A stretch of DNA of 64,000 nucleotides from contig CP001769.1 of the NCBI GenBank assembly GCA_000024525.1, positions 1,908,001 to 1,972,000 of the forward strand, in the 5' to 3' direction. Below the pieces are notes generated by a model. The model was not told the origin of the DNA, made no database searches, and saw nothing but the letters and a program-made list of their open reading frames with translations. The position numbers were made by a program, and so were the translations under genes. The stretch comes from Spirosoma linguale DSM 74 (GTDB lineage: Bacteria; Bacteroidota; Bacteroidia; Cytophagales; Spirosomataceae). Of the stretch, positions 1 to 64,000 are shown in pieces. Every line of letters begins with the position of its first letter. Position 1 is the stretch's first letter.

Positions 1-302
1 TAAAAACCGGTATCGAGTACGTCGACGAACTCCAGAATGTAAGTGCCGTCGTAACCCGCCAGTTTTCCGACTGGTCGGTGAGTCCGCAGACCCACCACCC
101 GGAGTCCATTTACCTGCGCCTGACCCGCCAGGGCGACTCTGTTCGCATTGATTACTCCTTTGACGATTTTACCTATCAACTGCTCCGACTGGCCTATTTC
201 CCCCCTGACGTTCCGGTACAAATTGGCCTGATGGCAGCCGCTCCCGATGGCAATGGGTTCGATGTGGTATTTGAACAGTTTGCGGTGCTGGATATATCCT
301 GA
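1..302 (+). CDS. DUF1349 domain protein, C-terminal fragment
   Basis: The reading frame is open from the left edge (codons start at base 3) and ends with TGA at 300-302, so only about the last 99 residues are present. The visible part reads KTGIEYVDELQNVSAV, then a TRQFSDWS segment, a YLRLTR-GDS strand and a final VPVQIGLMAAAPDG segment. This is the pattern of the DUF1349 family, concanavalin A-like beta-sandwich proteins often annotated as regulation of enolase protein 1. An in-frame GTG at 78 is internal to the domain and not a credible start. Biological role unknown. Confidence 0.75.
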   Translation, partial: KTGIEYVDELQNVSAVVTRQFSDWSVSPQTHHPESIYLRLTRQGDSVRIDYSFDDFTYQLLRLAYFPPDVPVQIGLMAAAPDGNGFDVVFEQFAVLDIS

Positions 303-310
303 ATAATGAC

Positions 311-967
311 TCAGGGGGCAAGCCACGCCATTCCTGACTCCGGTTCATACTGGAATTTCGCCCGTAACTGGCCTTCCCGACTTAGTCGTAAATAGTCCAT
401 CGCTAACACCCGACATTCGATCACGGCAAAGTTTGGCCGACCCGCTTCGCTTGCTTCGGGTGTTGGCAGACTGGCCCCCAAACTGGGCGGAAAGCCGGGG
501 TAGGGGGCGGACTGTTCGCTACCCGGCTCCTGCTCAGAAAGGTAATTTTTACGGCTGCCAGCGCCAACCGTTTGCCAGTGTTCATCGGCTACGTAGTCGT
601 TGGTATGCAGGTGCGTTTCGACCGTTAGCCGAAGCTGGGTTCGCAGGGCCTCGTCCCAAAAGAGCAGCGTAGCGTTCGGGAATGCTTCGAACTGCATCAC
701 CTTAGCGGCCCGAACGTCCGTATGAAACCAGATGTACTTGCGGTCGGGATCCACTTTCCGAAGTACCACCGTTCGGGCATCGGCCCCGGTTTCGGTTCGG
801 GAGGCAACAATCATTGTTTTAAATCCGGGGGCGAGGGGTTCGTCGTTACGCTCGTCGAGTACGGATGCCAGTTGTTGCCAGCTCGTTTGTTCCAGATCGG
901 TAAGTGAAGGGGTATGGCCAGGGTAAGGCGTGGATTCAGCTAAAGTCATTCGAATGGAAGTAGGCAT
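311..967 (-). CDS. Pyridoxamine 5'-phosphate oxidase-like FMN-binding protein (Alr4036 type)
   Basis: About 218 residues. The core, from SWQQLASVLDERND through a TVVLRKVD strand and the segment FPNATLLFWDEALRTQLRL, matches the FMN-binding split-barrel fold of pyridoxamine-phosphate-oxidase-like proteins, specifically the Alr4036 branch. The C-terminus ends EPESGMAWLAP, like the substrate-proximal end of that fold. FMN binding is expected from the family, not shown. Start uncertain: the frame stays open to an ATG at 1045, but 45 bases or more of that N-terminus looks unrelated to the fold, so I chose the ATG at 967; 949 is also possible. It converges on the DUF1349 gene with only 8 bases between stop codons. 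Confidence 0.75.
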   Translation of the reverse strand: MPTSIRMTLAESTPYPGHTPSLTDLEQTSWQQLASVLDERNDEPLAPGFKTMIVASRTETGADARTVVLRKVDPDRKYIWFHTDVRAAKVMQFEAFPNATLLFWDEALRTQLRLTVETHLHTNDYVADEHWQTVGAGSRKNYLSEQEPGSEQSAPYPGFPPSLGASLPTPEASEAGRPNFAVIECRVLAMDYLRLSREGQLRAKFQYEPESGMAWLAP

Positions 968-1119
968 ATGGGCCGTGTACAGGCTGGTAAACGTGTAGTT
1001 GGCTTTATTTGTTTGTACCGGAAAGGTATTGGGAAAATGTTGCAATCGAATAACCGGCAGCGGGTTTTATCCGTTTAACGGGTACATTAATTATTGTCTT
1101 AAACTCGCTTACGAATCGT

Positions 1120-1863
1120 ATGTGTTTTCATAAATCGCTCAATGTCAAAGCAGAGGAGCTGGAGGCTCGTTATGAGGCTGTGTTACCACCAACGGCTAAC
1201 TTTCAGCCCGTTTATCACGCCAATGCGTATAATTTCCCTGTCTGGCCGATTGTTACACGGCAGGAGCCGGGAAAATTGCAACTGATTCATTGGGGACTTA
1301 TTCCGCGCTGGGCGCGAACGAAAGAGGATGCGACTGATATCCGCACCAAAACGATCAACGCCCGCTCCGAAACCATTTATGAAAAACCTTCATTTAAATC
1401 GGCGGCACAGGCGGGCAAACGCTGCCTGATTCCGGTAACCGGCTTTTTTGAGTGGTATACACAAGGAAGTAAGAAGTATCCATTCTACATTTATTCCAGC
1501 GATCAGAAAATTAGCTCTATTGCGGGTTTATGGGACGAATGGCCCGACCCTGAAACAGGCGAACTGGTGCCAACTTATACGCTCCTCACCACAGAGGCTA
1601 ACCCGCTTCTGGCCGCGATACACAATACCAAAAAGCGAATGCCGTGTGTCCTGACTCCCGACGCCGAACATGCCTGGCTGCACGATGATCTGTCCGAAAA
1701 AGACACGTTGGCGTTGCTGGAAAAACCTTACCCGGCCAGTAAAATGCATAGCTACAGCATTAGTAAACGGATCACATCCAGAAGCGAACCCAGCGATGTT
1801 CCGGAAGTGCTGACACGTACCGATTACCCGGAATTAAGTAGTAATCCTCAGTTGTTTAGCTAG
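1120..1863 (+). CDS. SOS response-associated peptidase (SRAP, YedK/HMCES family)
   Basis: 247 residues, full length for the SRAP family. These proteins form a thiazolidine link to abasic sites in single-stranded DNA through the N-terminal cysteine left after Met removal. The expected residues are visible: Cys2 right after the initiator Met, Asn80 in the TINARSET motif, Glu111 in GFFEWY and His168 in AAIHNTKKRMP. The start is fixed by the need for Cys at position 2. It is a single gene with its own upstream gap and no LexA-like site that I can recognise. Expected role: cytosolic protection of abasic-site-containing ssDNA. Confidence 0.93.
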   Translation: MCFHKSLNVKAEELEARYEAVLPPTANFQPVYHANAYNFPVWPIVTRQEPGKLQLIHWGLIPRWARTKEDATDIRTKTINARSETIYEKPSFKSAAQAGKRCLIPVTGFFEWYTQGSKKYPFYIYSSDQKISSIAGLWDEWPDPETGELVPTYTLLTTEANPLLAAIHNTKKRMPCVLTPDAEHAWLHDDLSEKDTLALLEKPYPASKMHSYSISKRITSRSEPSDVPEVLTRTDYPELSSNPQLFS

Positions 1864-2020
1864 GTAACGGCTCCCGTTTGTCCACTTGTCAACCCGCTTA
1901 TGTAGAATTAGATTATATCAGGACTTTTGTAGCGAATTTTGACCACTTGGGTTATCTATGTGTGATTATCCCAAGTTGGCACGTTTAATGTGCCATGCAA
2001 AATATTGTTTACAACCTGAT

Positions 2021-4663
2021 ATGAAAAAAACAGTACTGTCTTTATGTATTTGTTCTGCTTTGTTAACTGCCCCGAAGCTGGTCTGGGCACAATTTCCGGG
2101 AATGCCCGGCGGTGCGCAACCGCCAGCTGCCATACCGGGTACAGCAACAGATAATACGCCCCGTGGCAACGCCAAACTAACGGGTGTCGTAACGGATTCC
2201 ACAACAGGAAAGCCCGTCGAGTTTGCCAGCATCGCGCTGATCAATGCGCAAACAAAAAAGCCAATTGACGGAACTGTGGCTGATGAGAAGGGTAAATTTA
2301 CCCTGAACAAACTACCACAGGGCGATTTTCAGCTTTTGATTTCGTTCGTTGGGTACCGCAACAAAACTATCTCCAGCGTTAAGCTCGACCGCAAAGGTGA
2401 TATTAACCTGGGGGCCATCAAACTGGGTGCCGATGTCCGGACATTGAAAGAGGTAGAAGTGATTGGTCAGGCTTCGCTGGTCGAAGAAAAAGTTGACCGT
2501 CTGGTTTATAATGCCGATAAAGACCTTACGGCCAAAGGGGGAGACGCTACGGATGTCATGCGGAAAGTGCCCCTGCTCTCCGTCGATCTGGACGGTAACG
2601 TAAGCCTTCGGGGAAGTAGCAACGTACGGGTGTTGATCAATAACAAACCCTCCACCATTGTTGCCAGCAGCGTGGCCGATGCCCTGAAGCAGATTCCGGC
2701 CGACATGATTAAAACAGTAGAGGTCATCACCAGCCCGTCGGCTAAGTACGATGCGGAAGGATCGGCGGGTATCATCAACATCATCACCAAGAAAACAACC
2801 TTACAGGGCTTTACGCTGAATATCGATTCGGGCGTGGGTAACCGGGGCAGCAACCTGGGCCTGAACGGAAATTTACGGACGGGTAAAATGGGATTTAGCC
2901 TGAGCGGTTTTGGCCGGGCGAATTACAATGTTGTCGGTAAGTTTGCCAATACGCAGCAAACGTTCGGAAGCAAAGGAACAACCACGACCGACCAGACGGC
3001 CAACACCCGCAACCACGGTCTATTTGGTCAGTATACCCTTGGCTGGGATTACGATATTAGCAAGACCAGTTCCATCACAGCCAGCCTGCGGTACGGTGCC
3101 CGGAACAACTACCAGAATCAGGATAACTTCCTGACGCGTACGATCTCGCCAGGCTCCCTTTTCCCCATTGTGTCGGATCGAAATGTATTAACCAAAGATT
3201 TGTCCGGTACAGTCGATGCCAACGTTGATTATACGCGCACATTTAAGCCACAGCAGGAGTTGAGCGTATCGGCGCAGTTCAGCCGCAACAACCGTAATAA
3301 TGACTTTACGTCCGATATTATGAGTGCGCCGAATTTTTCGGACGTTCTGTCCCGTCAGCAAAATCTTAACAACAGCTACAACCAGGAGTCGACTATTCAG
3401 GGTGATTATCAAACACCCATCGGGAAAAACCAACTGCTTGAATTTGGGGGTAAGGGTATTTTCCGGCAGGTTGAGAGTGCCTTCAGCTACAATTATGCCG
3501 TTGGTTCGGGAGGTTTCACGACAGACCCGTCCCGTGCCGCCAATACGCTGAATTATGACCAGAGTATTGGAGCAGGTTATGTTTCCTATACGCTGACGAC
3601 GAAAAAGAAATATACCTTCAAGGCTGGCACACGCTACGAACACACCACCATCAATGCCAACTACAGCCAGAATCAGCCGGGCGAACAGGGTGGAGCGGCC
3701 GGTAAAGACCTGGGAATCCCGAGCTACAGCAATTTTGTGCCGAGTATCAACATATCGAAATCGCTGAAAGGTGGCAAAACGGTTAAACTGGCGTACAATC
3801 GCCGGTTGCAGAGGCCGGGTATTCAGTTTCTGAACCCGAACGTAAATACTTCCAATCCAACCAGCATCACGAGAGGCAACCCGTTGCTGTCGCCCGAATT
3901 GACAGACAATCTGGAGTTGAGCACCAGTGCCTACATTAAAAGCGTTTACCTGAACGTATCGTTGTTTGCCCGCCAGACCAACAACTCCATCACGAGCGTT
4001 CGGGATACTATCAGAGCGGATGCCAGTTTGGGCACTACGTCAACGCTGGCGCAGGCTATTCAAACAAGCTACCTGAACATTGGCCGGGAGTCCGCTTACG
4101 GAACGAACGTATTCGGTAATGCAACGCTCTTCTCAAAATGGCAGATTGGGGGTGGGTTTGATATGTATTATGCCTACCTGACCAACAACAATGCCGGGTC
4201 GGTCTACAATGCTACAAACTCAGGCTGGGTGACCACGGGTCGCTTTTTCACAAACCTGACCTTGAAAAATGGCTGGGGGGTGCAGGGCTTCGGGTTCATT
4301 CGCGGCAGACAGGTACAGTTGCAGGGGTATCAGGGCGGCTTTGCTTTCTATAGCATTGGATTCAAAAAAGACCTGAAAGACAAACGGGGTAGCTTTGGTG
4401 TTGCAGCCGAGAACTTCCTCAACCATCCGTTCACGGTTAACTCCGAATCATCATCTCCCATTTTCGCCCAGTCCAGCACAACAAGTTTGTACAATGCGGG
4501 TGTTCGGGTCAACTTCAGCTACAAACTGGGGAAACTCAGCTTCGATTCGCCACAGCGTCAGAAAAAATCGATCAATAACGACGACGTAAAAGGTGGTGAA
4601 GGTGGAGGTGGCGAACAACAGCCTCAAGCCGCACCCGCCGGTGGTGCCCGTAGGCCACGGTAA
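2021..4663 (+). CDS. TonB-dependent-receptor-like outer-membrane beta-barrel protein
   Basis: 880 residues from the ATG at 2021, chosen because it opens with a clean Sec signal peptide (MKKTVLSLCICSALL to VWAQ). The order is: signal, a Gly/Pro/Ala-rich linker, a carboxypeptidase-regulatory-like domain (about residues 55-130, GVVTDSTTGKPVEFASI), a plug-like segment (DGNVSLRGSSNVRVLINNKPS), then a long barrel rich in alternating aromatic strands. This matches the outer membrane beta-barrel family 3 seen in Bacteroidota. It ends in a Gly/Gln/Pro-rich low-complexity tail rather than a typical final aromatic strand. No SusD partner is adjacent, so it is not a standard polysaccharide-utilisation pair; the substrate is unknown. 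Confidence 0.88.
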   Translation: MKKTVLSLCICSALLTAPKLVWAQFPGMPGGAQPPAAIPGTATDNTPRGNAKLTGVVTDSTTGKPVEFASIALINAQTKKPIDGTVADEKGKFTLNKLPQGDFQLLISFVGYRNKTISSVKLDRKGDINLGAIKLGADVRTLKEVEVIGQASLVEEKVDRLVYNADKDLTAKGGDATDVMRKVPLLSVDLDGNVSLRGSSNVRVLINNKPSTIVASSVADALKQIPADMIKTVEVITSPSAKYDAEGSAGIINIITKKTTLQGFTLNIDSGVGNRGSNLGLNGNLRTGKMGFSLSGFGRANYNVVGKFANTQQTFGSKGTTTTDQTANTRNHGLFGQYTLGWDYDISKTSSITASLRYGARNNYQNQDNFLTRTISPGSLFPIVSDRNVLTKDLSGTVDANVDYTRTFKPQQELSVSAQFSRNNRNNDFTSDIMSAPNFSDVLSRQQNLNNSYNQESTIQGDYQTPIGKNQLLEFGGKGIFRQVESAFSYNYAVGSGGFTTDPSRAANTLNYDQSIGAGYVSYTLTTKKKYTFKAGTRYEHTTINANYSQNQPGEQGGAAGKDLGIPSYSNFVPSINISKSLKGGKTVKLAYNRRLQRPGIQFLNPNVNTSNPTSITRGNPLLSPELTDNLELSTSAYIKSVYLNVSLFARQTNNSITSVRDTIRADASLGTTSTLAQAIQTSYLNIGRESAYGTNVFGNATLFSKWQIGGGFDMYYAYLTNNNAGSVYNATNSGWVTTGRFFTNLTLKNGWGVQGFGFIRGRQVQLQGYQGGFAFYSIGFKKDLKDKRGSFGVAAENFLNHPFTVNSESSSPIFAQSSTTSLYNAGVRVNFSYKLGKLSFDSPQRQKKSINNDDVKGGEGGGGEQQPQAAPAGGARRPR

Positions 4664-4669
4664 CGGTAG

Positions 4670-4763
4670 GTAGTAAGTAAAATAAGTGGAGTAGGTGGCT
4701 GACGCATAAGTTTCGCTTTCGCCGGTGCGGTCAGCCACCTACTCCACTTATTTTACTTACTAC
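4670..4763. terminator. 34-bp perfect inverted repeat between convergent genes
   Basis: Arms 4670-4703 and 4730-4763 are exact reverse complements over 34 bp, separated by a 26-base loop. The element fills nearly all the space between the beta-barrel gene (ends 4663) and the ROK gene (ends 4770 on the minus strand), so it most likely terminates transcription from both sides. No strong T-tract follows either arm; the AT-rich part of the stem (aaaataa / ttatttt) may serve. Confidence 0.75.
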
Positions 4764-4769
4764 ACTTAC

Positions 4770-5690
4770 TCACAACAATGCAGCTCCAAACACTCCGGCG
4801 CTGTCGCCCAATTTTGGTTTCAGGAAGCGCGTGTTGATTTCGCGGCTGTTGAAAACATATTTTTTAGCCCGTTCGACTCCTTCGGTATACAGTAAATCGA
4901 CATTGCCAACCCCACCGCCAAGAACGATGGCATCGGGGTCGAGGATATTAATGATAACTGAAACGGCCCGGCCAAAATACTCAAGCATTCGGTTGACCGT
5001 TTGGCTGGCTACCAGGTCGTTTCCTGCCTGATACCGCTCCATGATTTCTTTCATAGTCCGTTCCTCCCCGCTAATCTGCTGGTAATACCGTTGCAGCGCC
5101 GGACCGGAAATTACCTGCTCGTTACACCCGCGTTTGCCGCAATAGCAGGCATGCCCGTTTTCTTCCAGAATATTGTGGCCCCATTCGCCCCCAATTCCCT
5201 GTAGGCCGTTTAGCACGAAAGGTACACCATCGCGTCCGCGTATTACGACACCACCACCAACACCGGTACCCATAATCACCCCAAAAACGGTTTGAAAGTT
5301 GGGAACCACATCGAGTACAATTCCCATGGTCGACTCAGCCAGGGCAAAGCAGTTGGCGTCGTTGGCTACGGCTACGGGTACATTGAGCAGGCGGGCCAGG
5401 TCTTGTTTCATCGGCCGCCCGTTCAGGACTGTCGTATTGCAGTTTTTCATCGTTTGCCGTGCCGGGTCAAACGTGCCGGGCGTTCCAAAGCCAATACGAT
5501 CTGGCTGAAGGCCGGTTTCGGCTTTGAGCATGTCGATGAGCCGAACAATCTGACTCATAATATGGTCGTAGCCCAAATGGGCCTCTGTGTCAATACGTTT
5601 GCGAATAATGACAGCATCTGGCGAGGGGGCCGATAAAATAACACCTTCTATTTTGGTGCCGCCAAGGTCAATTCCCCAATAATTTTGCAT
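4770..5690 (-). CDS. ROK family sugar kinase
   Basis: 306 residues. It has the ATP-phosphate motif GIDLGGTKIEG (residues 6-16), the catalytic Asp in VANDANCFAL (Asp111), the GTGVGGG loop (141-147) and the ROK zinc site with EWGH (169-172) and CYCGKRGC (Cys182, Cys184, Cys189). The family phosphorylates hexoses such as glucose, fructose or N-acetylglucosamine; the exact sugar cannot be read from sequence. No DNA-binding N-domain is present, so it is an enzyme rather than a NagC/XylR-type repressor. It stands alone, convergent with the beta-barrel gene. Confidence 0.9.
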   Translation of the reverse strand: MQNYWGIDLGGTKIEGVILSAPSPDAVIIRKRIDTEAHLGYDHIMSQIVRLIDMLKAETGLQPDRIGFGTPGTFDPARQTMKNCNTTVLNGRPMKQDLARLLNVPVAVANDANCFALAESTMGIVLDVVPNFQTVFGVIMGTGVGGGVVIRGRDGVPFVLNGLQGIGGEWGHNILEENGHACYCGKRGCNEQVISGPALQRYYQQISGEERTMKEIMERYQAGNDLVASQTVNRMLEYFGRAVSVIINILDPDAIVLGGGVGNVDLLYTEGVERAKKYVFNSREINTRFLKPKLGDSAGVFGAALL

Positions 5691-5963
5691 CTACAAATCG
5701 GTCTGTAAGTCTCAACCAGGGGCAAGACTGTATACGGTTTAGAGTTGTCAAGCAGGTGTATATACGCTGTTCGAGCTTCCCTTTCATTGACTATACTGCC
5801 CGCAATTTATGAACCTTCGCTCGGATTGCACAACTCGGTAAGTTTAGAAAGAGAAAAGAGCGTGTTTTCCTTACTCTTTTAGAAATTTCGCTTATCACAT
5901 AGAATTTTCGGACCAAGTGTCCGTCCGACTTAATACCTTGCATTCAAAAAGAAACCAGTTATT

Positions 5964-6428
5964 ATGCTAACCACCGGTCAGAAAGCCCCAGAGTTTACCC
6001 TTTTCAGCAGCGATAAAAAAGAAGTATCGCTGGCCGATTTCAAAGGCAAGAATGTTGTCATTCTCTTTTTTCCAATGGCTTTTACAAGCGTTTGTACTGC
6101 CGAACTTTGTGAAATGCGCGACAACATCAGTGTTTATTCAAGTCTGAATGCTGAAATCCTCGGTATTTCGGTTGATTCACCCTTTACACTGGCAAAGTTC
6201 AGAGAGGAGCAGAATTTACCGTTCCCATTGCTGTCAGATTTTAACAAAGAAGTTTCACAGGCATATGACACCTACTACGAAACGTTTGTAATGAACCTAA
6301 AGGGCGTAAGCAAACGCTCCGCTTTCGTGGTCGATAAAGATGGCAACATCCAGTATGCCGAAGTTCTGGAAAGTGCCGGTGATGTGCCTAATTTCCAGGC
6401 CGTACAGGAAACGCTTAAAGGAATGTAA
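5964..6428 (+). CDS. Peroxiredoxin (AhpC/TSA, AhpE/BCP-like)
   Basis: 154 residues, a full single thioredoxin-fold peroxiredoxin without signal peptide, hence cytosolic. The peroxidatic motif is FTSVCTAELC with Cys44 in the PxxxTxxC-like position and a second Cys49 five residues later, plus a downstream Arg in SKRSAFVVDKDG. It reduces peroxides using a thiol donor. The 273-base region upstream (5691-5963) separates it from the divergent ROK gene and contains no gene that I can see. It is followed by an imperfect hairpin and a methyltransferase gene on the same strand. Confidence 0.9.
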   Translation: MLTTGQKAPEFTLFSSDKKEVSLADFKGKNVVILFFPMAFTSVCTAELCEMRDNISVYSSLNAEILGISVDSPFTLAKFREEQNLPFPLLSDFNKEVSQAYDTYYETFVMNLKGVSKRSAFVVDKDGNIQYAEVLESAGDVPNFQAVQETLKGM

Positions 6429-6436
6429 AATGAATA

Positions 6437-6502
6437 GTGAAGCGTGTAGAATACCAAATACACCTTTAGTCTACTCTACGCGCTTCATTCTACATGCTTC
6501 AC
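6437..6502 (+). repeat. Hairpin with duplicated right arm
   Basis: Left arm 6437-6450 pairs with 6489-6502 (13 of 14). A second, closely similar copy of the right arm lies at about 6475-6488, so two mutually exclusive hairpins can form. It sits between the peroxiredoxin stop and the methyltransferase start, only 5 bases before the latter. It may be a terminator for the peroxiredoxin or a leader structure of the next gene. Confidence 0.5.
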
Positions 6503-6507
6503 GACAA

Positions 6508-7275
6508 ATGGCCTGGTACCACAATTTTTTTCACGGATTGCCGCAAACGGCCTGGAAGGCTGCACAAACGGAAGAGCAAACGCAGCTTGATCTTGAGTTA
6601 CTCGTTGAAACGCTTGATTTCGGTCCCGGTGATCGTTTGCTGGATATTTTTTGTGGCTACGGTCGACACGCGTTACCCCTGGCCCGAATGGGTACGTATG
6701 TGACGGGAGTTGATATTTCCTCCGAGTACATCGCTGAGTTACAAGCTACGGCAAAAGCAGAAAAGCTATCTGTAACGGCTATAGAAGCCGATTTTATGGC
6801 CGTTACGGAATCCGAAATTGGAGATGCCGCTGGGTTTGATGCGGGCTATTGTTTAGGAAACAGCTTCAGCTTTTTTGCACATGCAGACATGCTGGCCTTT
6901 CTGACGCGCATTGCCCGCTTATTGAAACCGGGGGGGCGCTTTCTGGCACATTCGGAAATGATTGCTGAATCGGTATTACCCGATTATCAGGCCCGAAACT
7001 GGCAACCCATTGGGGATGAAGAGGGAGAACCGCTCTTATTCCTGGTTGAGAATGAATATGATCCTCTGGAGAGCCGTATCGACTCATCTCTTACTTACGT
7101 GCAGGCCGGTAAAGCCCAGACCCGCAAAGCCGAACATTATATATACACCCTGGCTGAACTTTGCCGGTTATTTGACAAGGCCGGTTTTGACGTTGTTGCC
7201 TGTTACGGCACAATTGAGGGAGAGCCGTTTAGCCTGGGAGATGAAGCCGTTTGGATATATGCTCATAGAAAGTAA
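6508..7275 (+). CDS. Class I SAM-dependent methyltransferase
   Basis: 255 residues from the ATG at 6508. The frame is open further upstream, but that part overlaps the peroxiredoxin and lacks homology-like features, so the start beginning MAWYHNFFHGLP was taken. Motif I is LLDIFCGYGRHAL (about 44-56), motif II has the acidic end VTGVDISSEY (Asp69), and post-motif segments ARLLKPGGRFL and a FDVVACYGT strand follow. It belongs to the broad Methyltransf_25/11 group; substrate unknown. Cytosolic. Confidence 0.87.
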   Translation: MAWYHNFFHGLPQTAWKAAQTEEQTQLDLELLVETLDFGPGDRLLDIFCGYGRHALPLARMGTYVTGVDISSEYIAELQATAKAEKLSVTAIEADFMAVTESEIGDAAGFDAGYCLGNSFSFFAHADMLAFLTRIARLLKPGGRFLAHSEMIAESVLPDYQARNWQPIGDEEGEPLLFLVENEYDPLESRIDSSLTYVQAGKAQTRKAEHYIYTLAELCRLFDKAGFDVVACYGTIEGEPFSLGDEAVWIYAHRK

Positions 7276-7501
7276 ACATAATATGTTAGTAAGTGGTAGT
7301 TAGTGTAAGTAGTCCATCTGTGACTGATACTTGCGGTTAAGTATAGTTAGTAGGAAGGTAAGTGGTTGATAACCAACTTCTTATATAATATATCATAGTG
7401 TTTATTTAACTTTTTTAAGAAATATTATATTCTTTCCATGTAAATACGTAGTTTTCAGGCGATTTAACACCGTTAACTGACCACTTAATAACTAAAATTT
7501 T

Positions 7502-8095
7502 ATGGAAACTATCGAGCGTAAGCCCCGGAGCCGAGAGCAGGCTCGTTCCGGTATTATTAAAACGGCTAAGGCAATTGCCCGGCAGGAAGGGTGGCAAGCT
7601 GTATCCATTCGAAAAATCGCTGATGCGATCGAGTACAGTGCCCCCATCGTTTATGAATACTTTGATAGTAAAGATATCCTGCTGGATGAAATTCGAAACG
7701 AAGGTTTCCGGCATTTATATCAGGAATACGAACGCATTCTGAAACTTTATCGTGATCCGGAGAAACGGTTGTATGAAATCTCGCTGGTTCAATGGCAATT
7801 TGCTCGCCAACAACCCGAAATTTACCAGGTGATGTACAATATGGATGGTGCCTTTTGTACTATCCCGGTTTATCAGTCAGAAACAATGCAGGAAGTAAGC
7901 CGCCTGGTTCGCGAAGCCATCTTCTCATTTATCCCTAAAGCTGAAGAAAGCATTAAACGCTTGCATTTTCAATGGCTGGCGGTTTCTCATGGAACAATCA
8001 TGCTTGCCATGATGCTGAAGGATGAGCGGCCACTTGACCAGTCGGAACAGATCTATCGGGAGACCATGCGTCGTTTTGTACGCGAATTAAGGTAA
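7502..8095 (+). CDS. TetR/AcrR family transcriptional regulator
   Basis: 197 residues. The N-terminal helix-turn-helix is typical: an IIKTAKAIARQEGWQAVSIRKIADA segment followed by VYEYFDSKDILL (about residues 17-63). The C-terminal half (YQVMYNMDGAF to MLKDERPL) resembles the WHG/TetR_C_33 type ligand domain. It lies 95 bases upstream of an NmrA-like reductase on the same strand, a common pairing in which the regulator controls the neighbouring oxidoreductase, though this is inference. The upstream 226 bases (7276-7501) are AT-rich and likely hold the promoter; I saw no perfect TAnnTTTG box there. Confidence 0.88.
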   Translation: METIERKPRSREQARSGIIKTAKAIARQEGWQAVSIRKIADAIEYSAPIVYEYFDSKDILLDEIRNEGFRHLYQEYERILKLYRDPEKRLYEISLVQWQFARQQPEIYQVMYNMDGAFCTIPVYQSETMQEVSRLVREAIFSFIPKAEESIKRLHFQWLAVSHGTIMLAMMLKDERPLDQSEQIYRETMRRFVRELR

Positions 8096-8190
8096 TCTCT
8101 CCCTATTCGGGGTTTTGATTGTTTCCATAAGGTAGTTAACACGGTAAGATCCGCTTTCCTTCAGGAGAGCAGATCTTACTACTCACAAAT

Positions 8191-9054
8191 ATGACCATCG
8201 CGGTACTGGGTTCAACGGGCATGCTCGGCCAGCCTGTTACGAACGAACTGATCCAGGCAGGCTATTCGGTGCGGCTCATTGTTCGCGATGTTTCAAGAGC
8301 ACGCCAGCTTTTTCCCCAGGCCGATATTGTTTCCGGCGACTTGCGCGATCTGGCAAGTTTGACCAGGGCCTTGCAGGGGATTGATTTTGTCTACCTGAAT
8401 CTGTCGATCAGGCAAACCGAGAAACAAACTGATTTCCATACTGAACAGGCAGGGTTAGCTAATTTAATACAGGCCGCTCAGATTGCGGGTGTCCGTCGAA
8501 TTGGGTATCTGTCTTCGCTTGTTATGCGGTATCAGGGCATGAACGGGTTTAGTTGGTGGGTTTTTGCTGTAAAGCAAGAAGCTGTTCGGTTGATTAAAGC
8601 CTCAGGCATAAGCTACAGCATTTTTTACCCATCCTGTTTTATGGAATCGCTGAATGGCACCCAACGACTGGGGCCATTTGTACTGTTAGTAGGCCGGTCA
8701 CCGGTGAAACCCTGGTATGTTGCGGCTCATGATTACGGTAAACAGGTTGCGCAGGCTTTCCGGATCGCCACAGAGGGCCAGAATCAGGAATATTCGATTC
8801 AGGGTCCGGAAGCGGTTACCCAGCACGAAGCTGCCAGTCGTTTTATTGCTGCTTACCGGAAAGAGAGGATATCTCTGGTAACAGCCCCTTCTTTCCTCAT
8901 GGGCCTGGGGCGACCCTTCTCCCCGCAGGCCGACTATGGCTGGCACATTACCGAAGCACTCAATAAGTACCCGGAAATCTTTGAAGCCGAAGAGACATGG
9001 ACTGAACTAGGCAAGCCAGAAATCACTCTGGAGCGCTTTGCTGCCGCATTATAA
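8191..9054 (+). CDS. NmrA-like NAD(P)-binding reductase (atypical SDR)
   Basis: 287 residues beginning MTIAVLGSTGMLGQPV, with the GxTGxxG dinucleotide-binding turn at residues 7-13. A segment VYLNLSIR replaces the usual SDR catalytic region, and no YxxxK active pair is evident, so this is the NmrA/atypical-SDR type, which can be a redox sensor or a reductase. It may form a unit with the TetR gene. The 8141-8178 region before it can fold into an imperfect hairpin built on GTAAGATC and GATCTTAC, possibly a terminator or operator. Confidence 0.82.
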   Translation: MTIAVLGSTGMLGQPVTNELIQAGYSVRLIVRDVSRARQLFPQADIVSGDLRDLASLTRALQGIDFVYLNLSIRQTEKQTDFHTEQAGLANLIQAAQIAGVRRIGYLSSLVMRYQGMNGFSWWVFAVKQEAVRLIKASGISYSIFYPSCFMESLNGTQRLGPFVLLVGRSPVKPWYVAAHDYGKQVAQAFRIATEGQNQEYSIQGPEAVTQHEAASRFIAAYRKERISLVTAPSFLMGLGRPFSPQADYGWHITEALNKYPEIFEAEETWTELGKPEITLERFAAAL

Positions 9055-9087
9055 AAGCGTTCTACGATTTAGCGCTATCGGTGAGTG

Positions 9088-9957
9088 TTAGTGCATGGGT
9101 AAACTCTTTACTTTACCCCCCGCCACGTCGTCAACGCTGTGTTGTATGATGAACGCTTTCGGGTCAATCTGGAGTACCAATGTTCTTAATCGACTGATTT
9201 CGAGTCGGGTGATTACGGTGTAGAGTACCGTATCTATCTCCTGGTGACTGCCGTGTTTGCCGTATCCACCCTGACCTTTCAGAATGGTAATACCCCATCC
9301 CCGTTCGATGATTTTTTCCCGAATGTCTTCGTTTTGCTTAGAAATAATAAGAATAGCGGTATACTCTTCAATACCGTGAATGAGAAAATCCACCGTTTTG
9401 GAGGCAGCAAAATAGGTAATCATCGAGTAAAGGGCCGGATTTAGTCCCAGAAAAAAAGCAGCAGCTCCAAAAATCAGGACATTAAGAATCAGAATAACAT
9501 CACTCACTTTCAGAACAGGGCTACTCCGGCTGATGAGTAAAGCGGCAATTTCTGTTCCGTCCAGTACAGCACCCCCCCGCATCGCTAATCCAATACCGGC
9601 TCCTATAAAAAAACCGCCAAAAACTGCTGTCAGCAGCAAATCCGGGGTGGCATCCGGGTAGGGGATAATGGCCAGGCTAATCGATAGACCCGTAATGGCC
9701 AATATACTTTTAAGTGCAAACTGTCGGCCAAACTGCCTATAGCCAAGGCCAATGAACGGCAGATTAATCACCAGCAGCCAGATGGGTAGGGGAATATTTA
9801 TGAGCGATGCCAGCAGCATGGATATCCCCGTGACTCCCCCGTCAATGAAATGGCTTGACAGCAAAAAGCCTTTGATCCCCATGCCAGCACTGAGCACACC
9901 GGCAGTAATAAAAACAGTATCCTTTATAATACGAAAAGAAGAAGTTTGAGCTATCAT
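9088..9957 (-). CDS. YitT family membrane protein (DUF161 + DUF2179)
   Basis: 289 residues with five or six predicted membrane spans in the first about 200 residues (for example VFITAGVLSAGMGIKGFLL, LLVINLPFIGLGYRQFG, and a Gly-rich GGFFIGAGIGLAMRGGA). The C-terminal soluble DUF2179 domain begins near IEEYTAILIISKQNEDIREK. This is the usual YitT length and order. Function is unknown in the family; inner-membrane location. It converges on the NmrA-like gene with a 33-base gap. Confidence 0.88.
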   Translation of the reverse strand: MIAQTSSFRIIKDTVFITAGVLSAGMGIKGFLLSSHFIDGGVTGISMLLASLINIPLPIWLLVINLPFIGLGYRQFGRQFALKSILAITGLSISLAIIPYPDATPDLLLTAVFGGFFIGAGIGLAMRGGAVLDGTEIAALLISRSSPVLKVSDVILILNVLIFGAAAFFLGLNPALYSMITYFAASKTVDFLIHGIEEYTAILIISKQNEDIREKIIERGWGITILKGQGGYGKHGSHQEIDTVLYTVITRLEISRLRTLVLQIDPKAFIIQHSVDDVAGGKVKSLPMH

Positions 9958-10018
9958 TAAGTCGAGTAATGGTTTAATTAAAAAGTGAACCGCAACCAGC
10001 TGCCATACGTAAAATAGA

Positions 10019-10057
10019 GAATCAGTAGAGTCGATAAATTACCAACTCTACTGATTC
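10019..10057. terminator. 13-bp perfect hairpin downstream of cysK
   Basis: Arms 10019-10031 and 10045-10057 are exact reverse complements with a 13-base loop. It follows the cysK stop codon (10078-10080 on the minus strand) and precedes the YitT start region, so it probably terminates the cysE-cysK transcript. Confidence 0.6.
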
Positions 10058-10077
10058 GTTAAGCACTTGCCGGTTAC

Positions 10078-10986
10078 TTAATATAAGCCGTCTATTGATA
10101 AATAGCGTTCCCCGGTGTCGTAACAAAAGGTAAGAATCCGGCTGCCAGGGGCTAAGTCCGGGAGCTTTTTAGCGATAGCGGCCAATGATGCGCCCGACGA
10201 AACGCCAACAAATGTACCTTCTTCGCGCGCCGACCGGCGGGCCATTTCGTAGGCTTCGTCTTTACTGACCGGAATAGCTCCATCAAGCACCTCGGTATGC
10301 AGATTTCGGGGAATGAAACCAGCGCCAATTCCCTGGATAGGGTGGGGTCCCGGTGCGCCCCCACTGATTACCGGTGAGAGCTCGGGTTCAACGGCGTATA
10401 CTTTAAGGTTCGGAAACTTCTCCTTCAGAACCTGGCCAACGGCGGTTATGTGGCCACCGGTCCCAACACCCGTGATAAGCACATCAAAGCCCTCCGGAAA
10501 GTCGTCAAGTATTTCCTGGGCCGTTGTCTTAACATGTATATCAATGTTCGCCTGATTCTCGAACTGCTGAGGCATCCACGAACCCGGTGTTTGGGCAATC
10601 AATTCATGGGAACGCTCAATGGCCCCTTTCATTCCTTTTTCGCGGGGCGTCAGGTCGAACTCGGCACCGTAAGCAGCCATAATTTTGCGCCGTTCGATAC
10701 TCATCGACTCCGGCATAACCAGAATTATCTTGTACCCTTTTACAGCAGCGACCATCGCCAGACCAATGCCGGTATTCCCCGAAGTCGGCTCAATAATGGT
10801 ACTGTCGGACGTTAGCAGGCCTTTAGCTTCGGCATCTTCGATCATGGCCAGCGCAATGCGGTCTTTAATACTGGCACCGGGATTGGCCCGCTCCAGCTTG
10901 CTCCAGACTTCATAGCCCGGAAATAGTCGGTTGATACGAACATGGGGCGTTTTGCCGATGGTGCTGAGGATAGTCGTAGCTTTCAT
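10078..10986 (-). CDS. cysK: Cysteine synthase (O-acetylserine sulfhydrylase)
   Basis: 302 residues, standard length. The PLP lysine is Lys41 in [19 protein letters not shown]; the substrate loop [11 protein letters not shown] is at residues 67-77; the phosphate-binding GVGTGGH and the late SSGASLAA motif are present. It makes cysteine from O-acetylserine and sulfide in the cytosol. It begins 9 bases after the serine O-acetyltransferase stop, so the two steps of cysteine synthesis are one operon. CysK versus CysM cannot be firmly separated, but the SIKDR and TSGNTG context and the cysE neighbour favour CysK. Confidence 0.93.
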
Positions 10987-10995
10987 GGTAAGTGG

Positions 10996-11922
<927 letters not shown>

Positions 11923-12041
11923 TTAATCCGGTAAACACATGGGTATACGCAGGCACATTCCTTGTTTTTGAAACAAATTGCGGGCCACAAAGTTCGGACG
12001 CTTTTATTGGAACTTGATTTGTAGATAAAACAGGTAAACTA

Positions 12042-13286
12042 ATGAATCTAATCATCATGCTTAGTAAAACAATCATCGCATTTATGCTTTCGCTGGCGGC
12101 AACGTCGGGCGTCGCCTGGATGGTTGCCGCAGCTTGTCAGTCGTCCACTCAGTCTGGTTCGCTAACGCCGGATTCGACGGCTACCAGTATAGGCGGCTCA
12201 GGGGCTCTGTCGGCGAAAGTGGTCAATGCTTACCCTAAACTTACCTTTTCTTCGCCTGTAGAGTACACGCACGCCAACGATGGCACCAACCGCGTGTTTG
12301 TTATCGAACAGGAAGGGCGTATTCGAGTCTTTGAGAACGATGCCAATACGGCATCGGCAGGCACCTACCTGGACATCCGTAAAAAAGTTGCTTCGGGTGG
12401 AGAGATGGGCTTACTGGGGTTGGCATTTCACCCCGATTTCAAACAGAATGGCTATTTCTACGTCAACTATACGAAGAACAACCCTCGCGAAACCATCGTA
12501 AGCCGCTACAAAGCGCCATCGGCAGGAGCATCGCAGGTCGATCCGGCCACCGAAGTCATCCTTTTTCGGTTCGAGCAGCCGTATTCAAACCACAATGGCG
12601 GTAAGGTTCTGTTTGGGCCCGATGGCTATTTGTATGTCTCCACCGGAGACGGAGGCAGTGGGGGAGACCCACAGAATAACGGGCAGAACCGGAAAAGCTG
12701 GCTGGGTAAAATTATTCGGGTAGATGTAAATAGCACAGATAAAGGTAATTATGGTATTCCTGCCGACAACCCCTTTAAAGGCAACTCCAACGGATACCGG
12801 GAAGAAATATTTGCTTATGGGCTACGAAACCCCTGGCGGATGAGTTTTGATGCAGAAGGTCGACTGTGGGTTGGCGATGTGGGGCAGAACAAGCTGGAAG
12901 AAGTTGACATCGTGAAAAAAGGCGGCAATTACGGCTGGCGCGTAAAAGAAGCCAACGCCGATTATGAAGCAAAGGACAACAACGTAAACGCAGCCGACCT
13001 GCTGGGCCCCATCTGGCAGTACAGCCACAGTAATGGTGATGTATCAATTACAGGTGGGATCGTGTATCGGGGGGCGGCTAACCCATCCCTGCGTGGTAAA
13101 TATATCTATGCCGATTATGCCAGCGGGCGGATTTGGGCCTTGACAACGACCGATGGGAAAACGGCTACCAATCAGGAGCTAATGGCACAGGCCGGCGCTA
13201 TTTCTGCCTTTGGCGAAGACCAGAAAAACGAGCTATACATGTGTGATTTGGGCTCCGGGAAAATTTTAAAACTGGTCGCCAACTGA
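12042..13286 (+). CDS. PQQ-dependent sugar dehydrogenase-like lipoprotein
   Basis: 414 residues from the ATG at 12042 (an ATG at 12057 is also plausible). A signal segment ends in a lipobox-like VAAAC (Cys32), so the protein should be membrane-anchored and face the periplasm or surface. The rest is a six-bladed propeller of the glucose/sorbosone dehydrogenase family, with GEMGLLGLAFHPDF, NHNGGKVLFGPDGYLYVSTGDGG, GLRNPWRMSFD and a final ISAFGEDQKNELY blade. The family oxidises sugars with PQQ; whether this copy uses PQQ is inferred. It stands alone with a terminator right after it. Confidence 0.9.
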   Translation: MNLIIMLSKTIIAFMLSLAATSGVAWMVAAACQSSTQSGSLTPDSTATSIGGSGALSAKVVNAYPKLTFSSPVEYTHANDGTNRVFVIEQEGRIRVFENDANTASAGTYLDIRKKVASGGEMGLLGLAFHPDFKQNGYFYVNYTKNNPRETIVSRYKAPSAGASQVDPATEVILFRFEQPYSNHNGGKVLFGPDGYLYVSTGDGGSGGDPQNNGQNRKSWLGKIIRVDVNSTDKGNYGIPADNPFKGNSNGYREEIFAYGLRNPWRMSFDAEGRLWVGDVGQNKLEEVDIVKKGGNYGWRVKEANADYEAKDNNVNAADLLGPIWQYSHSNGDVSITGGIVYRGAANPSLRGKYIYADYASGRIWALTTTDGKTATNQELMAQAGAISAFGEDQKNELYMCDLGSGKILKLVAN

Positions 13287-13317
13287 GTTTTTCGTTCCAG
13301 AACCAGTCGAGTTAAAA

Positions 13318-13350
13318 CAAATGCCCGCTGCCTAAGCTGCGGGCATTTTT
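13318..13350 (+). terminator. Rho-independent terminator
   Basis: A 10-bp stem AAATGCCCGC / GCGGGCATTT with a short loop ends in a run of T, 30 bases after the PQQ-type dehydrogenase stop codon. Classic intrinsic terminator. Confidence 0.9.
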
Positions 13351-13381
13351 GTATCTTGGCACAGTATTGAGAATCTCACAA

Positions 13382-13873
13382 ATGACGACCACCCTTTTCG
13401 ATTCTCCACTAGGGGTAGTGGCAATTAGCGGTAACGATACCGGCGTTTCGGGTATTACCTGTACAAACGTTTCCCCGGTTGATAATGCTCCTGGTGGACC
13501 GGTTCCTGAGCCCGTCCGCTTAGCGGCCGAGCAGTTGAAAGCATACTTTGCCGGGGAGTTGAAGTCATTTGACTTTCCGATCAATCCGGCAGGAACGGCT
13601 TTTCAACAGTCGGTTTGGCGAGCCTTACTGGAAGTACCCTTCGGAACGACACTTTCTTATCTGGCATTGGCCCGGCGGATGGGCGATGAAAAAGCAATCC
13701 GGGCCGTAGCCGCGGCAAACGGTCGGAATCCACTTTGGATTGTCGTTCCCTGTCACCGCATTATTGGCTCTGATGGTTCCCTGACAGGGTATGCCGGAGG
13801 ACTCTGGCGGAAACAGTGGCTTTTGGAACACGAAGGGGCTTTTGCCCGTTCGAATCAGATGTCCCTGTTTTAA
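13382..13873 (+). CDS. ogt: Methylated-DNA-[protein]-cysteine S-methyltransferase
   Basis: 163 residues from ATG 13382; the frame opens upstream but that part overlaps the terminator. The active-site motif is VVPCHRII with acceptor Cys124, preceded by the helix-turn-helix segment TTLSYLALARRMGDEKAIRAVAAA and followed by SLTGYAGG. It repairs O6-alkylguanine in DNA by irreversible transfer to the cysteine. The N-terminal domain is short and there is no Ada-type regulatory domain, so Ogt-like. The next gene starts 33 bases later on the same strand and may be co-transcribed. Confidence 0.93.
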   Translation: MTTTLFDSPLGVVAISGNDTGVSGITCTNVSPVDNAPGGPVPEPVRLAAEQLKAYFAGELKSFDFPINPAGTAFQQSVWRALLEVPFGTTLSYLALARRMGDEKAIRAVAAANGRNPLWIVVPCHRIIGSDGSLTGYAGGLWRKQWLLEHEGAFARSNQMSLF

Positions 13874-13906
13874 AAAAACACACGCATCAACTTGCTGCAC
13901 TGCATC

Positions 13907-14947
13907 ATGCTTAGGTTATCTTCCCGGTTACTGCTTATGGGTTTTCTCTTCACGTTTTCGGCCTGTGCACCACGGTATAAAGGACCCGTTACGGATCATT
14001 TCGACGGAAAGAAGTTTTTCAATCCTGGCATGCCCGAACGAACATCGGGCGGACTCTTGAAATGGCTCTTCAACCGCGATAAAGGCCCCTGGCCGGAGCA
14101 GCCTGATGCGTTTGTTGGTGCCCGACCCGCTACGCGCATTGAGGGCGACAGCCTGGTGCTAACATTTGTGAATCATTCAACCTTCCTGATTCAGACCGCC
14201 GGGCTTAACATATTGACAGACCCCGTTTGGTCGAAGCGGGTTGGGCCAACGTCGTGGCTGGGTGTTAAGCGGAAGCGGCCACCGGGACTGCGATTTGACG
14301 AACTACCCCCCATCGACGTCGTGTTGCTTAGCCATAATCACTACGACCACCTCGATCTGCCAACTATCGAGAAGTTAGTCAAGGCACACAATCCTCTTTT
14401 CGTTACCCCACTGGGCGTATCCTACCTGCCAAAATCCGTTAATGGACGTGTAACCCGAGAACTCGACTGGAACGATACCCTTCGGATCAATGAAAAGCTG
14501 GCCCTGACGTGTACGCAGGCGCAGCATTTCAGTAACCGCGGACTGGGCGACCGGGAGGAAACCCTCTGGTGCGGCTACCTGCTTCATACGAGCTTTGGGA
14601 CAACCTATTTTTGTGGCGATAGTGGCTATGGGCCTCATTTTAAGAAAATTGCTGAACAAGCCCGAACCTCAGCAACGGGCCCTGTTAAGCTGGCTTTGCT
14701 GCCCATTGGCTCGTACCGGCCGGAGTGGTTTATGGCACCGGTACACGTATCACCGGCCGGAGCTGTAAAGGCTTTCGTCGACCTAAGCCCGGTGCAGGCG
14801 GTGGGTATTCACTTCGGTACTTTTCAGCAGGGCGATGATGGCCTATACGAACCCGCCGATGATTTACGCAAGGCATTGGGCACCGCTAAAATCGCTGAGG
14901 ACAAATTTATAGTGCCTAAAGAAGGTCGACCAATGGTGTTCAAGTAA
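13907..14947 (+). CDS. Metallo-beta-lactamase-fold lipoprotein (UlaG/NAPE-PLD-like)
   Basis: 346 residues from ATG 13907, chosen because it gives a compact lipoprotein signal ending FSAC (Cys20). The zinc motif SHNHYDHLD has His143, His145, Asp147 and His148; further ligands are expected in the AQHFSNR, CGDSGYGPHF and GIHFGTF segments. The layout resembles the UlaG / N-acyl-phosphatidylethanolamine phospholipase D group, with the STFLIQTAGLNILTDPVWS strand typical for it. A phosphodiesterase or lactonase on a lipid-like substrate is possible; substrate unknown. Confidence 0.87.
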   Translation: MLRLSSRLLLMGFLFTFSACAPRYKGPVTDHFDGKKFFNPGMPERTSGGLLKWLFNRDKGPWPEQPDAFVGARPATRIEGDSLVLTFVNHSTFLIQTAGLNILTDPVWSKRVGPTSWLGVKRKRPPGLRFDELPPIDVVLLSHNHYDHLDLPTIEKLVKAHNPLFVTPLGVSYLPKSVNGRVTRELDWNDTLRINEKLALTCTQAQHFSNRGLGDREETLWCGYLLHTSFGTTYFCGDSGYGPHFKKIAEQARTSATGPVKLALLPIGSYRPEWFMAPVHVSPAGAVKAFVDLSPVQAVGIHFGTFQQGDDGLYEPADDLRKALGTAKIAEDKFIVPKEGRPMVFK

Positions 14948-15036
14948 TTGCCCTGTTGCCAACAAAAGCCGGGGTCGCAACGTTTACTAGAGGGAAGAAC
15001 GAGAAGTTCAACGTATTGAAAAGGCGAATACACGTT

Positions 15037-15705
15037 ATGAAGTTAGTCCAGTTAAGTTGTTACCTGACTTTGGTGTTCAGTAGCTTCACAATGAGTATAG
15101 AAGCAGTCTATGGACAGGACAAAGAAGGTTGGCGTCTGGCGAAAGATAAGGACCAGATTCAGGTCTATACCCGCGATGTGCCGGGGAGCCGATTGACGGA
15201 GTTGAAGGTCGAATGCTCGATGCCGGGCACACAAAGCCAGCTTGTTGCTTTACTCTCCGATATTGCCAACTACAAAAACGTTATGTACAAAACCAAATCC
15301 GCGCAGCTGGTAAAGCGTATCAGCGAAACGGAACTGGTGTATTATGTTGTAACGGCTTTACCCTGGCCTGTAAGCGACCGCGACATGAGTGTCCAGCTTA
15401 CGTTCGAGCAGGACCCTAACTCCAAAGTCGTTCAGGTAAAAGGCGTTGGCGTTCCAAACTTGGTGGCCACCCGGCCAAACACAGTTCGTATTGCCGACTG
15501 GCTGGCCATCTGGAAGATTCGTCCGACCGCCAAACAGCGTATCCAGGTGACCTACACCTGCCGGGTCGACCCGGGTGGCGATATTCCGGCTTGGCTCGAT
15601 AATATGGCTGCCGCAAACAGCGCCTATCAATCGTTTATGCTGATTCGAAATAGTATTACCCTACCGCGCTATCAGGGGAAATCCTTTGCTTTTCTGAACC
15701 AGTAA
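15037..15705 (+). CDS. Exported START-domain protein
   Basis: 222 residues from ATG 15037, which begins a Sec signal peptide (MKLVQLSCYLTLVF to VYGQ). The mature part matches the START/Bet v1-like lipid-binding fold: GWRLAKDKDQIQVYTRDVPG, then YKNVMYKTKSAQLVKRI, ALPWPVSDRDM and the typical ending IPAWLDNMAAANS. Several bacterial proteins of this type are secreted or periplasmic with unknown ligand. An earlier in-frame ATG at 14956 would place charged residues before the signal and is less likely. Confidence 0.85.
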   Translation: MKLVQLSCYLTLVFSSFTMSIEAVYGQDKEGWRLAKDKDQIQVYTRDVPGSRLTELKVECSMPGTQSQLVALLSDIANYKNVMYKTKSAQLVKRISETELVYYVVTALPWPVSDRDMSVQLTFEQDPNSKVVQVKGVGVPNLVATRPNTVRIADWLAIWKIRPTAKQRIQVTYTCRVDPGGDIPAWLDNMAAANSAYQSFMLIRNSITLPRYQGKSFAFLNQ

Positions 15706-15720
15706 GCGCAAGTAATGACT

Positions 15721-15781
15721 GAGCCCCAACGTGTTGCGAATAATGAACGGACCGTTGATTGTTCGCAACACGTTGGGGCTC
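15721..15781. terminator. 20-bp perfect inverted repeat between convergent genes
   Basis: Arms 15721-15740 and 15762-15781 are exact reverse complements. The element lies between the START gene stop (15705) and the GNAT stop (15797, minus strand), so it can end both transcripts. Another of the unusually long perfect hairpins of this window. Confidence 0.75.
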
Positions 15782-15796
15782 TATTGTCTATTTAAT

Positions 15797-16297
15797 TTAT
15801 AGCTGCTTTTCATAGGCCAGAAACCGCAACCCCGGTCGAAAGCTAAGCGTAATGTCGCCTGCATACTGATAGCCCAGTTTCGGGAAAAGCTTTTGGGTAA
15901 CCTGGTTTTGTGAGTTTGTGTCGATGCGCAGAAAGCGAATACCCCGTTCATGAGCAAGCTGTTCCGCCTGAGTCAACAGCGCATGAGCTACACCTCGTCC
16001 GCGAAACGCCGGATCAACCGCCAGCCGGTGCGTAACAATAGCCCGTTGGTTCAGGTCGAAGCCAACCTGAGCATATTCGGGCTCCTGATCTTCAGTGAGG
16101 GCCGCAACCCCCGCCAGTAACCCATCTACATACGCCACTCAAAGCTGACCTTTGGCAATGTCGTCCGAAAAGACGGTCTGGTTGGGGTAATGTTCGTCCC
16201 ATTGAAAATTACCGTCCTTGCGCATCAGCGGTACTACATGCCGGATAAGGTTCATAAGGGCTGGAAGATCGGCAGGGGTGGCCGGGCGAATGGTCAT
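15797..16297 (-). pseudogene. GNAT acetyltransferase with in-frame TGA
   Basis: The intact frame from ATG 16297 to the stop at 15797 would encode 166 residues, but codon 53 (16141-16139) is TGA. Both sides read as one GNAT protein in the same frame: upstream TIRPATPADLPALMNLIRHV and FQWDEHYPNQTVFSDDI; then GQL, TGA, VAYVDGLLAGVAAL, and the acetyl-CoA-binding loop RLAVDPAFRGRGVAHALL with its RGRGVA signature, ending GYQYAGDITL. A Trp codon (TGG) at this site would fit the family strand (QLWVAYVDG). Most likely a single-base nonsense change. A GTG directly after the TGA could start a 113-residue product that lacks the first strands. Confidence 0.85.
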
Positions 16298-16308
16298 GTT
16301 TGTGTCAA

Positions 16309-16338
16309 TTGTTAATTCGGCGCAAATACGGTATTTTG
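16309..16338 (+). promoter_or_regulatory. Putative Bacteroidota-type promoter of the Uma2 gene
   Basis: TTG at 16309-16311, then 20 bases, then TATTTTG at 16332-16338, close to the TTG-N19-21-TAnnTTTG pattern. It would start transcription about 20 bases before the ATG at 16366. It also shows that the Uma2 gene has its own promoter separate from the divergent GNAT gene. Confidence 0.5.
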
Positions 16339-16365
16339 CGCATAGTTAACCAAATCGAAACCGTT

Positions 16366-16950
16366 ATGGAACTGGAATTTCCGGTCGTGCTTAAGAAATT
16401 GGAGGTGATGACGGACGACGAGTTTTTCGCGTTCTGCCGCGCTAATGATTCCCTTGAATTAGAACGTGATAAAAACGGAAATATAATAATTGTGTCACCC
16501 ACCGGCTCAAAAACAGGTTTACGTAATGTTACGCTTATTGGCGAAGTATATGCCTGGAATAAATATTACGAACTAGGCTATCTATTCGATTCGTCTACAG
16601 GCTTCAAACTCCCCAATGGAGCTACCCGCTCACCGGATGTTGCCTGGATTCAAAAAGATCGCTGGGAGGCAATTCCTGAAGAACAGCAGGAGAAATTTGC
16701 ACCTATTTGCCCGGATTTCATCATTGAGCTTCGTTCAGCCAGTGATGACCTGAACTACCTTCAGGCCAAAATGGACGAATACCGCTCAACAGGCTGCCGA
16801 CTTGGCTGGCTGATTGATCGGAAAACCCAGCAGGTGATCATTTATCGCCCCGGTCAGCCCACCGAAACCATCCCTTCTTTCAACCAGATTCTCTCCGGAG
16901 AAGAAGTTCTTCCTGGTTTTACGTTCGATCTGACGTTGTTGATGCGTTAG
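16366..16950 (+). CDS. Uma2 family nuclease-like protein (DUF820)
   Basis: 194 residues from ATG 16366; the upstream extension of the frame covers the promoter and was rejected. It has the Uma2/PD-(D/E)XK pattern: RSPDVAWI (Asp91), then PDFIIELRSASDDL (Glu121, Arg123) and the helix LQAKMDEYRSTGCRLGWLID. This family is very abundant in Cyanobacteria and Cytophagales and is annotated as putative restriction endonuclease, but activity and role are not established. It converges on the TlpA-like gene with 1 base between stops. Confidence 0.9.
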   Translation: MELEFPVVLKKLEVMTDDEFFAFCRANDSLELERDKNGNIIIVSPTGSKTGLRNVTLIGEVYAWNKYYELGYLFDSSTGFKLPNGATRSPDVAWIQKDRWEAIPEEQQEKFAPICPDFIIELRSASDDLNYLQAKMDEYRSTGCRLGWLIDRKTQQVIIYRPGQPTETIPSFNQILSGEEVLPGFTFDLTLLMR

Positions 16951-16951
16951 G

Positions 16952-18904
16952 CTATTTCCCTTCTTTCAACATCTCCACAACCAGACTCAACTCGTTGACC
17001 GTCGATTCGGGGTTGCCGGAATACCCAATGGTGCGGTACCGCACGCGCCCATCCGGGCCAATAACTACTTTGGTCGGGATTCCCTGTACTTTATAGGCAT
17101 TGGCCACTTTCTGCTGTCCGTCGAGGGGCACCACAAAGGGATAAGGGTGTTTACTCATAAAATTATGGACGCGCTGCACGGGGCCGCCTTCGCGGGTGTT
17201 GACGAATAAAAACTTCACATTCGGGTCGTTCTGAAACCGCGTTTGCGCCTGTTGCATAGCCGGAAAAGAAGCAATGCAGGGACCGCACCAGGTTGCCCAG
17301 AAGTCCAGCACAATTACTTTTCCTTTAAAGGCCGACGAGGAAATAGTACGGCCCTGCAAATCGGTGAGCGTGAAAGCTGGCGCTGGTTCGTTGATCAGTA
17401 ATTGCTGAAGTTCGTCCCGCTGATCGGCTCGTAAATCGGCCTCTAGTTGGGTTAGGTAGGCATCGGCTTTGGCGGGTGTGCTGCCCGGTTGTTTAGCGTA
17501 CCAATCGCGCAGGGCTCTTTTTAAACCGGATGTTCCTTTTCCGATCTGAACTGCCGCTTCGGCTACCGGGCGCGCTTCGGCAACATGGTTCGTTTGGAGC
17601 GCACACTGGAAGTAGCGTTCGATAAGCCGGGGTTCGGTATTGTCAATATCGTTGGGATCGATGAATGTCTGATAAGCCGTGTACGCACCGGCATAATCGC
17701 CCTGCTGCTCCCGCACACGGGCGTAGGTATTCAGTAATTGACGCTGCCGGGTTAGTTTTTCGGCTTCCCAGTTACTCGCCCCTGTTCTTGGTTTCGGTTG
17801 TGATTTGAGAACATCAATAGCCCGGTTTATCAGTTTTTCGGCTTCGGGTAACGACCGTCGCTCATCAGCCATCTGAAACGCTATTGTGTTCAGCATCAGC
17901 ACATCCGTATGGGAGGCTGGCTGGTTCTCCACAAAAGTGATCAATCCTGATATGTCATTGTTTTTGAAATAGCCATCGGTCATCATAACCGTCAGAGCGG
18001 GCAGGTAAGAGGAGGTTGGGAACTCAGTTGCAAACGCCTGATAGGCGGCTTTTTTACGCTCCCAGTTCGGTTCGGTGCGGATAGCCATCGACCGGTCTTT
18101 TTGCGCTAGTGAGCCAGTTGGCTCTACTAACTTCTGCCGCTCACGAAGGGCATTGGCTTTGGGAAAGTCGCCCAGACTTTCGTAGAGCTGTGCTGCCGTA
18201 GTGAGTTCAGCGGTGGTTGGTGTCGGTCGGGAGGTCAGGTAGGATTCGATGTCGGCTTTTACCTTGGGTCCATAACCCGGCTTCTTCTGTTTTACCTGAG
18301 CCGCCAGTAAATCTGACCAGTAAAAGGGATGAAGGTCTGGATTCTGGGCGAGTTCATGCTCGTACAGGGTAACGACCCAGTTGGGGTCGGGACGTGCGCC
18401 CGATTCGTACAGGAAATGACTGCGGGTAAACACCGATGCCTGACCGCCGGTAGCGTGGGGTACGATCCGTCCACTGGCATCGCAAACCGGAATAATGTAT
18501 AGCTGACCGTTGTTCAGATCGGTTCGTTTGGGTTGGTTGCTGTTTCGAAATAGCAGCATCATGCCCGCCACATCTTTACGCGGAATAAATAACTCACCGA
18601 CAAAATCGTTGCCGTGCCGCACCAGCTTAACAGTTGCAGGCTGACTGAGCTGAATCACATTTGGGGCTCCGTAGCGTACATAACGCCCTTCAAGCGTGCT
18701 ATCGCTGGCCAGGGGCGTCGTTTGAGGAGTGTATGTAAAGGACACGACCTGCCCAAGCTGCGGCCTCTCCGGCGAAAAACAGAATTGCGCCTGAACATGA
18801 CCAGCGCTTAATGCGCAGAGCATCGTAACGGCGCAACCCATGACAGCTCGTTTGGAATGAATCAGGAGCAGGTTAACAAGAGATAAAGACTTTTTCGTTT
18901 TCAT
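16952..18904 (-). CDS. Exported TlpA-like thioredoxin-domain protein
   Basis: 650 residues. A long signal sequence (cleavage probably after GHVQAQ) precedes a beta-rich domain, a helical repeat region (about residues 190-490, with TPR-like segments such as RQRQLLNTYARVREQQGDYAGAY), and a C-terminal thioredoxin domain. The redox site is WCGPC with Cys540 and Cys543, followed by cis-Pro in GIPTKVV. Periplasmic or surface oxidoreductase, type common in Bacteroidota. The start of the next gene, a symporter, lies upstream with a 29-base gap, so they may be co-transcribed, symporter first. Confidence 0.88.
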   Translation of the reverse strand: MKTKKSLSLVNLLLIHSKRAVMGCAVTMLCALSAGHVQAQFCFSPERPQLGQVVSFTYTPQTTPLASDSTLEGRYVRYGAPNVIQLSQPATVKLVRHGNDFVGELFIPRKDVAGMMLLFRNSNQPKRTDLNNGQLYIIPVCDASGRIVPHATGGQASVFTRSHFLYESGARPDPNWVVTLYEHELAQNPDLHPFYWSDLLAAQVKQKKPGYGPKVKADIESYLTSRPTPTTAELTTAAQLYESLGDFPKANALRERQKLVEPTGSLAQKDRSMAIRTEPNWERKKAAYQAFATEFPTSSYLPALTVMMTDGYFKNNDISGLITFVENQPASHTDVLMLNTIAFQMADERRSLPEAEKLINRAIDVLKSQPKPRTGASNWEAEKLTRQRQLLNTYARVREQQGDYAGAYTAYQTFIDPNDIDNTEPRLIERYFQCALQTNHVAEARPVAEAAVQIGKGTSGLKRALRDWYAKQPGSTPAKADAYLTQLEADLRADQRDELQQLLINEPAPAFTLTDLQGRTISSSAFKGKVIVLDFWATWCGPCIASFPAMQQAQTRFQNDPNVKFLFVNTREGGPVQRVHNFMSKHPYPFVVPLDGQQKVANAYKVQGIPTKVVIGPDGRVRYRTIGYSGNPESTVNELSLVVEMLKEGK

Positions 18905-18933
18905 AATGTTGATGAGTTTCCGGCCAGGCTATA

Positions 18934-20397
18934 CTATGCGGCTACAGGTTCTTCTTTTACAACCGGTTTTGAAACCGCCCATAAACCTACAAACGTAAAT
19001 AAGCCATTCAGCAACAGTCGTTCAAATCCGAATTGATAGCCGCCAAACCAGGCCGCCGAATTTTCATTGACTACATAGGTGAACACCGGCGAGACCAGGC
19101 AAATCCAGGGCACAAAGCGATCCCTGACCGGACGTTTGCTGAAAATACCAAAGGCATAAAGTCCCAATAACGGCCCATACGTGTAGCCCGCAATGTCAAA
19201 AACAGCGGTAATAACTTCTTTACTATTCAACTGCCGGAAAACAATGATGACCACATAGAAAAGCAACGAAAAGCCAATGTGAACGATATGTTTGATGCGC
19301 GACCGCTCGGCTTCGGGCCGCTTTTCGACATTCATGAAATCAACGCAAAACGAGGTAGTTAGTGCCGTCAGGGCGGAGTCGGCGCTGGCGTAAGTAGCCG
19401 CTGTAATACCCAGCAGAAACGTGATACCGACAACCAGACCAAGGTGATTTAAGGCAAGTAATGGGTATAAATCGTCGGTACGGGTTGGGATTTCGATGCC
19501 TTCGCGTTGAGCGTATACGTACAAAAGTACCCCCAGCGAGAGAAACATGAAGTTGACGAAAACAAGGGTTACGGTGAACCAGAACATGTTTTTCTGGGCC
19601 TCGCCGATGTTTTTGCAGGTCAGGTTCTTTTGCATCAGATCCTGGTCGAGGCCGGTCATAACGATGGCGATGAAAGCCCCGGAAATAAACTGCTTGAAGA
19701 AGTTTTTCGGATCATTGGCATCCCAGTAGAACACTTGCGACATGGTACTGTCTTTCACCGTCCGGACCAGATCGCCGAAGGAGTAGCCCAACTCCTTTGA
19801 GATTAAAACAATGGTCAATACAACGGCGGTAACCAGAAACACGGTTTGCAGCGTATCGGTCACGATAATCGTTTTAACGCCCCCTTTGAAAGTATATACC
19901 CAGATCAGAGCGATGGTGATCAGTACTGACACTTCGAAGGGAATTCCCAGCGCGTTAAATAACGCAATTTGCAATACTCCGGCGGCCACATAAAGCCGAA
20001 CGGCCGACCCGACGGTCCTTGCCAGCAGGAAAAAGCCCGCGCCTGTTTTGTAGGACCAGAAGCCAAAGCGTTTTTCCAAGTACCCGTAAATCGAGATCAG
20101 GTTCAGTCGATAATAAAGCGGCATCAGCACCGAGCCAATGACAAAGTATCCGACAATGTAACCCAGCACAACCTGGAAATAGGAAAAGCCAATTTTCCCG
20201 ACTGCACCGGGTACGGAAATAAACGTAACGCCCGACAGGGACGTGCCAATCATGCCAAACGCAACTAACCACCAGGGCGACTGTCGGTTAGCGGTAAAAA
20301 ACGCATTGGTATCGGCACCCCGTGCGGTGTAAAAGGAGACAGCAATCAGCATTCCGAAATAAGCAATCAGAATGACCAGGGCAAGGGTGGTATTCAT
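18934..20397 (-). CDS. Sodium:solute symporter (SSS family)
   Basis: 487 residues with about 13 hydrophobic spans. The N-terminal helix LALVILIAYFGMLIAVSFYTARG, the segment WWLVAFGMIGTSLSGVTFI and the Na+-site-like GITAATYASADSALTALTTSF (around residue 330) match SSS transporters of the SLC5 type. It imports a small solute with sodium across the inner membrane; substrate unknown. The last residues (PVVKEEPVAA) are cytosolic. It diverges from clpS. Confidence 0.9.
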   Translation of the reverse strand: MNTTLALVILIAYFGMLIAVSFYTARGADTNAFFTANRQSPWWLVAFGMIGTSLSGVTFISVPGAVGKIGFSYFQVVLGYIVGYFVIGSVLMPLYYRLNLISIYGYLEKRFGFWSYKTGAGFFLLARTVGSAVRLYVAAGVLQIALFNALGIPFEVSVLITIALIWVYTFKGGVKTIIVTDTLQTVFLVTAVVLTIVLISKELGYSFGDLVRTVKDSTMSQVFYWDANDPKNFFKQFISGAFIAIVMTGLDQDLMQKNLTCKNIGEAQKNMFWFTVTLVFVNFMFLSLGVLLYVYAQREGIEIPTRTDDLYPLLALNHLGLVVGITFLLGITAATYASADSALTALTTSFCVDFMNVEKRPEAERSRIKHIVHIGFSLLFYVVIIVFRQLNSKEVITAVFDIAGYTYGPLLGLYAFGIFSKRPVRDRFVPWICLVSPVFTYVVNENSAAWFGGYQFGFERLLLNGLFTFVGLWAVSKPVVKEEPVAA

Positions 20398-20477
20398 AGA
20401 AAATCCGGCAACTTTTCAGGCCTAAATAGAGTTCTTTTATAGGACGGCGAAGGTTTTTTTTAGTGCCCATTTTGCCG

Positions 20478-20485
20478 TAAATTTG
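20478..20485 (+). promoter_or_regulatory. TAnnTTTG -7 box upstream of clpS
   Basis: TAAATTTG at 20478-20485 is a perfect match to the Bacteroidota -7 box and lies 25 bases before the clpS ATG. No TTG at the expected -33 spacing was found, so the assignment rests on the -7 box only. Confidence 0.45.
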
Positions 20486-20510
20486 CTAAGTAAACACCAT
20501 TTTATCTCCT

Positions 20511-20789
20511 ATGCAACCTTTTGAAGAAACCGTTGTGGACGTGCTCGATCAAGTTGTTGAAACCGACGTTCATAACCTTGTGGTCTTCAACGACGAAGTC
20601 AATACGTTCGATCATGTCATCGAAACGCTCATTGACGTCTGCGGACATACGCCTGAGCAGGCCGAGCAATGTACGTTGCTTATTCACTACAAAGGGAAGT
20701 GCTCCGTAAAAAACGGATCATGGGAAGAACTTGTGCCAATGCGTAATGAAATCTGCCGTCGCGGTATTAGCGCTGAAGTTTTAAATTAA
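20511..20789 (+). CDS. clpS: ATP-dependent Clp protease adaptor ClpS
   Basis: 92 residues. The fold is recognisable from HNLVVFNDEVNTFDHVIETL, the NDEVNTF being the N-degron pocket region, and the C-terminal CTLLIHYKGKCSVKNGSWEEL helix-strand part with ICRRGISAEV. ClpS delivers N-end-rule substrates to ClpA. The Bacteroidota copy is expected to act with ClpAP or a ClpC-like partner, none of which is in this window. A hairpin region separates it from recR. Confidence 0.9.
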   Translation: MQPFEETVVDVLDQVVETDVHNLVVFNDEVNTFDHVIETLIDVCGHTPEQAEQCTLLIHYKGKCSVKNGSWEELVPMRNEICRRGISAEVLN

Positions 20790-20794
20790 TGCTG

Positions 20795-20867
20795 AAAGAG
20801 CGAAAGAGTGAGCGAGCGAAAGTTAATGCGCCGGTCACTCTTTTGCTCTTTTTCTTTTTCGCTCTTT
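20795..20867 (+). repeat. Imperfect inverted repeat between clpS and recR
   Basis: AAAGAGCGAAAGAG at 20795-20808 pairs with CTTTTTCGCTCTTT at 20854-20867 with one mismatch, and GAGTGA pairs with TCACTC inside it. It ends 13 bases before the recR TTG start, so it may act as terminator of clpS and could also influence recR translation. Confidence 0.5.
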
Positions 20868-20880
20868 AATTTAACTGAAC

Positions 20881-21492
20881 TTGGAATACCCATCCAAACT
20901 CATAGAAGACGCGGTGAACGAGGTGTCGAAACTGCCGGGTATCGGGAAAAAAACCGCTCTCCGGCTGGTGCTGCATCTGCTTAAACGCGATGAAGAACAA
21001 ACCGAAACGCTGGCCCAGAGTTTGACGGCCATGCGTACCAATGTGAAGTACTGTCGTAAATGCCATAACCTCTCGGATAATGAGGTATGCACCATATGCG
21101 CCAGTAACAAACGTGACCAGTCCCTGATTTGTGTGGTAGAAGATACCCGCGATGTATTAGCGATTGAAAATACAGCCCAGTATCGTGGCCTATATCATGT
21201 GCTGGGTGGTATTATCTCACCCGTAGAAGGCATTGGCCCCAGCGATTTGCAGATCGACTCCCTTATGAACCGCCTGCGCGATGCCGGAAGCGAACAAGTG
21301 CGCGAAATCATTCTGGCGATCAGTCCTACGATGGAAGGAGACACAACGGCGTTCTATCTTCAGAAGAAACTTAAGCCGTTCAATCTCAAAATTTCAACCA
21401 TTGCCCGCGGAGTTCCTATCGGGGGCGACCTTGAGTATGCCGATGAGGTGACACTGGGCCGCAGCATTCTGAGTCGGATTGCCTACGATTAA
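20881..21492 (+). CDS. recR: Recombination mediator protein RecR
   Basis: 203 residues, standard length. The N-terminal helix-hairpin-helix reads VSKLPGIGKKTALRLVLHLL, the zinc finger CRKCHNLSDNEVCTIC (four Cys) and the Toprim segment LICVVEDTRDVLAIE follow, ending GDLEYADEVTLGRSI. RecR acts with RecO (and RecF) to load RecA on gapped DNA. The start is TTG at 20881: no ATG fits and the product from TTG (MEYPSKLIEDAVNEVSKLPG) has the family N-terminus. Confidence 0.95.
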   Translation: MEYPSKLIEDAVNEVSKLPGIGKKTALRLVLHLLKRDEEQTETLAQSLTAMRTNVKYCRKCHNLSDNEVCTICASNKRDQSLICVVEDTRDVLAIENTAQYRGLYHVLGGIISPVEGIGPSDLQIDSLMNRLRDAGSEQVREIILAISPTMEGDTTAFYLQKKLKPFNLKISTIARGVPIGGDLEYADEVTLGRSILSRIAYD

Positions 21493-21548
21493 AAGCATCC
21501 CGTAACCTCTGGTCGTTGGCGGCTGGTGGTCGTTATGAAAACATACTG

Positions 21549-21611
21549 ACAGGCCAGGGGGTCACAGATGCAAAAAACTTGTTTCTTTGCATCTGTGACC
21601 CCCTGGCCTGT
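21549..21611 (+). repeat. 26-bp perfect inverted repeat after recR
   Basis: Arms 21549-21574 and 21586-21611 are exact reverse complements with an 11-base loop, 57 bases after the recR stop. No T-tract follows directly. It sits between two same-strand genes, so it may be a recR terminator or a processing site; a second short hairpin follows at 21651. Confidence 0.7.
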
Positions 21612-21650
21612 TAAACATTCGACCATTTTTGACGGTTTGATGAACAGCCC

Positions 21651-21676
21651 AAAGCGTCACAGACGCTTTTTCGTTT
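21651..21676 (+). terminator. Short GC hairpin with T-tract just before sod
   Basis: AAAGCGTC (21651-21658), loop ACA, GACGCTTT (21662-21669), then TTCGTTTTT. This is shaped like an intrinsic terminator but lies only about 20 bases before the superoxide dismutase start. Either the sod promoter overlaps it or it attenuates sod transcription. Confidence 0.5.
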
Positions 21677-21692
21677 TTAAACCAACATTCGC

Positions 21693-22388
21693 ATGAATCG
21701 CTCCGAGTTTTTGAAATTGGCCTTCGGTGCATCGGCCGGTTTAGTTGCCTTCCGTTCGTTCGGTCTTGCACCTGCTCAGGCAGAAGGACCCTTTAAACTG
21801 GCCCCATTGCCATACGATGCGGGTGCCCTTGAACCGCACATCGACAAAATGACCATGGAAATCCACCATGGCAAACACCACAAAGCCTATGTCGATAATC
21901 TCAACAAGGCCGTTGCCGGTACTGATATGGCAAAGATGGATATCGATGCACTGGTGAAAAGCATAAGCAGCAGTACACCAGCCGCTGTTCGGAACAATGG
22001 AGGTGGGCACTGGAATCATACCTTCTTCTGGAACATTATGGGCCCTAATGCGGGTGGTGCACCAAAAGGCGCACTGGCCGACGCCATCAACAAGAAATAT
22101 ACCTCGTTCGACAACTTCAAAGCTGAATGGGCGAAAGCGGCTACCGGTCGATTCGGTTCGGGCTGGGTTTGGCTGATCAAAAATGGCAACGATGTTGAAA
22201 TCGTCTCGACGCCTAATCAGGATAATCCGTTAATGGCCCTGGCTGAGAAAAAAGGAACGCCTGTGCTCGGACTCGACGTGTGGGAACACGCCTATTACCT
22301 GAAGTACCAGAATCGTCGGCCGGAGTACGTTACGGCATTCTGGAACGTTGTCGACTGGAACAAAGTCGGTAAGAACTTCGGAGCCTAA
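21693..22388 (+). CDS. Exported Fe/Mn superoxide dismutase
   Basis: 231 residues, about 30 longer than cytosolic enzymes because of an N-terminal export signal ([16 protein letters not shown] to PAQA). The signal has a Tat-like FLK core but only one Arg. The enzyme body carries the metal ligands in [24 protein letters not shown] and [15 protein letters not shown]. It converts superoxide to peroxide and oxygen, here probably in the periplasm or outside the cell. Fe versus Mn cannot be decided with confidence. It ends with its own long hairpin at 22401. Confidence 0.93.
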
Positions 22389-22400
22389 TAACCTTACATC

Positions 22401-22474
22401 CAAAGACGCAATCCCCTGCGTTTCCTGTGCCGAATGGTTGATTCACACAGGAGACGCAGGGGATTGCGTCTTTG
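22401..22474 (+). terminator. 29-bp near-perfect inverted repeat after sod
   Basis: Arms 22401-22429 and 22446-22474 match at 28 of 29 positions (the exception is a G-T type pair). It begins 12 bases after the sod stop codon, so it is probably the sod terminator, though no T-tract follows. Confidence 0.7.
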
Positions 22475-22507
22475 AATTGAGTAACCGGCAGATTGGGCAA
22501 TCTTTTG

Positions 22508-22515
22508 TATTTTTG
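22508..22515 (+). promoter_or_regulatory. TAnnTTTG -7 box of the oxygenase gene
   Basis: TATTTTTG at 22508-22515 is a perfect -7 box, 16 bases before the ATG at 22532, which implies a 5' leader of only about ten bases. This supports 22532 rather than 22493 as the start. A TTG lies upstream but not at ideal spacing. Confidence 0.5.
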
Positions 22516-22531
22516 TGAAAATAGTTTAGGA

Positions 22532-23488
22532 ATGATAGTAGAAGAATTATACAATGAAATACCGTCATTGGATTTGGCGGATTTCACATCAGGAGACCCC
22601 GAACGTAAAGCCCGTTTTGTACAGGATTTAGGGCGGGCATTTAATCAGATTGGGTTCGTCGCTATCCGTAATCATGGATTAACCAACGAGTTGACAACGA
22701 AACTCTACGATGCAGCGCAATCTTTTTTCTCCTCGCCCGATTCACTCAAACAGAAGTATGAACGTCCTGATTTGAATGGACAGCGAGGGTATATTGGAAA
22801 AGGAAAGGAAACTGCCAAAGGATTTAAGGTTGCGGACCTGAAAGAATTTTACCACATTGGTCAGCCCGAACCGGTTGGAGATATGCCAGCCAACGTGCTG
22901 CCCGACGAGTTTCCCGAATTTAGTGAAGCTACTCAAACCGCTTACCGGACCCTCGAAAATGCGGGTAAGCAACTGTTGCGGGCTATTGCCCTGTACCTCG
23001 AACTGCCCGAAAGCTACTTTGATGATAAAGTACAGAATGGCGACAGTATTTTGCGGGCTTTACATTACTTCCCTCTCGACCCCGATACAACGCCCGATGG
23101 CGCAGTAAGAGCCGCTCCTCACGGCGATATTAACCTGATTACGCTGCTGATGGGGGCATCGGCCGACGGGCTCGAAGTGCTGCGCCGTGATGGTAAATGG
23201 ATTGGCATAACCGCCCTGCCCGATCAGGTAGTTGTGAACGTGGGTGATATGTTGGACCGGTTAACCAACCACAAACTGAAATCGACGATCCACCAGGTTG
23301 TTAATCCCCCGCGCGAAAAAATGAACCAGTCGCGCTATTCAATTCCGTTCTTCATGCATCCCCGCGCAGATATGGACCTGACCAGCCTGGAAAGCTGTAT
23401 CGACGCACAACATCCGAAGATCTACGTCGACATGACGGCGGGCGAGTTTCTGGATGAACGACTGATGGAGCTTGGACTGAAAAAGTAA
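22532..23488 (+). CDS. 2-oxoglutarate/Fe(II) oxygenase, isopenicillin N synthase family
   Basis: 318 residues from ATG 22532. The N-domain (DIOX_N type) has FNQIGFVAIRNHG; the Fe(II) triad is His197-x-Asp199 in APHGDINLITLL and His254 in KSTIHQVVNPP; the co-substrate RxS is Arg268/Ser270 in SRYSIPFFMHP. Length and order match the bacterial isopenicillin-N-synthase-like oxygenases. Cytosolic; substrate unknown. The start is supported by the promoter box right before it; the longer frame from 22493 would overlap that box. Confidence 0.9.
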   Translation: MIVEELYNEIPSLDLADFTSGDPERKARFVQDLGRAFNQIGFVAIRNHGLTNELTTKLYDAAQSFFSSPDSLKQKYERPDLNGQRGYIGKGKETAKGFKVADLKEFYHIGQPEPVGDMPANVLPDEFPEFSEATQTAYRTLENAGKQLLRAIALYLELPESYFDDKVQNGDSILRALHYFPLDPDTTPDGAVRAAPHGDINLITLLMGASADGLEVLRRDGKWIGITALPDQVVVNVGDMLDRLTNHKLKSTIHQVVNPPREKMNQSRYSIPFFMHPRADMDLTSLESCIDAQHPKIYVDMTAGEFLDERLMELGLKK

Positions 23489-23497
23489 TCAGTTCCC

Positions 23498-23547
23498 GTC
23501 TGACACGATCGGTGAATGACAATGGCCAGTTACCGACCGTGTCAGAC
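23498..23547. terminator. 16-bp hairpin after the oxygenase gene
   Basis: Arms 23498-23513 and 23532-23547 pair at 15 of 16 positions, starting 10 bases after the oxygenase stop. Probable terminator lacking a T-tract. Confidence 0.55.
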
Positions 23548-23575
23548 AACCCGCTATCCTTGACCCTTCCTCTAC

Positions 23576-24778
23576 ATGCTTCCATACCTGTCCACTGTTC
23601 AGCCCGTACGCCGAATTCGTTATATCATCTTTTTAAAAGATGTGCTGATTCTGGCGCTGACAACTTTTGGTGGACCGCAGGTGCATCTGGCTATGTTTTA
23701 TGAACGGCTGGTGCAAAAACGGCGCTACCTTACTGAAGACGAACTACTGGAACTGAACGCATTGGGACAGGTATTACCGGGGCCGACGTCTACGCAAACC
23801 ATAACAGCCATTGGTTTCAAAATTGGCGGTCCAAATCTGGCTTACATTACACTGCTGGTTTGGATTTTGCCTGCTGTATGTATAATGACAGCCGCCGGGA
23901 TGGGGATTTATTACCTGGAACAGCACCACTTGTCGTTGCAGTTTGCCCGATTTATTCAGCCAATGGCCGTGGGTTTCATGGTCGTGGCGGGGTACAGGAT
24001 TGGACAAAAGGTTATAAAAAATCAGGTCAGTCTGGCTTTGGCGCTGATTGCCGTCGTTGTGGCTTATCTGTTTCGGTCGCCCTTTATGACGCCAATTGTT
24101 ATTGCGGTAGGAGGGTTGACGACGGCACTAACTTACGAAAAACAGAAACGAATGGAGAAAAAGCCCCTGCGCGTGCAGTGGTCCAACTTTTTTCTGTGGC
24201 TGGGTGTGTTTGTAGGGGCCGCTACACTGGGAGCGTATACTCAATCGCTGCCCGTTCGCCTGTTTGAAAACTTCTACCGCAATGGCAGCTTCGTTTTTGG
24301 GGGAGGGCAGGTGTTGACGCCTATGTTATATAACGAGTTCGTTGCCTTTAAGCATTATTTATCACGCGAAGAGTTTTTGTCGGGCCTGGGTTTGGTGCAG
24401 GCCGTTCCTGGACCAGTCTTTGCGTTTGCGTCTTACATTGGGGTATTATCCATGCGTGATTCCGGTATGCACGGCCAACTTTGGGGAAGCTTGGTATCGA
24501 CTGCCGGAATTTTCCTGCCCGGCACGTTTCTGATTTTCTTTGTTTATCGATTCTGGGAGCAACTCAAGCGCTACCGGGTTGTTCGGGCATCTCTGGAAGG
24601 GATCAATGCCGCCAGCACGGGCTTAACGGCCGCAGCGGCTTTGGCACTTTTCGAGCCCATGGCGACCCACTGGTCATCTGTGGTGGTGGTGGTCTCAACC
24701 ATTGCTGTGCTCCTGTACACGAAAATTCCGCCCTATGTGTTGATTCTGGTAGGCTTGCTGACCGGCGTGATTTTGTAA
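23576..24778 (+). CDS. chrA: Chromate transporter (CHR family, two-domain)
   Basis: 400 residues with two homologous CHR halves. The first half has LTTFGGPQVHLAMFYERLV and a GQVLPGPTSTQTIT motif, the second has FGGGQVLTPMLYNE and LVQAVPGPVFAFASYIG. The FGGP/GGG and PGP motifs are diagnostic for CHR proteins, which export chromate; some relatives may move other anions. About ten membrane spans. It is a long-chain (bidomain) type with no ChrB regulator next to it. It converges on the PhzF gene. Confidence 0.92.
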   Translation: MLPYLSTVQPVRRIRYIIFLKDVLILALTTFGGPQVHLAMFYERLVQKRRYLTEDELLELNALGQVLPGPTSTQTITAIGFKIGGPNLAYITLLVWILPAVCIMTAAGMGIYYLEQHHLSLQFARFIQPMAVGFMVVAGYRIGQKVIKNQVSLALALIAVVVAYLFRSPFMTPIVIAVGGLTTALTYEKQKRMEKKPLRVQWSNFFLWLGVFVGAATLGAYTQSLPVRLFENFYRNGSFVFGGGQVLTPMLYNEFVAFKHYLSREEFLSGLGLVQAVPGPVFAFASYIGVLSMRDSGMHGQLWGSLVSTAGIFLPGTFLIFFVYRFWEQLKRYRVVRASLEGINAASTGLTAAAALALFEPMATHWSSVVVVVSTIAVLLYTKIPPYVLILVGLLTGVIL

Positions 24779-24796
24779 AGACGCATGAGCTACCTG

Positions 24797-25714
24797 TCAG
24801 ATATACCACATTCCTTCAGCTACCAGTTTGCTGCGTCCGCCAACATTTATCTCATAAGTCCCGTCGGCTAAACGCCCATCCAGATAAAGATAAGATTTCC
24901 GTTTCATCTGAAATCCCTGTTCTACAGTTGCCGTAATATTGTCGCATACGTTCGATAAAAGGTATGCCAGAAAGCAGCCGTTGGCACTCCCGGTAGCTGC
25001 ATCTTCCATAACCTTATCGTTTTCGATCAGCAGCATTCGGGTGTTATACGCATTGCCTGCTTCATGGGTCTCGCTGGTAAAGAAAAACAGCGAAGTAGAA
25101 TGGCCGGTCGGACTGTTGGTCTTATACATTTGCCGGGCCGTTAAAAAGGCGATGAAGGGCTCAAGTTTCAGCGACAGGGTGTCAATTGCCGCGCGGCTTT
25201 TGAGGGGAATAATGATGTAAGGCAGGCCCGTACTGATTTCCTGAATGGGTAGCGTGTCGTTAAGGGCATCGCGGGGAATGCCTAATTCAGTGGCAATCTC
25301 GTCGGCCGTAAACACAAGGCCAAACGTGGGTTGCGCCTGGCGCATGAAGAAGATACTTTCGTCCAGGTTGGCCGGATCGTCTACAGAAATAGCAATGTCG
25401 CTGTGAGCAAGTTCCAGGGTTAGGGTTGGGCTGGCCTGGGGCAGAATAAATTTATTGATGACATAGCTCGTTCCCAACGATGGATGACCGGCAAAGGGAA
25501 CCTCATGCTCCGGGGTAAAGATCCGAACCGTGAATCGAAGGTTGCCGTTGTCCGCTTTTATAAAGGTTGTCTCGGCGAAGTTGATTTCCCTGGCAATCTG
25601 CTGCATCTGGCGGTCACTAAGCTGATTATTCATATCGAGAAACACCGCAAGCTGATTGCCTTCATACCGACTTGACGCAAATACATCGACAATGTAAAAT
25701 TTAATACCCTGCAT
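24797..25714 (-). CDS. PhzF family isomerase
   Basis: 305 residues, standard for PhzF-like proteins. Landmarks are KFYIVDVFASSRYEGNQLAVF at the N-terminus, the catalytic Glu48 in NFAETTFI, PFAGHPSLGTSYV and the late DAATGSANGCFLAYLL segment. PhzF itself isomerises a phenazine precursor, but most members of this family are of unknown substrate and no phenazine genes are nearby, so a generic isomerase/epimerase label is safer. Cytosolic. Confidence 0.9.
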   Translation of the reverse strand: MQGIKFYIVDVFASSRYEGNQLAVFLDMNNQLSDRQMQQIAREINFAETTFIKADNGNLRFTVRIFTPEHEVPFAGHPSLGTSYVINKFILPQASPTLTLELAHSDIAISVDDPANLDESIFFMRQAQPTFGLVFTADEIATELGIPRDALNDTLPIQEISTGLPYIIIPLKSRAAIDTLSLKLEPFIAFLTARQMYKTNSPTGHSTSLFFFTSETHEAGNAYNTRMLLIENDKVMEDAATGSANGCFLAYLLSNVCDNITATVEQGFQMKRKSYLYLDGRLADGTYEINVGGRSKLVAEGMWYI

Positions 25715-25744
25715 AGGCTGATCAATAAATGATTAAAAGAAAGG

Positions 25745-25788
25745 TATAAAAAAACGCTCCCCGTAACGTACAGTAACGAGAAGCGTTT
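25745..25788 (-). terminator. Intrinsic terminator of the 29.1-25.8 kb operon
   Basis: On the minus strand AAACGCTTCTCGTTAC pairs with GTTACGGGGAGCGTTT (three G-U or mismatch positions) and is followed by a run of T (read on the plus strand as aaaaaaa at 25748-25754). It lies just after the stop of the 451-residue protein gene. Confidence 0.75.
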
Positions 25789-25811
25789 CAACGAACAGAC
25801 GAGTTTTAGGA

Positions 25812-27167
25812 TTAAAGCTCGTCCGACAAAAATTTTCGGATTGTCTGATGAGGTCGCAGACTTTGGGGCTTTCCGTTACTGCCGGAAGGTCTGCTTTCAT
25901 TCGTTCGGGTGCGGCTGCCGTTCTGAAGCGTCAGCATTTCTTTCCGGAGCTGCCGTTGTTCTTCATCGGTCAGCACCGTTCGTGTGGCTTCGCCCTGTCC
26001 GTAGCCATCATTAAAATTGCTGATGCGGCTATCGGTCTGGGCTAGTTTCAGTTCGGCCAGCAGTTCATTGAGCTCGGCCGTAACGGCCTGTTTTTGCTGT
26101 TTTAGCTCGTCCAGACCGGGTAGCAAATCAAGATTGTGCTGGAGAACGTTTTGCTGCGTGCTTTGTTCGGCCAGCACTATTTCGAGCGGAGTGATTTCCT
26201 TATCGATGCGTTTCAATCGACGGCGTAGTTTCCAGAGTTTGAGATCGGCCTGTAGCCACCGAAACCAGAATGCTGATAAGACCGGCAGGGCAATGCCCAG
26301 GCAAACAGCACCGGCCAGTGCAAACAAAATGCCGCTCAGAACGAACGACAGTAACGCCCAGGGGCTGTTGACAAGGGCCAGATTCAACTCGCTCGATTCG
26401 CTTAGCTGTTTCTCAATTTTGCCCATCGTGGCTGCGTCAAGCACCTGCGTTGTTGCTGTAGGGTCGGTATTCAACTGAAGTTGCCGGACCGATTTGTTAA
26501 TAGCGGCTTTCAGTTGATCAGTGCGGTACGCTTCGTACCGGAACCAGCCCAGAACGGCCAGCGTCAGCACCGCAAACACGGCTAGTGTAATCTTGAAACG
26601 CTCGTATTTGCGCCCGTTGAGTTCGGGGTTTTCCTGATACGGTTTTTCAATGAGCCGATCATAAGCCGGTTTCAGCAGGATAGAAACCATGGCTAAGCCA
26701 ACTGCAAACGCCCAGGCTTCGTTTGTATTGCGGATATTGAGCGCGTAGGCAACGATTTCGTGCGAAATGATCAGATCACCCGCCAAAAACGAAATGCCCG
26801 CAACCAGAAACAGTAAACCCGCAAATAATGAATAATCGGGAGATGCTTTCGTGCGTCGCTCCCGTAAACTATCCCGGTCAGCCTCAATGGATTGTTTTGC
26901 GGCTTCCAGCTTCCCAACCTGTTTGGCCAGCCGTTCAACCTGGAGCGTATGCGTTTGCAGGGTTGTATAAGCGGCCCTGTTGGCTTCGGTGGCGTCGGCT
27001 AACTGTTGGTTGATGGACGTTATCTCCGCCCGTTTTTCACCAATTCGTTCAGTTAGCCAGTCGGTATTAATCTGGCTGGATAAATACCCTTCGTATGTTT
27101 CCCGATTTACACCTTCAACGCCACTGGTGTAGCCATGCTGGAAATCAGGATGATTGCTTGGTTCCAT
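25812..27167 (-). CDS. Unrecognised coiled-coil membrane protein
   Basis: 451 residues, no family recognised. Order: a soluble N-terminus, a coiled coil (about 40-105, rich in Glu/Gln/Ala/Leu), two or three membrane spans (SLFAGLLFLVAGISFLAGDL, AWAFAVGLAMVSILL, LAVFAVLTLAVLGW), a soluble loop (about 215-265), further hydrophobic segments (LLSFVLSGILFALAGAVCL and on), then a second coiled coil (about 310-390) and a polar Asn/Ser/Arg tail. The same general plan occurs in the gene upstream. It is the last gene of a three-gene minus-strand unit, 32 bases after the previous stop, followed by a terminator. A scaffold or stress-related membrane role is possible, but nothing in the sequence specifies it. 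Confidence 0.7.
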   Translation of the reverse strand: MEPSNHPDFQHGYTSGVEGVNRETYEGYLSSQINTDWLTERIGEKRAEITSINQQLADATEANRAAYTTLQTHTLQVERLAKQVGKLEAAKQSIEADRDSLRERRTKASPDYSLFAGLLFLVAGISFLAGDLIISHEIVAYALNIRNTNEAWAFAVGLAMVSILLKPAYDRLIEKPYQENPELNGRKYERFKITLAVFAVLTLAVLGWFRYEAYRTDQLKAAINKSVRQLQLNTDPTATTQVLDAATMGKIEKQLSESSELNLALVNSPWALLSFVLSGILFALAGAVCLGIALPVLSAFWFRWLQADLKLWKLRRRLKRIDKEITPLEIVLAEQSTQQNVLQHNLDLLPGLDELKQQKQAVTAELNELLAELKLAQTDSRISNFNDGYGQGEATRTVLTDEEQRQLRKEMLTLQNGSRTRTNESRPSGSNGKPQSLRPHQTIRKFLSDEL

Positions 27168-27199
27168 AGATAGATCGAATTATAAATGATGAGCTATGA

Positions 27200-28288
27200 T
27201 CATTCATAATTCATCATTGATTTACGCTGTTGCTCCGTGAGTCGGTTGCGGAGGCTGCGGGCGAGTTCAAACTCGCTCAAAAACAAGTTAACCAGTTCGT
27301 CCCGTTGGGTGTTCAACCGGGTTCTTTGGGCCTGTGTATGGCTTAAGGCGGTCACGATTGGCCACTTTTGGGTACGAATGGCGTCAACTTCGCGATTTAG
27401 TTTATCAATTTCGGCTTGCCAGGCTGGTATTTTCTGCACGCTGTTAAGCGCCAGTAACCGGTTGGCTCTATTTATTTTTAAATCTGTCTGTAACGTACTC
27501 AGATTACTTAGCAACAGATTACCTGCCAGTAAAAACAATAACAGAACAAACACAAATAAGGCAACGGCCTGACCAACCGGCTGCGTTTGCAGCGCCTGCG
27601 TCAGCACGAAGACCGATGCCGCAACCGGTAAGCCAATCTCAGCCAGGAGCCGACGGACCGAAACCCGTGTTCCTTCTTCGTAGAATAACGATGTACGACC
27701 GAACAAATTGAACATACCGGCCAGAAATATGCCTAAGGCAATCCAGCGGTTCGGAAAAGCAGGACGCAGGGTTTCATCGATCAGGTAAAAATTACTGATG
27801 CAAACGCCTACCGAAAGCACAAGACTGACCACCGTCCGAATGAGGTTATGGTCTTTGGGTTGACTGTTCTTAAGGTCGGTTAACTGATCCTGCAACGCGA
27901 GAATTCGGTTTTCGCGTTGTTCTATAAAGAGATTGAGCTCGCCTATCTTTTCGGACTGCTCATCAATGGATTCATCCAGCGGAGCCGTTTGCCGAACAAA
28001 AAAGGCCCGAATCTGGGCAATCTTTTCATCAGGTCTTGTATTGGACAGGCCAAATAAAACGCCTTCATCGCGGAGAGCGTCTTCGTCGGCAAGCCAGTCT
28101 GGCAAAGGTTCCTGTGTGTGTATCTGCATAGGGAATGGCCTCAGACTGTCAGCCCCGGTTGGCAATAGGGGGATGGCGTCGGGTATTACAGGCATATGAA
28201 CGGTGTCAGCAGACACGCCACCTGGCCTGAGTGACAGTGAGTTCCTCGCGAAAAGCTGGCGGATGTGCTGAAGTACTGTCATGATCAC
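27200..28288 (-). CDS. Unrecognised coiled-coil membrane protein, similar plan
   Basis: 362 residues, no family recognised. N-terminal about 90 residues are soluble and Pro-rich, then a coiled coil (about 100-140: EQSEKIGELNLFIEQREN and on), four hydrophobic segments (VVSLVLSVGVCISNFYL, WIALGIFLAGMFNLFG, LPVAASVFVLTQAL, VALFVFVLLLFLLAGNLLL) and a C-terminal helical region (about 265-355). The plan mirrors the downstream protein, so the two may be distant paralogues or a complex. Middle gene of the unit, 60 bases after the previous stop. Starts MIMTVLQ; the second Met is two codons later. Confidence 0.7.
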   Translation of the reverse strand: MIMTVLQHIRQLFARNSLSLRPGGVSADTVHMPVIPDAIPLLPTGADSLRPFPMQIHTQEPLPDWLADEDALRDEGVLFGLSNTRPDEKIAQIRAFFVRQTAPLDESIDEQSEKIGELNLFIEQRENRILALQDQLTDLKNSQPKDHNLIRTVVSLVLSVGVCISNFYLIDETLRPAFPNRWIALGIFLAGMFNLFGRTSLFYEEGTRVSVRRLLAEIGLPVAASVFVLTQALQTQPVGQAVALFVFVLLLFLLAGNLLLSNLSTLQTDLKINRANRLLALNSVQKIPAWQAEIDKLNREVDAIRTQKWPIVTALSHTQAQRTRLNTQRDELVNLFLSEFELARSLRNRLTEQQRKSMMNYE

Positions 28289-28348
28289 GCTGATAAAAAG
28301 TGAGCTGGCTATCGGTGTACTAACCTAAGCGAGCCAAAATATACGTTT

Positions 28349-29077
28349 TTACAACTGAAAAACGCGTCTTAGTGCGCTCCAGAGCCGTTTTTTTAAGTCC
28401 TGATCGGCTTCGATGGTGGGCAGGGAGTCGGCCATCAGGAAGGTAATGCCCTCAAATCGTACCGGCGAATAGCGGTCCATCATGATGTCGAGATTGATTC
28501 GCTCAAAAGGTACCCCAAACGTAATAAAATGATTAATATACTTACCCCGAAGGAGTTCCCCGAAATTCATGTCCTGCACACCATGCAGGTTTAGTAAATC
28601 AACCCCGTCGATGTTGAGGTTTACGGCTTTCAGGATTTTCTCCAGAAACAGGAGGTTACTGGGGTCCAGCGCTTCGTCGGCCAGCAACAGGACTTTATGG
28701 TTCAGTTTTGGCATTCTGTGCTGTTGTTGAGCGGGTGGAACTACAGAGGGCGTTGTTGGGCGTGGCGACTCACGGGGTAATGGCTCCGGCGTGGCAATGA
28801 CAAGGGCCGGCTCCGGCGTAAGTATAGCGGGCGTCTCAACAAGGCTATCTGTCAGGACAGTTTCGAGCGCAACAACTGTTTCAGCTTTCCCGGCCGACAA
28901 CTCATCCAGTTCCGCCAGTAAATCCGACTCCTGGTTTTCAACAACCGGAATTTCATCACTGGCAGCGTCTGTCACTTGCGTATTTACCGCCCATGATTCG
29001 CCGGGCACCCGGAAAAGGGTGTCGTTCTGATAAACAGTCTGAAAAAGATTTTTTACGGACATACGTGCTAAAGGCAA
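28349..29077 (-). CDS. Unrecognised protein with low-complexity linker
   Basis: 242 residues. An N-terminal segment (VKNLFQTVYQNDTLFRV), a Glu/Ala/Pro/Thr-rich linker (about 30-125), and a compact C-terminal domain (about 125-242: HKVLLLADEALDPSNLLFLEK, then ILKAVNLNIDGVDLLN, INHFITFGVPFERI, FLMADSLP). The C-domain's pattern of strand, helix, then FGV and a later strand resembles small alpha/beta domains of Bacteroidota annotated as hypothetical; I do not assign a function. First gene of the three-gene unit; separated from purA by a terminator. Confidence 0.65.
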   Translation of the reverse strand: MPLARMSVKNLFQTVYQNDTLFRVPGESWAVNTQVTDAASDEIPVVENQESDLLAELDELSAGKAETVVALETVLTDSLVETPAILTPEPALVIATPEPLPRESPRPTTPSVVPPAQQQHRMPKLNHKVLLLADEALDPSNLLFLEKILKAVNLNIDGVDLLNLHGVQDMNFGELLRGKYINHFITFGVPFERINLDIMMDRYSPVRFEGITFLMADSLPTIEADQDLKKRLWSALRRVFQL

Positions 29078-29103
29078 CCCCGGTTCATTTTGTCAAAAAT
29101 AGG

Positions 29104-29140
29104 CAAAAAAGCCGCCCCCGGTATGAAAACGAGGGCGGCC
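29104..29140 (-). terminator. Intrinsic terminator of purA
   Basis: On the minus strand GCCGCCC pairs with GGGCGGC across a short loop and is followed by TTTTTT. It lies after the purA stop codon (29169). Confidence 0.85.
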
Positions 29141-29168
29141 GCCTGTGGTAAGCAGAAAATCGGACCAA

Positions 29169-30455
29169 TTAAGCAATGATCGCCTGACGGTGAATGATGG
29201 CTTCGCGGTCGGGACTGGTCGAAATAAAGTTGATGGGCAGGCCCAGGGTGTCTTCCAGGAAGTAGACATACGTTGCCAGTTCGGCTGGTACATCGACAAA
29301 CGAACGGATGTTGGTCAAATCCGTTTGCCAACCCTTGAACGACTTGTAAATCGGGGTCACATCCGTGTCGCAAAGGTCATATGGCATCTGCTCGGTAATG
29401 GTACCATCCGGTAGTTTGTAGTGCGTACATACCTGAATCTCGTCGAAGATGTTCAGGACATCGACTTTCATCATCACCAGTTGCGTAACACCGTTGATCA
29501 TAATGGCGTATTTCAGCGCGGGCAAATCGAGCCAGCCACACCGGCGCGGCCGTCCGGTTGTTGCGCCAAACTCACGGCCTTCCTTCCGAATCTGCTCACC
29601 AACTTCATTGTTGAGTTCGGTAGGGAAGGGGCCGCTTCCTACACGGGTGCAGTAGGCTTTGAAAATGCCGAACACCTCACCAATTTTTCGGGGCGCAACA
29701 CCCAGACCGGTGCAGGCACCGGCGGCCATCGTGCTGGACGACGTTACGAATGGATAAGAGCCGAAATCAATGTCGAGCAGCGATCCCTGGGCACCTTCGG
29801 CCAGCACTTTCTTGCCACTGGTGAGGGCTTCGTTCACCGCATACTCACTGTCGTTTAGCTGGAACTGCTTCATAAACTCCACCGCGCCAAAGAACTCGTC
29901 TTCAGCCTGGGGCAAAACAGAAGCATAATCAAAATTATTCTGCTCCAGAATAACTTTATGAAGGGCGGCCAGCTTGTCGTACTTAGCCCGAAAGTTGGGT
30001 GATTCGACATCACCGACCCGTAAACCCAAACGCGCTACTTTATCCTGATAAGTTGGGCCAATACCCCGGAGTGTCGACCCAATTTTTGACTCGCCCTTTG
30101 CCTGCTCGTAGGCGGCATCGAGCAGACGGTGGGTTGGCAGGATAATGGACGCTTTACGGGAGATTTGCAGGTTCTCGGTCAGGGGCAGGTTATATTTTGC
30201 GAGGCCGTCAATTTCTTTTTTGAAGACAATGGGGTCGAGTACAACACCGTTTCCAATGATATTGAGGATATCGTTCCGAAAAATACCCGACGGAATCTGG
30301 TGCAAAACGTGCTTCAGTCCGTTAAATTCCAGAGTATGTCCGGCATTGGGACCACCCTGAAAACGGGCCACTACCTGATACTGCGGAGCCAGTACGTCCA
30401 CAATTTTCCCTTTTCCTTCGTCGCCCCACTGGAGGCCTAATAAAACATCGATCAT
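29169..30455 (-). CDS. purA: Adenylosuccinate synthetase
   Basis: 428 residues, full length. The GTP/IMP site QWGDEGKGKIVD begins at residue 9, followed by GGPNAGHTLEF, the THRLLDAAYEQ loop, the GRPRRCGWLDLPALKYA segment and the C-terminal ISTSPDREAIIHR. The enzyme joins IMP and aspartate with GTP to make adenylosuccinate, the first committed step to AMP. Cytosolic. It begins 28 bases after the DUF3291 stop on the same strand, so the fur-DUF3291-purA genes may be partly co-transcribed. Confidence 0.97.
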   Translation of the reverse strand: MIDVLLGLQWGDEGKGKIVDVLAPQYQVVARFQGGPNAGHTLEFNGLKHVLHQIPSGIFRNDILNIIGNGVVLDPIVFKKEIDGLAKYNLPLTENLQISRKASIILPTHRLLDAAYEQAKGESKIGSTLRGIGPTYQDKVARLGLRVGDVESPNFRAKYDKLAALHKVILEQNNFDYASVLPQAEDEFFGAVEFMKQFQLNDSEYAVNEALTSGKKVLAEGAQGSLLDIDFGSYPFVTSSSTMAAGACTGLGVAPRKIGEVFGIFKAYCTRVGSGPFPTELNNEVGEQIRKEGREFGATTGRPRRCGWLDLPALKYAIMINGVTQLVMMKVDVLNIFDEIQVCTHYKLPDGTITEQMPYDLCDTDVTPIYKSFKGWQTDLTNIRSFVDVPAELATYVYFLEDTLGLPINFISTSPDREAIIHRQAIIA

Positions 30456-30483
30456 TCTGATTGGGCCGCTGATACGGCTATGG

Positions 30484-30957
30484 TTACGCTAATTCTTTAC
30501 TTGTGTCAAAATCCACGTTAGGTGCTGGCCAAACATCCCGGAACGTAAATGCCAGCGGACCAGGTCCGTTTGAATTTAGAAGCTGGAGTCGTTCTTTCGC
30601 TTCGTTCACCGTGGGTATATGGCCTGTCGGAATCCACCACAGAACAGTCATCATCTGGTCTGGTTTCTCAAACCACTTTCGCCGGTCCTTCATGACAGGT
30701 GTATGCGCGCTCTTGAAAACAAAGGTCTGTAATTGTTCCAGCGAAGCCCAAACAGACATATTTACAATAATCCGCTCGTCGTCGAAGGGTCGTAAGCTAG
30801 TGGCATCGTTTCCCTCGCCGGTGAGCCGCCAGATAAACCCGTCACTTTGTTCTGCTAACTTGTTAATTGTATCTAGCTGGGCAACAAAATCAGCCATAAT
30901 CGGATGATTAATGTCCGGTGCCAGCATTCTGGAGATATTCAATTGGGCAAGCTGCAT
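30484..30957 (-). CDS. DUF3291 protein
   Basis: 157 residues from ATG 30957, which begins MQLAQLNISRM; the frame extends upstream into a hairpin region and was not used. The typical DUF3291 strands are visible: FVAQLDTINKLAEQSDGFIW, the FDDERIIVNMSVWASLEQL segment, and the KWFEKPDQMMTVLWWIP strand. It is a dimeric ferredoxin-like alpha+beta fold related to antibiotic biosynthesis monooxygenases. No activity is known. Located between fur and purA, same strand. Confidence 0.85.
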   Translation of the reverse strand: MQLAQLNISRMLAPDINHPIMADFVAQLDTINKLAEQSDGFIWRLTGEGNDATSLRPFDDERIIVNMSVWASLEQLQTFVFKSAHTPVMKDRRKWFEKPDQMMTVLWWIPTGHIPTVNEAKERLQLLNSNGPGPLAFTFRDVWPAPNVDFDTSKELA

Positions 30958-30976
30958 AAATGATGTATTATATAGA

Positions 30977-31030
30977 ATGTATGATATAAAATGTAGTCTG
31001 CTCATCAGCAATACATCCTATATCATACAT
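30977..31030. repeat. AT-rich inverted repeat between DUF3291 and fur
   Basis: Arms 30977-30995 and 31012-31030 pair at 17 of 19 positions. It lies between the fur stop (31037, minus strand) and the DUF3291 start, so it may be a fur terminator. Confidence 0.5.
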
Positions 31031-31036
31031 AAAAAC

Positions 31037-31561
31037 TTATCCCTCTACTGGAATCTGCACCGTATCGACGGACCGCCCCTGTTGATCCTTCTCCGTAATC
31101 TGTCTGTTTTCGCATATGTCGCGGGCGCAGGAGCCGTAGAAAATCAGGGAGTGGTGCATGACATTAAATTTCAGCATGTCGCCCACCATGTTCTGGATAT
31201 TCTGGACGCGCGGGTCGCAGAATTCCATCACCTTATGGCAGTCGGTACAGATGAGGTGGTCGTGCTGCCGGTAGCCGTACGATTTTTCGTACTGGGCCAG
31301 GTTACGGCCAAACTGGTGCTTGGTAACCAGATCGCAGTCAACCAGTACATCCAGGGTATTGTAAACCGTAGCACGGCTAACCCGGTATTTTTTATTTTTC
31401 ATCGAGATATACAACTCGTCCACATCGAAGTGGTCCTGGCGATTGTAAATCTCTTCAAGAATGGCAAACCGCTCGGGAGTTTTCCGGAGACCCTTCCGCT
31501 CAAGGTAGGCCCGAAAAATCATCTGAGCAGCGTCTAAATTTGTTTGCGTCGGAGCAGGCAT
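31037..31561 (-). CDS. fur: Fur family transcriptional regulator
   Basis: 174 residues. The winged helix is clear: ERFAILEEIYNRQDHFDVDELYISM and RVSRATVYNTLDVLVDCDLV (about 30-90), followed by the dimerisation domain with the structural zinc site CTDCHKVMEFCD and the HDHLICTDCH metal region. It senses iron or peroxide; Fur versus PerR cannot be decided, and the gene symbol is a family label. The first gene of the fur-DUF3291-purA group, separated from relA/spoT by a short repeat-rich gap. Confidence 0.88.
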   Translation of the reverse strand: MPAPTQTNLDAAQMIFRAYLERKGLRKTPERFAILEEIYNRQDHFDVDELYISMKNKKYRVSRATVYNTLDVLVDCDLVTKHQFGRNLAQYEKSYGYRQHDHLICTDCHKVMEFCDPRVQNIQNMVGDMLKFNVMHHSLIFYGSCARDICENRQITEKDQQGRSVDTVQIPVEG

Positions 31562-31572
31562 AAGACAAAAGT

Positions 31573-31643
31573 AATGATGAATGATGAATGCTGAACAGCT
31601 TTGGTGAATAGCTTTCAGGATTCATCATTCAGAATTCATCATT
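31573..31643. repeat. AATGATGAAT-type inverted repeat
   Basis: Tandem AATGATGA motifs at 31573-31592 face TTCATCATT motifs at 31621-31643, so imperfect hairpins form in several registers. It fills the gap between the RelA/SpoT stop (31645, minus strand) and the fur start and may end the upstream transcript. Confidence 0.5.
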
Positions 31644-31644
31644 T

Positions 31645-33921
31645 TTAAGAATCAAACCGAACCACTTCAAAGACACCCTGAACGCGTTCGAGTTTCTGCA
31701 TCAGGATTTCGAGGTGGCTCGTATCGTGAACGTAGAGCCGAATATTTCCCTCAAAGATACCGTCTTTCGAGTCAATCGCCACAGAGCGCATGTTAATATG
31801 CAGCTCATTGCTGATCACCCGCGTTACATCATTGATCAAGCCAACCCGGTCCGTACCGGTAATACGCAGACCAGCCAGGAAGGCAAGCTCTTTTTGGGAG
31901 GTCCATTTTGCTTTGATAATCCGGTTGCCGTGGTTCGACATCAGCTCAACGGCGTTAGGGCAGGTAACCCGGTGAATTTTAATGCCGTCATTGATGGTCA
32001 CGAACCCAAAAACGTCGTCGCCCGAGATCGGGTTGCAGCATTTTGAAAGGGTATAATCGATTTTGTCCATGTCCTCACCAATCAGGAGCATGTCGGCATC
32101 GGCCCGTTCGCCGTGGATTTTCTTCAGTTCTTTAACAAACGCCTTGGCATCGGGCAGCGCATCGGTATTCAGTTTATTCGCCCGGTTCTCTTTGGCTTCC
32201 TTATCCGATTTGAACTTCTTCAGTTCACCAACGTCAATGTGGCCTTTCCCAATGCGGTAGAAGAAGTCGTCGGTGGTTTTGGAGCCGAAATAAGCGCGAA
32301 GCTGGTTGATGACTTCGTTGGTCATCTCCATGCGCAGCACCCGGAGTTTTTTGTTTACCAGCTCGCGGCCGTCGGTCACGAATCGTTTGTTCTCTTCCTT
32401 GATCAAATCTTTGATCTTGGTCCGGGCTTTCGACGTAACCACAAACCGAAGCCAGTCCTCACTGGGTTTCTGCCGGTTGGAGGTGATCACTTCCACCTGA
32501 TCGCCATTTTGCAGCACATAACTCAGCGGCACGAGGGTATTATTGACTTTGGCAGCCATACAGCGTGCCCCAATCTGGGTGTGAATGTCGAAGGCAAAAT
32601 CGAGCGCGGTGGCCCCCCGTTGCAGTACCTGGAGGTCGCCTTTGGGCGTAAACACAAAAACCTCCTCGCTGTACAGATTGCTTCGAAAATCATCGACGAA
32701 CTCAATCGCAGCTTTTTTGTCGCCACTACCCGCCGACTCGATCATATCCCGCACCTGACTTATCCAGGCTTCAATGCCCGCGCCAGTCTGGGTATCGTTA
32801 CCTTTATATTTCCAGTGGGCTGCGTATCCTTTCTCGGCAATTTCGTTCATCCGCTCAGTCCGAATCTGCACCTCAACCCACTGACCTAACCGGCTCATAA
32901 CAGTGGTGTGCAGCGACTCGTACCCGTTGGTTCGCGGGGTGCTGATCCAGTCCTTCAGCCGGTCGGGGTTAGGTTTGTAATGGTCCGTTACGATGGAATA
33001 GGCTCGCCAGCAGGCGGCTTTTTCCTCCTCCTGAGGTACGTCCAGAATAATCCGGACGGCAAACAGATCATAAATTTCCTCGAACGGTTTTTTCGATTTG
33101 TTCAGTTTGGTCCAAATGGAATAAATCGACTTTGGACGGCCTTTAATAATGTATTTGATGCCCGTTTCGGCCAGATCTTTTTCAATAGGTTCGATAAACC
33201 GACCGATAAACCGATCCCGTGCCAGCCGTGTTTCGCGTAGCTTTTTCGCGATGTCTTTATACGCTTCGGGCTCCACATGCTTCAGATACAGGTCTTCCAG
33301 CTCCGACTTAATGGTGTACAAACCCAGCCGGTGAGCCAGCGGAGCGTAGATATAAATCGTTTCGGAAGCGATCTTCAACTGCTTATCGCGGGGCATGGAG
33401 TCCAGCGTTCGCATGTTGTGCAACCGGTCGGCAAGTTTGATCAGAATAACCCGTACATCGTCCGACAGCGTCAGAAGCATCTTGCGGAAATTCTCGGCCT
33501 GCTGAGAGGTTCCATATTCGAAGAAGCCGGAAATTTTGGTCAGTCCATCAATTATTTTGGCCACCTTGGGTCCGAATGCCCGGTCAATATCGGCAATGGT
33601 TGTATCCGTATCTTCAACAACATCATGCAGAAGGGCGGCTACAATACTGGTTGTTCCCAGTCCTATTTCTTCAACGGCAATCTGGGCAACGGCGAGCGGA
33701 TGATAGATATACGGTTCGCCCGATCGCCGTCGCATATTCTTATGGGCTTCGGCAGAGGTGTTGAACGCTTTCTTGATCAGCTTGGCGTCATCACCTTTCA
33801 GCATAGGTTTGGCGGCCCGTAACAACCGGCGATAGCGCTTCAGGATTTCCTGTCGCTCCAGTTCCAGGTCAATAACGGGTTCGCTTGTATTATTGGCTTG
33901 ATGCTCGATGGCATTCATCAT
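31645..33921 (-). CDS. Bifunctional (p)ppGpp synthetase/hydrolase (RelA/SpoT homologue)
   Basis: 758 residues with the full Rsh order: N-terminal HD hydrolase (His99-Asp100 and Glu103-Asp104 in LLHDVVEDTD), synthetase domain (GRPKSIYSIWTK about residue 258 and RIILDVPQ after it), TGS (VFVFTPKGDLQVLQRGATALDF), a helical region with the RIGKGHIDVGEL segment, zinc-finger-like CCNPISGDDVFGF, and a C-terminal ACT domain (LRITGTDRVGLINDVT). It makes and degrades (p)ppGpp, the stringent-response alarmone. Intact HD suggests both activities. Divergent from the tRNA-Leu gene. Confidence 0.95.
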   Translation of the reverse strand: MMNAIEHQANNTSEPVIDLELERQEILKRYRRLLRAAKPMLKGDDAKLIKKAFNTSAEAHKNMRRRSGEPYIYHPLAVAQIAVEEIGLGTTSIVAALLHDVVEDTDTTIADIDRAFGPKVAKIIDGLTKISGFFEYGTSQQAENFRKMLLTLSDDVRVILIKLADRLHNMRTLDSMPRDKQLKIASETIYIYAPLAHRLGLYTIKSELEDLYLKHVEPEAYKDIAKKLRETRLARDRFIGRFIEPIEKDLAETGIKYIIKGRPKSIYSIWTKLNKSKKPFEEIYDLFAVRIILDVPQEEEKAACWRAYSIVTDHYKPNPDRLKDWISTPRTNGYESLHTTVMSRLGQWVEVQIRTERMNEIAEKGYAAHWKYKGNDTQTGAGIEAWISQVRDMIESAGSGDKKAAIEFVDDFRSNLYSEEVFVFTPKGDLQVLQRGATALDFAFDIHTQIGARCMAAKVNNTLVPLSYVLQNGDQVEVITSNRQKPSEDWLRFVVTSKARTKIKDLIKEENKRFVTDGRELVNKKLRVLRMEMTNEVINQLRAYFGSKTTDDFFYRIGKGHIDVGELKKFKSDKEAKENRANKLNTDALPDAKAFVKELKKIHGERADADMLLIGEDMDKIDYTLSKCCNPISGDDVFGFVTINDGIKIHRVTCPNAVELMSNHGNRIIKAKWTSQKELAFLAGLRITGTDRVGLINDVTRVISNELHINMRSVAIDSKDGIFEGNIRLYVHDTSHLEILMQKLERVQGVFEVVRFDS

Positions 33922-34035
33922 AGTGGGCTTTGTTGCAGTAATCGCCTTTAGGTTGTACTCGTATTACAAGTTAACAAATTATTAATCGAAAAAGGGCGGA
34001 AAACTTGCTAAAAATAAAACCTTGCGAGAAAAAGC

Positions 34036-34065
34036 TTGACACATTCATTTCTTTTCGTACTTTTG
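34036..34065 (+). promoter_or_regulatory. Consensus Bacteroidota promoter of tRNA-Leu/tig
   Basis: TTG at 34036-34038, exactly 19 bases, then TACTTTTG at 34058-34065, a full match to TTG-N19-TAnnTTTG. Transcription should start near 34072, before the tRNA at 34143. This is the best promoter in the window and supports the Bacteroidota assignment. Confidence 0.85.
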
Positions 34066-34142
34066 CACCCTGAAATGTCGGTAACGACCCATGGTCATTA
34101 CACATTCAGCGAACAGATTCTCCCTGTTCAGGCCATTAAAAT

Positions 34143-34224
34143 GCGGGCGTGGCGAAATTGGTAGACGTGCCAGACTTAGGATCTGGTGCCGCAAGGCATG
34201 GGGGTTCGAGTCCCTCCGCCCGTA
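34143..34224 (+). tRNA. tRNA-Leu (anticodon TAG)
   Basis: 82 bases. The acceptor 34143-34149 GCGGGCG pairs with CGCCCGT at 34217-34223 (end pair G-T); the discriminator is A34224. The anticodon arm is CCAGA-CTTAGGA-TCTGG with anticodon TAG. A long variable arm (GTGCCGCAAGGCAT) marks a class II tRNA, and the T arm holds GGTTCGAGTCC. CCA is not encoded. It lies between relA/spoT and trigger factor. Confidence 0.96.
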
Positions 34225-34335
34225 CAGAAGTTTAGAATGAGTGGATGAGTGAATGAGTGAATTGAATTTTGTCATGTTGACTAACATTCGCTCAATCTCT
34301 CATTCGCTCATTTACCATTTTAAACCGATACAAAC

Positions 34336-35682
34336 GTGGATATTACCCTAGAAAAAGCCAGCGATACCAATGCCTCGCTGAAAATAACGCTGACACCGGC
34401 CGATTACAAGCCCGAAGTAGATAAGAAGCTGAAAGATTACGGCCGTAAGGTGCAACTGAAAGGGTTTCGCCCTGGTCACGTACCTGCTTCGCTCGTTCAG
34501 AAAATGTACGGTAAAAGCATCCTGGTTGACGAAATTAACTCGATGCTGAGCAAAACCGTTAGCCAGTATATCCGCGAAAATAAACTCCAGGTTGTTGGTG
34601 ATCCCGTTCCCGATCGGGAGAAAGCCGATGCCATCGACTGGGATAACCAATCTGATTTTGCCTTCAGCTATACGTTAGGACTGGCTTCTGAATTCGATAT
34701 CGACTTCAGCGACCTGCCAAGCGTTACCCAATACGAAATTCAGGCCGGTGAAACCGAAATCAACTCAACCATTGCCGACCTTCAGCAGCGTTTCCACAAC
34801 CATGCTCATGGTGAAGAAGTGAATGATGGCGATACCATCTACGGCGAACTGAAGCAGGTGAATGGCGAGTTCTCGGCTAAAACAGCTTTCCCAACCAACC
34901 AGATGGCTGAAGATGCCAAAGGTCAGTTTGTTGGTAAGAAAAAAGGTGATGTTGTGACGTTCGTACTAGAGCAGGCTTTCCCCGATGAGAAAGCACGGGC
35001 CAATGCAACGGGTGTAAAGAAAGAAGAAGCTGCCGAACTGACAGGTGAGTTTACCTTTGAGGTTGACGATATTACCCGCCATGAGCCTGCTGAACTGAAC
35101 CAGGAGTTTTTCGATAAAGTACTGGGTGTTGGCGCTGTATCTGACGAAGAGCAGTTTCGTACCAAAGTAGCCGAGATCATTAAAGGGAACTACGGCCGGG
35201 AGTCGGCTCAGTTGCTGCGGCTGGACATTGAGAAAACGTTGATCGACAACACGCCGATTTTACTGCCCGATGAGTTCCTGAAGAACTGGCTGTTGGAAGT
35301 AAACGAAGGTAAGTTTACCCCTGAGCAGATCGATGAGCAGTACGACGAGTTTACGAAGTCGGTGAAGCTACAATTGATCAAGAATAAGATTGCCGAAAAA
35401 GCCGATATCAACGTTGAGTTCGATGAAGTACTGGCCGTAACGCGTCTGATGGTTCAGGAGCAGTTTGGGTTCATGGGTAGCGAAGATGAGGAGATGAACA
35501 AAACCATCGACCGCATCGCCCGCAACTACCTGATGGATGAGAAAAACAACGGACAGAACTACACCAATACGTTCAATCGGGTGTATGACGATAAAGTGAT
35601 CGAATACACGAAAACCCAAATAACGGTTGTATCGCAGGAGATCACTGTTGACGAGTTTAAAGCACTGGTGGAGAATCGTTAA
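34336..35682 (+). CDS. tig: Trigger factor
   Basis: 448 residues, start GTG at 34336 giving MDITLEKASDTNASLKITL. The ribosome-binding loop is seen as KLKDYGRKVQLKGFRPGHVP (the GFRxGxxP signature), followed by the FKBP-like PPIase region (about 155-250; relatively diverged, ending GEFTFEVDDITRHEPAEL) and the long helical C-domain (250-448). It binds near the ribosome exit tunnel and folds nascent chains. The tRNA-Leu lies 111 bases upstream on the same strand and probably shares the transcript. The next element is a GC-rich terminator. Confidence 0.93.
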   Translation: MDITLEKASDTNASLKITLTPADYKPEVDKKLKDYGRKVQLKGFRPGHVPASLVQKMYGKSILVDEINSMLSKTVSQYIRENKLQVVGDPVPDREKADAIDWDNQSDFAFSYTLGLASEFDIDFSDLPSVTQYEIQAGETEINSTIADLQQRFHNHAHGEEVNDGDTIYGELKQVNGEFSAKTAFPTNQMAEDAKGQFVGKKKGDVVTFVLEQAFPDEKARANATGVKKEEAAELTGEFTFEVDDITRHEPAELNQEFFDKVLGVGAVSDEEQFRTKVAEIIKGNYGRESAQLLRLDIEKTLIDNTPILLPDEFLKNWLLEVNEGKFTPEQIDEQYDEFTKSVKLQLIKNKIAEKADINVEFDEVLAVTRLMVQEQFGFMGSEDEEMNKTIDRIARNYLMDEKNNGQNYTNTFNRVYDDKVIEYTKTQITVVSQEITVDEFKALVENR

Positions 35683-35702
35683 TAACAGTTGTATTTAAGC
35701 AG

Positions 35703-35732
35703 GCGGCCCGGTCAATGACCGGGCCGTTTTGT
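35703..35732 (+). terminator. Intrinsic terminator of tig
   Basis: CGGCCCGGT pairs with ACCGGGCCG over a 5-base loop and is followed by TTTTGTTTT, 21 bases after the tig stop codon. Confidence 0.92.
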
Positions 35733-35880
35733 TTTATGGGCTATGAAAACTCAATATCCTCTGGCAACTTAAAGATAGCCGGGTGTTAACGTCGTGAGCG
35801 TGTTATTGTAAGGATTCATAACAATAAGAGTCATTTAGGAAGGCGTTGAATCTGGTTACTGGTTGTATCGGCCAGCTCAT

Positions 35881-35921
35881 AAAACGAATAAGGAGACCCA
35901 GGGAATCTCCTTATTCGTTTT
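35881..35921. terminator. 16-bp perfect inverted repeat
   Basis: Arms 35881-35896 and 35906-35921 are exact reverse complements, 15 bases past the stop of the minus-strand lipoprotein gene (35936). On the minus strand the right side ends in TTTT. The rest of the gap 35733-35880 shows nothing that I can identify. Confidence 0.75.
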
Positions 35922-35935
35922 ACAAAATGGGTGCG

Positions 35936-36973
35936 TTACTGGTACTGAATATACAAGGGTTTGGGTGTTAACGCCAGCACTTCGGCGGGTGTCATAATAC
36001 GAGAGCCGGGCTTGCGGAAGTCGTTCTCGTAAAATAGCTTGAAACCTGTGTATTGGACGGGCTCCTTCTGAATGTAAGCCAGATAGGAATCCTTTTTAAG
36101 TACCGGCGGTCCCCATCCATCCATATCCATCACAATCTGGACATTTGGGTCGAGCTTGATATTTTTATAATTCTTGATCATGCCCTGCGTGAAGCGGTGA
36201 ACCACCAGAATTTTTGGGGGCAGGTTATTTTCCTTCACAATCCGGCTCAAAAATTTGACCGCCTGATTAACGTCGGCGGCATCATACGACCCAATTTTTG
36301 TACCCGGCTTGGCTCCTGTTACCATCGAAAACTCCGGATCGATACCCAAATGAACGAAGGGAAGTTTGAGGTATTTGGTCATGTACTCCATTTCGGGACC
36401 GAGGGGGGCATGACCCCGCTGAATGTCCAGAAAAACGATGGCCTTATGGTCATTTCCCCACTTAAGTACTTTCTTAATAGTCTTATCCGACATTCGCATC
36501 CGATAGCCACCATCTTTTCCGGGCGAACCCTGTGCCGATGTAGCAACCAAATGGAGGGCGGGCAGAATGGGTGTTGCCGGGTCGGCTTTTTGCCAGTTTT
36601 TGATTTCTTCGTCCAGCCGTTTCAGCATTTCGTCTTTCGGGTATTTTCCCAATACACCCATTTTTTTGGAGTGCGGATTACCGTAATACGCGAAGATGCG
36701 GTATTTGGGAAGCAACGCACCGGCAGGGGGAGCAAAGGTCAGCGAGTCGAGCGTTGAATCGCCGGTAGAAACGGCTCCTGCGGGCCGGGCTGCCGCCACG
36801 GGCTTTTCCTTGGGGGCTTCCGAGGAGTCGGCTGACGAGGTCGCTGCCGGACTCTTGGCGGATGCTTCGAGAGCAATGTTACCAGTCTTTGACGATTCGT
36901 CTTTCGATTGTGTTGAGCAGCTGGTAAGTTGACATAACGTCAATACTGAAAGCGCGGCTAAAGATAAGCGCAT
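35936..36973 (-). CDS. Putative lipoprotein with TIM-barrel-like domain
   Basis: 345 residues. The N-terminus is a lipoprotein signal (MRLSLAALSVLTLCQLTSC, Cys19), followed by a Ser/Ala/Pro-rich linker to about 85, then a compact domain (95-345) with alternating strands and helices: YRIFAYYGNPHSKKMGVLG, PILPALHLVATSAQGSPG, AIVFLDIQRGHAPLGPEM, FVHLGIDPEFSM, ILVVHRFTQGMI, VQIVMDMDGWGPP. The strand-end Asp/Glu residues are reminiscent of glycoside-hydrolase-like barrels, but no family is recognised. Likely outer-membrane anchored. Moderate confidence that it is a real gene; function unknown. Confidence 0.8.
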   Translation of the reverse strand: MRLSLAALSVLTLCQLTSCSTQSKDESSKTGNIALEASAKSPAATSSADSSEAPKEKPVAAARPAGAVSTGDSTLDSLTFAPPAGALLPKYRIFAYYGNPHSKKMGVLGKYPKDEMLKRLDEEIKNWQKADPATPILPALHLVATSAQGSPGKDGGYRMRMSDKTIKKVLKWGNDHKAIVFLDIQRGHAPLGPEMEYMTKYLKLPFVHLGIDPEFSMVTGAKPGTKIGSYDAADVNQAVKFLSRIVKENNLPPKILVVHRFTQGMIKNYKNIKLDPNVQIVMDMDGWGPPVLKKDSYLAYIQKEPVQYTGFKLFYENDFRKPGSRIMTPAEVLALTPKPLYIQYQ

Positions 36974-37076
36974 ACTTTATTAGGTAAATAAGATGTGATT
37001 CATAAAAAAAGGGTTACATCCTTACGAGAAGGAATGCTAACCCTACGGTGCAAGTATAGAGTCTTCTTGTAACTTT

Positions 37077-37697
37077 TCAAAGCGTTAATTCACCTAGCCC
37101 CTGTCGGATGATGGAAAAGTTATCGTCTGTCGCATCCACGATGGTCGAGGCAACGTTGCCGCCATAGCCTCCATCAATGACCATATCGACCTGGTTCTGG
37201 AACTTCTCAAAAATCAGCTCGGGATCGGTCGAATACTCGATAATCTCGTCTTCGTCGCGAATGGAGGTAGTAATAATTGGATTCCCTAACTCATGAACAA
37301 TCTGGCGAGGAATGTCATTATCCGGCACCCGGATACCGACCGTTTTCTTGTTGGAGTTCAGTATTTTGGGAACACTGCCGGTTGCTTCAAGGATAAACGT
37401 GAAGGGGCCGGGCAGTACTTTCTTCATCAGTTTGAAGGCCTGGTTTCCCACCCGTGCATAATCGGCAATGTGGCTCAGGTCGTAGCAGATAAACGAAAAA
37501 TCATTCTTGGCCGGTTTGATGCCCTTGATGCGTGCCACCCGCTCAACGGCCCGCGTATTATGGATATCGCACCCCATCCCGTAGATGGTATCCGTTGGAT
37601 AAATGATAACCGCGCCATCGCGCAGGGCCTTCACAATGTGCTCGATACGACGGGGATCGGGGTTCCTGGGGTAAAGCTTAATGAATTCGGCAGACAT
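37077..37697 (-). CDS. L-threonylcarbamoyladenylate synthase (Sua5/YciO/YrdC)
   Basis: 206 residues of the YrdC-like fold: [24 protein letters not shown] near the N-terminus, then [37 protein letters not shown] and the [19 protein letters not shown] end. YrdC/Sua5 proteins make the threonylcarbamoyl-AMP used for t6A37 in tRNA. The Lys/Arg substrate positions are not fully canonical (YciO-type KPAKNDFSF), so it may be the YciO paralogue rather than the main TsaC. No C-terminal Sua5 domain is present. Convergent or separated neighbours give no further clue. Confidence 0.85.
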
Positions 37698-37780
37698 GGC
37701 AAGACGTAGTGATTTACAGTGTATGGCTGATCCTACTCGTTAACAGGGAGGAAAACCACACGCTATAAACTACAAACGGG

Positions 37781-38776
37781 TTAATCCAGTTTCGCCGAAT
37801 GAAGTACCGGGCTCCACTTGAGGTAACGCCGGTATAGTTTATTGACCGGAAGATGGAGTTTACTCAGACCTAAAATCAGCTTGCTTTGCCAATCCGGTTG
37901 TTCAATATGGTAAAGAAGGTCGCCAAACTCAAGGGCCAGATCGAATTGCTCGACATAAAAAGCTTTTCGGATAAACCGTCTGACGCGTCCGGCCAGGGCA
38001 CGGAATTCATCGGGGGTAACACACCGCTCGAAGGCTTTATAACACACGGCCAGTGTGGAGTGCAGCAGGGTCGTATTTGTATACACGATCCGGGCCGAAA
38101 AGGAATCGGGTGTAAGGCGTTTCTGGGTCAGTATTTCATCCAGATACGCATAATGATAGAGCCGGGCCGAACGGACCCAGAAGTCGAAGTCTTCGTAGGC
38201 CAGGGATTCATCGTAGCCGCCCAGTTCATTCAGAACGTCCCGACGCATCATCATGGTTGGGGTGCATATAAAATAAGACTCCAGAATTGGCTTGAACACA
38301 TTGCCCGATGGCACCGGTAAGCGCGCATGCCCACTAGCATCTACGACATAATGTAGGCCCACTTCTCGACCGCTGCGGTCAATGTAAGCAGCATTGGAAA
38401 ACACAACGGCATAAGGACCCGCCAGCTTCTCAAACTGGGCAACCTGTTTCGAGAGACGGCCCGGAAGCAATACATCATCGGCCGACAGATCGATCACATA
38501 GCGACCTTCGGCCAACGCCAGTCCCTGATTGAATGCCCGGTTTAAGCCAACGTTAACCGGATTCTGGATAAATCGAATAGCGGAATGCCGTTCGGTAAAC
38601 CGGGTAATGAACTCGGCTGACCGATCTATACTGCCATTGTCGATAACAATTAGCTCGACATTTGGATAATCCTGATCAACGACCGATTGAAGCGCCTGTT
38701 GAACGTAGGACGCGTGGTTGTAGGAGATGCATATGACACTCACCCAAGGCTTAATCTGGTTGAGAAAAGGACTCAT
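37781..38776 (-). CDS. Family 2 glycosyltransferase
   Basis: 331 residues from ATG 38776, giving MSPFLNQIKPWVSVICISYNH at the N-terminus; longer frames from 38812 or 38860 are possible. GT-A landmarks: VSVICISYNHASYVQQAL, LIVIDNGSIDRSAEF and the SADD nucleotide-sugar/metal motif in VIDLSADDVLLPGRL, then GGYDESLAYEDFDFWVRS for acceptor-side acid residues. The C-terminal about 100 residues are helical and of unknown role. It adds a sugar to a surface glycan or similar, with substrate unknown; no cluster of polysaccharide genes surrounds it. Confidence 0.87.
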   Translation of the reverse strand: MSPFLNQIKPWVSVICISYNHASYVQQALQSVVDQDYPNVELIVIDNGSIDRSAEFITRFTERHSAIRFIQNPVNVGLNRAFNQGLALAEGRYVIDLSADDVLLPGRLSKQVAQFEKLAGPYAVVFSNAAYIDRSGREVGLHYVVDASGHARLPVPSGNVFKPILESYFICTPTMMMRRDVLNELGGYDESLAYEDFDFWVRSARLYHYAYLDEILTQKRLTPDSFSARIVYTNTTLLHSTLAVCYKAFERCVTPDEFRALAGRVRRFIRKAFYVEQFDLALEFGDLLYHIEQPDWQSKLILGLSKLHLPVNKLYRRYLKWSPVLHSAKLD

Positions 38777-39073
38777 TGGAAGTGGGCTAGACTGCCCGGT
38801 AACGGTAACCATATAAAAAGCTAGCGGTGTGTATCGTTGACAGTATAAGTGTTTGTGCACCAGTTTATTTAAAGCTACAAATTAAGACCTATTTGTTACT
38901 GCTTGAATGAGTGTTTTTAGTAAACGGCTACGAAATAACAGATACTGAATTGAACCTCAACGTTGGCACGCTTTTGGCCTATGGTTATAATGAATTAAGT
39001 TTGGTGGTGCTTACTGAGGACTGTTCCAATATTGTGCTTTATCATTTATGGGTTAGGTTTCACAAACGTCATC

Positions 39074-40030
39074 TCAAATTTCAGGGGTGGCGTTTGTCGT
39101 TTTAGCCGCTACGTCGGGGCTTCTGTCACCTTCCAGATTGTAAAGGGCTACGTTCATTTCAAAGCCCAGAATGAGTAACAGCGAAATAAGGTTTATCCAG
39201 ATCATCAGGGCAATCAGGGTGCCGATGGAGCCATAAACCTTGTTATACGAGCCGAAATTGGAGACGTAATACGAGAAGCCGAGGGTGGTAAGCACGATAA
39301 GTAAGGAGGCCGTTACGGCACCGGGCGTAATAAAAACCCACTTCATACGAACATCCGGACCGTATCGATAAATAACGGAAACCGTGCCGACAAACACGGC
39401 AAACACGACAAGATAGCGTGTAATGGCCAGTAAATTAATGAAGAGCGCATTGTTGAGCAGCCCGAAATGAAGGAGATAGTCACTGATAATGCCACCGATA
39501 ATCAACACGACGATGGCTAAAATCAGGGCAAAGGCCAGTGTAAAGGTTAAACCGATGGCTACAAGTCGGACTTTGAAAAAGCCCCGTCTTTCGTCTGAGT
39601 GATAAGAGGAGTTAAAGGCCTGCATGAGGGCCACAAGGCCACTCGTGGCCGAGTATAAGGCCAGTAAAAAGCCAAAGGAAAGCACACCACTACGGGGGCG
39701 GCTGACAATGTCGCGAATAGTTGTATCGACACTGCTGAACGTATTTCCCGGGAGAACCTCCCGGAAAAAGCCCATGATCTGCTCTTCCAGATTTGGAATA
39801 AAGGTGATGAAAGGAATAAGCGTGAAGAAGAAGATAACCGTAGGAAAAACCGCCAGAATCAGACTGTAGGAAACAGAAGCTGCCCGCTCACTGGTGTTGT
39901 TGTCTGTAATCTGATCCAGCATCTTTTTCAGGAAAGAATACCAGGTGATGCGGGAGTTGAAAGGGTGATGCTTATACAGCCAGACACGGATGTTTCGCAT
40001 CGCCCTCATATTCATTAACGTGTCGAACAT
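39074..40030 (-). CDS. YihY/BrkB family inner-membrane protein
   Basis: 318 residues with six hydrophobic spans, starting with a polar N-terminus then RAASVSYSLILAVFPTVIFFFTLIPF, the usual YihY opening, and LVALMQAFNSSYHSDERRGFFKVR in the first cytosolic loop. The later part KVYGSIGTLIALMIWINLISLLLILGFEMNVAL is a diagnostic end for this family. Role not established; an earlier RNase BN annotation for the family was wrong. Its tail is polar. Minus strand, 38 bases before the thioesterase. Confidence 0.9.
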   Translation of the reverse strand: MFDTLMNMRAMRNIRVWLYKHHPFNSRITWYSFLKKMLDQITDNNTSERAASVSYSLILAVFPTVIFFFTLIPFITFIPNLEEQIMGFFREVLPGNTFSSVDTTIRDIVSRPRSGVLSFGFLLALYSATSGLVALMQAFNSSYHSDERRGFFKVRLVAIGLTFTLAFALILAIVVLIIGGIISDYLLHFGLLNNALFINLLAITRYLVVFAVFVGTVSVIYRYGPDVRMKWVFITPGAVTASLLIVLTTLGFSYYVSNFGSYNKVYGSIGTLIALMIWINLISLLLILGFEMNVALYNLEGDRSPDVAAKTTNATPEI

Positions 40031-40068
40031 AGGCTCTTTTTTCCACTGACTAATCCTTTCTGAACCTA

Positions 40069-40479
40069 CTACTCAAAAAAAGGTTTGGCTGCTTCCACTA
40101 ATTCTGCCGGAGCCGAGCAGGGGCGGCCTGTTTCGGTACGAACAAAAACGAGGGTTGTCTGACCTGTATTGAGAAGCTGCCCCTCCTGATTGAAAATCTC
40201 ATAGGCGAACATAAGCCGGGTCTTGGGCATCTGCGGAATCGAGACCCGTATGGTCAGCAGGTCATCGTATTTGGCGGGCCGAATAAAGCGGGAATTCAGG
40301 TCATACACAGGCATCGAAATGCCGCTCTCTTCAATGGCTTTGTAGCTTAGTCCTAGATTTCGAAGTGCTTCAACCCGGCCAATTTCATAAAAACGGGCAT
40401 AATTGCCGTAGTAAACTATGCCCATCTGGTCCGTGTCGTAATAACGAACCCGGATGTTTGTAACGTCGTACGTAATCAT
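40069..40479 (-). CDS. Acyl-CoA thioesterase (hotdog fold, YbgC/FadM type)
   Basis: 136 residues. The active-site stretch YYDTDQMGIVYYGNYARFYEIGR (residues 13-35) contains the catalytic Asp of the DTDxxG motif. Next come the strand RFIRPAKYDDLLTIRVSI and FAYEIFNQEGQLLNTGQTTLVFV, typical of the 4-hydroxybenzoyl-CoA thioesterase-like family. Cleaves acyl-CoA to free acid and CoA. It begins 4 bases after the mltG stop and probably shares its transcript, though no functional link is known. Confidence 0.9.
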   Translation of the reverse strand: MITYDVTNIRVRYYDTDQMGIVYYGNYARFYEIGRVEALRNLGLSYKAIEESGISMPVYDLNSRFIRPAKYDDLLTIRVSIPQMPKTRLMFAYEIFNQEGQLLNTGQTTLVFVRTETGRPCSAPAELVEAAKPFFE

Positions 40480-40483
40480 TATA

Positions 40484-41521
40484 CTATTTCATAATCTGCA
40501 TTCGGGTGAGGGCCTGCTGATACAGGCGGGCATTGGCCAGGTGTTCGGCCAGTGTCTTTGAGAAGGTATGGTAGCCGTTGAAGCTGGCGTTTACCACAAA
40601 ATAGAGGTAATCATGCTGTTCGGCATTCAGGACCGCATCGATCGTGCCCGGAGCCGGCAGGTTAATAGGCCCCGGCGGTAAACCGGCGTATCGGTACGTG
40701 TTGTACGGCGAATCGACCGTTAGTTGTTTGTTTAACAACCGGCGAATGGTAAAATCGCGCAGGGCAAAAATTACGGTTGGATCGGCTTCGAGTTTGATAC
40801 CGCGTTTGAGACGGTTCAGGTACACACCCGCCACGCGGGGCTGCTCATCTCGTTTGTTAGTTTCGGCGGCTACGATAGATGCCAGAATCTGGGTTTGGGT
40901 CTGGCTGAGTCCCAATGCTTTCGCTTTGGCCTGCCGCTCAGGGGTCCAGAACTTCTTGTATTCGCTACCCATCCGCTCCAGAAGCGCTTCGGGCTTGATG
41001 GTCCAGAAAAATTCATACGTATTAGGTAAGAATAAACACACAATAGTCGTGGTATCGAAGCCGAACTTCTGGCAGGTGGCCGGGTCATTGAGCAATTTAC
41101 CCAGTGCATCGGGGCCAAATTCGAATTTGCTGCCCAGCCGCTGAATCAGGTCGCTTTTCTGGCGCATGCTGTTAAACGTTACCGGCATGGCATCCTGACT
41201 GCCGCTGCGTAGTTTGACGAGGGCCTCGCGATTGCCCATCTTGGGTTTTATCTCGTAGCGCCCTTCTTTCACCCGCTCCGGGTACTTCATCATCTTGGCC
41301 AGAAAGCGGAATGAGGTTTCGTCGTTGATAACTTTGTGGGTCTTAAGCGTGTCCATCACCGACTCGAAGGTGGCGCCCTTCGGAATGAGTAAGGCGAACG
41401 TTTTATCATTGTCCTGAACCAGCAGATTCGGACTTCTGAACACCTGCCAGAAGTAAAACGTAAAAGTCGTTAAGAGGATGGATACGGTGAGGAACAGACC
41501 GATTTGCAAATTGCGCGACAT
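40484..41521 (-). CDS. mltG: Endolytic murein transglycosylase MltG
   Basis: 345 residues. One N-terminal transmembrane helix (about 6-26) anchors it to the inner membrane, a LysM-like segment follows, and the catalytic domain shows LFLPNTYEFFW, the catalytic Glu220 in ILASIVAAETNKRDEQ, then VYLNRLKRGIKLEADPTVIFAL and PINLPAPGTIDAVLNAEQHDYLYFV. It cleaves nascent glycan strands and ends their elongation. Standard length for the family. Its promoter and the plus-strand lipoprotein gene lie in the 150-base gap upstream. Confidence 0.94.
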   Translation of the reverse strand: MSRNLQIGLFLTVSILLTTFTFYFWQVFRSPNLLVQDNDKTFALLIPKGATFESVMDTLKTHKVINDETSFRFLAKMMKYPERVKEGRYEIKPKMGNREALVKLRSGSQDAMPVTFNSMRQKSDLIQRLGSKFEFGPDALGKLLNDPATCQKFGFDTTTIVCLFLPNTYEFFWTIKPEALLERMGSEYKKFWTPERQAKAKALGLSQTQTQILASIVAAETNKRDEQPRVAGVYLNRLKRGIKLEADPTVIFALRDFTIRRLLNKQLTVDSPYNTYRYAGLPPGPINLPAPGTIDAVLNAEQHDYLYFVVNASFNGYHTFSKTLAEHLANARLYQQALTRMQIMK

Positions 41522-41674
41522 AACAAAAATGTAAATAATGAATAAAGACGCTTGACTGTTAACGATTCTAACCGATCATCGGTTGTCACCTATTGTCTGT
41601 AGTTATTTATTCATTTTGCTTTATTCATTTTAGATTGCGCAAATTTACGCCAAATCTGAATTAAGCTACTACCG

Positions 41675-42172
41675 ATGACCCGTGCATTCCTTCTTTTACT
41701 TTGTATTGCGCTCGTTGCCTCCTGTCGTACCCGCGTTGAAAATCCCCGAAGCATGAATCCCGCGGCTGCCCTGCGCCAGAAAGCCATTGATGAAATCCGG
41801 GAGGCCGACCAGAATTTTAGTATGCTCTCCGAAAAGCAGGGGCTGGCTAAAGCCTTCACTACCTATGCCGCCGATGATGCCATTAAACTGAATGATGGAG
41901 CCGCACCGACCGTTGGGTTTGACTCCATTCGGGTGCAGATGAGCCGAATGCCCGCCAATGGTTCCGTATTGACCTGGCAAGCGCTCAAAGCCGACGCAGC
42001 ACAGTCGGGCGAATTGGGTTACACCTTCGGTCAATGGATGCTGACCAGTAAAGACAATTCGGGTAAGCGAAAAACACAGTATGGGGTTTACGTAACCGTC
42101 TGGAAACGCCAGCGAAACGGACAGTGGCGGTTTGTACTGGATGGTGGAAACTCCACTCCGGAACCTAAATAA
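41675..42172 (+). CDS. SnoaL/DUF4440-like lipoprotein
   Basis: 165 residues. The signal MTRAFLLLLCIALVASC ends in a lipobox Cys17. The mature part is an NTF2-like cone fold: AAALRQKAIDEIREADQNFSML, KAFTTYAADDAIKL, the MPANGSVLTWQALKADAA segment and the strand GELGYTFGQWML ending in WRFVLDGGNS. Similar DUF4440 proteins are often stand-alone and of unknown function. Located in the gap divergent from mltG. Confidence 0.8.
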   Translation: MTRAFLLLLCIALVASCRTRVENPRSMNPAAALRQKAIDEIREADQNFSMLSEKQGLAKAFTTYAADDAIKLNDGAAPTVGFDSIRVQMSRMPANGSVLTWQALKADAAQSGELGYTFGQWMLTSKDNSGKRKTQYGVYVTVWKRQRNGQWRFVLDGGNSTPEPK

Positions 42173-42251
42173 GGCGGTAGAATGGCGGGCTTTGTTTCCT
42201 AACGGAGGTTTATAAGCAGACAACCCCGGTTCGGAAATTAAACCTGTCTTC

Positions 42252-43574
42252 ATGCCTGTCTTTAGGTCGCTTGTTAAAAGCGTTGTAAATTTGAGCGAAC
42301 AAAATCAGGTCGTTTTGGTCGTTTCTTCTCTTTTCAAACGCCGTATTGCACACGGGCCTTCCCTCTACACGTTTTCGTTCTGGTTACTCTGCGTAAGTAA
42401 CTTTCTGTTCTCTGCCAGTTTTCAGATGATGATTCCTGAGTTGCCTGCTTACCTGACAAAGCTGGGTGGACAGGAGTACGTCGGCTGGATTATTGCTTTG
42501 TTCACCCTTACTGCGGGAATCTCCCGCCCGTTTAGCGGAAAAATTACCGATACGGTCGGGCGTGTGCCGGTTATGGCGTTCGGGTCACTGGTATGTTTTC
42601 TGTGTGGGTTTCTATATCCGTATCTGCTCACAGTGGGCGGGTTTCTGACGCTCCGCCTTATTCACGGCTTTTCGACGGGTACCAAACCCACGGCTACATC
42701 GGCCTATGTAGCGGACATTGTACCGGCTACCCGCCGGGGTGAAGCAATGGGAACACTGGGGTTGTTTACCGCCATGGGTATGTCGCTGGGACCCGCTATT
42801 GGTAGTTGGGTGGCCAATGATTACTCCATGAACGTCATGTTCTGGACCTCATCGGCCTTTGCGCTGCTGTCGATTGGGATTCTGTTGCAAATGACCGAGA
42901 CGCTGCCAAAACCACAGCCATTTCGATTTAGGCTGTTGCGGTTGAAGAAAGATGAGATTTTTGACCGGAATGCCTTGCCGCCCTTCCTGGTCTTGTTATT
43001 ACAGTCGTTCTCGTCGGGCGTTATCCTGACGGTTGTTTCGGGATTGAGTACCTCGCTGGGCATTGCCAACAAAGGCCTGTTTTTTACGGTCTATACCGTG
43101 GCTTCGCTGGTTGTTCGGCTGGTGTTCAGCAAATCGTCGGACCGGTATGGCCGGTTGCCCGTTCTGTTTATTTCGACGGTGGTGCTGGCCGTATCTATGG
43201 TGTTGCTGATCATCACCGAGTCGCCGTTCATGTTCTGGGTGTCGGCCGTTTTTTACGGGATGTCGTGGGGGATGAACTCGCCGACGGTAACGGCCTGGAC
43301 GGCTGACCTGAGCGATGAAAAAACGCGGGGCCGGGCCATGGCAACCATGTACATCGCCCTCGAAGCCGGTATCGGACTCGGGGCCGTGGCTGCGGGCTGG
43401 TTGTTGAACCACGTCCGTGGAGAAGCTGGTATTGATGCGTCCTTTGCCGTATCGGGTGTGTTGGCCCTGGTGGCCGTAACCTATCTTGGCTGGCTCTGGC
43501 ATCAGCATCGGAAAACCCGCCACCAGCGAATGAATGATGCCGATGAAGTAGCGTTGCTGGATGGTGAACCCTGA
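42252..43574 (+). CDS. Major facilitator superfamily transporter
   Basis: 440 residues with 12 spans in two six-span halves. The MFS loop motif is seen between TM2 and TM3 (GKITDTVGRVPVMAFGS, a G-x3-D-x2-G-R-x type), and a similar DRYGRLPVLFIS segment follows TM8. N-terminal residues (about 1-35) are less hydrophobic. The family moves small molecules across the inner membrane, often drug or metabolite efflux; substrate unknown. Its stop overlaps the next start by one base, so the two are co-translated. Confidence 0.9.
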   Translation: MPVFRSLVKSVVNLSEQNQVVLVVSSLFKRRIAHGPSLYTFSFWLLCVSNFLFSASFQMMIPELPAYLTKLGGQEYVGWIIALFTLTAGISRPFSGKITDTVGRVPVMAFGSLVCFLCGFLYPYLLTVGGFLTLRLIHGFSTGTKPTATSAYVADIVPATRRGEAMGTLGLFTAMGMSLGPAIGSWVANDYSMNVMFWTSSAFALLSIGILLQMTETLPKPQPFRFRLLRLKKDEIFDRNALPPFLVLLLQSFSSGVILTVVSGLSTSLGIANKGLFFTVYTVASLVVRLVFSKSSDRYGRLPVLFISTVVLAVSMVLLIITESPFMFWVSAVFYGMSWGMNSPTVTAWTADLSDEKTRGRAMATMYIALEAGIGLGAVAAGWLLNHVRGEAGIDASFAVSGVLALVAVTYLGWLWHQHRKTRHQRMNDADEVALLDGEP

Positions 43575-43984
43575 TGGAAGATATTGAACCCCGCATCCGT
43601 CCGCTGGTCGATGCCCTGAATAAAACCGGCCTGGTTCGCACATTCTCAAGCTGCGAAGGACATTTTTCGCCTGAAGAACAGACGCTAGTCGACCGAAATC
43701 ATGCCGAAGTCCGGTTCGTGCCTGCCGAGGGTGTTGGTGTTCCGGAGATTGACATGTTCATCGGGCGCATTTTAGCCCAATTCAAGTCAAGGCATGGGTT
43801 GCTACCGGTAAAGGTTACGGCTTACAAACTCTTTACGCCAATCGACGAAGAAAATGTTGAGGAAACGTACGTGTTTGACCTGCGGCCCTTCAACCGGTTC
43901 GACCCTCCCGACCGGAAACGGGCCGATGTGGACCGGGCTATCACACAGGTTGTTCGATTGATGTTATCGGAAAGCTACCGCTGA
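43574..43984 (+). CDS. Unrecognised small protein, coupled to the MFS gene
   Basis: 136 residues starting in the TGATG overlap with the MFS stop. It begins MEDIEPRIRPLVDALNKTG and carries the segment FSSCEGHFSPEEQ, then KVTAYKLFTPIDEENVEETYVFD and a helical C-terminus DVDRAITQVVRLML. The FSSCEGH stretch has a Cys-Glu-Gly-His motif that could bind metal or nucleotide, but no family is assigned. Tight coupling to the transporter suggests related expression. Its 3' end overlaps the 3' end of the opposite-strand HlyD gene by 10 bases. Confidence 0.7.
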   Translation: MEDIEPRIRPLVDALNKTGLVRTFSSCEGHFSPEEQTLVDRNHAEVRFVPAEGVGVPEIDMFIGRILAQFKSRHGLLPVKVTAYKLFTPIDEENVEETYVFDLRPFNRFDPPDRKRADVDRAITQVVRLMLSESYR

Positions 43985-45280
43985 TAAAAAACTCTTCGTA
44001 TTTGATAAAAGACTCGTTCAATCAAACGTAAATCCTCGGTAATAATTTCGGCTGACGCTTCCATGCCGGTTTTGTACGTTAAATTCCTAGCATAGTTCGT
44101 TTGTAAACCATTGGGTAGCTCAACAATTGCCGGAAAATAAGTATTGTCCTGTGATGGAATTTGGGAAATTCCGCCTATTTTTCCTTCTACGGCACCAAAC
44201 TCTTCAAAGGGATAACCCTGAAATTTTATTAAAACTTTCTGCCCTTTTTTTACTCGTCCAAAGTTAGCCTGAGGAATTCTTAGTTCGCCAAAGTACTGCT
44301 TTGCATTTGTCGAGCCTACATACATAATCTCTGAACCACTTCTTAAGAGCTGATTTTCTTCTAAAATCGATGTGAAATGGATTTGTCCCGAAATGGGCGC
44401 TTCCAATAAATAACGCTTTTTCCAGTCGGTAACTGCACTTATCAATGTATTTGTTGCTTGCCTGAATAGGTTTTTTTGTTCTACTGCCTGCCTGTCTGTC
44501 TAACTCAGTAAGTTCTCTGCGCTTTTGCGTTTGAGCCGTCGAATTAGTTGTAAGAGATACTGCTATCTGTTTAATAGGTAGACGTTTAGCAATAAATTTA
44601 CTTTCCTCACGTTGATAATCGAGCGTCGAAATAACTTTGTCTGCATATAGTTTTTTGTGAATGTTAAACTCTTTTTGCGCGAGTTCAGCATCCTGATCAT
44701 AAACATTATATTGCTGTGAAAGCTGGTTCTGAGTGTTCAACAGGTCTGCTAATTCTTGATTTAAAAACGTCTTTCGTTTTATATAATAACCATTTGAAAA
44801 TAACGCAAGAGTTTGAATATACGATTGCATGAAATTTTCATACGGTGTCTGTAATTCGCCTAATTCCTGAAATTGTTCTACAGGGAAATCATTCAATTTT
44901 TCGAAATGATTAGAACTGATCAACTGCTGTAAATGATGCAACCGCTTCATTAATTGTAAAACTTGAGTATGGTTAGCCGTAGATTCCAAATAACCGATAG
45001 TTTGCCTAGCCACAACGAATTGGTTATCATGGACAAATAGCCTCACGAGTCGGCTATCAGTTCTACTAATAATGGGCTTTGGTGCATTTTGGGTTGTTAG
45101 ACGAAAACCAGACACAACAACAGTTGGATAATGAATAAGCCAACTAAGGAATATACCTGCCAGGACGGCGAGAAAAATAACTGTAATACCCCAACGTATA
45201 AGCCAATTGGGGATTTGGCCGATAAAATCCCGAATTGCTTCACTTTGAGTCTCTACCTCTTCCAATTCTGTAGCTTCCAT
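43975..45280 (-). pseudogene. HlyD-type membrane fusion protein interrupted by a frameshift
   Basis: The gene starts at ATG 45280, in a TAATG overlap with the ABC exporter. Frame 1 carries residues 1-264: a cytosolic tail, a transmembrane helix (about 31-50), a first lipoyl-like part and a long coiled coil. After Ala264 (44491-44489) the frame runs into unrelated sequence, while the next frame continues EQKNLFRQATNTLISAVTDW, YLLEAPISGQIHF and the beta-barrel end to a stop at 43975. Removing one base or four bases at 44485-44500 restores one 433-434-residue HlyD protein. It should join the ABC exporter to an outer-membrane channel. Possible explanations are phase variation, a recent mutation or a sequence error. 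Confidence 0.85.
44485..44500 (-). repeat. Tetranucleotide repeat at the frameshift
   Basis: On the plus strand TGCC-TGCC-TGTC-TGTC, that is four tetramer units of the form TGYC, inside the HlyD gene exactly where the frame breaks. A run of seven T (44471-44477; seven A on the coding strand) lies 7 bases further into the gene. Either could cause slippage. Confidence 0.85.
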
Positions 45281-47487
45281 TAGTTGCCAAGCTCTAATTG
45301 ATTTTTAACTAAGCTGTAGTAGTTCCCTTTTTGGTTAACTAATTCGAGGTGAGTCCCGCGTTCAACAATCTCTCCTTTGTCAAGTACAATAATTTGATCA
45401 GCTGCTTTTACCGTACTCAGCCGGTGAGCTACAATAATCACTGTTCTATTTTTGAAAAAGCTATCCAGGTTCTTCATGATAACCGATTCATTATTGGCGT
45501 CCAAAGCACTGGTTGCTTCATCAAAAAGAATGAATGCGGGATCTTTGTAAACCGCTCGGGCGATCAATATCCTTTGCTTCTGCCCACCGCTTAACCCTGT
45601 TCCGCTGGAGCCAATTCGTGTGTTAAACCCATTCGGCAGACTTTCTATAAACTCTTCAATGTTTGCAATGCTTACGGCTTCTCGTAGCTTTTTTCGGCCA
45701 ATTAACCCATTGGAGTCTGACTCACTCACATTTCGCGAAATTGAATCCGAAAAAATATACCCTTCCTGCATAACGACTCCACACTGGCTACGCCAAAAAT
45801 CATAGCTGATGTTTTTTAAATTACTATTGCCAATATGAATTTGGCCTTGAACCGGTTCGTAAAATTTTAACAGTAGCTTTAATAAAGTTGTTTTGCCACT
45901 GCCACTTGCCCCTACAATGGCCGTAACTTTTCCTTCGGGAACCGTAAAACTGATATTTTTCAATACTAATTCAGAACTACTGCTACCGTATCTGTAGCTT
46001 ACGTTATCGAAGGAAATAGTTCGCTCGGTTGGTAGTTCATAAATCATTGTGTTAACCGTAGACTCTTCGTCGTCTTTATCATGAATTTCGGTCAATCTGC
46101 CCAAACTTAATTTTGCATCCTGATACGTTCTAATGAAGGCAATAAAATTGTTGATGGGCACATTCATCTGACCAACAATGTATTGAACGGATAGCATCGA
46201 GCCAAGAGTAATATGGCCATCAATTACTGATTTTGCGGCAACAAAACTGATTAGAATATTTTTGACTTCGTTGAGAAAACGCCCACCCTCATTTTGCGTT
46301 TGAGAAAGAGCCATACTACGGATGTTTAATTTAAATAAACGGGCCTGAATGGCTTCCCACTCCCAGCGTCGTCGTTTTTCAGACCCATTGAGTTTTATTT
46401 CCTGCATTCCGTTGATGAGCTGTATCGCACTGCTCTGGTTACCGGCAGCCTGGTCGAAATACCGATAATCGATTTCGGCACGTTGTTTTAAAAACAACAA
46501 GACCCAGACCATATACAGGCCCGATCCGAGGAGGAAAATGAAAAATAGCTGGGCATTGAAATAGAAAAGAATCGACCCGAAAATTAGGAAGGAGACAGCC
46601 GAAAAAAGTACGTCCAGCGTAGTGGCTGATAAAAAAGCCTGGATGCGATTGTGATCCTGAATCCGTTGTAAAATATCACCAGTTCCTTTCGAATCGAAAA
46701 AGGCTATAGGTAGCCGCATTAGCTTCATCATGAAGTCGGAGAGCATACGCAGGTTTACCCGGCTTGTCACATGCAGCAAAATCCAACTGCGCAGTACGTT
46801 GACTCCGGTCTGGGAAATGAATAAGACCAACTGAGCAATCAGTACCAGGTAAATGAAATTGAGATTGCGGGTATTAATCCCTGTATCGACAATTTGCTGG
46901 GTTAAAAAAGGTAAGGCTAATTGCAGTAAGCTGATTGTTAATAGGCTAAGAAAGAGTTGCAGGCCATATCGGTTATACGGTCGAAAATAGCGTAACAAAA
47001 ATCCGCTAAATGATTTCTTGTTCGCTTTAGGAGTATTCTCTTGCTCATAAAACCGGAGTGTTGGCTCAAACAGTAGCAAGACCCCTTCTGAGTCGTCTGA
47101 AATAGTTTTTTCAGGAATCCATCCCTTCAAAAACTCCTGTTTAGTATGCGTCAGCAAGCCGTGGCCGGGGTCGGCGACAACTACTTTTGTTGGTGTTGCT
47201 TCATACACCACCACAAAATGCCGTTGCCGCCAGTGCGCAATACAGGGCAACGGAATTTGCTCGGCCAGGGTATCGTATTGAGCATTTAACGCCAGTGTAC
47301 TAAACCCAATTCGCTCGGCGGCATCGGCAAGCCCACCCATAGTGGTACCGTCGCGGGCCAAATTGGCTATTTCCCGAAGATAAGCGGCATCTAACGACTT
47401 GCCATGAAACTTACTAATCATCCGTAGGCACGTAGGCCCACAATCCATCAGGTCGTACTGACGGTAAAAGGGATACTTTTTTGCCAA
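45280..47487 (-). CDS. Peptidase C39-containing ABC exporter
   Basis: 735 residues. The N-terminal C39 peptidase has its Gln10, catalytic Cys16 (DCGPTCL), His90 (RQRHFVVVYE) and Asp106 (VADPGHG). Then follow six membrane helices (about 160-440) and an ATPase domain with the Walker A GASGSGKTTLL, the LSGGQKQR signature and the DEATSALD Walker B region. Such exporters cut double-glycine leaders and export the peptide. The precursor gene at 51041 has such a GG leader, which is strong context. The gene is 9 bases after the upstream MBL gene and overlaps HlyD by one base. Confidence 0.95.
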   Translation of the reverse strand: MAKKYPFYRQYDLMDCGPTCLRMISKFHGKSLDAAYLREIANLARDGTTMGGLADAAERIGFSTLALNAQYDTLAEQIPLPCIAHWRQRHFVVVYEATPTKVVVADPGHGLLTHTKQEFLKGWIPEKTISDDSEGVLLLFEPTLRFYEQENTPKANKKSFSGFLLRYFRPYNRYGLQLFLSLLTISLLQLALPFLTQQIVDTGINTRNLNFIYLVLIAQLVLFISQTGVNVLRSWILLHVTSRVNLRMLSDFMMKLMRLPIAFFDSKGTGDILQRIQDHNRIQAFLSATTLDVLFSAVSFLIFGSILFYFNAQLFFIFLLGSGLYMVWVLLFLKQRAEIDYRYFDQAAGNQSSAIQLINGMQEIKLNGSEKRRRWEWEAIQARLFKLNIRSMALSQTQNEGGRFLNEVKNILISFVAAKSVIDGHITLGSMLSVQYIVGQMNVPINNFIAFIRTYQDAKLSLGRLTEIHDKDDEESTVNTMIYELPTERTISFDNVSYRYGSSSSELVLKNISFTVPEGKVTAIVGASGSGKTTLLKLLLKFYEPVQGQIHIGNSNLKNISYDFWRSQCGVVMQEGYIFSDSISRNVSESDSNGLIGRKKLREAVSIANIEEFIESLPNGFNTRIGSSGTGLSGGQKQRILIARAVYKDPAFILFDEATSALDANNESVIMKNLDSFFKNRTVIIVAHRLSTVKAADQIIVLDKGEIVERGTHLELVNQKGNYYSLVKNQLELGN

Positions 47488-47496
47488 AGTAGTCGG

Positions 47497-48981
47497 TTAT
47501 TTTAGTTCGACCGATTTGCGTAAATCGTCTACAGTGCCAAAAGCGGCTTGCCCATTCAAGGGCCAGGCGGTATAAATTTTGTCGACAGCAAGATTGTTTT
47601 TGCTGATCAGATTATAAACAGCTTTACCCCGCTCGCCAGCGGGCGAAATCCGGCCATCTACCCGGAAGAACAACAAATCGCCGGACCAGAGTAATTTCTG
47701 TTGTGGAAAATAGAACGCCAAATGCTCTGCCGTATGGCTGGTGCCTTTACCAATTTCATAGGCAACAACTTCCGTTTGCTTGTCTTTATACGTTTCCTGA
47801 CCATCAAGCGGTACAAAGTCGAAGGTATAGTTTTGTCCGTTTGTCGTATTGGCGTTACCCAGCGTATGAGTGTTTGTCAGTAACTTTTTAAAATAGGCTT
47901 CATTACCTGCTGTTGTCACAAACATGACGGGCAAATCAGCGAAGGCACGAATGCCGCCCGCATGGTCGGGGTGGTGGTGGGTAAGAAAAACCTGACGAAG
48001 TGGCTTTTGAGGGTAGCGCTTTTGAATTTCGCTGAGAATCTGCTGGTTTAAACCAATACCGGAAGGGCTTTCAAACAAGGCTACATGATCGCTAAACTGA
48101 ACGACCAGTACTTTATTATTTTGTGACATGATCTTGATCAAATCAATGTTTGGCGCAATCGTTTCAACCACCAATGACTCACTTTTTTGGTTGATCTCTG
48201 CCAGTTTAGTGCGAAATGCCACCGGAACCCACCGAAGCTGTAGATCGCTGGTATCGGATTTAATGCCAGAACGAATCTCTGTATACGTCATTTCGCGTTC
48301 CAGGATGCCAAATTCATAATCTGACCGGCTGGTTGGTACTTTAAGTCCATTCTTATCTTCGTAGCCTTTGTATTCGCTACAGAAGGATACATCCCCATAG
48401 CGGTCGTTATACACTATTTTTTCTACCTTCTCCACCAAAAAGGTTTTTGAGTTAATGTAGATGGTTACGGCATCGTTGGGTTTGTCGCTGAATGAAAGCA
48501 GGCTATGTTTTCCCTGCTCGCCCAGGTAGCGTAATGACTGCCGATTGGCATAGGCAAACTGCAACAGTTTAATGGGCAAAGCTTTGGCCGCTTCATAACG
48601 AAATCCCTGAGCGTTGGACTTGACCAGCGTTCGGTCAAAATAGCCAATTGAGTAGAGCGAGTCCGATTTGCTTACGGAGGCACTGATATAGGAACCTCCG
48701 TTATTCTGAATCACACTACGTACATAAGAAACCTGTTCCGGCTCGAAATAGGCCAGTTTCTCTTCAACGGGTATATCTTTTGTTTTTTCGGGCACATCAT
48801 AATGACCCAAATTGTGAATTGTGCCGCTTGTGGTCAGCAGCAGACCCGCTGGAACGTCTTTGCCAGTGGCCGAAATGGCTTTTTGTAAAACCGATAGCGC
48901 TTTTTGATAATTTGTGATGGTCTGCGCCCACACGGGGACTGTGCCTGCCAATAGGGTCGTTAGTAAATAAATAAATCTCAT
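47497..48981 (-). CDS. Exported metallo-beta-lactamase-fold protein
   Basis: 494 residues. A signal peptide (MRFIYLLTTLLAGTVPVWAQ) is followed by an about 270-residue N-domain without a recognised family, then an MBL-fold domain with THHHPDHAGGIRAF (His335, His337, Asp339, His340), a GTSHTAEHLAFYFP His and the SGDLLFF Asp. It is therefore a zinc hydrolase of the glyoxalase II-like type in the periplasm or outer face. It overlaps the upstream gene by four bases (ATGA), so it belongs to the RiPP-like operon. Peptide processing, hydrolase-based self-protection or a housekeeping role are all possible. Confidence 0.87.
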   Translation of the reverse strand: MRFIYLLTTLLAGTVPVWAQTITNYQKALSVLQKAISATGKDVPAGLLLTTSGTIHNLGHYDVPEKTKDIPVEEKLAYFEPEQVSYVRSVIQNNGGSYISASVSKSDSLYSIGYFDRTLVKSNAQGFRYEAAKALPIKLLQFAYANRQSLRYLGEQGKHSLLSFSDKPNDAVTIYINSKTFLVEKVEKIVYNDRYGDVSFCSEYKGYEDKNGLKVPTSRSDYEFGILEREMTYTEIRSGIKSDTSDLQLRWVPVAFRTKLAEINQKSESLVVETIAPNIDLIKIMSQNNKVLVVQFSDHVALFESPSGIGLNQQILSEIQKRYPQKPLRQVFLTHHHPDHAGGIRAFADLPVMFVTTAGNEAYFKKLLTNTHTLGNANTTNGQNYTFDFVPLDGQETYKDKQTEVVAYEIGKGTSHTAEHLAFYFPQQKLLWSGDLLFFRVDGRISPAGERGKAVYNLISKNNLAVDKIYTAWPLNGQAAFGTVDDLRKSVELK

Positions 48982-50138
48982 GCAAAAGGTGTTTTAGGGA
49001 GTGGGTTAAGGAGGGCGAATAAATCGTATTGAAAGGTGTACGGTTGGTTACTATATTTAAATCCAGCCAGTGCCGATTGGTACTTTTGATAGATATACGC
49101 ATAGCCAGCCGCAAACTGACGGTGATAGTCCATACCGGCCTCGGTCAGAATGCTGGGGTTATTCATATTTGTCAGATCAATATTGAATTTGTAGATATAA
49201 AATCCGATGCGCCCCAGGGCCTCATGCTGTAATACCTTCGAAAGGGCAGATGTAGCCTCAAGAACGCTATCCATCGAATGTAGAATGGTTGTATACGTGA
49301 ATAACCCATGAAAAGCACCGTAGACCGTACGGGTATCCCAGGAAGCTTTTGTGAATTCGTTGATCGGAAAGTCTTTAGCAACATGTAAGTACGTTTCCGT
49401 ATCTAGCGTTAAGGCATTGAAAATAACATGGCCGCACTGATGGGCTATATCGTCGATAAAAAAGACGGGTGTTTGTGGTTTATTTTCTACATTAAAATAA
49501 GCCGTACCATGATGCATGATACCCGCAAACGAATGATGTTCTGGCGGACTACTGAAAACAACAAACTCACGCGTAACGGATTCAATTAATTGCCAAAAAT
49601 CAGGCAACTTGGTTTGGAAGAAATGAACCGCCTGAAATAAAGGTTTCTGATATTTCTTTGCAGTTACTTCCACCGATTCATAGAACGAAATAGCTTGCCT
49701 ATGCCCTAATAAATCAGTTGGGTGCCAGCAAAGCCGAATTGTGCTATTGGGTAAGGATTGGTTGGGAATAAGGCCAGTCGTAAGTTGTGCCGAATTTATA
49801 GTAAACGGTTCAAATGGATTAGCTCTGATATATCCTAGATTAGGCAAATTGATCAGACCAAATCGATCTGCTCTGACGGTTAATAAATCAGGTCGGTTAT
49901 TGTTTGAAATATAACCAACTAGGCATTGAGTTAAAGGTATAGTTACTGCTTTGTCAATATCAGATAAGAAATGGCAAAACAGGGTTGGCTCTAAAAAAAT
50001 AGAATCATTATCATAATCAAGCAGTTCAAATAATGTTGGGTCTGACTGATACATTGCCATGCGGATTGTATCAGAGAGGATGGATTGATTAGCATTGTAG
50101 AATTCTTTATTAGGTATGGAGTATTTCAAAATCTTCAT
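48978..50138 (-). CDS. HExxH-type 2-oxoglutarate peptide beta-hydroxylase-like protein (HQCGH variant)
   Basis: 386 residues, cytosolic, no signal. The motif FIDDIAHQCGHVIF (His233, His237) sits where the family has HExxH, and a second conserved segment TRTVYGAFHGLFTYTTI (His277) resembles the later His motif of the family annotated as aKG-HExxH-type peptide beta-hydroxylase. An upstream SFAGIMHHGTAYFN strand also fits. The Glu of HExxH is Gln here, which argues against protease chemistry but not against iron binding by the two His. The family call is from memory of motif patterns. It is 10 bases after the CPBP stop and overlaps the MBL gene by four bases. Confidence 0.6.
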   Translation of the reverse strand: MKILKYSIPNKEFYNANQSILSDTIRMAMYQSDPTLFELLDYDNDSIFLEPTLFCHFLSDIDKAVTIPLTQCLVGYISNNNRPDLLTVRADRFGLINLPNLGYIRANPFEPFTINSAQLTTGLIPNQSLPNSTIRLCWHPTDLLGHRQAISFYESVEVTAKKYQKPLFQAVHFFQTKLPDFWQLIESVTREFVVFSSPPEHHSFAGIMHHGTAYFNVENKPQTPVFFIDDIAHQCGHVIFNALTLDTETYLHVAKDFPINEFTKASWDTRTVYGAFHGLFTYTTILHSMDSVLEATSALSKVLQHEALGRIGFYIYKFNIDLTNMNNPSILTEAGMDYHRQFAAGYAYIYQKYQSALAGFKYSNQPYTFQYDLFALLNPLPKTPFA

Positions 50139-50148
50139 ATGTTTGTCG

Positions 50149-50877
50149 TCATTGGTGTGTTAAGGCAATAGCGGTTAAGACAGAAATTGTATTCTTAGAA
50201 GCATGTATAAAAAAAGAATATATGATGCCATATTTGAGCCTGACATAACCAAGTATAATTCCTGAAAATATTTGTGATAAAGTTAGTAATGGAATATAAA
50301 GCAACAACTTTATATTTATTGGATAGTTAAGCAGGTGAGAGAGACCAAATAATAATATCGACATATAGAAAATAAATTTTGTATGCCTAAGCCAAAATAT
50401 TTCTATCATGGATTTAAGTTTTATGGATCTGTTTATTAAAATATAAAATAGTAGACCGAAGAGAATAGAAATAATGCTTCTAATAACTATATTAAAAACG
50501 TTTTCAAACGGAAATGCAATTGCCCCGCTCACCAAATAAAATATAAATGTCAGCATTAAGGTTAGATTTTTTAGAGAATATTTTAAAGAAACTCTAAATA
50601 ATATTTCTTCAAACATTGGAGCAAGTATAATAATTGTAAATATGATACTAAAAATATTTTTTTCGAAAAGCGCCGTGAGAGTTTCATTTTTAGGAATTAC
50701 AATGTTAAAATGACGACTTAGTATAAGTATTGTAGAACCTATAGTAATGTTGATTATATAGGAAAACAAAAAAATAACAACTGAATCTTTCAATGATTGT
50801 ATTGTATTAACATTATGTTTATTATTTAATTTGCCATTTTTTAAAAGAAAGAATATTTCATTTGTGAATATTTTCAT
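50149..50877 (-). CDS. CPBP family intramembrane protease
   Basis: 242 residues, mostly hydrophobic, clearly richer in Ile, Asn, Lys and Phe and in AT than neighbouring genes. The CPBP (Abi/CAAX) motifs are present: Glu90-Glu91-x3-Arg95 (EEILFR), His181 (FGLSHLLN) and His225 (SFFIHA), with about seven or eight spans. In peptide clusters such proteins serve as leader proteases or immunity proteins; which applies here is unknown. It starts near the 68-bp palindrome and lies between the precursor gene and the hydroxylase-like gene. Confidence 0.88.
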   Translation of the reverse strand: MKIFTNEIFFLLKNGKLNNKHNVNTIQSLKDSVVIFLFSYIINITIGSTILILSRHFNIVIPKNETLTALFEKNIFSIIFTIIILAPMFEEILFRVSLKYSLKNLTLMLTFIFYLVSGAIAFPFENVFNIVIRSIISILFGLLFYILINRSIKLKSMIEIFWLRHTKFIFYMSILLFGLSHLLNYPINIKLLLYIPLLTLSQIFSGIILGYVRLKYGIIYSFFIHASKNTISVLTAIALTHQ

Positions 50878-50914
50878 TATTTTCTTATTTAAACGAAATG
50901 AATCTTATTGTTTC

Positions 50915-50982
50915 AATTTTCTCTGCTGTCAGTTAAATTAATGAAAATATTTTCATTAATTTAACTGACAGCAGAGAAAATT
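50915..50982. repeat. 68-base perfect palindrome
   Basis: Bases 50915-50948 and 50949-50982 are exact reverse complements over 34 bp with no spacer. The sequence is AT-rich with a GCTGTCAG/CTGACAGC core. It lies between the precursor peptide gene and the CPBP gene. As RNA it gives a very long hairpin, which may separate the abundant peptide mRNA from the enzyme genes. Confidence 0.9.
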
Positions 50983-50987
50983 TATTA

Positions 50988-51035
50988 ATATCTAGCTTCA
51001 TTGTGATATACATAAGTTACAATAAAGCTAGATAT
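50988..51035 (-). terminator. Hairpin following the precursor peptide gene
   Basis: Arms 50988-51004 and 51019-51035 pair at 16 of 17 positions with a 14-base loop, starting 5 bases past the precursor stop. It is followed on the minus strand by an AT-rich stretch and then the 68-base palindrome, so the two structures act in series between peptide and enzyme genes. Confidence 0.7.
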
Positions 51036-51040
51036 GATTT

Positions 51041-51208
51041 TTAGGTGTGGAAAGGTGTGATTTCTAAAAAGAGAAGAAATAATTGCCAAGCGTCTTCACA
51101 AGTTTGGCAATGGCAATCGCCAACAACACCACCTTTAATTGCCTCTAAATTATTAGTAACCTGTTGCGCTGATTGCTCTTTCAGTTCAGCTAACGATAAT
51201 CGCTTCAT
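51041..51208 (-). CDS. RiPP precursor peptide with double-glycine leader
   Basis: 55 residues from ATG 51208; an upstream in-frame TTG would add five residues (MAQVR). The leader, residues 1-27, is MKRLSLAELKEQSAQQVTNN followed by LEAIKGG, a typical Bacteroidota GG leader with LSLxEL and LExIKGG segments. Cleavage after Gly27 gives a 28-residue core: VVGDCHCQTCEDAWQ and then LFLLFLEITPFHT. The core has three Cys (core positions 5, 7 and 10), several Asp/Glu, a Trp and a hydrophobic second half. The C39 exporter in the same cluster can cut this leader. No sequence-identical known peptide is recalled. Confidence 0.8.
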   Translation of the reverse strand: MKRLSLAELKEQSAQQVTNNLEAIKGGVVGDCHCQTCEDAWQLFLLFLEITPFHT

Positions 51209-51237
51209 GCGTACTTGTGCCAAAGGGAATAGTTATT

Positions 51238-51251
51238 TTGCGATATTGCAA
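51238..51251. promoter_or_regulatory. Candidate operator dyad in the divergent region
   Basis: TTGC, six bases, GCAA at 51238-51251, 30 bases before the precursor start. The octamer AGGTGACT also occurs twice, at 51294-51301 and 51358-51365, in the region between the precursor and the XRE gene. Either set could be bound by the XRE protein. Evidence is sequence symmetry only. Confidence 0.3.
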
Positions 51252-51411
51252 GGTTGCTTCGGCAGGAGCAAATATGATGGTATCGGTAAGCAAAGGTGAC
51301 TAAAAACATGATAAAATAAGGCAGAATACTTGATTTGTTTAATCATATTTTTTCTATAGGTGACTTACTTGTGCCTCATCCGTCAGATTCGATTAGTTAA
51401 ACTACATCATT

Positions 51412-51813
51412 ATGACCTTTGGAACGATATTGCGTAAAAACCGGGAAAAGAAGCGACTCTCTCAAAAAGAGGTGGCAGAACACATTGGCATAGCACAGGC
51501 TACTTACCACAATTGGGAAACAGAACAGTCGAGTTTTCGAGTAGAGTATTTGCCCAAATTAGCCGAGGTATTTGACGTGGCTATGGGAGATTTAATGCCT
51601 GAAGGCACTACGTTGAAACTGATGAACAATCAGCATCAGAAGAACCACGATAGATCAGTAGTAGGTTTTGATGTTACTATAAACGAGTCGCGTGAGCTAT
51701 ATACAGAGTTGGTGAATAGTAAGGATGAAATAATCCGATTGTTAAAGGAAGAAAATACATTGTTAAAAGTTCGTAATGCACAATTAGATGAAAACCAGAA
51801 AAGAGATGCTTAA
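51412..51813 (+). CDS. XRE family helix-turn-helix regulator
   Basis: 133 residues. The N-terminal HTH_3 domain is MTFGTILRKNREKKRLSQKE, then VAEHIGIAQATYHNWE, to about residue 65; a C-terminal coiled coil (about 95-130, ELVNSKDEIIRLLKEENTLLK) probably mediates dimerisation. It is divergent from the peptide cluster across a 203-base gap and is the natural candidate regulator of that cluster, though this is inferred from position. It ends with a strong terminator. Confidence 0.88.
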   Translation: MTFGTILRKNREKKRLSQKEVAEHIGIAQATYHNWETEQSSFRVEYLPKLAEVFDVAMGDLMPEGTTLKLMNNQHQKNHDRSVVGFDVTINESRELYTELVNSKDEIIRLLKEENTLLKVRNAQLDENQKRDA

Positions 51814-51850
51814 ATAAAACATTAAAGAGAGGTATTTCTTTTACCATCAA

Positions 51851-51904
51851 CTTCAAATAAAAAAACTGTTTCCAATGAATTGGAAACAGTTTTTTTATTT
51901 GAAG
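51851..51904 (+). terminator. 25-bp perfect terminator hairpin after the XRE gene
   Basis: Arms 51851-51875 and 51880-51904 are exact reverse complements with a TGAA loop. The stem contains a GTTTCC/GGAAAC core flanked by A-tract and T-tract, so the right arm provides the TTTTTTT expected of an intrinsic terminator. Confidence 0.9.
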
Positions 51905-51944
51905 CCTGTCTTAACTTTCTATTTAAGTGGCAATCATGCATATT

Positions 51945-52032
51945 GTTTTGTCGTGCTGAGGAACGAAGCAACTTTACATTGATTGATGGCTGGCTGGCTT
52001 TAATATGCTTCGTTCATCAGCATGACAAAAAC
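51945..52032. repeat. Dispersed REP-like inverted repeat
   Basis: GTTTTGTCGTGCTGAGGAAC followed by GAAGCA at 51945-51970 pairs, with a one-base bulge and two mismatches, with 52006-52032 (TGCTTCGTTCATCAGCATGA then CAAAAAC). The core GTCATGCTGAGGAACGAAGCA resembles short palindromic repeats that I recall being common in Cytophagales intergenic DNA. It lies after the XRE terminator and before the hslU end. Confidence 0.55.
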
Positions 52033-52063
52033 TAGCCAATTCTCCTGCTTAGCCACCGTATCC

Positions 52064-53449
52064 CTACAGGATAAACTGGCTCAAATCCCGGTTCTTCACC
52101 AGCCCATTCAGTTTTTCATTTACCAGTTCTTTGGTAACAACCACGTGAGCGTTGGCACCAATAACATCGGGAATGTCGAACATAAAGTCGTTCATCAAGT
52201 GGCTAAGTACCGTTTGTAGTCGGCGGGCACCTATATTTTCCACGTCGCTGTTCACCTCGAAGGCAATCCGGGCTAGTTCGCGCAGGGCATCATCCTGAAA
52301 GGTCAGGTCAACGCTTTCGGCCTTTAACATGGCTACGTATTGTTTCGTCAGGGCGTTTTTGGGCTCTTTCAGTATCTGGTAAAAGTCATCTTCCGACAGG
52401 CTCTGCAACTCCACCCGAATCGGGAAACGTCCCTGCAACTCGGGAATCAGATCGCTGGGTTTGGCGACGTGAAAGGCACCGGCGGCTACGAACAGGATGT
52501 GGTCGGTATGAATGACGCCGTATTTGGTATTTACGGCGCTGCCTTCCACAATCGGCAATAAATCCCGCTGCACACCCTCCCGGCTTACGTCGGGGCCGCC
52601 ACCGCCATTGCCCGAACGGGCAGAAGCCACTTTATCGATTTCGTCGATGAAAATAATACCCGCGTCTTCGGCTTTACGGATGGCTTCTTCCTTCACCTCG
52701 TCCATGTCGATGAGCTTGGCGGCTTCTTCTTCCAGCAGGATTTTGCGGGCTTCGGCGATGCTCACCTTACGCTTTTTGCCCCGTTTAGGCATCATGCCGC
52801 CAATCATCTCCTGAATGTTCATCATCGACATGTCGTCAATGGCGCCACCCATAATACCAATGTTAGGTGTCTGGGCCTGCTGAACGTCGATGTCGATTTT
52901 GCGGTCGTCCATCTCGCCGGAGCGAATTTTTTCCCGGAACCGCTCGCGAGTGCGCTCGTTTAGCTCGGCGTCGGCATCTTTTTTCTCGTTCTCAAAACCC
53001 ATATGCCCGTTAGTGGGCTTAACGGGTGGTATCAGAATATCCAGAATGACATCTTCAACCATCTGCTGAGCTTTCACCTGAACGGCTTCTTTTTTAGCGG
53101 CCCGCACCATATTCACGGCCTGCTCAACCAGGTCGCGGACCATGCTTTCCACATCGCGGCCCACATAGCCCACTTCGGTGAATTTGGAAGCTTCAACTTT
53201 TATAAACGGCGCATCGGCTATTTTGGCGAGTCGGCGGGCAATTTCGGTTTTCCCGACGCCCGTAGCACCAATCATCAGAATATTGTTAGGCGTTATTTCG
53301 CGCTGCATATCGGCAGCGCTGTTCATACGACGCCAGCGGTTTCGAAGGGCAATGGCCACGTTGCGTTTGGCATCGTGCTGGCCAATAATATACTGGTCTA
53401 GTTCGGCAACAATCTGCCGGGGTGTTAGGTCTTTAAGTAATTCAGTCAT
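52064..53449 (-). CDS. hslU: ATP-dependent protease ATPase subunit HslU
   Basis: 461 residues. AAA+ features: the N-terminal LTPRQIVAELDQYIIGQHDAKR, Walker A GATGVGKT (61-68), the ASKFTEVGYVGRDVESMVRD loop and Walker B GIIFIDEIDKVA; the intermediate I-domain carries RKVSIAEARKILLEEEAAKL; the C-domain ends VENIGARRLQTVLSHLMNDFMFD. HslU unfolds proteins for HslV. HslV is not adjacent. Distinguished from ClpX by the absence of an N-terminal zinc finger and by the GYVGRDVES motif. Confidence 0.96.
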   Translation of the reverse strand: MTELLKDLTPRQIVAELDQYIIGQHDAKRNVAIALRNRWRRMNSAADMQREITPNNILMIGATGVGKTEIARRLAKIADAPFIKVEASKFTEVGYVGRDVESMVRDLVEQAVNMVRAAKKEAVQVKAQQMVEDVILDILIPPVKPTNGHMGFENEKKDADAELNERTRERFREKIRSGEMDDRKIDIDVQQAQTPNIGIMGGAIDDMSMMNIQEMIGGMMPKRGKKRKVSIAEARKILLEEEAAKLIDMDEVKEEAIRKAEDAGIIFIDEIDKVASARSGNGGGGPDVSREGVQRDLLPIVEGSAVNTKYGVIHTDHILFVAAGAFHVAKPSDLIPELQGRFPIRVELQSLSEDDFYQILKEPKNALTKQYVAMLKAESVDLTFQDDALRELARIAFEVNSDVENIGARRLQTVLSHLMNDFMFDIPDVIGANAHVVVTKELVNEKLNGLVKNRDLSQFIL

Positions 53450-53552
53450 TGGTAATATGGAATGATTTGGATTCCTCCCTGTTTATGAAACACCGGAATT
53501 GGGAAAATGTGCCAAAGCCCTGAGAAAACTGCTTTAGACGCCTGGCTACTCA

Positions 53553-54644
53553 TCACTTTAAAAGTCGTTCCAGATCAATTCGAAGGGATAACTGACTCGT
53601 ACCGGCGGTTGGAATAGATGTGAACCGGGCGTAGGTCAATTGAAAGGCTCGTGCCTGCACCGAGGCTCCGAACGAAATACCTGTTCCGGTAAACGCCGAG
53701 CCACCAATGCCCGTTGTCGTTACCTTTCCTTCGGCCCGTTTCTGGTGATTGTAGCCAACCAGCAAATGTACGTTACGGCTGAGCAGCAGTTCGGCTCCCA
53801 CGCTTAAGTGCCGGGCTATTTTTTCAGTAACGCTGGTCGTCTCTGAGATGGGGTTCCCACTCAAATCGTAGCGGACGTTCAGATTCGGGTCGTTGTAACT
53901 GATGTCGAACCGTTGGAGGTGGTGGGCCGTAACCGTCAGCCGAACAGGCGCGTGGCGGGGTTTGAGCGTAACGCCTGCCTGTAAATCGAAGGGTAAGTCG
54001 GCATCCGTCGGACCGTAGTTTTTGATCAGATACCCAACATTTTTTGCCACCAGCCCAAACGTTAGATCCTGTTTCGGGTGTCGCCACACTCCGCCAAGAT
54101 CCGCCAGAACGCCAAATGCCGAATACATTTCGATGGATGAGCCGACGGCTTTGATGGTTGCTCCGAGGGTGAAATTGCCTTCTGTTCGGGAGTGGGTCAG
54201 GCTTAGCGCGTAGTCATTGGCCGAAAAAGTGCCGAGCGAGTTGCCCATAGGGTCGGTCATGTCAAACTGCCCGTAGCTCAGGTATTGCAGGCCAACCGCC
54301 CAACCCGTGTGCCGGTCGGGGCTGATTTGTTTAACAGGTAACCCATATTGAATGGTATAGTATTTGGCTGCCGCCAGATAAGGCATCAGGCTAATGGAGC
54401 CAAGATTTGGCTTGACCGAATCGGCCAGGGCCGGGTTATTGAGGTGATAAGCCCCGTCAGGGCTAACAGCGGTAGCGACCTGCCCACCCAAAGCCGCTAC
54501 GCGGGCATGCGTGGGCAGATCAAGAAACGAAAAGATACGCTGCCCACCGAGCGACTGCGCGAATCCAGCCGGTTGACACGCGATCAGAAAAAAGACGATG
54601 TAAATGGAAAAACGCAAAGGAGCCAGCGCGATTGTGCACGACAA
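53553..54644 (-). CDS. porQ: PorQ-like outer-membrane beta-barrel protein (type IX secretion)
   Basis: 363 residues. A signal peptide (to GFAQ) precedes a beta-barrel with LGGQRIFSFLDLPTHARVAALGG, VSPDGAYHLNNPAL and the YAAAKYYTIQYGLPVK-type strand region typical of the PorQ/PorV group, ending QLSLRIDLERLL. PorQ belongs to the type IX secretion system of Bacteroidota. This is a moderate-to-strong family match by motif; the remaining secretion genes are not in the window. Separate from the DUF3575-like pair by a 28-base gap upstream. Confidence 0.82.
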   Translation of the reverse strand: MSCTIALAPLRFSIYIVFFLIACQPAGFAQSLGGQRIFSFLDLPTHARVAALGGQVATAVSPDGAYHLNNPALADSVKPNLGSISLMPYLAAAKYYTIQYGLPVKQISPDRHTGWAVGLQYLSYGQFDMTDPMGNSLGTFSANDYALSLTHSRTEGNFTLGATIKAVGSSIEMYSAFGVLADLGGVWRHPKQDLTFGLVAKNVGYLIKNYGPTDADLPFDLQAGVTLKPRHAPVRLTVTAHHLQRFDISYNDPNLNVRYDLSGNPISETTSVTEKIARHLSVGAELLLSRNVHLLVGYNHQKRAEGKVTTTGIGGSAFTGTGISFGASVQARAFQLTYARFTSIPTAGTSQLSLRIDLERLLK

Positions 54645-54672
54645 AGGTCAGAAAAAAAGGAGTATCCCGTAC

Positions 54673-55380
54673 TTATAAACCAAAGCCAATTTTCAGGCCA
54701 GCGGTCAGGCTAGGCAAAATGGAATTACCCCGCTGAAATCGGTCGGGAATTAGTCCACAGCCGCAAGTGGACACCGGTAAATTAATTTTGGTATTGCCAT
54801 ACCGAACGCCAACACCAACATAAAAATCGAGTAGGACGCGGCTCAAGTGCTGGGGTGCATCGGAGGGGATCGCAATCTGACGGCCCCACTTGATGTGGCC
54901 TCCCCAGACAAATCGGTTGATTACTTCCTGATTTGTAGGGAAGTTTGGGTCCGGATCGTAAAGAACCAGGTTTTTTGTCGCATTGATCTGCTTGGCAAAC
55001 CCCTCAATGGCCAGATAATTGCCCAGTGGAAATTGACTTTTTATGTGAATGTTTTTGCGTCTGTTTGTACGATAACGGCCGGTATAATGCCGCCACTCCG
55101 ACCGGGCTCGCCAGATGGACCAATCGGCAAAGTTCTGCTTATCGTCGGATGTGATAGCCAGTCCTTTATGACCGAAGCCAATTTCGCCCTGTACGGCACT
55201 TCGTCGGCCGGTGCGAACTTCCAGACCTCCCTGGATGGTAGCGTCGGGATCAAGCAGAAGCGAGAGCGGGGCCAGTTTAACAATAACTCGCGGAAAGTAG
55301 CCGTACCGAACGGTCGAGTCCTGAGCCGATGCGGTAAACGCCAGCAGGAGCAGAGGAATAAGGCGTAAACGTTGATGCAT
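54673..55380 (-). CDS. DUF3575-like outer-membrane protein 1
   Basis: 235 residues with a signal peptide (MHQRLRLIPLLLLAFTASAQ). The mature part shows short amphipathic strands, starting YFPRVIVKLAPLSLLLDPDATIQGGLEVRTG, including FADWSIWRARSEWRHYTGR and WGGHIKWGRQIAIP. It matches the plan of its upstream neighbour (a PLxL...ID/TES barrel start and a RARSEWR/F motif), so they are a tandem duplicate. DUF3575-type barrels are common in Bacteroidota and of unknown role. It starts 11 bases after that neighbour's stop, same strand. Confidence 0.75.
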   Translation of the reverse strand: MHQRLRLIPLLLLAFTASAQDSTVRYGYFPRVIVKLAPLSLLLDPDATIQGGLEVRTGRRSAVQGEIGFGHKGLAITSDDKQNFADWSIWRARSEWRHYTGRYRTNRRKNIHIKSQFPLGNYLAIEGFAKQINATKNLVLYDPDPNFPTNQEVINRFVWGGHIKWGRQIAIPSDAPQHLSRVLLDFYVGVGVRYGNTKINLPVSTCGCGLIPDRFQRGNSILPSLTAGLKIGFGL

Positions 55381-55391
55381 CAGGAAGAAGG

Positions 55392-56105
55392 TTATCGTTG
55401 AGGTTTACTGAAACTGTACGCAACTTTTAAGCCCAGGGTGGCGCTTGGGGAAAGGGCATTGATTGGACGATATACATCAAAAAACTGGCCGCCAATCGGA
55501 TGACTATAGCGTATTCCAGAAACGGTTTCAGCAGAGACACGTTCGTGGCGAAGGCCCAGGCCGACATAAATATCGTACAGGAATCGTGATGGGTTTAGTG
55601 AGCTGTTCCTTCGACCGAATGCACGCTGAATACCCATTTTCAAGTGTCCGCCAACGACCTGCTTGTGAATCGGAAAGGCAATGGGCTCATCACGTCCGCC
55701 TTCCAGCGTGGATATAAAGACAGACTTCGGTCCATTTACGGTCAAAACAAATCCTTCCAATGCCCAGTATCGGCCGACTCCTGCTCGCCGTTGCCGATAA
55801 TAGCGGAATTCTGACCGTGCTCGCCAGGCTTGCCGTTCATCGAGTTTTCCCTGTTTGCATACAGATAGCCTGTCGAGAAATGGCGGTCCATAACCTGCCT
55901 CCACCTGAACCGCTGTTCTGGAAGAAAGAACGTACTCGAAACCCGGCTGAAGCATGCTTTCCGTATCGAATAAGGTTAGTGGATTCCATTTGAGTAGAAG
56001 TCGCCGGACGGGAGACACCCTTGCCGTGTCCTGGGCAGTCGCATTGACGCAGAAAACCAGCAGGGACAGCAGCAGTAATCGGCTCATAAATGATTCAATA
56101 TTCAT
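55392..56105 (-). CDS. DUF3575-like outer-membrane protein 2
   Basis: 237 residues; the Sec signal is best seen from the second Met, MSRLLLLSLLVFCVNATAQ, so ATG 56087 is an alternative start. It shares with the downstream protein the LLLKWNPLTLFDTESMLQPG start, the RAWRARSEFRYYRQRR strand and the KMGIQRAFGRRN segment near the end. Likely an integral outer-membrane barrel. First gene of a two-gene unit; the start is near the carboxylase promoter region on the other strand. Confidence 0.75.
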   Translation of the reverse strand: MNIESFMSRLLLLSLLVFCVNATAQDTARVSPVRRLLLKWNPLTLFDTESMLQPGFEYVLSSRTAVQVEAGYGPPFLDRLSVCKQGKLDERQAWRARSEFRYYRQRRAGVGRYWALEGFVLTVNGPKSVFISTLEGGRDEPIAFPIHKQVVGGHLKMGIQRAFGRRNSSLNPSRFLYDIYVGLGLRHERVSAETVSGIRYSHPIGGQFFDVYRPINALSPSATLGLKVAYSFSKPQR

Positions 56106-56138
56106 TTATCGGTCAAGATACAAATTGGCGCAGAACGG

Positions 56139-56166
56139 TTGTAATCCGTAAGAAAAATTAACTTTG
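56139..56166 (+). promoter_or_regulatory. Putative promoter of the acyl-CoA carboxylase gene
   Basis: TTG at 56139-56141, 17 bases, then TAACTTTG at 56159-56166, a perfect -7 box with slightly short spacing. It is 29 bases before the ATG at 56196 and fits transcription of the plus-strand carboxylase gene. Confidence 0.55.
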
Positions 56167-56195
56167 TCCGTCCTTGTTTTTCTACGACCAACAGT

Positions 56196-57782
56196 ATGCC
56201 TACTGAAACCCATTTGGAGTCTAATCAGCTTGATACACCAACGCTTAACAAAGCCGAAGTCCTGATTCAAAAAAATGCCGAAGCCGAACTAGGTGGCGGT
56301 CAGAAACGGATTGATAATCAACATAAAAAAGGCAAGTTGACCGCCCGCGAACGCATCGCCCTGTTGGTCGATGAAGGCTCGTTCGAGGAGATTGGTAAGT
56401 TCGTAATGCACCGCACCCGCGACTTCGGGCTGGATAAGGAGCATTACCTGGGCGACGGTGTCGTGACCGGGTACGGCACTGTAAACGGGCGTCTGACTTA
56501 CGTGTTTGCGCAGGATTTTACCGTTTTTGGGGGGGCACTCTCCGAAACCCACGCCGAAAAAATTTGCAAGCTCATGGATCTGGCCCTGCAAAATGGTGCC
56601 CCGATCATTGGCCTGAATGATTCGGGTGGTGCCCGTATTCAGGAGGGCGTGCTTTCGCTGGCGGGCTATGCCGATATATTTTACCGCAACACACGGGCCT
56701 CCGGGGTTATTCCGCAGCTATCGGCCGTCATGGGACCCTGTGCGGGTGGTGCCGTATACAGCCCCGCCATTACCGACTTTATTTTCATGGTCGAAAACAC
56801 GAGCTATATGTTTGTGACCGGCCCCAACGTAGTGAAAACCGTTACGCACGAAACCGTTACGGCCGAAGAACTGGGCGGGGCCAGCACACACAGCACCAAA
56901 TCGGGCGTGACGCATTTCGCGTGCGAGAACGAACTAGCCTGTATTCAAAGCCTTAAACAACTGCTCAGTTATATCCCGCAGAACTGCGAGGATGAGCCGC
57001 CTATGCTGGCTTATGAGCCGGGCGATGAGTCGCGGCCGGGTCTCAACTCGATTATTCCGGCAAACCCTAACCAGCCGTACGATATGCGGGAGGTGATTGA
57101 GGAACTGGTCGATGCCGGAAGCTTCATGGAGGTTCACAAGAATTTTGCCGAGAACATCGTGGTTGGCTTCGCCCGGATCGGCGGACGCAGCATTGGGGTG
57201 GTTGGCAATCAACCGGCGGTGCTGGCAGGGGTGCTGGATATTCATGCCAGTACGAAAGCGGCTCGCTTCGTGCGCTTCTGCGATTGTTTCAACGTGCCGC
57301 TGCTGGTGCTCGAAGATGTACCCGGCTTTCTTCCCGGCACCGATCAGGAGTGGAACGGCATTATCACCAACGGAGCTAAACTGTTATTTGCATTCTGTGA
57401 AGCTACGGTGCCCCGCGTAACCGTCATTACCCGCAAAGCGTATGGCGGAGCCTATGACGTCATGAATTCCAAGCACATCGGGGCCGACATGAACTACGCC
57501 TGGCCATCGGCCGAAATTGCCGTGATGGGAGCCAGTGGGGCCGCCGAGATCATCTTCAAGCGGGAAATCGCGGAAGCCGAAGACCCACAGGCCAAGTTGC
57601 AGGAGAAAGTGCTGGAGTACACCGAAAAATTTGCCAATCCGTACCGGGCAGCTAACCGGGGCTATATTGATGAGGTCATCATGCCCGACCAGACCCGGCA
57701 GAAACTTATCCGGGCGTTTACGATGCTGGAAAACAAAGTCGCCACGCTGCCGAAGAAAAAACACGGAAACATTCCGTTGTAA
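56196..57782 (+). CDS. Acyl-CoA (propionyl-CoA type) carboxylase beta subunit
   Basis: 528 residues, standard for the carboxyltransferase subunit. It begins with a helical N-terminus and [25 protein letters not shown], then [61 protein letters not shown] and [20 protein letters not shown], ending in a KRIEAEDPQ-type carboxyltransferase tail. It transfers carboxyl from biotin to propionyl- or acetyl-CoA. No biotin carboxylase gene is in this window, so its partner is elsewhere. Cytosolic. Confidence 0.95.
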
Positions 57783-57831
57783 AACGGCACCGGGCGACCG
57801 ATGGGGCAACCTACAGATTGAGACGACTCGC

Positions 57832-58824
57832 TTACTGATTCAACGCGGCTAACCCGGCTGCGTTGGGCGTCGGCGTAAAGGGTAGCAGCATGAATTTTTT
57901 CAGGCTCAACAGCCAGCTGGAGAAACGACGAATCCTGTACGGCGATTTGTCGAAATATTGCCGGGTAATGGTCGTGAAATCCTCTGGTTCTCGGCCCGTC
58001 AGGCGTTTGACTACGTCAGTGGGTGCTGTGTCGAAGCGATTTAGCCGCATCTGTTTGTTATAGAACGTAGCCTGCACAATGCTGAACCTGTCGAAACCAA
58101 ACTCCTGTCCCATCTTGATGCCCGCTTTTAAGAACAACCAGTCCGGCAAGGGGACCGTCCGGACGCTTTGCTCACTAACGCTGGAAAAAATAGCGGCCAT
58201 TTCGAATGAAGAAATTGATTTCGGTCCCGTCGGTACTAACTGCTGCCCAACGTAAGGGGTCGGGTTTTTGAGCAGAGCTGCAATGCAACGTCCCAGGTCG
58301 CCAGTAGAAATCCAGGGGTTTTTCCCGCTGCCGAACGGATTGGCCATTAGGCCAAGCTGTAGCACAAATTGAGTAACTACGAAGGCATTGTCGGCAAAGT
58401 AGCCTGGTTTAAAGTAGATGACATTCAGCCCCGATTGTTCCAGCAACCGGTAAGCCGTTCGGATGTCGTTTGTCAGCAGGCTGCCCGTATCGGCATATTC
58501 GGCTATGCGCTGGCCCATAAACACAACCGTATCGATACTGGCATCTTTGGCGGCTTCGATAAAAATCGGCAGGTTTTCGGGCAACCCTTTCATCATCGGG
58601 TAGCAGTAATAAACATGTTTTACGCCTGTCAGGGCGTGTCGCCACTGTGCATAGCTGTCGAACAGACCGATGACGATCTCGGCCCCACGGTTTTCCAGGT
58701 CAATGGCTTTCGCGTTTCGCGAGCGGACGTAGATTCTTACCGGATGGCCTCCGTTCAGCAATTCGAGAGTAGCTGCGTAGCCGGTTTTTCCTGTGGCCGA
58801 TGTAATCAGAAGTTTATCGTTCAT
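57832..58824 (-). CDS. NmrA-like NAD(P)H-binding reductase
   Basis: 330 residues from ATG 58824 (MNDKLLITSATGKTGYAATL, with the GxTGxxG-like SATGKTG turn); the frame runs further upstream into the neighbouring gene and was not used. Later strands PVRIYVRSRN, GVKHVYYCYPMMKG, STGDLGRCIAALLKNP match the NmrA-like/quinone-reductase group. The start overlaps the stop of the membrane-protein gene by 11 bases, so these two minus-strand genes are translationally coupled. Substrate unknown. Confidence 0.85.
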   Translation of the reverse strand: MNDKLLITSATGKTGYAATLELLNGGHPVRIYVRSRNAKAIDLENRGAEIVIGLFDSYAQWRHALTGVKHVYYCYPMMKGLPENLPIFIEAAKDASIDTVVFMGQRIAEYADTGSLLTNDIRTAYRLLEQSGLNVIYFKPGYFADNAFVVTQFVLQLGLMANPFGSGKNPWISTGDLGRCIAALLKNPTPYVGQQLVPTGPKSISSFEMAAIFSSVSEQSVRTVPLPDWLFLKAGIKMGQEFGFDRFSIVQATFYNKQMRLNRFDTAPTDVVKRLTGREPEDFTTITRQYFDKSPYRIRRFSSWLLSLKKFMLLPFTPTPNAAGLAALNQ

Positions 58825-59524
58825 GGGAGTAAGCTTGTTGCTTTGTTGACACTGGTTCTTTGCTAAGAAGCTGTCGAATGGTAACCAGATGGGCCAAAAT
58901 GACCAGCGGAACCAGGCACGACGGCAATAGATTGAAGGGAAAATACCCAATGGCTATGTTGGGCTGCTCGAAGGCGAATTGCTGGAAGGGTGTTGGCGCA
59001 GATAGTAGCGCGTTAACGACAATATTTACCACCAGCACCAGGCAAACGAGATTCCAGATCAGCAATAGCGGTTTGTTAACCCGGTTGCCAGCAAAGCCAA
59101 ACCGATACACAAACGGAGCCGACAGACCCGAAATAATATCGAAATTCCGCCCCTCGAACGTCATGAGTTCGGGGATGGTTTTGTGCATAAATAACCATAG
59201 TAACACGATTTCAACGGGAATGCGCACGACATGAAACAGCGTTAACGCCCTGATGTCCAGCTGGTCGATAAAGGTTTTGCCCCGCGCCATACTCATCAGC
59301 GCCACGATGGTAAGCGTGGGTGGTATCAGTAGGAGCAGAAACCGGGGGGGCACCGTATTAACCGTGTAGAACCCGGTTAGGCCCACGATCGACTGAAACG
59401 TAATCCAGCCTGCCAAAACGATAAGAAACGTGTTGCTCGCAGGCGTCGCTTTGGCAAACAGCCAACCGGCGAGCAACACAGTAAGCCCAAATAGAACGGG
59501 GATGTAGAGTGGTAGTTGTTCCAT
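58814..59524 (-). CDS. Unrecognised six- or seven-span membrane protein
   Basis: 236 residues from ATG 59524 (MEQLPLYIPVLFGLTVLLAGW); the frame is open another 20 codons but those are not helix-like. Hydrophobic spans begin at residues about 6, 31, 62, 90, 140 and 170, with a final span before a polar Lys/Ser/Gln tail. No family is recognised. It overlaps the NmrA-like gene and lies between it and a Crp/Fnr regulator 82 bases upstream. Confidence 0.75.
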   Translation of the reverse strand: MEQLPLYIPVLFGLTVLLAGWLFAKATPASNTFLIVLAGWITFQSIVGLTGFYTVNTVPPRFLLLLIPPTLTIVALMSMARGKTFIDQLDIRALTLFHVVRIPVEIVLLWLFMHKTIPELMTFEGRNFDIISGLSAPFVYRFGFAGNRVNKPLLLIWNLVCLVLVVNIVVNALLSAPTPFQQFAFEQPNIAIGYFPFNLLPSCLVPLVILAHLVTIRQLLSKEPVSTKQQAYSHER

Positions 59525-59606
59525 GACACTGTAATTTATTGACAATGCAAAGGAACGCTGTGCGCTTATCAGACGACCTGCCAAATGGCAAGAAATAATG
59601 ATCGGG

Positions 59607-60188
59607 CTATTTTTTTGCGGATTCGCGCCGTATTCGGCTCAGCGACGTATCGGTGATGCCGAGATAAGAAGCGATATGTTTGAGCTGGGCATACTTGAAG
59701 ACTTCCCGATCCGTATTTATCAGATTCTCGTACCGTTCTTCAGCGCTTTTGTTAATTAGCTCCAGCGTCCTTTGTTTAAAGACGGCAAACGATTTTACCA
59801 GCATCATACGGCCAAACTCCCGGAATTCGGGCGATGAATGGAAAAGTTTATTTAACGTCTCGAATGTAATTGAATAGCCGTGGCAATCGGTCAGTGCCTG
59901 AATGTTTTCGGTCGAAACGGTTTGCATAAATAGCGATGACACCTCGAAGACGTACTTGTTTCGGGCATAAAAAAAGGTAGTCACTTCGTTACCATCGGGG
60001 TCGTGGGTGAAAGCCCGCATACAGCCCTCTTCCAGAAAGAAATAGTCGTTGCTGATCTGCCCTTCTTTCAGGAAAAACTCATTTTTTTTGATGGTTCGCT
60101 TATCAAAGTGGTCGATGATGTTTGTCAGTGCTGAACCCCCAACGGGTATATTACTCTGGATAAACGCGATCAGTGCTTCTTTAGCCAT
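59607..60188 (-). CDS. Crp/Fnr family transcriptional regulator
   Basis: 193 residues. The cyclic-nucleotide-binding-like barrel spans about 25-110 (FDKRTIKKNEFFLKEGQISNDYFFLEEG), a long helix follows, and the C-terminal helix-turn-helix is LKHIASYLGITDTSLSRIRR. It lacks Fnr-type Cys clusters. As the first gene before the membrane-protein and NmrA pair, it may regulate them, but the 82-base gap suggests separate transcription. Confidence 0.88.
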   Translation of the reverse strand: MAKEALIAFIQSNIPVGGSALTNIIDHFDKRTIKKNEFFLKEGQISNDYFFLEEGCMRAFTHDPDGNEVTTFFYARNKYVFEVSSLFMQTVSTENIQALTDCHGYSITFETLNKLFHSSPEFREFGRMMLVKSFAVFKQRTLELINKSAEERYENLINTDREVFKYAQLKHIASYLGITDTSLSRIRRESAKK

Positions 60189-60401
60189 GTTGGTTGAAAC
60201 AGGATTGGGTGGGTACTGTATATGTCAGGATAAGGTAGACTTCCTTAAAGTAACGTATCAGTAAACATAACCTCTTTTGCCTGGCTCTGGCACCCGGAGA
60301 TGCGACAATTACATTCGGGACGACTCGTGTTTTGACAAATGCCGGATGGCAAATGGTTGCAAAAGTCCGGTTAACGGCTCATTTTTGTCCGCCCAAGAGC
60401 G

Positions 60402-60434
60402 AAACAGCTGCGCCAGTTTTTGACGCAGCTGTTT
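60402..60434. terminator. 11-bp hairpin
   Basis: Arms 60402-60412 and 60424-60434 are exact reverse complements with an 11-base loop containing TTTTT. It lies in the 280-base gap between the Crp/Fnr start and the small membrane ORF, 34 bases before the latter. Orientation of any terminator role is unclear. Confidence 0.5.
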
Positions 60435-60468
60435 AAAAGGTTTTATCCGTCAATCAATTGACCAATTT

Positions 60469-60585
60469 ATGCCCATCCCATCCCCTAAAAAGCCCGGCAG
60501 TTTAGTACGAACCGTGGTTATAGGTCTTTTAATTCTATTTGTGATTGCATTGATGGTGGGTACGCTTACTGTTCTGTTTCCTTAA
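60469..60585 (+). CDS. Possible 38-residue single-pass membrane protein
   Basis: ATG at 60469 to TAA at 60583-60585. The product has a short polar start MPIPSPKKPGSLVRT and one hydrophobic helix, VVIGLLILFVIALMVG, with positive residues before it, as expected for an N-in small membrane protein. Its stop overlaps the stop of the opposite-strand aminotransferase by four bases. No -7 box is obvious. It could be a real small protein or a chance frame; the coherent topology favours the former. Confidence 0.5.
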   Translation: MPIPSPKKPGSLVRTVVIGLLILFVIALMVGTLTVLFP

Positions 60586-61793
60586 TTTACAGGTACCGTT
60601 ACGTATTCAATCGCTTCGAGAATGACCGCGCAGGCTCTCCTGATTTCCTCCTCCGTGATTATCAACGGGGGAGCGATACGCATCGAGTTGTTGCAGAAAA
60701 GAAACCAGTCGGTGATGACACCGCCCAGAATGGCTCGGTCAATAACGGGTTTCAGTACATCGAACGAGTCAAATTCAACGGCCAGCATCAATCCTTTTCC
60801 ACGTACCTCCCGGATAGCCGGGTGGGTCAGCAACTGCCGGAACAATTGGCCTTTGGCTTTGGCCTGTTCGTGCAGTTTTTCGGTCTGAATTATCTGCAAC
60901 GTGGCCAGGGAGGCCGCACACGAAACCGGATGCCCGCCAAAGGTGGTGATGTGCCCCAGAATGGGATTGTTCCGGAACACGCTCATAATTTCCGCCGAGC
61001 TGATAAAGGCACCGATGGGCATTCCGCCCCCCATCCCTTTGGCACACAGCAAAATGTCGGGAATAACAGGGCCAACGTCTTCAAACGCCCAGAAGGTGCC
61101 CGTACGGCCGAAACCCGTCTGAATTTCATCGAAAATCAACAGCGTGCCCGTATCGGTACAGCGTTGCCGAACGGCCTGCATATAAGCCGCGTCGGGAACC
61201 CGAACGCCCGCTTCACCGCAAACGACTTCCATGACAACAGCCGCAGTACGGTCGCTGATCTGATCAATATCGAGCCAGTTACCATGCCGGATGTGCCGAA
61301 TGTCGGGCAGGAGGGGGCGGTAATTACGTTTAAAGTTTTCGTCGCCCGAGAGCGACAGGGCACCTTGTGTGGAGCCGTGGTAGGCGTTGAAGCAACTGAT
61401 AATCTCCGTCCGACCAGTGTATCGTTTCGCCAATTTCATGGCTCCTTCAACGGCTTCGGTGCCTGAGTTGGTAAAGTAAACGGTATTCAGGCTAGTCGGC
61501 AGCGTTTGGGCCAGTGCCTGAGCCAGTTCTGTCTGAGGTGTCTGAACGTACTCGCCATACACCATCAGGTGAAGGTATTTATCTAACTGGCTCTGAATGG
61601 CTCGCAGCACGTGCGGATGCCGATGCCCGACATTACTGACGCCGATACCCGAAATAAGGTCCATGTAGATCTCATCCGTCTGCTTTCCAAAAAGATATAC
61701 GCCCTCTGCCCGATCAATTTCCAACCCTAAGGGGAAATCGGAGGTCTGGGCTATATGCTGAAAAAATAGTTGCCGGTTCGTCACCGTATACAT
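60582..61793 (-). CDS. Class III aminotransferase (aspartate aminotransferase family)
   Basis: 403 residues. It carries SGIGVSNVGHRHPHVLRAI, the TNSGTEAVEGAMKLAKRYT segment, the LIFDEIQTGFGRTGTFWA loop (Asp222 binds PLP nitrogen) and PLP Lys252 in AKGMGGGMPIGAF. The class includes ornithine, acetylornithine and 4-aminobutyrate aminotransferases; the sequence does not identify which. Cytosolic PLP enzyme. It diverges from the two outer-membrane-type genes at 61839. Confidence 0.92.
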   Translation of the reverse strand: MYTVTNRQLFFQHIAQTSDFPLGLEIDRAEGVYLFGKQTDEIYMDLISGIGVSNVGHRHPHVLRAIQSQLDKYLHLMVYGEYVQTPQTELAQALAQTLPTSLNTVYFTNSGTEAVEGAMKLAKRYTGRTEIISCFNAYHGSTQGALSLSGDENFKRNYRPLLPDIRHIRHGNWLDIDQISDRTAAVVMEVVCGEAGVRVPDAAYMQAVRQRCTDTGTLLIFDEIQTGFGRTGTFWAFEDVGPVIPDILLCAKGMGGGMPIGAFISSAEIMSVFRNNPILGHITTFGGHPVSCAASLATLQIIQTEKLHEQAKAKGQLFRQLLTHPAIREVRGKGLMLAVEFDSFDVLKPVIDRAILGGVITDWFLFCNNSMRIAPPLIITEEEIRRACAVILEAIEYVTVPVN

Positions 61794-61838
61794 GATAAAT
61801 TATCAATATTGCTTCCTTGATTTTTAACACCCACGACC

Positions 61839-62993
61839 ATGAAAACAGTTCTTCTTTTCCTGTTGCTGAGCCCAACTATTTTGCTGGCTCAGTTGATAAA
61901 AGTCACACCACAAGATACGGAACGCAAACAATCGTATCTGCTCTTTCGGGATGGAACTGTGCTTCGAGGGCGCATCATCCGGCAGGATAGTTCGGTTATA
62001 ACGGTTCAGAAACGAAACGGAGATCGGTCGTTCGTAGAAGCAGACCAGGTTGTCAGTATTTCGCCCAACCGCCCTGATAGGCCGCCGGGTTCGGGCATGA
62101 CTTCCACAACGGTATTTGTGCTAAAGGATGGGACCCGGTTCTCCGGGAAATTCGTTCGGCGGGATAGTACGATGATCACCGTGCGAAAGAGCAATGGGCA
62201 ACTAACTTATTTTGAACCAGAATTACTCGCCCGGGTCGACTCGTCCGGGTCTGATACGGAGGCCGTACTGCTTGCTAACCTGCCAGGGCGAACGTTCCAG
62301 AACCGTTTTTCGCCCTGGCTGCTAACGGGTAATACGGCCTTTAATGCAGAAAAAGGTCGGGTTTATTACCGGAATACATTCCTGCTGCTTAACGAATTTC
62401 AGTATGGGCTCACGCGTAACCTCAGCCTTGGTGCCAGTGTTAATCCATTCTTTTCGAGTTATTCGCCAAACAGTTTTAGCCCAAGGGAAACGGTGCTGGG
62501 GGCAACGATCCGATTTTCCGGCAAATTGACATTTCCGATTGGCGAGCAGTTTCGGTTTGGTATTAACACAATCTACCAGCCACGTCAGAGAGGCTATTAC
62601 TTTCAACTCGCTCAGCAACTGTTGCTCCAGGGACTTATGTCGTTTGGGGATAGCCACCGAAATGCTACGCTGGGATATGGACTGCATATTTTTCCGGATT
62701 ATAGTTCATCAAATAAAATTCCGGTTATTACGGTGGGCGTCATGCACCAGATATCCCGTAACCTGACCTTTCTGAGCGACAATACCTTCTATTTGAATGC
62801 CTATTATGGTAATTCCAGCGCTGAACTCTCGGCGGCTCTGCGTCTCAACCGGAAACGCCATGCCTTCGATCTGGGCGCACTGGCTGCGGTTAGGGCCAAT
62901 TACATCTACTATGCAACCCTCCCGGCTCGAAATTGGACTAAAGTCTATTTCTCGCCTTATATTGGGTACAATTTGATTATCGGCCGTAACTAA
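61839..62993 (+). CDS. Outer-membrane-type protein with two KDGT repeats
   Basis: 384 residues. A signal peptide (to ILLAQ) is followed by two copies of a repeat of about 45 residues: RDGTVLRGRIIRQDSSVITV near residue 32 and KDGTRFSGKFVRRDSTMITV near residue 92. From about residue 150 a region of short amphipathic strands (YYRNTFLLLNEFQYGLTRN and so on) ends in a typical barrel tail (YIGYNLIIG). It probably sits in the outer membrane with the repeats in the periplasm. Not recognised as a named family. The next gene is a shorter paralogue. Confidence 0.78.
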   Translation: MKTVLLFLLLSPTILLAQLIKVTPQDTERKQSYLLFRDGTVLRGRIIRQDSSVITVQKRNGDRSFVEADQVVSISPNRPDRPPGSGMTSTTVFVLKDGTRFSGKFVRRDSTMITVRKSNGQLTYFEPELLARVDSSGSDTEAVLLANLPGRTFQNRFSPWLLTGNTAFNAEKGRVYYRNTFLLLNEFQYGLTRNLSLGASVNPFFSSYSPNSFSPRETVLGATIRFSGKLTFPIGEQFRFGINTIYQPRQRGYYFQLAQQLLLQGLMSFGDSHRNATLGYGLHIFPDYSSSNKIPVITVGVMHQISRNLTFLSDNTFYLNAYYGNSSAELSAALRLNRKRHAFDLGALAAVRANYIYYATLPARNWTKVYFSPYIGYNLIIGRN

Positions 62994-63002
62994 TCGCATT
63001 TC

Positions 63003-63908
63003 ATGAAACAGATTTTCCTGCTTTTTCTGTTGCTGGTGCCCTATTTGGGTATCGCACAGGATGACTATTACCAACCTAAAAAACAACCGCAGCCCGCTAA
63101 ACGGACCTATTCAATTGTCCTGAAAGATGGGACGCAGCTACGGGGTGAACTCATCCGTCAGGATAGCGTCGAAGCCATCATTCGAACAGCAAACCTGGGC
63201 GAAGTTCGGTTAGCGTCTGACCAGATCGTACGGATTGAGCAGATTGGTGCGCAGGCCGAAGGAGAGGGGTATCCGAATATTTTTTCGCAAACGATGCGGT
63301 TAGCACCAACGGCTTTTTCGGCCGAGAAGAACCGGCTCTACTTTCGAAACTATTTCTTATACTTCAGTCAGTTTGAGTACGGGATCACGGAGAATTGGAG
63401 CGTAGGCACCACTTTCTTTACATTTTTGCCAACAGCTCTTTTCAGTTTGTCAACAAAAGTATCGATACCCGTTAGTAAACGGGTGCGACTCGGCATCAAT
63501 GCACAGTATGCAGGTTTACGGGACGGGGGACTTTTTAATGGCAACGGTAGCACGCTACTGGGTATTGGCTACGTTCAGGGGATGGTAACCACCGGCGACC
63601 GGCAGAATAATACAACCTTTGGGTTGGGCTGGGGCGTATCGAATGGTGAACTGTCCCGCAATGTGGTGGGTACCTTCGGGCTGGTTCGTAAGGTGAGCCC
63701 CAAACTCTCTTTCATCACCGAGAACTTTGTGCTGATCGGGCAGGGCAGTCTTGATTTTGCTGGTGTGCTGTCGGCCGGGATTCGCTTTGACCGCCGTCGC
63801 CATGCGTTCGACCTGGCGGCTTATGTTCCCCTGGCCATAGGCTCAGGCGTATCAACTTCAGTACTCTTTATTCCTTACGTTAGCTACCATATACGAATTG
63901 GCAGATAA
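63003..63908 (+). CDS. Outer-membrane-type protein with one KDGT repeat
   Basis: 301 residues, 9 bases after the previous stop, so an operon. Signal (to GIAQ), a Gln/Pro-rich spacer, one KDGTQLRGELIRQDSVEAII repeat near residue 37, then the same barrel plan as its neighbour (LYFRNYFLYFSQFEYGITEN; final FIPYVSYHIRIG). A paralogue by motif and order; it lost or never had the second repeat. Function unknown. Confidence 0.78.
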   Translation: MKQIFLLFLLLVPYLGIAQDDYYQPKKQPQPAKRTYSIVLKDGTQLRGELIRQDSVEAIIRTANLGEVRLASDQIVRIEQIGAQAEGEGYPNIFSQTMRLAPTAFSAEKNRLYFRNYFLYFSQFEYGITENWSVGTTFFTFLPTALFSLSTKVSIPVSKRVRLGINAQYAGLRDGGLFNGNGSTLLGIGYVQGMVTTGDRQNNTTFGLGWGVSNGELSRNVVGTFGLVRKVSPKLSFITENFVLIGQGSLDFAGVLSAGIRFDRRRHAFDLAAYVPLAIGSGVSTSVLFIPYVSYHIRIGR

Positions 63909-63986
63909 TTTGTTCTAAGGGTATTATCTGACGGTTATGCCGATTTACACTATTTTCGCCGTTATTGTCAAAGAAGACAGCCCTGT

Positions 63987-64000
63987 ATGCCCGAAAATCC
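63987..64000 (+). other. Possible start of a further gene
   Basis: ATG at 63987 (MPEN and on) is open to the window edge and lies about 28 bases after TATTTTCG (63951-63958), a near match to the -7 box. Only four codons are visible, so this is a weak call. Another ATG at 63937 in a different frame is also open to the edge. Confidence 0.25.

Follow-up and report, generated by a model that had tools for sequence, protein, structure and literature searches.

How a short peptide is matured where no classical maturase is in sight is the question raised by a minus-strand gene unit of Spirosoma linguale DSM 74, which lies in the 64,000-nucleotide stretch of contig CP001769.1 analysed here (the window). 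The unit encodes, in order, a Gly-Gly leader precursor, a CPBP-type membrane protein, a 386-residue protein, an exported MBL-fold protein, a C39 exporter and a HlyD adaptor, with a divergent XRE-type regulator at its head; this order and these strands agree with the description in a sequence-only reading that had proposed a RiPP cluster with an HExxH-type hydroxylase. The most likely product of the cluster is a short peptide that is oxidised and exported. In the reading preferred here, to which a probability of about 0.6 is given, the product is a RiPP, the 386-residue protein is the one visible core tailoring enzyme and oxidises a Cys-His pair, and the C39/HlyD system cuts and exports the peptide.

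Layout of the gene unit

The precursor gene (51041-51208, minus strand) has an ATG start, with a TTG alternative at 51223, and encodes 55 residues; the regulator gene (Pfam HTH_3, E 5e-12) occupies 51412-51813 on the plus strand. All further genes are on the minus strand, comprising the Rce1-like CPBP protein (50149-50877; PF02517, E 6e-7; EEILFR motif), the 386-residue protein (48978-50138), the MBL-fold hydrolase (47497-48981; PF00753, E 4e-14; HHHPDH motif), the start of which overlaps the preceding stop by 4 nt, the C39 peptidase-ABC exporter (45280-47487; PF03412, E 1.5e-32, with PF00005 and PF00664) and HlyD. The description of these genes as overlapping or near-touching holds from the CPBP gene to HlyD, but not between the precursor and CPBP genes, which are 163 nt apart. 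This gap contains a 17-bp inverted repeat directly downstream of the stop codon of the precursor gene (50988-51035, minus strand) and a perfect 34-bp palindrome (50915-50982, minus strand), and the RNA fold of 50870-51060 has a z of -13.3, with none of 200 shuffles equally stable. A genomic repeat was rejected as the identity of the palindrome, its arm being unique in the genome in a search allowing up to 3 mismatches; it is perhaps a partial terminator or an RNA-stabilising hairpin.

The exporter and adaptor families were both confirmed by Pfam, but the HlyD gene is split by a frameshift into an N-terminal piece (44264-45280, minus strand; TIGR01843, E 2e-10, 40 bits, below the cut-off) and a C-terminal piece (43975-44445, minus strand; PF13437, E 3e-14). 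The HlyD proteins of all five relatives tried align to the window in two frames, with the change of frame falling in an interval (about 44508 to 44453) that contains an A7 tract, and the gene is either broken in this sequence or affected by a sequence error at that place. Most relatives' loci that have a HlyD gene contain an unbroken one of about 420-480 residues, and none is intact in the window; with HlyD broken in this genome, export may therefore be dead here.

The signal-peptide-like start of the MBL protein, read by eye, fits its description as exported, and in relatives its place is taken by other exported proteins, either an amidohydrolase or a gluzincin-like protein. An immunity role is known for the CPBP family, and C39 exporters cut Gly-Gly leaders; since the C39 domain would make this cut, the CPBP protein keeps its family assignment but is at least as likely to be an immunity protein as a leader protease. 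In Pfam and TIGRFAM scans none of the window's proteins matched LanB, LanM, radical SAM or YcaO, in line with the earlier claim that the set lacks them, and the LanB-LanC pair of class I lanthipeptides was likewise not found among them. A lanthipeptide identity was rejected for want of a LanB match among these proteins. In certain relatives LanB might act as an additional enzyme, since Cys-His precursors adjoin LanB at two loci (L014 and L118), and at a third (L065) LanB lies on the same strand directly behind HlyD.

The Cys-His precursor and its company

The precursor consists of a 27-residue leader ending in Gly-Gly and a 28-residue core starting VVGDCH, with the Cys-His codons (residues 32-33; 51110-51115, minus strand) four residues after the Gly-Gly. 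Only L4, G26, G27, C32 and H33 are invariant in an alignment of 25 precursors, and the spacing is exactly four residues in 51 of 61 precursor ORFs, all 61 picked by a pattern containing Cys-His. Searched against its own genome, the profile of the 25 precursors finds the precursor site at E 1e-18 and the next match at E 1.5. A profile of the leader only retrieves 59 distinct ORFs at E<=1e-4 (63 domain rows), all 59 with GG..CH, the training sequences having been chosen by the Cys-His pattern that also underlies the strict locus counts below. The same leader thus recurs near the same enzyme in relatives, and a chance ORF was rejected on the leader-only matches, the conservation among the 25 precursors and the co-occurrence across genomes.

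The RiPP reading was to fail if homologues of the 386-residue protein never accompanied Gly-Gly leader peptides, and it survives, the two co-occurring at most related loci. By the strict rule, a small Gly-Gly leader ORF with Cys-His close after the Gly-Gly is present at 46 of 59 related loci, against a background of 3 matches, including one true precursor, across 526 kb of distant flanking sequence. Five further loci have the Cys-His farther off or lack the Gly-Gly, and at three (L058, L073 and L074) no precursor was found; five loci are broken near the enzyme by contig ends. These counts exclude duplicates (L026, L029, L036, L037 and L038) and count separately L015 and L018, which are probably the two parts of a single cluster in the same genome. 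Gene families at the 59 loci include C39 (41), MBL (15), XRE-type (12), CPBP (10) and LanB (5), the pairing of a Gly-Gly leader precursor with an adjacent C39-ABC exporter being found in the window as well.

Within the order Cytophagales, the enzyme occurs in 8 of 291 genomes, and all 8 belong to the 9 genomes whose precursor match is strong (E<1e-11, a line set after viewing the list of 14 genomes with matches at E<=0.01), and all five enzyme-bearing genomes in a phylum sample of 395 have a strong precursor match. Four of the weak-match genomes (L093, L094, L095 and L097) contain a leader-like Gly-Gly peptide with no Cys-His just after the Gly-Gly, that of L093 having Cys-His 22 residues on; the fifth, L096, gave no passing match to the leader. 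In the assembly G107, which gave no enzyme match, a frame for a Cys-His precursor lies close to the end of a contig, next to a truncated CPBP-like gene; no ATG, GTG or TTG start was seen for this frame. No relatives were found in viral contigs and plasmids.

The position of the motif, four residues after the cut site in 51 of the 61 precursors, would also suit a signal read by the C39 peptidase or used in folding, the 386-residue protein then being a processing factor and not an oxygenase. This is very improbable. The pair is kept without Gly-Gly, and with no C39 gene seen, at L031, L046 and L063, and the Gly-Gly/C39 peptides of neighbouring LanB-type units (beside L042, L058, L064, L068 and L072) share the Gly-Gly leader but not the Cys-His head. 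In zincins, moreover, Gln in place of the motif Glu speaks against hydrolysis. At all three Planctomycetota loci Cys-His is kept without Gly-Gly, in small ORFs with twin-arginine-like signals, so Cys-His appears to track the enzyme and not the exporter.

Invariance of Cys and His as a pair also bears on the chemistry, since a plain hydroxylase would need just one of them. The enzyme might thus go beyond hydroxylation, forming a Cys-His thioether cross-link, a ring or another group; the available text of PMC12636437 cites an alpha-ketoglutarate enzyme joining Cys to Tyr and reports backbone cleavage as a further reaction of HEXXH enzymes. We consider this unlikely, the HExxH-enzyme reactions described in the literature examined, some of it available in part, being beta-hydroxylations and backbone cleavage, and oxidation by hydroxylation stays the preferred reading.

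Fold and motif of the 386-residue protein

The AlphaFold model of the 386-residue protein (pLDDT 94.8) has the fold of ChlBH that marks the alpha-ketoglutarate-HExxH superfamily. Foldseek against the PDB returned five matches at E<=0.001, namely four ChlBH chains (8s5f; E 9.9e-10 to 4.3e-9, probability 1.00, TM 0.53-0.57) and SjiH (22ob; E 7.1e-8), each of them an alpha-ketoglutarate protein of the HExxH type; the next match had E 0.93. The similarity is remote, with 14% identity, an rmsd of 7.0-7.6 and TM values, normalised by query length, of 0.53-0.59. In a sequence search of the PDB, the protein alone gave no match, and its profile gave two chance matches (E 0.29 and 0.99). It scores 22.9 bits against TIGR04267, and because this is under the curated cut-off of 40, it was filed as a sister branch; at least four of 10 relatives scanned match the same model at 13.9 to 27.8 bits, and hhalign against true TIGR04267 members gave a probability of 94.2. 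The TIGR04267 profile found members in 0 of 296 genomes across the phylum, a count that does not show distant members to be absent, since the search missed the window's own copy (found otherwise, E 8e-5). The protein is therefore described as a predicted stand-alone relative of the alpha-ketoglutarate-HExxH oxygenases that would use a metal and alpha-ketoglutarate.

The proposed HExxH-type hydroxylase is thus supported in its modelled fold but not in its motif, which is HQCGH (residues 233-237; 49428-49442, minus strand), and the replacement of the canonical Glu by Gln is a counterpoint to the oxygenase reading. HQxxH is found in 47 of 51 aligned copies, the remaining four being degenerate, in an alignment whose rows were selected among the longer copies of the window and of L020-L072 (omitting, among others, L045, L061, L063, L065, L066, L070, L071, L073 and L074). 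All 15 distinct loci that miss the HQ search pattern yet keep a motif also have HQ; by contrast, HE is present in ChlH, in SjiH and in all six Streptomyces members above the TIGR04267 cut-off. HQxxH as an absolute rule was rejected on one genome (G599) with HEGSH and the same type of precursor; another (G587) has HQCAH.

In alignments with canonical enzymes, H233, H237 and R270 coincide with the corresponding residues. R270 is kept in 50 of 51 copies and H277 in 45 of 51, one of the search patterns used to gather relatives having selected for H277, and both line up with ChlH. At the H277 position, seven after the Arg, the Streptomyces members have His (3/6, as in ChlH), Gln (2/6, as in SjiH) or Phe (1/6), and two otherwise intact copies have Tyr (L041) or Asn (first copy of L055). 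The four degenerate second copies (L049, L050, L051 and L055), each adjoining an intact one, all lack Q234, H237 and H277, and three also lack H233, a joint loss that would be expected of ligands lost together.

The change from HExxH to HQxxH would equally suit a non-oxidising metal loader or guard, with Cys-His as a metal-binding head and the peptide as a chelator or metal-bound toxin; the twin-arginine-like signals in Planctomycetota fit folded or metal-bound cargo, and exported hydrolases with metal motifs lie nearby. This alternative appears quite improbable, as the His-His-Arg-His set is mostly kept and the degenerate copies each have an intact neighbour. The HEGSH protein, with its same precursor type, further suggests that Glu and Gln serve the same system. 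A finer link between enzyme and peptide is the pairing of Cys-His-Asp with HQG[SA]H in 9 of 9 cases against 0 of 49 otherwise, in a tally leaving out a leaderless fragment in L052 and the L018 and L019 precursors, which have no readable enzyme motif. The link may reflect a single evolutionary event; G599 and G587, where the corresponding motif residue is likewise Ser or Ala, lack Cys-His-Asp.

Known relatives and the proposed maturation

According to the available text of PMC13060819, characterisation of the alpha-ketoglutarate-HExxH oxygenases began in 2024, and published relatives hydroxylate His, Asp, Phe, Gln and Pro. The number of members studied is small. The alpha-ketoglutarate-HExxH domain of ChlBH/ChlH (Morishita et al. 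2024, as cited in the accessible portions of PMC12636437 and PMC13060819) shares with the protein studied here the fold, the alignment of the two motif His, the Arg and the His seven residues on, and a RiPP precursor substrate. ChlBH, however, is fused to a radical SAM domain, in contrast to the unfused protein here, where Cys-His just after the Gly-Gly in the substrate and C39 export are further features. PflC/PosC is likewise a stand-alone HEXXH-kind alpha-ketoglutarate enzyme in a RiPP cluster, but is described in the available part of PMC12636437 with an NHLP leader lacking a typical Gly-Gly site, an MNIO-nitroreductase partner, Gln hydroxylation, ARMD cleavage and no protease gene nearby. 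PesO, an alpha-ketoglutarate-HExxH enzyme, beta-hydroxylates a core residue, but targets Pro and is accompanied by MNIO, asparagine-synthetase-like and M16 genes (PMC13060819, available text). SjiH (22nu and 22ob; molecule name radical SAM core domain-containing protein), for which no paper was found in the literature search, shares the fold but has HEFQH, with a His five residues beyond the Gln at the H277 place. The idea of a little-described type therefore stands for the HQxxH branch, on which the literature searched is silent (most subscription papers lying outside its reach), but not for stand-alone alpha-ketoglutarate-HExxH RiPP enzymes, already published in PMC12636437 and, from its available text, PMC13060819.

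In the proposed pathway, the HQxxH enzyme would bind the leader (LSLxxLK...) and oxidise Cys-His, the fifth and sixth residues of the core; beta-carbon hydroxylation within the pair is the likeliest reaction, with His as the first choice. The C39 domain would next cut after Gly-Gly, and the ABC/HlyD channel would export the peptide, its tail being free to vary. The exported MBL protein may then trim or finish the peptide, and the CPBP protein would most likely protect the producer from any biological activity of the peptide.

The relatives' clusters nearly always pair the same enzyme relative with a fixed Cys-His peptide, which points to a modified-peptide family undescribed in the sources searched. 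A bolder version, possible but rather doubtful, is an undescribed RiPP class across Bacteroidota, Pseudomonadota and Planctomycetota, whose hallmarks are an xxxx-Cys-His head and the HQxxH oxygenase, with the export route swapped (Gly-Gly/C39 or Tat) and Cys and His joined by the enzyme in a single novel group, be it a cross-link, a ring or a metal-binding warhead, on a peptide that is hypervariable elsewhere. The enzymes of the HQxxH branch are stand-alone, no other maturase is visible in the window, and the target is a fixed pair of residues next to a freely varying tail. Their metal motif mostly has Gln where Glu is canonical, a natural Glu version being present in one cluster of this kind, and the role of the motif Glu is therefore directly testable. 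Given its predicted activity, the HQxxH protein and its precursor would form a simple two-gene system for peptide oxidation.

The gene unit and the fold of the enzyme

The minus-strand unit comprises a 55-aa GG-leader precursor (51041-51208), a CPBP protein (50149-50877), a 386-aa HQxxH protein, here termed the enzyme (48978-50138), an MBL protein whose start resembles a signal peptide (47497-48981), a C39-ABC exporter (45280-47487) and an HlyD in two pieces (44264-45280 and 43975-44445), with an XRE gene (51412-51813, plus strand) divergent from it. The host genome comprises 8.49 Mb in 9 contigs, and its genus is common to genomes G216 and G213. HlyD from each of the five relatives' loci tried (L012, L021, L022, L024 and L027) matches the window in two frames, and alignment of these proteins places the switch at about 44508-44453, a stretch with an A7 tract (44471-44477) and short GACA/GGCA repeats; the frame change may be a sequencing error, phase variation or recent decay.

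The precursor-CPBP gap contains a 17-bp inverted repeat and a perfect 34-bp palindrome (50915-50982, fold z -13.3), the latter present as a single copy in the genome. Among nine intervals tried in relatives, a hairpin lies directly behind the precursor in five, from four loci (L020 twice, L021, L022 and L056), with sequences unrelated to the window palindrome, and none was found in this position in L023, L024, L027 and L029. The palindrome is likely a partial terminator making the precursor mRNA abundant.

The enzyme matched no Pfam family and no sequence in the PDB, and scored 22.9 bits against TIGR04267 (aKG-HExxH-type peptide beta-hydroxylase, cut-off 40). A structure model built from a 51-copy alignment (mean pLDDT 94.8, pTM 0.94) gave five Foldseek matches in the PDB at E<=0.001, the sixth lying at E 0.93. 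Four are chains of 8s5f, the ChlBH HExxH domain (best E 9.9e-10), and the fifth is 22ob, SjiH-Ni (E 7.1e-8); because TM is 0.53-0.59 by query length and rmsd 7.0-7.6, the likeness is one of overall fold. Profile-profile comparison of the enzyme family with six above-cut-off TIGR04267 members, drawn from two Streptomyces genomes, gave a probability of 94.2 (E 1.2e-7). The modelled fold is that of the alpha-KG-HExxH oxygenases, and to this extent the sequence-only reading of a HExxH-type hydroxylase holds, although the protein falls short of the TIGR04267 cut-off and lacks the HExxH motif itself.

HExxH is present in all six of these Streptomyces copies and in ChlH and SjiH, whereas the window enzyme has HQCGH. 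HQxxH occurs in 47 of 51 aligned copies, R270 in 50 and H277 in 45, the HQ and H277 counts being biased because HQ was part of one search pattern for relatives and the H277 stretch part of the second; in the 15 distinct loci outside the HQ pattern that keep a motif, HQ is present in every case. The remaining four copies adjoin an intact one, in L049, L050, L051 and L055, and have all lost Q234, H237 and H277, with H233 gone in three; each of these loci thus pairs an intact with a motif-less copy, and their precursors carry CH-x3-CH. Later-found genomes have the motifs HQCAH (G587) and HEGSH (G599), the latter making Gln a rule rather than a law. The H277 position is His in ChlH and three of the six Streptomyces members, Gln in SjiH and two, and Phe in one; because it varies in these canonical members, any assignment of metal ligands would be a guess. 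Two Streptomyces proteins of similar length (L073:5477-7741 and L074:8171-10462) contain an HQGGH domain, fused in L073 to an ArgE/DapE-type M20 deacylase domain, and no Cys-His precursor was seen near either gene.

Co-occurrence of enzyme and precursor

The sequence-only reading staked its RiPP interpretation on enzyme homologues occurring with GG-leader peptides, and this association is borne out. Across 59 loci with the enzyme (window counted, five duplicates removed; L015 and L018, probably two halves of one locus, counted apart), 46 carry, at most 3.5 kb from the enzyme gene and in the same orientation, a 30-130 aa ORF matching GG-x(0-10)-CH. L047 has such a precursor on the opposite strand, L014 has one about 5 kb away adjoining LanB, and in L031, L046 and L063 a small ORF contains Cys-His but no GG. 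A precursor was not found in L015, L045, L065, L066 and L070, where the enzyme is at or near a contig end, nor in L058, L073 and L074. As controls, 526 kb of far flank contained three occurrences of the pattern, the L014 precursor among them, and the opposite strand near the enzyme another three, L047 among them. Since the strict pattern itself contains CH, a leader-only profile was built. At E<=1e-4 it matched 59 distinct ORFs, spread over 47 loci, every one with GG..CH; two further matches (E 0.29-0.34) lacked it and are of the same kind as peptides adjoining LanB in L064. The test is strong, though its independence is incomplete, since the leaders used for training came from the sequences picked by the CH pattern. 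The GG-to-CH spacing is exactly four residues in 51 of 61 precursor ORFs, and cores span 11-63 residues. In each of L052:1821-3050 and L034:943-1580, a single HQxxH gene is preceded by an array of precursor ORFs, four to six in number, alike in leader and different in core. L020:457-9060 contains two successive cassettes, each of precursor, HQxxH, CPBP and exported gluzincin-like genes, with a single C39/HlyD exporter after the second.

At the level of whole genomes, the enzyme is present in eight of 291 genomes of the order, and the precursor profile matched 14 at E<=0.01, nine of them at E<1e-11. All eight enzyme genomes are among these nine (hypergeometric 8e-15, relatedness ignored); in the ninth, G107, a Cys-His frame lies close to the end of a contig and adjoins a cut-short CPBP-like gene. 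The five weak matches (E 5e-5 to 9e-3) fall in genomes without an enzyme match, four of which have GG peptides in which Cys-His does not adjoin GG. In a phylum sample of 395 genomes, at least five have the enzyme, the same five have precursor matches at E<=3e-9, and one additional genome (G091) has a weak precursor match. The strong match of G599, whose enzyme is the HEGSH form, is a lone Cys-His precursor next to LanB genes (L118:7506-7736), 2 Mb from the enzyme; two weaker-scoring Cys-His precursors lie close to the enzyme. G587 has two precursors close to the enzyme, and in G454 the enzyme gene is fragmented.

The Cys-His pair as probable target

The Cys-His pair is probably the target of the enzyme, since it is the sole fixed part of the core in 25 aligned precursors and is retained where the export route seems to change. 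Small ORFs in three Planctomycetota loci (L031:9586-9912, L046:9507-9917 and L063:9258-9683), immediately ahead of the HQxxH gene, lack GG and carry twin-arginine-like signals, as judged by eye; all keep a C-terminal CH..MR...GIWIPELVPVF.KLD. A zetaproteobacterial precursor (L057) has GG, CH and a tail resembling the Planctomycetota one, GVWIKELVPVFQKMD, and so bridges the two precursor kinds.

Two further associations argue for the same target. Cys-His-Asp precursors accompany the enzyme subclade HQG[SA]H in nine of nine cases and HQxGH in none of 49, a link that is probably a single event on the tree; Ser or Ala in the motif does not alone bring Asp, because precursors have CHY and CHW in G599 and CHC twice in G587. 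CH-x3-CH precursors coincide with the loci that have an extra, degenerate copy of the enzyme (four of four, three being Kordia), and a second CH elsewhere was found in one other precursor, in L012, far from the first. For published relatives, PMC12636437 and PMC13060819 give His, Asp, Phe, Gln or Pro as hydroxylation targets, and the former also describes backbone cleavage by PflC/PosC.

Partner genes and novelty

Within 7 kb of the enzyme, as far as contig ends allow, C39 occurs in 41 of the 59 loci, HlyD in 40, MBL in 15, XRE in 12, CPBP in 10 and LanB in five. In L065 LanB lies directly downstream of HlyD in the same orientation, and in L014 LanB and LanC adjoin the precursor in the opposite direction. 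An exported-looking amidohydrolase is present in six loci, never together with MBL, and 11 loci have an exported gluzincin-like protein, six copies of which show HE[LIV][VI]H with [ND]EG[IV]AT and six HDLWH. The varying hydrolases suggest extracytoplasmic steps in finishing or resistance. CPBP proteins are frequently immunity factors in bacteriocin loci; for this reason, and because C39 cuts the leader, an immunity role is preferred for CPBP.

The best explanation, a stand-alone HQxxH oxygenase oxidising Cys-His, is given a probability of roughly 60%, slightly lowered by the G599 and G587 exceptions and the LanB neighbours. Among scanned copies of this enzyme branch that stand unfused to another domain, none reached an NCBIfam or Pfam cut-off, no NCBIfam or Pfam family was assigned to the scanned precursors, and the literature searched contained nothing on the branch. 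The reaction class is already known; a new class is conceivable if the chemistry proves new.
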